A stretch of DNA of 14,003 bases from Candidatus Odyssella thessalonicensis (lineage in GTDB: Bacteria > Pseudomonadota > Alphaproteobacteria > Bin65). Made by a program: the position numbers and the translations under genes. The notes under the pieces were generated by a model. It was not told where the DNA came from, did no database searches, and saw nothing but the letters and a program-made list of their open reading frames with translations. How positions within the stretch are numbered: the stretch's first letter is position 1; every line of letters begins with the position of its first letter. The stretch lies in assembly GCA_005240015.1 (NCBI GenBank), contig SBBV01000492.1, forward strand, positions 1 to 14,003, written 5' to 3'. Positions 1 to 14,003 of the stretch are shown here, piece by piece.

Positions 1-14
1 GACTTGCACGCACC

Positions 15-33
15 GGGCGCGCGCAGCGCGCCC
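15..33. repeat. GC-rich perfect hairpin at left edge
   Basis: Two 8-base arms (GGGCGCGC and GCGCGCCC) flank a 3-base loop. It is followed by CCCCTAC, a string that also occurs at the end of prpE near 4474. No T-run follows, so it is either a REP-like palindrome or the tail of a terminator for a gene left of the window. Its role is not clear. Confidence 0.4.
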
Positions 34-143
34 CTACGCGTCACATGCTTTCACCCAATCGGGACGCACCCAGCGCGCCGTTTCCAATCGAGTCCGGCGC
101 AGGCATAATGCGGGGTATCGCATTTTCGAGGGAGGAAATCGCG

Positions 144-1121
144 ATGAAGTGGAAAGCGCTCACGGCCGGCCTCTTGGCCGCTGCCGGACTCGTCGCCGCG
201 GCCATGAGCGCCGCGGCGCAGGACATCCCGACCATCCGCTTCGGCCGCCAGACCGCGGCCGAGGACAATCTCTGGCTCATGCTGGCCAAGCCGCAACTGG
301 CGCCCAATCTCGGCAAGGCCTACAAGATCGAGTGGTCGCAGTGGCGCGCCTCCGATGCCGCGTTCAAGGCCTACGAGGCCGGCGAGTTCGATCTCGCGAC
401 ACTCTCGGCCAACGCCGCGATCGTGGCCGCGTCCAAGGGGCTCGACTTCAAGATCATCGCCAGCATCAGCCGCGAATCGGACCGCGCGGCCAAGACCTAT
501 TTCCTCGCGAAGAAGGACGGGCCGGCCAGGATCGCCGACCTGAAAGGCGCGACCATCGGCATCATCGGCCACCGCAGCTCGATCGAGCTGTGGGCGCGCG
601 AGGCCTTGAAGTCCGGCGGCCTCAATCCCGACCGCGACGTGACATGGGCCGTGCTTCCGTTCCCGGCGATGGCCGAAGCGATCCGCGCCAACAAGATCGC
701 GACCGCCGGCATTCCCGAGGTCTTCGCCAAGGGCGAGATCGCGAAGGGCGACTTGAAGGTGCTGTTCACCTCGAAGACCGGCGTGCCGTTCGACGAGGAG
801 CTGATCATCATGATCGCCAATCCGGCGTTCCTCAGGAAGCAGCCGGCCGCGGTGCGCGCGTTCCTCGCCGATCTCGTCGAGGTGACGAAGGTCTACACCG
901 CCGACATTAAGGCCGGGCGCCAGGCCATTCTCGACGCCAAGCTCGTGCGGCTCCCGCCCGAGGTCTATCTCAACGCGACCGAGTATGCGCGCGACCCCAA
1001 GCTGCGGCCGAGCGTCGAGATCCTCGGCAAGATGCAGGACAATCTCTTGGCCTCCGGCTTCCAGCAGAAGAAGATCGACATCAACGCGCTCGTCGATCTC
1101 TCTTTCGTGCCGGCGAATTGA
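144..1121 (+). CDS. ABC transporter substrate-binding protein (NMT1/SsuA-like)
   Basis: A 325-residue periplasmic binding protein of the NMT1/THI5-SsuA type, which captures a small organic solute (sulfonates, nitrate-like anions or pyrimidine precursors in known members) for an ABC importer. The start at 144 is preferred over the upstream ATG at 45 because GGGAGGAAA lies just upstream and the protein then begins with a clean signal peptide: MKWK, a hydrophobic Ala/Leu core, and an Ala-Ala-Ala-Gln cleavage region near residues 23-26. The mature part opens with IPTIRFGRQ, and the first lobe carries AFKAYEAGEFDLATLSANAAIVAASKG, the usual pattern in which the protein samples a ligand pocket and a position in the lobe reads SANAA. 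Permease and ATPase genes are not in the window; they may lie to the left. The substrate cannot be deduced from the sequence. Confidence 0.85.
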   Translation: MKWKALTAGLLAAAGLVAAAMSAAAQDIPTIRFGRQTAAEDNLWLMLAKPQLAPNLGKAYKIEWSQWRASDAAFKAYEAGEFDLATLSANAAIVAASKGLDFKIIASISRESDRAAKTYFLAKKDGPARIADLKGATIGIIGHRSSIELWAREALKSGGLNPDRDVTWAVLPFPAMAEAIRANKIATAGIPEVFAKGEIAKGDLKVLFTSKTGVPFDEELIIMIANPAFLRKQPAAVRAFLADLVEVTKVYTADIKAGRQAILDAKLVRLPPEVYLNATEYARDPKLRPSVEILGKMQDNLLASGFQQKKIDINALVDLSFVPAN

Positions 1122-1123
1122 GT

Positions 1124-1202
1124 CTTTGGGACCGCGCGGCTCCAGCCGCGCCCTTCGTGCCGCCGCAAGAAAGAGCGCGCCTGGAGACGCGCGGTCCCAA
1201 AG
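1124..1202. repeat. REP-like long inverted repeat
   Basis: Arms 1124-1151 and 1175-1202 are inverted copies, 26 of 28 bases matching, around a 23-base centre. The left arm also matches 4145-4170 in inverted orientation, exactly over 26 bases. A palindrome that recurs at an unrelated intergenic site is typical of REP/RAYT-type or similar dispersed elements. It begins two bases after the stop codon of the binding-protein gene, so it may also act as that gene's terminator or mRNA 3'-end stabiliser. Confidence 0.75.
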
Positions 1203-1206
1203 TTAA

Positions 1207-1227
1207 CCTACCTTTCCCAAAGGTAGG
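1207..1227. repeat. perfect 9-bp hairpin
   Basis: CCTACCTTT and AAAGGTAGG form a perfect 9-bp stem with a CCC loop, directly after the REP-like element and 11 bases before the remnant metallo-hydrolase frame. There is no T-run on either side. It could be a terminator-like or regulatory hairpin. Confidence 0.5.
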
Positions 1228-1238
1228 CGAACGGGGCC

Positions 1239-1694
1239 ATGCCCGATCGCCCGATCTTCCTCGGCACCAAGGGCGGGCCGGCGCTGCGCGGCGCGGCGCG
1301 CGCCTGCCGAGCGCCAACGCGCTCAAATTCGAGTTCAAGCGGAAGACGATCGTGTTCTCGGGCGACACCGCCTATTTCCCGCCGCTTCGCCGCATTCGCG
1401 CGCGGCGCCGACCTCCTCGTGCACGAGGCGATGTACGGCCCCGCGATCGCAGCGCTGGCGCGCCGCAACCCCAACGCCGCGCCCCTGCTCGCGCACCTCA
1501 CCGCGAGCCACACGCTGGTCGAGGACGCGGCCAAGATCGCGGCGCTCGCCGGCGTGAAGACGCTCGTGCTCAACCACCTCATGCCGAGCGACGACGCCAC
1601 CCTCATCGACGCCGACTGGATCGCCGCCGCACGCCCGCACTACGCGGGCGAGATCATCGTCGCGCGGGATCTGATGGAGATGGTGCTGGGATGA
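1239..1694 (+). pseudogene. Decayed MBL-fold metallo-hydrolase
   Basis: Three pieces of a ribonuclease Z/arylsulfatase-like metallo-beta-lactamase fold protein lie in two frames. The N-terminal piece (PIFLGTKGGPALR, frame of 1239) matches the usual first strand. It is followed, without the roughly 100-residue middle that should hold the HxHxDH metal motif, by NALKFEFKRKTIVFSGDTAY in another frame; this is the strand with the conserved GDT. One extra base near 1388 then shifts the frame again to ARGADLLVHEAMY, the HLTA-H and LNHLMP segments and the end at 1694. The gene therefore has an internal out-of-frame deletion plus a 1-base insertion, and lacks the main metal-binding motif. A sequencing error could explain the single-base shift but not the missing middle. 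The product cannot be functional. Confidence 0.75.
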
Positions 1695-1730
1695 GCGCTT
1701 CTCGCCGTGCAAATAGCAGAAGATTTTCGC

Positions 1731-1752
1731 GGTCTCCGCGAAGGCGGGGACC
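1731..1752. terminator. Hairpin between convergent genes
   Basis: GGTCTCCGC and GCGGGGACC pair over 9 bp (one G-U) around a GAAG loop. It lies between the end of the metallo-hydrolase remnant and the end of the DUF5131 gene on the other strand, 11 bases past the latter's stop codon. It probably serves as a bidirectional terminator, and its sequence resembles a palindrome common in alphaproteobacterial genomes. Confidence 0.5.
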
Positions 1753-1762
1753 GATGTGCGGC

Positions 1763-2539
1763 TCATTCAGCAAGAGTGAGCCGCTTCTCCGATTGGTGAG
1801 GCGTCGGAACTTGGTCCCACGTTTTGCCGTCGAGTACCCGACCTGTGCGCTTCTTGTTAACTCCGCCCCACTGCTTGAAGTGAAAAGCAACGTTCGCGGC
1901 TATGCACTGATCGCGGATTGATCGCACCCACTCGATCGGCATCGGTCGTGCCTTTGGTCCACTCTCCCCGCCGGCAATCGCCCAATCGATGCCCCCTAAG
2001 TCGAGATCATCGAGCGGACCTAAGAGCGGTTCCAGGCTGAGAAACTTTACCGCGGCGCGGGTGCGGCGGAGGTGATCGATACGATAAGTGTAGTCACTGT
2101 TCTCGACGCTTACGCCAAGCCAGATGTGCTTCGGCCACGGCAAGAGCGGGAAGACCTCCTCAATCCTCTCCGCCCGCTTCGTGAGCACCTGATACGTGTG
2201 CTGTGGGGTCGCGACCATTGTCGCGAACACCTCCTTAATGAAGTCGAGCGGCACGTCGTCATGGAAGAGATCGGACATGGAGTTGACGAAGATCATCCGG
2301 CCGGTCTTCCAGCGCTTCGGAATGTCGAGCGAGCTGCGGTCGAGGTTGATGTGGCCGTTCCACCTGGCGCGGCCGCCGGACTTCCGGGTGACGCCGGCGT
2401 ACTTGGGTTGGCCCATTGCTTCGAGCCGTGCGGCAAGCCGCATTGCGTAGCAATTCGTGCAGCCGGGCGAAAGCACCGTGCAGCCGACGATGGGGTTCCA
2501 CGTCGCTTCGGTCCACTCGATGGGGGAGTTGCTCGCCAT
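1763..2539 (-). CDS. Three-Cys-motif protein (DUF5131, phage Gp37/Gp68 family)
   Basis: A 258-residue protein recognised by its N-terminal [14 protein letters not shown] and SPGCTNCYA, which give Cys20, Cys27 and Cys30 (C-x6-C-x2-C). Further family marks are the block around [14 protein letters not shown], the VLTKRAER block, WLGVSVEN, the SLEPLLGPL block and [10 protein letters not shown]. The three clustered cysteines suggest a metal or iron-sulfur site, reminiscent of radical-SAM proteins but without their C-x3-C-x2-C spacing; no activity is established to my knowledge. The start codon overlaps the stop of the upstream tcmP gene as TAATG and is preceded by GAGGAGGAAG, so the two are translationally coupled. 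Base composition is clearly less GC-rich than the flanking genes, which suggests horizontal transfer. The family is also found in phages. Confidence 0.88.
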
Positions 2540-3684
2540 TACTTCCTCCTCGGAGGAAAGGTCACCTTCGTATTGTCTCCGAACGTTGGTTTCCCGTGAC
2601 GTTTGGGTCTGTCGTCGGCGGGCGGTTCAGCTTCGATTTTGCCTTCCGCTTCGAGCTCATTCAGAGCGTCTTTGTAATTGTTCGGGATGTAGTTTTTTCC
2701 AAGACTGTGCTCTTCGTAGATTTGCTCCATCGTCTTCGTCTCACCCGCATAGTCATCAAGGAGCATGCGCTTTAACTCGTCGAACTCCGGGTAGAAAAAC
2801 TGCGTCTTCGGCGGCGGGTCGTCGTAGTGCGTGTAGTGTGGAATGCCCTTTGCATCGATGAAGCCCTCTTTCGCCATGATCTCATTCATGATGCGATAGC
2901 CGAGGGGGTGCTTCGTGACGAAGACGAGCATGTGGGTGGTGCGCTTACCCACCTTGAAGCGGAATGGCCGAACGTAGGTCTTGCCTTTGTTCAGCTCTTT
3001 AAGAGCCGCAATCAGCGCATCGAGGATTATTTCCTCGCGCTCATAGGGAGTGTGCTTTTTTGAGGCGTTAATGCCTTGCATCTCCTCTTGCAGACGAGCT
3101 GTCCGGTCTCTGCCGAAGAGTGCTGCCATACGCTCCGAAAAGATCGGGGTGCTGAGCGCTGCATTGATACGGCGGTAGTTGAAAAAGAAAATGCAATCGC
3201 ATCCCCAATTCTTCGTAACGCCTTTTATGAGGTCGAGGGTGAGCCCGGCGTATCCAAACGGGTCGATGAAAGTGAAACAGGGAACCGTAGGATTCTTCAG
3301 GAAGTAGTCGGCGGTGTCCTGACCGACCTTCCTGTTCAAAATAGCGGGCTCGTTTGCGAGCGCGGTGATGCCAGGCAGGCCCTTCACATTTGCTTCGAGC
3401 TTCGCGACGGCTCGAGCGTCGTCATCGTTGAAGATCGTAACGAGGTGCTTCGCAAGAAGTGGCTTCGCGATCGCCTTTCGCAGAACCAAAAGCGGCGTCG
3501 ACTCGGTGCCATCGTCGTACCGGCCGGGACCGCAGTACAAGTCCATGTAGGCGATCTTCTGGCCTAAGCTAATTGCCTTGCTCAGCACGATGTTAGACCA
3601 TGTGTCGAAGTGCTTCGTGATGATCTTGGCCTTGACCTCAGACGCGGGGCTCCGTTCGTCGAAGAACTTATCCACGGCAGGCAT
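2539..3684 (-). CDS. tcmP: Three-Cys-motif partner protein TcmP
   Basis: A 381-residue protein of the TcmP family, named because it is encoded next to three-Cys-motif (DUF5131) proteins, as here. The N-terminal half looks like a Rossmann-type nucleotide or SAM-binding domain: [11 protein letters not shown] at residues 46-56 takes the place of methyltransferase motif I, FNDDD at 85-89 the acidic loop, and FIDPFGYAG at 139-147 a DPPF-like motif IV. The C-terminal part has a [14 protein letters not shown] block, an aromatic-rich linker, and a charged tail ending [12 protein letters not shown] at 3684 is preceded by GGGGGAG at about 8 bases. It is the first gene of a two-gene operon with a 1-base overlap to the partner. 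Two SOS boxes and a promoter lie upstream, so expression is probably DNA-damage inducible. The enzymatic reaction is unknown; methylation is a guess from motif shape only. Confidence 0.88.
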
Positions 3685-3746
3685 GCCTCACACTCCCCCG
3701 AGTTACTTTTCCCGCGCCTCTATAAGGTCGTGCTTGGCTGCAGATA

Positions 3747-3761
3747 GAACATACGGGGAAC
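3747..3761 (-). promoter_or_regulatory. LexA/SOS box, proximal to tcmP
   Basis: GAAC-ATACGGG-GAAC on the plus strand, that is GTTC-N7-GTTC read towards tcmP. This is a perfect match to the direct-repeat LexA box known from alphaproteobacteria. It overlaps the spacer and -10 element of the predicted tcmP promoter, the expected position for repression. Confidence 0.75.
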
Positions 3762-3776
3762 CAAAGGCGAAGGCAA
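3748..3776 (-). promoter_or_regulatory. Predicted sigma-70 promoter of tcmP operon
   Basis: Read on the minus strand: TTGCCT (3776-3771), a 17-base spacer, then TATGTT (3753-3748). Each hexamer matches the sigma-70 consensus at 4 of 6 positions. It would start transcription about 55 bases upstream of the tcmP start codon. The proximal LexA box covers the end of the spacer and most of the -10. Confidence 0.5.
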
Positions 3777-3795
3777 CTCCTGTAATGCGCGGTTG

Positions 3796-3810
3796 GAACG
3801 TAAGACGAAC
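3796..3810 (-). promoter_or_regulatory. LexA/SOS box, distal to tcmP
   Basis: GAAC-GTAAGAC-GAAC on the plus strand is a second perfect GAAC-N7-GAAC repeat, in the same orientation and 49 bp from the first. Eight fixed bases twice within 65 bp is very unlikely by chance. It may bind a second LexA dimer or control an upstream start site. Confidence 0.72.
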
Positions 3811-4032
3811 AAAATTCCGCCGTATTCTTCTGCTCGTCTAGGTTGCCCTTCGTTCGCCGGGGCGATCCGGCGCGCGGTGGGTGGCGCGGCTAGATGGCTG
3901 CGTGGCTCTTTGGACAAGTATATCGGGAACATGTTCGTACGAGCACGATGGTCTCGCTCGCGCCAGCGTCACATGTTTCGCCCACGGCGTCGCACGCACG
4001 GGGCGTTCGGCCCGCGGCCGATGCCCAGGCGC

Positions 4033-4105
4033 GGTTAACGTCGATGTTGACGTGATGTTGACGCCGATGTTGACGAATGTTGACTGAAGTTGACGTTTGT
4101 TGACG
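4033..4105 (+). repeat. Heptamer array 1 (GTTGACG), period 10-12 bp
   Basis: Seven copies of (T)GTTGACG or one-base variants start at 4033, 4045, 4056, 4068, 4078, 4088 and 4098. The spacers of 2-4 bases are variable, so this is not a simple tandem duplication. The period is close to one helical turn, which puts all copies on one face of the DNA, as in iterons or arrays of protein-binding sites. The array has no coding function that I can see. Confidence 0.8.
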
Positions 4106-4144
4106 GTTCGAGGGGGGCCCCCCTCCTAATTGGTCAGCGAGATG

Positions 4145-4170
4145 GGCGCGGCTGGAGCCGCGCGGTCCCA
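4145..4170 (-). repeat. Second copy of REP-like repeat
   Basis: On the minus strand these 26 bases are identical to 1127-1152, the left arm of the inverted repeat after the binding-protein gene. Here only one arm is present, though it contains its own short palindrome (GCGCGGCT-GGAGCCGCGC). Confidence 0.75.
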
Positions 4171-4185
4171 GTCAGGCCGGCGCGA

Positions 4186-4308
4186 GAAGCCCACAAAAGC
4201 CCCGCGCCAGGGCGGAAAAAGCCCACAAAAGCCGACAAATGCCGACAAAAGCCCACCTTGTAAAAAATGTCGGCTTTTGTGTGCTTATGTCGGCTTTTGT
4301 CGGCTTTT
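4186..4308. repeat. Heptamer array 2 (AAAAGCC), inverted about a 12-bp loop
   Basis: Copies of AAAAGCC separated by 3-base spacers (CAC or GAC) give a 10-bp period. After a 12-base A-rich centre (4257-4268) the same units run inverted as GGCTTTT. Arms 4217-4256 and 4269-4308 match at about 34 of 40 positions. Transcribed in either direction this would fold into a long imperfect hairpin, so it could terminate transcription of prpE, but the repeated inner units point to growth of a heptamer array followed by inversion. Confidence 0.75.
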
Positions 4309-4358
4309 CGCGGCGTGACGGCGGAGCAGCGGCCTCTCGCCCTTTGCGCGCCGTCGAG

Positions 4359-4452
4359 GTAGGTGCGCCGTGGGTGCGCGGTAGGTGATCGGGTAGGTGC
4401 GAAGTAGGTCGAACGCCCCGCGAAAGTAGGTGAAAGTAGGCGAAAGCAGGTG
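4359..4452 (+). repeat. Heptamer array 3 (GTAGGTG), period 10-12 bp
   Basis: GTAGGTG or one-base variants start at 4359, 4370, 4381, 4393, 4404, 4426, 4436 and 4446; the position expected near 4415 is degenerate. Spacers are 3-5 bases and variable. The architecture is the same as in the two arrays before it, with a different heptamer. It ends 24 bases from the prpE stop codon, in the 3' region of that gene. Confidence 0.8.
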
Positions 4453-4476
4453 ATTCACCCCCGGCGGGAGTCGCCC

Positions 4477-6390
4477 CTACTCCGCCGCCGTCGCCCCCTT
4501 GGCGTAGCCCGCCGTCTTCAGCGCCTCGCCGATCTCGCCGAGGATGGCGGGATCGTCGATCGTGGCGGGCGTCTTGTAGGCCTCGCTGTCGGCGATCTTC
4601 TGCATGGTGCCGCGCAGGATTTTGCCCGAGCGCGTCTTGGGCAGGCGCTTCACCACCACCGCGGTCTTGAACGCCGCCACCGGGCCGATGCGGTCGCGCA
4701 CCATCGCGACGACCTCCTTCACGATCTCGCCGTGCGGGCGATTGACGCCGGCCTTCAAGACGAGGAAGCCGAGCGGGAGTTGGCCCTTCATCGGGTCGGC
4801 GACGCCGATGACCGCGCATTCGGCGACGTCCTTGTGGTCGGCGAGCACTTCCTCCATCGCGCCGGTCGAGAGCCGGTGGCCGGCCACGTTGATGACGTCG
4901 TCGGTGCGCGTCATCACGTAGACATAGCCGTCGTCGTCGATGAAGCCGGCGTCGCCGGTCTTGTAGTAGCCGGGGAAGTCTTCGAGATACGCCTTCTTGT
5001 AGCGGTCGTCGGCCTTCCAGAGCGTCGGCAAGGTGCCCGGCGGCAGCGGCAGCTTCGCGCAGAGGGCCCCGATCTCCCCCGCCTTCACCGGCTTCTTGTC
5101 TTCGCCGAGCACCTCCATCCTCCAGCCCGGCATCGGCTTGGTGGGCGAGCCGTATTTCACCGGCAGCCGCTCGATGCCCACCGGATTGGCGCAGATCGCC
5201 CAGCCGGTCTCGGTCTGCCACCAGTGATCGATCACCGGCACCTTCAGATGCGATTCGGCCCATTTGATCGTGTCGGGGTCGGCGCGCTCGCCGGCGAGGA
5301 ACAGCGTGCGGAAGCACGAGAGGTCGTGCTTCTTGATGAACTCGCCGTTGGGGTCCTGCTGCTTGATCGCGCGGAACGCGGTGGGCGCGGTGAACAGCGC
5401 GCGCACCTTGTGGTTCGCGATCACGCGCCAGAACGCGCCGGCGTCGGGCGTCCCGACCGGCTTCCCCTCGTAGAGGATCGAGGTGTTGCCGTTGAGCAGC
5501 GGCGCATAGACGATGTAGGAGTGGCCGACGACCCAGCCCACGTCGGACGCCGCCCAATAGGCCTCGCCCGGCTCCACGCCGTAGATGTTCTTCATCGACC
5601 AGTGCAGCGCCACCATGTGCCCGCCATTGTCGCGCACGATGCCCTTGGGCTGGCCGGTCGTGCCCGAGGTGTAGAGGATGTAGAGCGGGTCGGTGGCGGC
5701 GACGGTGACGCAATCGCGCGGGCTGGCCTTGGCGAAGAGCTCGTCCCAATCGTGGTCGCGGCCCTTTTGCAGCTCGCAGCGCTGCTGCGGGCGCTGGAAG
5801 ATGATGCAGGCCTGCGGCTTGTGCTTGGCGATCGCGATGGCGCCGTCGAGCAGCGGCTTGTAGGGCACGACGCGGCCGGGCTCGAGGCCGCACGAGGCCG
5901 AGACGATGAGCTTGGGCGTGGCGTCGTCGATGCGCACGGCGAGCTCGTTGGCCGCGAAGCCGCCGAAGACGACCGAGTGCACGGCGCCCAAGCGCGCGCA
6001 GGCGAGCATCGCGATCGCCGCCTCGGGCACCATAGGCATGTAGATGATGACGCGGTCGCCCTTGCCGACGCCGAGCCCCGCGAGCAGGCCGGCGCAGCGT
6101 GCCACCGCGTCGCGCAGCGCGCGATAGGTGTAGGTGCGCTTCAAGCCGGTCATCGGGCTGTCGTAGACGAGCGCCGGCTGCTCGACGCGGCCCTTCTCGA
6201 CGTGGCGGTCGAGCGCGTTCCAGCACGTGTTGCAGCGCGCGCCGGTGAACCAGCGGTAGAACGGCGGCTTCGCGCTGTCGAGGACCTTGTCCCAGCGCTT
6301 CTCCCAGTCGAGCGCCGCCGCGGCCTCGGCCCAGAACCCTTCCGGATCCTTGAGCGAGCGCGCGTGGATGGAATCGTAGCGAGCCGTCAT
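4477..6390 (-). CDS. prpE: Propionyl-CoA synthetase (PrpE/ACSS3-like)
   Basis: A 637-residue AMP-forming short-chain acyl-CoA synthetase that activates propionate (and acetate to a lesser degree) with ATP and CoA in the cytoplasm. The order of parts is typical: an acetyl-CoA-synthetase N-terminal region with RCNTCWNALDRHVE near 52-65, the phosphate loop TSGTTGQPKG at 241-250, WWQTETGW at 390-397, the YKTGD motif near 476-480, RTDDVINVAGHRLSTG at 495-510, and the acetylatable catalytic lysine Lys590 in KTRSGKILRG. The length and the GHRLSTGAMEE block favour PrpE over acetyl-CoA synthetase Acs, which has a different N-terminus. ATG at 6390 has GGGAGG 6 bases upstream. It is transcribed divergently from the DUF1993 gene. 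No other propionate genes (prpBCD, pcc) are in the window. Confidence 0.88.
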   Translation of the reverse strand: MTARYDSIHARSLKDPEGFWAEAAAALDWEKRWDKVLDSAKPPFYRWFTGARCNTCWNALDRHVEKGRVEQPALVYDSPMTGLKRTYTYRALRDAVARCAGLLAGLGVGKGDRVIIYMPMVPEAAIAMLACARLGAVHSVVFGGFAANELAVRIDDATPKLIVSASCGLEPGRVVPYKPLLDGAIAIAKHKPQACIIFQRPQQRCELQKGRDHDWDELFAKASPRDCVTVAATDPLYILYTSGTTGQPKGIVRDNGGHMVALHWSMKNIYGVEPGEAYWAASDVGWVVGHSYIVYAPLLNGNTSILYEGKPVGTPDAGAFWRVIANHKVRALFTAPTAFRAIKQQDPNGEFIKKHDLSCFRTLFLAGERADPDTIKWAESHLKVPVIDHWWQTETGWAICANPVGIERLPVKYGSPTKPMPGWRMEVLGEDKKPVKAGEIGALCAKLPLPPGTLPTLWKADDRYKKAYLEDFPGYYKTGDAGFIDDDGYVYVMTRTDDVINVAGHRLSTGAMEEVLADHKDVAECAVIGVADPMKGQLPLGFLVLKAGVNRPHGEIVKEVVAMVRDRIGPVAAFKTAVVVKRLPKTRSGKILRGTMQKIADSEAYKTPATIDDPAILGEIGEALKTAGYAKGATAAE

Positions 6391-6409
6391 GAACCGCCTC
6401 CCGGCACGG

Positions 6410-6428
6410 TCGCTCCCTTGGGGAGCGA
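6410..6428. promoter_or_regulatory. Palindrome with CCCTTGGGGAG core, prpE side
   Basis: TCGCTCCC-TTG-GGGAGCGA is a perfect 8-bp inverted repeat with a 3-base centre, 20 bases upstream of the prpE start codon. A less perfect copy of the core lies at 6568-6578, next to the start of the divergent gene. It may be an operator or a 5'-UTR hairpin; the regulator is unknown. Confidence 0.4.
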
Positions 6429-6588
6429 TCCCTTATTCTCTCCGGCTAGATTGCGGCAACGGCGGCGGCCTGCCAAGCGGCGCTCGTGCCGCATGGCCCG
6501 CTTTCGCCCACGCTCGGCCTCGCCTCTTCCCTGCTCGCAGCACGCGCCTTAGGTTCCGGCACCTCGTTCCCTTGGGGAGAGACGCTCC

Positions 6589-7098
6589 GTGTCCAATCCG
6601 ATGTACGACCACTCGATCCCGGTGTTCGCGCGCATGCTCGGCAATCTCGCGGCGATCCTCGACAAGGCCGCCAAGCATTGCGAGGCCAAGAAGATCGATC
6701 CCGGGGCGCTGCTCGGCGCGCGGCTCTTCCCCGACATGTTCCCGCTGACGCGCCAAGTGCAGGTGGCGGCCGATCAGGCCAAGGGCTGCGCCGCGCGGCT
6801 CGCCGGCCTCGAGGTTCCGAAATACGAGGACACCGAGAAGAGCTTCGACGAGTTGAAGGCGCGCCTCGCCAAGACGATCGCGTTCGTCAACGGCGTCAAG
6901 CCCGAGCAGGTCGCGAACAGCGCCGGCCGCGACATCACGCTGCCGATCGGCGGCAATGCGGTGACGTTCAAGGGCGAGTGGTACTTGAAGCACTTCGTGC
7001 TGCCGAACCTCTATTTCCACGTCACGACGGCCTACGACATCCTGCGCCACAACGGCGTGGAGCTCGGCAAGCGCGATTACATCGGCGGATTGAACTGA
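6589..7098 (+). CDS. DUF1993 family protein
   Basis: A 169-residue cytoplasmic protein of the DUF1993 family, predicted to form a DinB-like four-helix bundle. The family match rests on the N-terminal MYDHSIPVFARMLGNLAAILDKA, the ALLGARLFPDMFPLTRQVQVAADQAKG block, and the C-terminal WYLKHFVLPNLYFHVTTAYDILRHNGVELGKRDY. GTG at 6589 is used as start because GGGGAGAG lies 7 bases upstream; the ATG four codons later is possible. No enzymatic activity is known to me; DinB-like members often bind metal through histidines, but the three-His signature is not obvious here. It is convergent with the histidine kinase, with 9 bases between the stop codons. Confidence 0.85.
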   Translation: MSNPMYDHSIPVFARMLGNLAAILDKAAKHCEAKKIDPGALLGARLFPDMFPLTRQVQVAADQAKGCAARLAGLEVPKYEDTEKSFDELKARLAKTIAFVNGVKPEQVANSAGRDITLPIGGNAVTFKGEWYLKHFVLPNLYFHVTTAYDILRHNGVELGKRDYIGGLN

Positions 7099-7107
7099 GG
7101 CGCGGGC

Positions 7108-8319
7108 TCAGGCGACGCGCTGCGCGAGATCGGACCCGATCGCCGGCTGCGATTGCGCCGCGGGGTGCTCGCGCGCATCGGGCGCGGCGCCCGAGTCGGG
7201 GCGCAGGCTCACGCGCTCCGGCGGGAAGTAGGCGGAGACGGTGGTGCCCTGGCCCGGCGCGCTCACGACGCGCAGCGCGCCGCCGTGCACCTCCATCATC
7301 GCCTTGGCTAGCGGCAGGCCGAGCCCGGTGCCGGCGTGCTTCTTGCTGTGCGCACTGTTGACCTGGCCGAACGGCGTCAGCGCCACCTTGATCTCGTGCG
7401 GCGCCATGCCGACGCCGGTGTCGGCGACGGCCACCAGCAGCCCGCCCTCGGGCGTGCGCACCGCCGAGAGGTTCACGCGCCCGCCCGCGGGCGTGAACTT
7501 CACCGCGTTCGACAGCAGGTTGAGCAGGATCTGGCAGACCATGCGCTCGACGGCCAGCAGCCGGATGCCGCGGCTCTCCACCGACATCTCGAGCGCCACG
7601 TTCTCGCGCTCGGCGAGCGGCCGGATCATGCGCGTCGTCGCCTCGAGCACGGCGGCGACGTTGAACTCCTCTTCGTCCTGCACGCTCGCGCGCCCGGCCT
7701 CGATCTTGGAGAGATCGAGGATCTCGTTGATGATGCCGAGCAGGTGATGGCCGCTCTTGCTGATGTCCTTGACGTAATCGAGATAGCGCGGATTGCCGAT
7801 CGGGCCGAACTGCTGGGCCTGGATCATGTCGGAGAAGCCGATGATCGCGTTGAGCGGCGTCCTCAGCTCGTGGCTCATGCTGGCGAGGAATTGCGACTTC
7901 GCGACGTTGGCCTGCTCGGCGGCGTCGACGGCGATCGCGAGGTGCTCGGTCACCTGCTTCAACGCGCGGCGCGAGGCGCCGAGCTGGCGGATGATGAGTT
8001 GCGAATAGACGACGATCGGCGTGGCGACGATGACGGTCACCACCGCGACGTCGATCGCAAACCAGAGGAAATATTCGTCGCCGCGCAGCAGCACGAACAG
8101 GATGTGCGTGGCTTCGGCCAGCACGACCGCGACCGCGACGAGGACGGCGGAAGCGCCGCTCAATCCCAGCTGGCCGAGCGCATGCGTCAGGCCGCCCAGC
8201 GCGCCGCGTGTGCCGTTGCGCGCAGCATCGCCGTTCCTTGGGGCAGGCCTGACCGGTTGCAGTGCCATGGTTTCCTGCAGCGCGATTTGCACGTCGGTCG
8301 GAATGCCTTCACCTTTCAT
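7108..8319 (-). CDS. Membrane sensor histidine kinase, PleC/DivJ/PdhS-like core
   Basis: A 403-residue kinase (from ATG 8319). Two hydrophobic segments at about 57-78 and 86-110 are separated by only a few residues, so there is almost no extracytoplasmic sensor domain. The HisKA domain has His150 in SMSHELRTPLNAIIGFSDMI, and the following FGPIGNPRYLDYVKDISKSGHHLLGIINEILDLSKIEAG is characteristic of the PleC/DivJ/PdhS group that acts on DivK-type regulators. The HATPase part has the N-box NLLSNAVKF (267-275), ADTGVGM (299-305), PFGQV and GTGLGLPLAK (330-339). A GTG start at 8346 (nine residues longer) and an ATG at 8268, preceded by AGGAA, are alternatives; no start has a strong ribosome site. 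The gene lies 140 bases downstream of rsr on the same strand. There is no response-regulator gene beside it, so it is an orphan. Confidence 0.85.
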   Translation of the reverse strand: MKGEGIPTDVQIALQETMALQPVRPAPRNGDAARNGTRGALGGLTHALGQLGLSGASAVLVAVAVVLAEATHILFVLLRGDEYFLWFAIDVAVVTVIVATPIVVYSQLIIRQLGASRRALKQVTEHLAIAVDAAEQANVAKSQFLASMSHELRTPLNAIIGFSDMIQAQQFGPIGNPRYLDYVKDISKSGHHLLGIINEILDLSKIEAGRASVQDEEEFNVAAVLEATTRMIRPLAERENVALEMSVESRGIRLLAVERMVCQILLNLLSNAVKFTPAGGRVNLSAVRTPEGGLLVAVADTGVGMAPHEIKVALTPFGQVNSAHSKKHAGTGLGLPLAKAMMEVHGGALRVVSAPGQGTTVSAYFPPERVSLRPDSGAAPDAREHPAAQSQPAIGSDLAQRVA

Positions 8320-8458
8320 GATCGGGTTAATTCTTCGTAAATGCACGCGATAAATGTGGCGCGACGTGGCAAAACGTCCACGCCCGCCGGCCGTTAACCG
8401 TCAGCTATCGGTTGCCGGAGACGGCGCCGACTCCCGCAGAGGAAGCCGGCGCCGCGCC

Positions 8459-10147
8459 CTAGACCGACCCGGCGATGAAGTCGCCGATCACCGCCGGCGC
8501 CGCGGCGTCGAAGCCCACGACGTCGAGCATGCCGCCGTCGTCGGGGTCGGCGATGCTGAAGCCGTTCGACGTCATGCCGACCACGATGAGCCGCGCGGCG
8601 ATGCCGCTCTTCCGGCGGTAGTCGGCGAGCGCCTGGACCGGATGGATCGCACCGGCCCAGGTCTCGCTGTCGGTGTAGACGACGAACGCGTCGCACTCGA
8701 GCGCGTGGTCGATGGCATAGAGCATCGGCAGCGCGCAGTCGGTGCCGCCGAAGTCGAGCCGCGCGATCATCCCCACCACGTCGTCGAGCCGCTGCCGCCG
8801 CGAGAGCGCGAGCGGCGTGAGGCCGTCGTGATAGCCGATCGACGCCCACTGGCTCCGCCGCGGGCTCTTCCACGAGCCATGGCCGGCGGCGCTGAACGCG
8901 ACCACGTGGCAATCCTTCTCGGCCGCCAGCGTGACCATCGCCATCGCCGCCGAGGCCTCGCGCGCCGCTAGCGGCGTGCCCGCGACGTAGGAGCTCGCCA
9001 TCGAGCCCGAGACGTCGAGCGCCAGCATGATGCGCTTGCCCGTCGCCGGCACGAACGCGAAGCAGCGGTAGAACGCCTCGTCGAGCGCGTCGACGATGCT
9101 CGGCACCGGCTGCCACGCGAGCTTGCCGCGGAAGCCGCGACCCTGCGCGTAGACGCTCTGCGCGAGCAGGATCGCGAGCGGATGGATCCGCGCGCGCTTG
9201 AGGCGGTTCGCGTCGCCCAAGCGTTCGGCGACCGTCTTGGCCGCCGCGTTCTTGGGCTGCAGCAAACCGACCTCGGACATCTTGCCGAGCGAGCGGATCA
9301 TCGCCGTCATCGGCATGCCCTCGAGCAGCGCCTCCCACACCTCGTTGCTGTTGAGGAGCTGCGTCGGCACCGCTTCGCGCGGCAGCTTGTGCTCGACGAT
9401 CATCAGCGCGGCCTCGGTCGGATCCTCGACCCGCGCAAGCCGCTCCGACGCCTCGAACTGTACGAGCGCCGCGGGCAGCTCGCCCTTGCCGTCCGGGCGC
9501 ACGATGCGGTCGAACAAGGCCGCCCGCGCGCGGTCGTCCTTCGCCGCCTGGGGGGGCGCGAGCCGCAGGAGATCGCGGTGCGACCAGCGCGTGCCGCCCT
9601 CGTCGCCGCCGCCGACCGCGCGGCCCTTGTACTTGATCGCCTGCAGCACGAGGTCGTCGAGCGGCTTCGCGAGATACCAGTCGGCCACGGCGCGCCGCAG
9701 GCCGCGGCCCCAGCCGCGAAATCCTTCGACGAACTCGGCGAACTGATAGAGATGCGTGCCGATGCGGCAGACGCGCGGTAGCGCGGCGAGCGCCGCCTTG
9801 CGCGTCTTCTCGTCGCCGGCCGCAGCCGCGATCGCGAGCGCGTAGATCGCCGGCGTGTTCTTGGGCGCGCGGCCGGCCTCGCTGATCTCGACGATGCGCG
9901 CGACCGCGCGCGCACCGTCGGCGTCGACGCAGCGCAGGACCGCGGCCGCGTTCTCGACCGTGAGCTTCTGCTCGCCGATGTAGTAGGTGCCGCCGGCCGA
10001 GCCGAGGATCAGGAACCGATCCAGCCGCGCCCAGTCGTCGAGCGCGAAAGCGAAGCCGCCAGCGCTGTTGGCGACCATCGCCTTGCCGGGAATGGGCTGG
10101 CTCTGCGGCGTCTTGCGCGTCGAGAACAGCTTGCGAAGGTTGACCAT
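8459..10147 (-). CDS. rsr: Rsr: Ro60 orthologue with TROVE and vWA domains
   Basis: A 562-residue ring-shaped RNA-binding protein, orthologous to the animal Ro60 autoantigen. Bacterial Ro proteins bind Y RNAs on the outer face and single-stranded RNA ends in the central hole, and in Deinococcus they form a complex with PNPase that degrades structured RNA. Residues about 25-365 are the HEAT-like TROVE domain, with GGFAFALDDWARLDRFLILGSAGGTYY at 30-56 and the HPLAILLAQSVYAQGRG region near 322-338. Residues about 372-560 are the von Willebrand A domain with a complete MIDAS: DVSGS (Asp378, Ser380, Ser382), Thr469 in GGTD and Asp493 in YTDSETW. ATG at 10147 is preceded by GAGAGG. Nine Y-RNA-like units lie upstream on the same strand, the nearest ending 55 bases before the start codon. 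No rtcB/rtcA genes, common neighbours elsewhere, are present. Confidence 0.93.
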   Translation of the reverse strand: MVNLRKLFSTRKTPQSQPIPGKAMVANSAGGFAFALDDWARLDRFLILGSAGGTYYIGEQKLTVENAAAVLRCVDADGARAVARIVEISEAGRAPKNTPAIYALAIAAAAGDEKTRKAALAALPRVCRIGTHLYQFAEFVEGFRGWGRGLRRAVADWYLAKPLDDLVLQAIKYKGRAVGGGDEGGTRWSHRDLLRLAPPQAAKDDRARAALFDRIVRPDGKGELPAALVQFEASERLARVEDPTEAALMIVEHKLPREAVPTQLLNSNEVWEALLEGMPMTAMIRSLGKMSEVGLLQPKNAAAKTVAERLGDANRLKRARIHPLAILLAQSVYAQGRGFRGKLAWQPVPSIVDALDEAFYRCFAFVPATGKRIMLALDVSGSMASSYVAGTPLAAREASAAMAMVTLAAEKDCHVVAFSAAGHGSWKSPRRSQWASIGYHDGLTPLALSRRQRLDDVVGMIARLDFGGTDCALPMLYAIDHALECDAFVVYTDSETWAGAIHPVQALADYRRKSGIAARLIVVGMTSNGFSIADPDDGGMLDVVGFDAAAPAVIGDFIAGSV

Positions 10148-10202
10148 GTGAGCCTCTCTGCACGTTTCTGTTTAGCTTGGCTGGTGGGTTCGGAGAAAGT
10201 GG

Positions 10203-10272
10203 CCGGCCGGGCATGTGTGTTGAACGTGGCGGTCGAGTCTGATCGATAAGCCACGTTCGCCGGCCCGGCTGG
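10203..10272 (-). ncRNA. Y RNA unit 9 (compact, no tRNA-like module)
   Basis: About 70 nt. The closing stem is GCCGGGC (10269-10263) with GCCCGGC (10212-10206). The 5' block reads GGGCCGGCGAACGTGGCTTA, and the 3' block is CAACACACATGCCCGG. Between them GAACGTGGC pairs perfectly with GCCACGTTC, leaving a loop of about 19 nt that starts TTATCGATC. It is the last unit of the array, in the leader of rsr, after the small membrane-protein gene. Confidence 0.75.
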
Positions 10273-10310
10273 TCGCTTCGTCGCGATGCTCGGCGCGCAG
10301 CGCGTTGCAC

Positions 10311-10505
10311 CTATTGGAAAGCGAGATCGAGAGCGCCGGTGACCAGCCAGAACCACGCCGACCCCAAGTACAGCTCGAGGTTGATCGCAGTGTAGAGGTC
10401 GGGCACGTCGCCCTCTTCGGTCGCATCGCAATACGCCCGCAGCCAAGGCCAGGCGCCGGCGACGCTCAACGCGAGCAGGACCAAACTGACGATCGCCAGA
10501 CTCAT
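10311..10505 (-). CDS. Small two-helix membrane protein inside the Y RNA array
   Basis: A 64-residue protein. ATG at 10505 is chosen because GGAG lies 6 bases upstream; a TTG at 10517 would add four residues. A first hydrophobic segment (about residues 3-22, LAIVSLVLLALSVAGAWPWL) is followed by an acidic stretch (DATEEGDVPD) and a second hydrophobic segment (about 50-62, LGSAWFWLVTGALDL), so it probably spans the membrane twice. I do not recognise a family. It lies between Y RNA units 8 and 9 on the same strand; unit 8 ends about 32 bases before its start. A role linked to Rsr is only a guess from position. Confidence 0.6.
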   Translation of the reverse strand: MSLAIVSLVLLALSVAGAWPWLRAYCDATEEGDVPDLYTAINLELYLGSAWFWLVTGALDLAFQ

Positions 10506-10536
10506 GGCGCGCTCCAACGAGATTGGCCGGCAGAAG

Positions 10537-10602
10537 CGGCCGGCCGGGTGTGTGTTGCTCTGGCGGCCAATCGTTACTCCAGGAGCTCTGGCCCGGCGGC
10601 CG
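10537..10602 (-). ncRNA. Y RNA unit 8 (compact, divergent)
   Basis: About 66 nt and the most divergent unit. The closing stem pairs GGCCG-CCGGG (5') with CCCGG-C(C)GGCC (3') with one bulged base. The 5' block is GGGCCAGAGCTCCTGGAGTA, with AGTAACG where other units have GTTATCG; the 3' block is CAACACACACCCGG, very like that of unit 9. CTGG/CCAG closes the inner loop. It has no tRNA-like arms. Confidence 0.65.
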
Positions 10603-10609
10603 ATTCCGT

Positions 10610-10753
10610 GCTGCGGACATGTTGTGCGGTGGAGTTAGTCCCTTGCGGGACGCCCGTGCTCTACCACTGAGCTATCGCTGCCCTGCGGCAGCGAGAGGGA
10701 ATCGAACCCTCGACCCCGGGCTGGTCGATAACCCACGCGCTCCGGCCCGCAGC
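10610..10753 (-). ncRNA. yrlA: Y RNA unit 7, YrlA type with tRNA-like module
   Basis: About 144 nt. The closing stem is CTGCGGGC (10752-10745) with GTCCGCAG (10618-10611). The 5' block is GGGCCGGAGCGCGTGGGTTA followed by TCGACC; the 3' block is CACAACATGTCCG. The effector module is a permuted tRNA mimic: T-arm GAGGGTTCGATTCCCTC (10711-10695), an 8-bp acceptor-like stem TCGCTGCC/GGCAGCGA closed by the 4-base loop GCAG, then TA in the place of tRNA bases 8-9, then D-arm GCTCAGTGGTAGAGC (10672-10658). There is no anticodon arm; the Ro-binding stem takes its place. A short hairpin GTCCC-GCAA-GGGAC follows the D-arm. Confidence 0.88.
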
Positions 10754-10809
10754 CATTTTGCGGGTGACAGCAAGCGATCCGTCCATAGTTCTCGCCGACG
10801 AAAACAGCT

Positions 10810-10881
10810 GGCCGGACGTGTTCGTTTTTCATGGGGTTGGGTGCGTACCTGAAACGCTAACCCATGAAATCCGGCCCGGCC
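10810..10881 (-). ncRNA. Y RNA unit 6 (compact)
   Basis: About 72 nt. Closing stem GGCCGGGC (10881-10874) with GTCCGGCC (10817-10810). The 5' block is GGGCCGGATTTCATGGGTTA, and the 3' block is GAACACGTCCGG. TTTCATGGG pairs with CCCATGAAA, capped by a loop of about 20 nt. No T- or D-arm is present. The spacing and the shared blocks identify it as a Y RNA without effector module. Confidence 0.75.
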
Positions 10882-10900
10882 GGCCGTTTCGGTCGACGAT

Positions 10901-11040
10901 GCGCAGGCATGTTGCGCCGCGGGGCGGTCCTTGCGGACCCCCTTGCTCTACCACTGAGCTATCGCCGGCTGTTCGCCGACGAGGAGGACTTGAACCTCCG
11001 ACCTCGGGATTCGCGATAACCCGCGAGCTCCGGCCCGCGC
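10901..11040 (-). ncRNA. yrlA: Y RNA unit 5, YrlA type with tRNA-like module
   Basis: About 140 nt. Closing stem GCGCGGGC (11040-11033) with GCCTGCGC (10908-10901). The 5' block is GGGCCGGAGCTCGCGGGTTA followed by TCGCG; the 3' block is GCGCAACATGCC. Module order: T-arm GGAGGTTCAAGTCCTCC (10999-10983), acceptor-like stem TCGTCGGC/GCCGGCGA closed by GAACA, TA, then D-arm GCTCAGTGGTAGAGC (10959-10945). A GGTCC-TTGC-GGACC hairpin (read on the plus strand) lies beyond the D-arm. Confidence 0.88.
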
Positions 11041-11077
11041 TGGACCGAAATCGACTGCACCGAGTGTGGCTATCTCG

Positions 11078-11236
11078 AGCGGACATGTTGTTGGTCTGGC
11101 AAATGCCCTCGGCGGGTTCTTGGCCGCCTTGAGCCGCCTGCTCTGCCGCTGAGCTACGACCGCATCGCTGCGGCCGAGAGGAGTCGAACCTCCGACCTGG
11201 CCATTACCAATGATAAGCCAAACACGCCGGCCCGCC
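11078..11236 (-). ncRNA. yrlA: Y RNA unit 4, YrlA type with tRNA-like module
   Basis: About 159 nt, the longest unit. Closing stem GCGGGC (11235-11230) with GTCCGC (11084-11079). The 5' block is GGGCCGGCGTGTTTGGCTTA; the 3' block is CAACAACATGTCC. Module: T-arm GAGGTTCGACTCCTC (11192-11178), acceptor-like stem CGGCCGCA/TGCGGTCG closed by GCGA, TA, D-arm GCTCAGCGGCAGAGC (11154-11140). Additional hairpins (CATT-GGT-AATG before the T-arm and GGCGG...CCGCC after the D-arm) extend the linker. Confidence 0.87.
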
Positions 11237-11470
11237 GGTGATGTCCACGAGTCCGGTGCAATTCGCCACTTGCGGCGGAATTCAGTTCAATCGTTTGGAT
11301 TGCATGCTCGCCTCCTTTGGTTCCGGGCCACAGCGAACCGACCCGGCGGGAGGCGTAAGGGCCCCTTACCGGGCGCGGTTGCGCCGCGTTGTGCGCGCCA
11401 AGCGCACGGATTGGTTTTGACAGCCGACTGGGGCCACGTTGCTTCCTCGTTTCGTCGTCAGATCGTTCCT
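11237..11470 (-). other. Gap in the Y RNA array with serial hairpins
   Basis: These 234 bases have none of the Y-RNA blocks. Read on the minus strand they hold a row of hairpins: GTGCGC...GCGCAC, CGCGG...CCGCG, GTAAGGG-G-CCCTTAC and GGTTC...GAACC, then a strong ribosome site with a 7-codon frame (11282-11305), then AATTC-CGCC...GGCG-AATT. It could be a separate structured RNA, a leader region, or the remains of an insertion. I do not recognise it. Confidence 0.45.
11282..11305 (-). CDS. Possible 7-codon leader frame with strong ribosome site
   Basis: On the minus strand AAAGGAGG stands 5 bases before an ATG that opens the frame M-Q-S-K-R-L-N-stop. The ribosome site is the best in the window, but the frame is tiny. 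It may be a leader peptide or a chance match; alternatively a frameshift has cut a longer gene. No ribosome stalling motif is evident. Confidence 0.25.
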   Translation of the reverse strand: MQSKRLN

Positions 11471-11549
11471 GCGGACGTGTTGCGCGACTGGGTACGTGGG
11501 CTTCGCCCACACCTCCTAAGGGTGCGATAACCCATTCGCTCCGGCCCGC
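11471..11549 (-). ncRNA. Y RNA unit 3 (compact)
   Basis: About 79 nt. Closing stem GCGGGC (11549-11544) with GTCCGC (11476-11471). The 5' block is GGGCCGGAGCGAATGGGTTA followed by TCGC; the 3' block is GCGCAACACGTCCG. TGGGT pairs with ACCCA, and the interior is capped by GTGGGC-GAA-GCCCAC. No complete tRNA-like module. A -10-like TATAGA (11563-11558) lies 8 bases upstream of the 5' end, without a clear -35. Confidence 0.78.
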
Positions 11550-11574
11550 GGGCTGGTTCTATACGGATTGGGGA

Positions 11575-11701
11575 CGGCGGGCGTGTATTCGCGCCTGGCA
11601 CCCTGTGTTGCCACTACACCACGCCGCGCCTTTGCGGCGGGAGGAATCGAACCTCCGACTGGTCGTTGGGAGCGATAAGCCAGAATCGCTCCGGCCCGCC
11701 G
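11575..11701 (-). ncRNA. yrlA: Y RNA unit 2, YrlA type with tRNA-like module
   Basis: About 127 nt. Closing stem GGCGGGC (11700-11694) with GCCCGCC (11582-11576). The 5' block is GGGCCGGAGCGATTCTGGCT followed by TATCGC; the 3' block, GAATACACGCCCG, is looser than in other units. CTGGC/GCCAG closes the inner part. Module: T-arm GGAGGTTCGATTCCTCC (11656-11640), acceptor-like stem CGCCGC/GCGGCG with a short loop, TG, then D-arm GTGTAGTGGCAACAC (11619-11605), a different D-arm class from units 4, 5 and 7. Confidence 0.85.
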
Positions 11702-11717
11702 CGATCAATCCGTAATT

Positions 11718-11831
11718 CCCTTCGGACGTAAGCTGGACTGGGTTTGCCTACCGCCGCTTGCGCTGCGGCGCTGCCCTGCCGGAGCAGCCCGGCCGTCTGA
11801 TGCGCTAACCCAGTTCCTCCGGCCCGAAGGG
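11718..11831 (-). ncRNA. Y RNA unit 1 (first in array)
   Basis: About 114 nt. Closing stem CCCTTCGGGC (11831-11822) with GTCCGAAGGG (11727-11718). The 5' block is GGGCCGGAGGAACTGGGTTA followed by GCGC; the 3' block is GCTTACGTCCG. CTGGG/CCCAG closes the inner region, which folds as two GC-rich hairpins (GCTGC...GCAGC and CGCCGC...GCGGCG) in the place of the tRNA-like arms. It starts at the point predicted for transcription from the promoter at 11838-11866. Confidence 0.78.
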
Positions 11832-11837
11832 GCGCGG

Positions 11838-11866
11838 TTCATATCGACGGTGTTCTCCGAATGCAA
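11838..11866 (-). promoter_or_regulatory. Predicted promoter of the Y RNA array
   Basis: On the minus strand: TTGCAT (11866-11861), a 17-base spacer, TATGAA (11843-11838). Six bases separate the -10 from 11831, the first base of the closing stem of Y RNA unit 1, so the start site fits the RNA end. The hexamers match consensus only moderately. Confidence 0.5.
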
Positions 11867-12033
11867 GTGCAACGTGAAACGCCGCGCAGAAAAGACGAAA
11901 AGTTGCGGGCGGCCGGTCGGCCGGCGCAAGAGCATTGCAGCGGTGCGCCTCGCGAACGATCTTTTGCTTCGTCCGCGCCCTGCCCTATAAGCGGCGGGGG
12001 ACGAAGTTCTGGCGTTTGGAGATAGGCAAGACC

Positions 12034-13839
12034 ATGGCGCGCGCGAAGAAACGGTCAGGCAGAAAGGGGAGCGGCAAAGGCAAGGGAGGCGCAGGAAAGC
12101 TAAAGGCGTCGCGCCTGCGGCCGGAGCGCAAGACGCCGGCGAGCCGGCTCGTGGCGCGGCCGACGGCATTTCCGCGCCGCCCGCTGAAGCCCCACACCGC
12201 CTCGGTGAAGCCGGTGGCGCTCGGGAAATACGATCTCCACCTCGGGCGCAATCCCGCGAATTTCGCGCCGCTGACGCCGCTGCAGTTCCTCGAGCGCGCC
12301 GCCGCCGTCTTTCCGGACCATGCCTCGGTCGTTCACGGCGCGCGGCGCTACAGCTGGAGCCAGACCTACGAGCGCGCGCGCCGCCTGTCGTCGGCGCTGG
12401 CGAAGCGCGGCATCAGGAAGGGATCGACCGTGGCGATGCTCGCGCCCAACATTCCCGAGCTCTACGAGGCGCATTTCGGCGTGCCGATGGTGGGCGCCGT
12501 GCTCAACGCGCTCAACACCCGGCTCAATGCCAACGAGATCGCGTTCATCCTCGACCACGGCGAGACCGAGCTCATCTTCTGCGATACCGAGCTTTCGCCG
12601 ATCATCAAGGGCGCCTTGGCGATCTTGAAGCGCGACATCCCCGTTATCGATATCGCCGACAGCGAGGGACCCGGCGGCGAGCGCATCGGCAAGGTCGACT
12701 ATGAAGGCTTTCTCGCCGGCGGCGATCCCGATTTCGAGTGGCAATGGCCCGACGACGAGTGGGATTCGATCACGCTCAACTACACCTCGGGCACCACCGG
12801 CAATCCCAAGGGCGTGGTCTACTCGCATCGCGGCGCCGCGCTCTCCGCGCTGGTCAATGCGCTGGTCTGGTCGATGCCGCAGAATCCGGTCTATCTCTGG
12901 ACGCTGCCGATGTTCCATTGCAACGGCTGGACGTTTCCGTGGACCCTGGCGGCGATGGGCGGGACCAATGTGTGCCTGCGCCGCATCAGCGCCGAAACGA
13001 TCTACAAGGCCGTGGCCGAGGAGAAGGTGACGCATCTCTGCGGCGCCCCGACCGTGCTCGGCTTCATCATCAACGCCAAGCCGGGCGAGAAGCGCAGCTT
13101 CGATCACGTCTGCAACATCATGACGGCCGCGGCGCCGCCGCCGCCCTCGATCCTCGAGGGCATCGAGAAGGCGGGCTTCACGGTGACGCATGTCTACGGC
13201 CTCACCGAGGTCTACGGCCCGGCGACGATCTGCGCGTGGCACCCGGAATGGGACGCGCTCGACTCGGTCGACCGCGCGCGCATGAAATCGCGGCAAGGCG
13301 TGCGCTATCCGCTCACCGAGGGCCTCATGGTGGCCGACGCCAAGACGCTCGAGCCGGTGCCGCGCGACGGCGAGACGCTGGGCGAAGTGTTCATGCGCGG
13401 CAACATGACGATGAAGGGCTATCTCAAGAACCCGAAAGCGACCGACGAGGCCTTCGCCGGCGGCTGGTTCCACACCGGCGACCTCGGCGTCTGGCACAAG
13501 GACGGCTACATCGAGTTGAAGGACCGCTCCAAGGACATCATCATCTCGGGCGGCGAGAACATCTCCACCATCGAGGTGGAGAGCGTGATTTATCGCCACC
13601 CGGCCGTGCTCGAATGCGCGGTGGTGGCGCGGCCCGACGAGAAATGGGGCGAGACGCCGTGCGCATTCGTGACGCTGAAGGAGGGAGCGGCGGCGTCGGA
13701 GAAGGACATCATCGAGTTCTGCCGCGAGCGGCTCGCCCATTTCAAATGCCCGAAGACGGTGATCTTCGGCGGCCTGCCCAAGACCTCGACCGGCAAGGTG
13801 CAGAAGTTCGTGCTGCGCGAGAAGGCGAAGGCGCTCTGA
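12034..13839 (+). CDS. AMP-binding acyl-CoA synthetase with basic N-terminal extension
   Basis: A 601-residue acyl-adenylate/CoA ligase. The family core starts near residue 65 (KYDLHLGRNPANFAPLTPLQFLERAA). It has TSGTTGNPKG at 251-260, FHCNGWTFPW about 50 residues later, the YGLTEVYG adenine-binding motif, HTGDLGVWHKDGYIELKDRSKDIIISGGENIS and the catalytic Lys588 in KTSTGKVQKF. The FHCNGW and GLTEVYGP motifs place it with medium/long-chain ligases and DmdB-like methylmercaptopropionate ligases; the substrate is not certain. Residues 1-62 are unusual: rich in Lys, Arg, Gly and Ala with no counterpart in normal members. ATG at 12034 is the only Met before the core; the ribosome site (GGAGATAGG) is fair. 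A gene-specific divergent promoter is likely in the 200 bases shared with the Y RNA array. Confidence 0.85.
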   Translation: MARAKKRSGRKGSGKGKGGAGKLKASRLRPERKTPASRLVARPTAFPRRPLKPHTASVKPVALGKYDLHLGRNPANFAPLTPLQFLERAAAVFPDHASVVHGARRYSWSQTYERARRLSSALAKRGIRKGSTVAMLAPNIPELYEAHFGVPMVGAVLNALNTRLNANEIAFILDHGETELIFCDTELSPIIKGALAILKRDIPVIDIADSEGPGGERIGKVDYEGFLAGGDPDFEWQWPDDEWDSITLNYTSGTTGNPKGVVYSHRGAALSALVNALVWSMPQNPVYLWTLPMFHCNGWTFPWTLAAMGGTNVCLRRISAETIYKAVAEEKVTHLCGAPTVLGFIINAKPGEKRSFDHVCNIMTAAAPPPPSILEGIEKAGFTVTHVYGLTEVYGPATICAWHPEWDALDSVDRARMKSRQGVRYPLTEGLMVADAKTLEPVPRDGETLGEVFMRGNMTMKGYLKNPKATDEAFAGGWFHTGDLGVWHKDGYIELKDRSKDIIISGGENISTIEVESVIYRHPAVLECAVVARPDEKWGETPCAFVTLKEGAAASEKDIIEFCRERLAHFKCPKTVIFGGLPKTSTGKVQKFVLREKAKAL

Positions 13840-13843
13840 AGGG

Positions 13844-14003
13844 CTATCTGCGCTCGATCTCCTCGACGTCGAGCCAGCAGATCGTCTCCTCCGGCTTCAG
13901 GCTGTTGGGCACCGCGTGCAGCGCGCCGGTGACGCGGACCTGCGTCTGGTCGGACAGAAACCGCGCATCGCTGTCCCTTACCGCGGCAGCGCCCTGCTTG
14001 GCC
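13844..14003 (-). CDS. 3' end of an unidentified gene (partial)
   Basis: The last 52 codons of a minus-strand gene that enters from the right edge and ends with TAG at 13846-13844, four bases after the stop of the convergent acyl-CoA synthetase. The visible protein ends QVRVTGALHAVPNSLKPEE and then TICWLDVEEIERR. Codon use fits the neighbours and there is no stop in the frame. The alternating pattern RVTGALHAV is like a beta strand, perhaps in an OB-like fold. I do not recognise the family. Confidence 0.6.
   Translation of the reverse strand, partial: AKQGAAAVRDSDARFLSDQTQVRVTGALHAVPNSLKPEETICWLDVEEIERR

Follow-up and report, generated by a model that had tools for sequence, protein, structure and literature searches.

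Among the known systems close to the locus described here is the rsr-yrlBA-rtcBA operon of Salmonella, in which rsr and more than one Y RNA lie on one strand (PMC7790460). For the Y RNAs of other bacteria, the basal stem is described as binding Rsr, and the tRNA-like or upper part as contacting PNPase (PMC8394870, PMC4726728). In nematodes, the stem-bulge RNAs (sbRNAs) other than CeY are described as absent from precipitates of ROP-1 (Ro), and one report has CeN72 binding ROP-1 in vitro (PMC4726728). A 2015 review denies homology between the bacterial RNAs and the vertebrate clades (PMC4726728). In the literature, judged mostly from titles and the first lines of abstracts, we recognised no report of large Y RNA arrays such as the present one or of their likeness to animal Y RNAs, and earlier publication is possible.

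The array and the adjoining rsr gene

Directly upstream of rsr, the minus strand of the window (the whole stretch of DNA analysed, 14,003 nucleotides) carries eight well-supported Y RNA units, A to G and I, and a degenerate ninth, H, between positions 10203 and 11831. The Salmonella operon likewise joins rsr to multiple Y RNAs on the same strand; it contains 2, whereas the window contains eight or nine, all upstream of rsr, and RtcB of this genome is encoded on a separate contig, C68. Linkage to RtcB within the window was considered and rejected, and neither rtcB nor rtcA, the partners of rsr in an RNA repair operon, was detected among the window proteins scanned. PNPase genes were found in the genome.

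The rsr gene (8459..10147, minus strand, 562 amino acids) begins 55 nt past unit I on the same strand, the adjacency expected of bacterial Y RNAs. That it encodes a Ro60 orthologue had been proposed from the sequence and was confirmed: over its full length the protein is covered by the Pfam domains vWA_Ro60 (1.2e-61) and TROVE (3.1e-40), and its structure matches include Xenopus Ro60 (1yvp, 1.7e-121) and Deinococcus radiodurans Rsr (2nvo, 1.2e-111). The NCBIfam Rsr equivalog model scores 516.6 bits over residues 2-561, under its cut-off of 900, and PADLOC returned no match for Rsr.

To count units, we used a detector whose matrices were trained on 71 regular-expression hits, window units among them; an earlier, looser detector relying on short blocks and stems was too permissive in GC-rich DNA and was dropped, and a strict motif search undercounted. 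Eight units score 46-57; the array region, shuffled 100 times with its dinucleotides preserved, scores at most 30.8. Together with the covarying stems (see below), these scores bear out the assignment of the units as Y RNA genes. The count of nine originally predicted stands for eight of them. H (10532..10602, minus strand), a doubtful simple unit with GGGCCAG and a CAACA..CCC end, scores 22, which is within noise, and has no match to Rfam or to R1, a covariance model built from 40 simple units, three of which are C, F and I of the window. The training units match R1 by construction (locus L025 was left out of that comparison); A, B, E and G, all outside the training set, are recovered at E <= 1.5e-5. 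R1 misses D as well as H, and a filter-free search scores D at just 8.9 bits and finds no full match to H; support for D comes from the detector and from Rfam YrlA (27.6 bits). In the genome, the confident matches to R1, scored on the best 150 of 754 first-look candidates, lie in this array alone; 40 relatives, with at most 117 candidates scored in each, gave none.

GGGCC(G/A)G is common to all nine units, and GG(G/C)TTA(T/G)C occurs in eight of nine (A-G and I), H carrying GGAGTAAC instead. Pairwise identity is 59-76% among the eight good units and 58-76% when H is included, and TRF lists no tandem array for 10203-11831; these two results rule out a fresh tandem duplication of the units. A sigma-70 promoter scan gave 0 sites and a terminator scan 2, neither exceeding shuffled sequence, a result that speaks against our reading. 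Two features of the layout were absent from the original prediction. Units C and D are separated by 226 nt, and the 259 nt that separate H from I contain an open reading frame of 64 codons (10311..10505, minus strand) with a partly hydrophobic translation, which has two matches, itself and one relative (74% identity over 83%).

Closing stem and two classes of interior

The paired ends of the units form the long basal stem that, with conserved blocks, typifies bacterial Y RNAs, and the detector finds these elements in eight of nine units. Outer closing-stem pairs are formed in 39 of 45 cases across the nine units, against a mean of 25.3 when partners are shuffled among units, and none of 20,000 shuffles reaches 39; the inner stem covaries as well (P = 0.0008). 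The compensatory change proposed for these stems is therefore real: sequence varies and pairing is kept. Covariation is also seen in a set of 110 units: with the 3' block selected purely on sequence, they form 468 of 660 pairs, against 332 when shuffled (maximum 359 in 500 shuffles).

Above this stem, the eight good units fall into two classes. B (11571..11706), D (11075..11239), E (10899..11042) and G (10609..10755), all on the minus strand, score 49, 46, 56 and 57 with the detector and, D excepted, 38.5, 40.1 and 39.2 bits with R1. They contain a permuted tRNA-like module consisting of a T arm, a closed acceptor (an acceptor-like hairpin in B) and a D arm, as in YrlA. As ARAGORN finds no tRNA gene in the window, these modules are not standard tRNAs. 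Rfam YrlA (RF02553) matches B, D, E and G at 25.1, 27.6, 38.0 and 37.0 bits, under the curated cut-off of 69. Like YrlA, they adjoin rsr and carry this permuted module on a basal stem; unlike YrlA, they occur in multiple copies per array and have a GGGCCGG...GUUAUC handle that is not visible in the YrlA consensus.

A (11719..11831), C (11466..11553), F (10808..10883) and I (10203..10272), likewise on the minus strand, are simple bulged hairpins, A having a long hairpin as its interior and I lying closest to rsr. Their detector scores are 50, 55, 50 and 54 and their R1 scores 30.7, 42.2, 50.7 and 44.4 bits, the last three belonging to training members. All four match the nematode stem-bulge RNA family RF01656 (ceN72-3_ceN74-2), at 21.6, 24.6, 27.1 and 26.5 bits, and share with it a bulged lower stem, an upper stem, UUA(U/G)C on the 5' side of the loop and a 3' block; they differ in being bacterial, in adjoining a Ro60 gene and in scoring 21.6-27.1 against a cut-off of 38. 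The alignments of F, I and C show the UUAUC-type loop motif (UUAGC in F), the bulged C and the upper stem. For the eight good units, the division by Rfam family coincides with that by class, bar a weak RF01656 match to G (19.7 bits), so that all RF01656 matches in the window span 19.7-27.1 bits. Every Rfam match in the window is under its curated cut-off, which counts against our reading of the units as Y RNA genes.

The likeness of short bacterial Y RNAs to RF01656 bears on the common origin of animal and bacterial Y RNAs. Of 33 further rsr loci, chosen mostly for holding short units or arrays, 10 have short units that exceed the RF01656 cut-off (10 of 37 when four unit-free loci are added). 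Neither RF01656 nor YrlA matched at E <= 1 in the four rsr loci without detected units or in three regions of relatives. The matches to the nematode model are significant and consistent with common descent; shared constraint by Ro60 could also yield them. Against the broadest reading of homology, the Rfam vertebrate Y RNA family is absent from the window matches up to E 10, and Rfam Deinococcus Y RNA gave a single weak match, in L074 (31 bits, cut-off 80). We give even chances to the proposal that short bacterial Y RNAs and animal sbRNAs and Y RNAs form one family, defined by the bulged lower stem, the upper stem, the UUAUC loop motif and a 3' CCAACUUG-type block and inherited or transferred with Ro60, and that in the window the four RNAs of this kind, with the four tRNA mimics, are effector heads for a single Ro ring. 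The UUAUC motif is linked to DNA replication in animals. If there is one family, this motif would predate animals and would have belonged first to the Ro particle, and if the homology of the core is real, bacteria would become simple systems in which to study a motif required by animal Y RNAs.

Y RNA units at other rsr loci

Y RNA presence tracks rsr: the present genome has both, and among 40 relatives, in which R1 scored the best candidates (at most 117 per genome), neither rsr nor the Y core was found. Around rsr, in 957,610 bases, the Y core is strand-specific: 263 matches fall on the rsr strand, none is antisense and none reversed, and 1 is complemented. Similarly, of 999 GGGCCG occurrences on the rsr strand, 159 have GGNTTANC after them, versus 0 of 539 on the opposite strand. 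The GGNTTANC motif is found in only 63 of 116 units selected by GGGCCG and the closing stem alone, which speaks against our reading.

The rsr loci compared are the best 80 of 313 confirmed ones, and the set is consequently biased to near relatives. For statistics on 83 loci, L003, L005 and L025 were left out as probable duplicates, and L004 and L056, on equal-sized contigs, were both kept. Within the limits used, at least one unit is present in 77 of the 83 loci; the six that show none speak against our reading. Unit counts hinge on the detector used and on contig ends. Arrays of 8-10 detected units, located on the rsr strand and, as in the window, mixing long with short ones, were also seen at six further rsr loci: L052, from Armatimonadetes, and L070, L076, L079, L080 and L081, by title from Chloroflexi, which we take to be Anaerolineae. 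The array had been called a large expansion; its size is indeed high, but because of these six loci it is neither unique nor a singular expansion.

Proposed roles of the units on a single Ro ring

Our data demonstrate the genes, their covarying structure, their division into two classes and their link with rsr. Beyond that, the stretch very probably represents eight Y RNA genes and one degenerate copy serving the adjoining rsr, with a common handle and variable interiors that would act as alternative effector heads for one ring. Each unit is most likely a separate Y RNA, to be bound by Rsr via its closing stem and to use its interior as an effector. Each folds independently: a closing stem with a bulged C (GGGCC and a G(T/C)CC block), the expected Ro-binding handle, is followed by an upper stem and the GUUA(U/G)C motif, and the interior varies, being a permuted tRNA mimic in four units and a short hairpin in four. 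The units may be processed from one or a few transcripts, Rsr may bind and thereby protect every one of them through the common handle, and the interior may set the contacts of the Rsr particle, for example with PNPase, with tRNA enzymes or in access to the ring. A common handle with contacts determined by the interior would make the array a set of alternative effector heads for one ring.

The original prediction had envisaged a family of interchangeable RNAs serving one Ro ring. As stated, this is not supported: one array holds both tRNA mimics and simple hairpins as interiors, a mixture which, on one predicted Ro-binding handle, argues for different roles rather than interchangeability. Since four of the RNAs are tRNA-like and four resemble worm small RNAs, the Ro60 protein seems to be supplied with differing partners. 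Redundant units, whose number merely increases the amount of Y RNA available to Rsr and whose interiors are irrelevant, would agree with the handle common to all eight good units and with vertebrate Y RNAs being described as mutually redundant in replication assays (PMC4450293). We nevertheless regard such redundancy as unlikely, for the window and other arrays alike maintain both architectures, the T arm, acceptor and D arm are retained in the four tRNA-like units, and the eight good units share only 59-76% pairwise identity. Improbable, too, is an array in which some units are decaying duplicates: the degeneracy of H and the failure of R1 to find D would fit it, but the closing and inner stems covary across the nine units taken jointly and the paired arms are kept in each of the four tRNA-like modules. 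The presence of two architectures among the eight or nine Y RNAs that adjoin a single Ro60 gene makes it possible to test whether the RNA interior sets the job of the Ro ring.

Two further explanations assign the array, or part of it, a function other than supplying effector heads to the Ro ring. The tRNA-like units could divert tRNA nucleases as decoys, the array then shielding tRNA and not steering the ring; such a role has been raised for YrlA (PMC7790460), and 29 of 80 rsr loci of other genomes have five or more tRNA genes in the stretch retrieved. The window, however, has no tRNA gene, the tRNA-like module is absent from four of the eight good units, and Salmonella YrlA is described as uncut by the nuclease studied in the same source (PMC7790460), all of which makes decoys a poor prospect. 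A still slimmer chance attaches to unit I being a cis-acting leader that Rsr binds in its own mRNA, limiting its own synthesis. The median distance between unit and rsr is 71.5 nt (66 loci), and of 51 arrays that have at least two units upstream, the rsr-nearest one is short in 27, where 20.6 would be expected (P = 0.024), but this bias is weak and the comparison was not planned beforehand. A leader would leave the other units unexplained; moreover, in contrast to the window, where every unit is upstream of rsr, arrays exist in which most units lie downstream of it (L076, L079-L081).

The units and the adjacent Ro60 gene

The minus strand of the window carries units A (farthest from rsr) to I (nearest), spanning 11831 to 10203. 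The original prediction counted nine, and indeed GGGCC(G/A)G is found in all nine and GG(G/C)TTA(T/G)C in eight of the nine, with a 3' block that reads CAACATGTCCG or a variant. Only eight of them are well supported, however: our detector, which combines weight matrices for both blocks with the pairing of closing and inner stems, scored these at 46-57, while H reached 22, a score not separable from noise, and is doubtful as a Y RNA unit. Dinucleotide shuffling of the array region gave at most 30.8 in 100 shuffles. As predicted, rsr lies next to the array on the same strand, starting 55 nt beyond unit I.

The rsr gene (8459-10147, minus strand) encodes a Ro60/Rsr protein of 562 residues matching Pfam vWA_Ro60 (E 1.2e-61) and TROVE (3.1e-40); the NCBIfam Rsr model matches over its full length at 516.6 bits, under its cut-off of 900. 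Related solved structures are Xenopus Ro60 1yvp (1.7e-121), 9nen (chain named RO60) and D. radiodurans Rsr 2nvo. Alignment with these relatives revealed conserved KYK.R, WSH.DLLRL and DVS.SM stretches, which probably contain Y RNA-binding and metal-binding residues. An insertion, AVGGGDEGGTR (residues about 177-187, between KYKGR and WSHRD), is absent from Xenopus Ro60 and from the Rsr consensus of 25 relatives, and is presumably near the Y RNA-binding residues.

Run on 92 loci together with the window (93 sources, 957,610 bases) at a threshold of at least 36, the detector gave 263 hits on the rsr strand and 0 antisense; the same bases gave 0 when reversed and 1 when complemented. A motif count using neither stems nor weights agrees with this strand bias, GGNTTANC following 159 of 999 GGGCCG occurrences on the rsr strand versus 0 of 539 on the other. 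Among units chosen by GGGCCG and closing stem alone, the motif occurs in 63 of 116 and 0 of 11, respectively.

Compensatory change in the stems, also anticipated, was borne out. In the nine units as set by hand, 39 of the 45 outer closing-stem positions are paired. Shuffling partners between units lowers this to 25.3 on average, and 39 was reached in 0 of 20,000 shuffles; the inner stem gave P = 0.0008. In a larger set of 110 units, drawn from the window and the fetched loci with the 3' block picked by sequence only, 468 of 660 closing-stem pairs form versus a shuffled mean of 332 and maximum of 359 (500 shuffles). Swapping partners solely within loci (28 loci) yielded a mean of 296 and a maximum of 310 versus 376 of 522 observed. 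RNAalifold on 40 simple units gave 13 pairs, 10 with two-sided changes. From sequence, we are fairly sure that the window units are Y RNAs of the adjacent Rsr.

One handle, two kinds of head

The eight units share one type of handle (closing stem with bulged block) bearing two kinds of head (variable interior). A, C, F and I are simple bulged hairpins. The interiors of B, D, E and G contain a T arm with a TTC(G/A)A loop, a 7-8 bp acceptor-like hairpin and a D arm with GG in its loop, these tRNA-like arms being in permuted order; they alone among the units match the Rfam model of YrlA, the bacterial tRNA-like Y RNA (25.1-38.0 bits, cut-off 69).

According to PMC4726728 and PMC8394870, the basal stem of Y RNA is the Rsr-binding part in other bacteria, and the D. 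radiodurans Y RNA links Rsr to PNPase and gates substrates. By analogy, Rsr would bind the basal stem of each unit, and the array would probably supply alternative heads for a single Rsr ring. Contigs of the same genome other than the window encode PNPase, split into pieces on two contigs, and RtcB. The job of any given head is much less sure than the identity of the units as Y RNAs.

The handle also resembles that of nematode stem-bulge RNAs (sbRNAs, Rfam RF01656). In the window this model scores A, C, F and I at 21.6-27.1 bits and G at 19.7 (cut-off 38), with no match outside the units in 14 kb, both strands, up to E 10. Short rsr-adjacent Y units exceed the cut-off in 10 of 33 scanned loci: L079 (43.5 bits), L076 and L081 (42.9 each), L027 (41.0), L034 (39.7), L053 (39.4), L030 (39.3), L038 (39.0), L074 (38.4) and L088 (38.2). 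Judged by record title, six of these are Verrucomicrobia, three are Chloroflexi and one is an actinomycetote. No match was found in seven sources where the detector saw no units, including three rsr-less regions of relatives. The nematode consensus CGGUCCGGAGnnnnUGGGUUAUC ... CCCAnnnnCACCAACUUGACCG and that of R1, a covariance model of 40 simple Y units, CGGGCCGGAGnnnnnGGGUUAUCG ... CCCnnnnnCAccAACUUGCCCG, are alike along the entire handle.

Such likeness could reflect shared ancestry of short bacterial Y RNAs and animal sbRNA/Y RNAs, to which we give even odds, or constraint imposed by Ro60 binding on unrelated RNAs. The vertebrate Y RNA Rfam model has no match in the window, and PMC4726728 denies homology between bacterial Y RNAs and the vertebrate clades. 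The same source describes the Ro protein in worm extracts as lacking sbRNAs apart from CeY, and mentions one report of CeN72 binding to it in vitro. Arrays of this kind, or the sbRNA likeness, may already be described in the primary Y RNA literature.

Distribution and history of the locus

A covariance-model search was suggested in the original prediction. R1, which has three window units (C, F and I) among its 40, missed D and H in the window but also recovered A, B, E and G, each with E no higher than 1.5e-5. Across 79 loci and the window, every one of its 137 matches at E <= 0.01 lay on the rsr strand; some of these matches are its own training units. The assembly (3.52 Mb, 624 contigs, completeness 74%; the window is contig C120, 14,003 bases) holds five such matches, all at the array locus, the best elsewhere having E 0.18 when 150 of 754 candidates were scored. 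In a set of 41 genomes, RNA and rsr are both confined to this one. At E <= 0.001, rsr is matched in 10 of 385 sampled genomes of the class, this one counted (6 of the 10 at E 1e-37 or weaker), and in the order only here, among 11 genomes. Its distribution is patchy.

At least one unit was detected (score at least 34) in 77 of 83 rsr loci examined: upstream in 66, downstream in 23, both in 12. The large expansion originally proposed holds insofar as eight units plus H lie at the upper end; the array is not alone, because 8-10 units were also detected at six other loci (ten at L070 and L076, nine at L080, eight at L052, L079 and L081). Nor is it a fresh duplication, since its eight good units are just 59-76% identical pairwise.

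A genome of the same genus keeps the window order acsA, unnamed 169-residue gene, histidine kinase (3.9 kb, 84% DNA identity), with a different gene in place of rsr; an HHHYDH stretch in that other gene suggests a metallo-beta-lactamase fold. In two genomes of the same family, acsA and an acyl-CoA synthetase gene are adjacent and divergent, and 110 and 43 nt separate the matched stretches. The same two genes in the window flank the unnamed gene, the kinase, rsr and the array. Judged by this comparison, the contig is a true part of this lineage, and the rsr-Y block was therefore gained here or lost from relatives.

Other features of the window and of rsr loci

Between H and I, a 64-residue ORF with hydrophobic stretches (10311-10505, minus strand, GGAG upstream of its ATG) has one relative, 74% identical, by protein search. 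The C-D gap (11250-11440, minus strand) contains GC-rich inverted stretches as well as an ORF of seven codons, AAAGGAGG-ATG, that encodes MQSKRLN. A DUF5131 gene adjoins a three-Cys-motif partner protein (TcmP) gene at 1763-3684 (minus strand), where GC content falls to 54-58% across part of the region; both genes match PADLOC candidate defence models (PDC-M30A, PDC-M30B, PDC-M41B). Beside acsA, two short 10-nt tandem repeats, mutually inverted, form a long hairpin (4217-4308, plus strand).

ARAGORN found no tRNA genes in the window. At least five, and up to 27, occur in the fetched stretch of 29 of 80 rsr loci (L019, L022, L023, L041, L045 and L067 among them), titled mostly as Myxococcales/Deltaproteobacteria and Verrucomicrobia. 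These tRNA genes lie almost entirely on the rsr strand, interspersed with Y units; a few calls coincide with Y units (e.g., L031, 5780-5855). A contig titled Candidatus Bathyarchaeota archaeon (L049) bears rsr and four detected Y units, one tRNA-like; it could be genuinely archaeal or the result of misbinning. Phage and plasmid collections also contain relatives of Rsr, in 341 phage records (chiefly phages of Mycobacterium and Streptomyces) and 51 plasmid records (chiefly Rhizobium).
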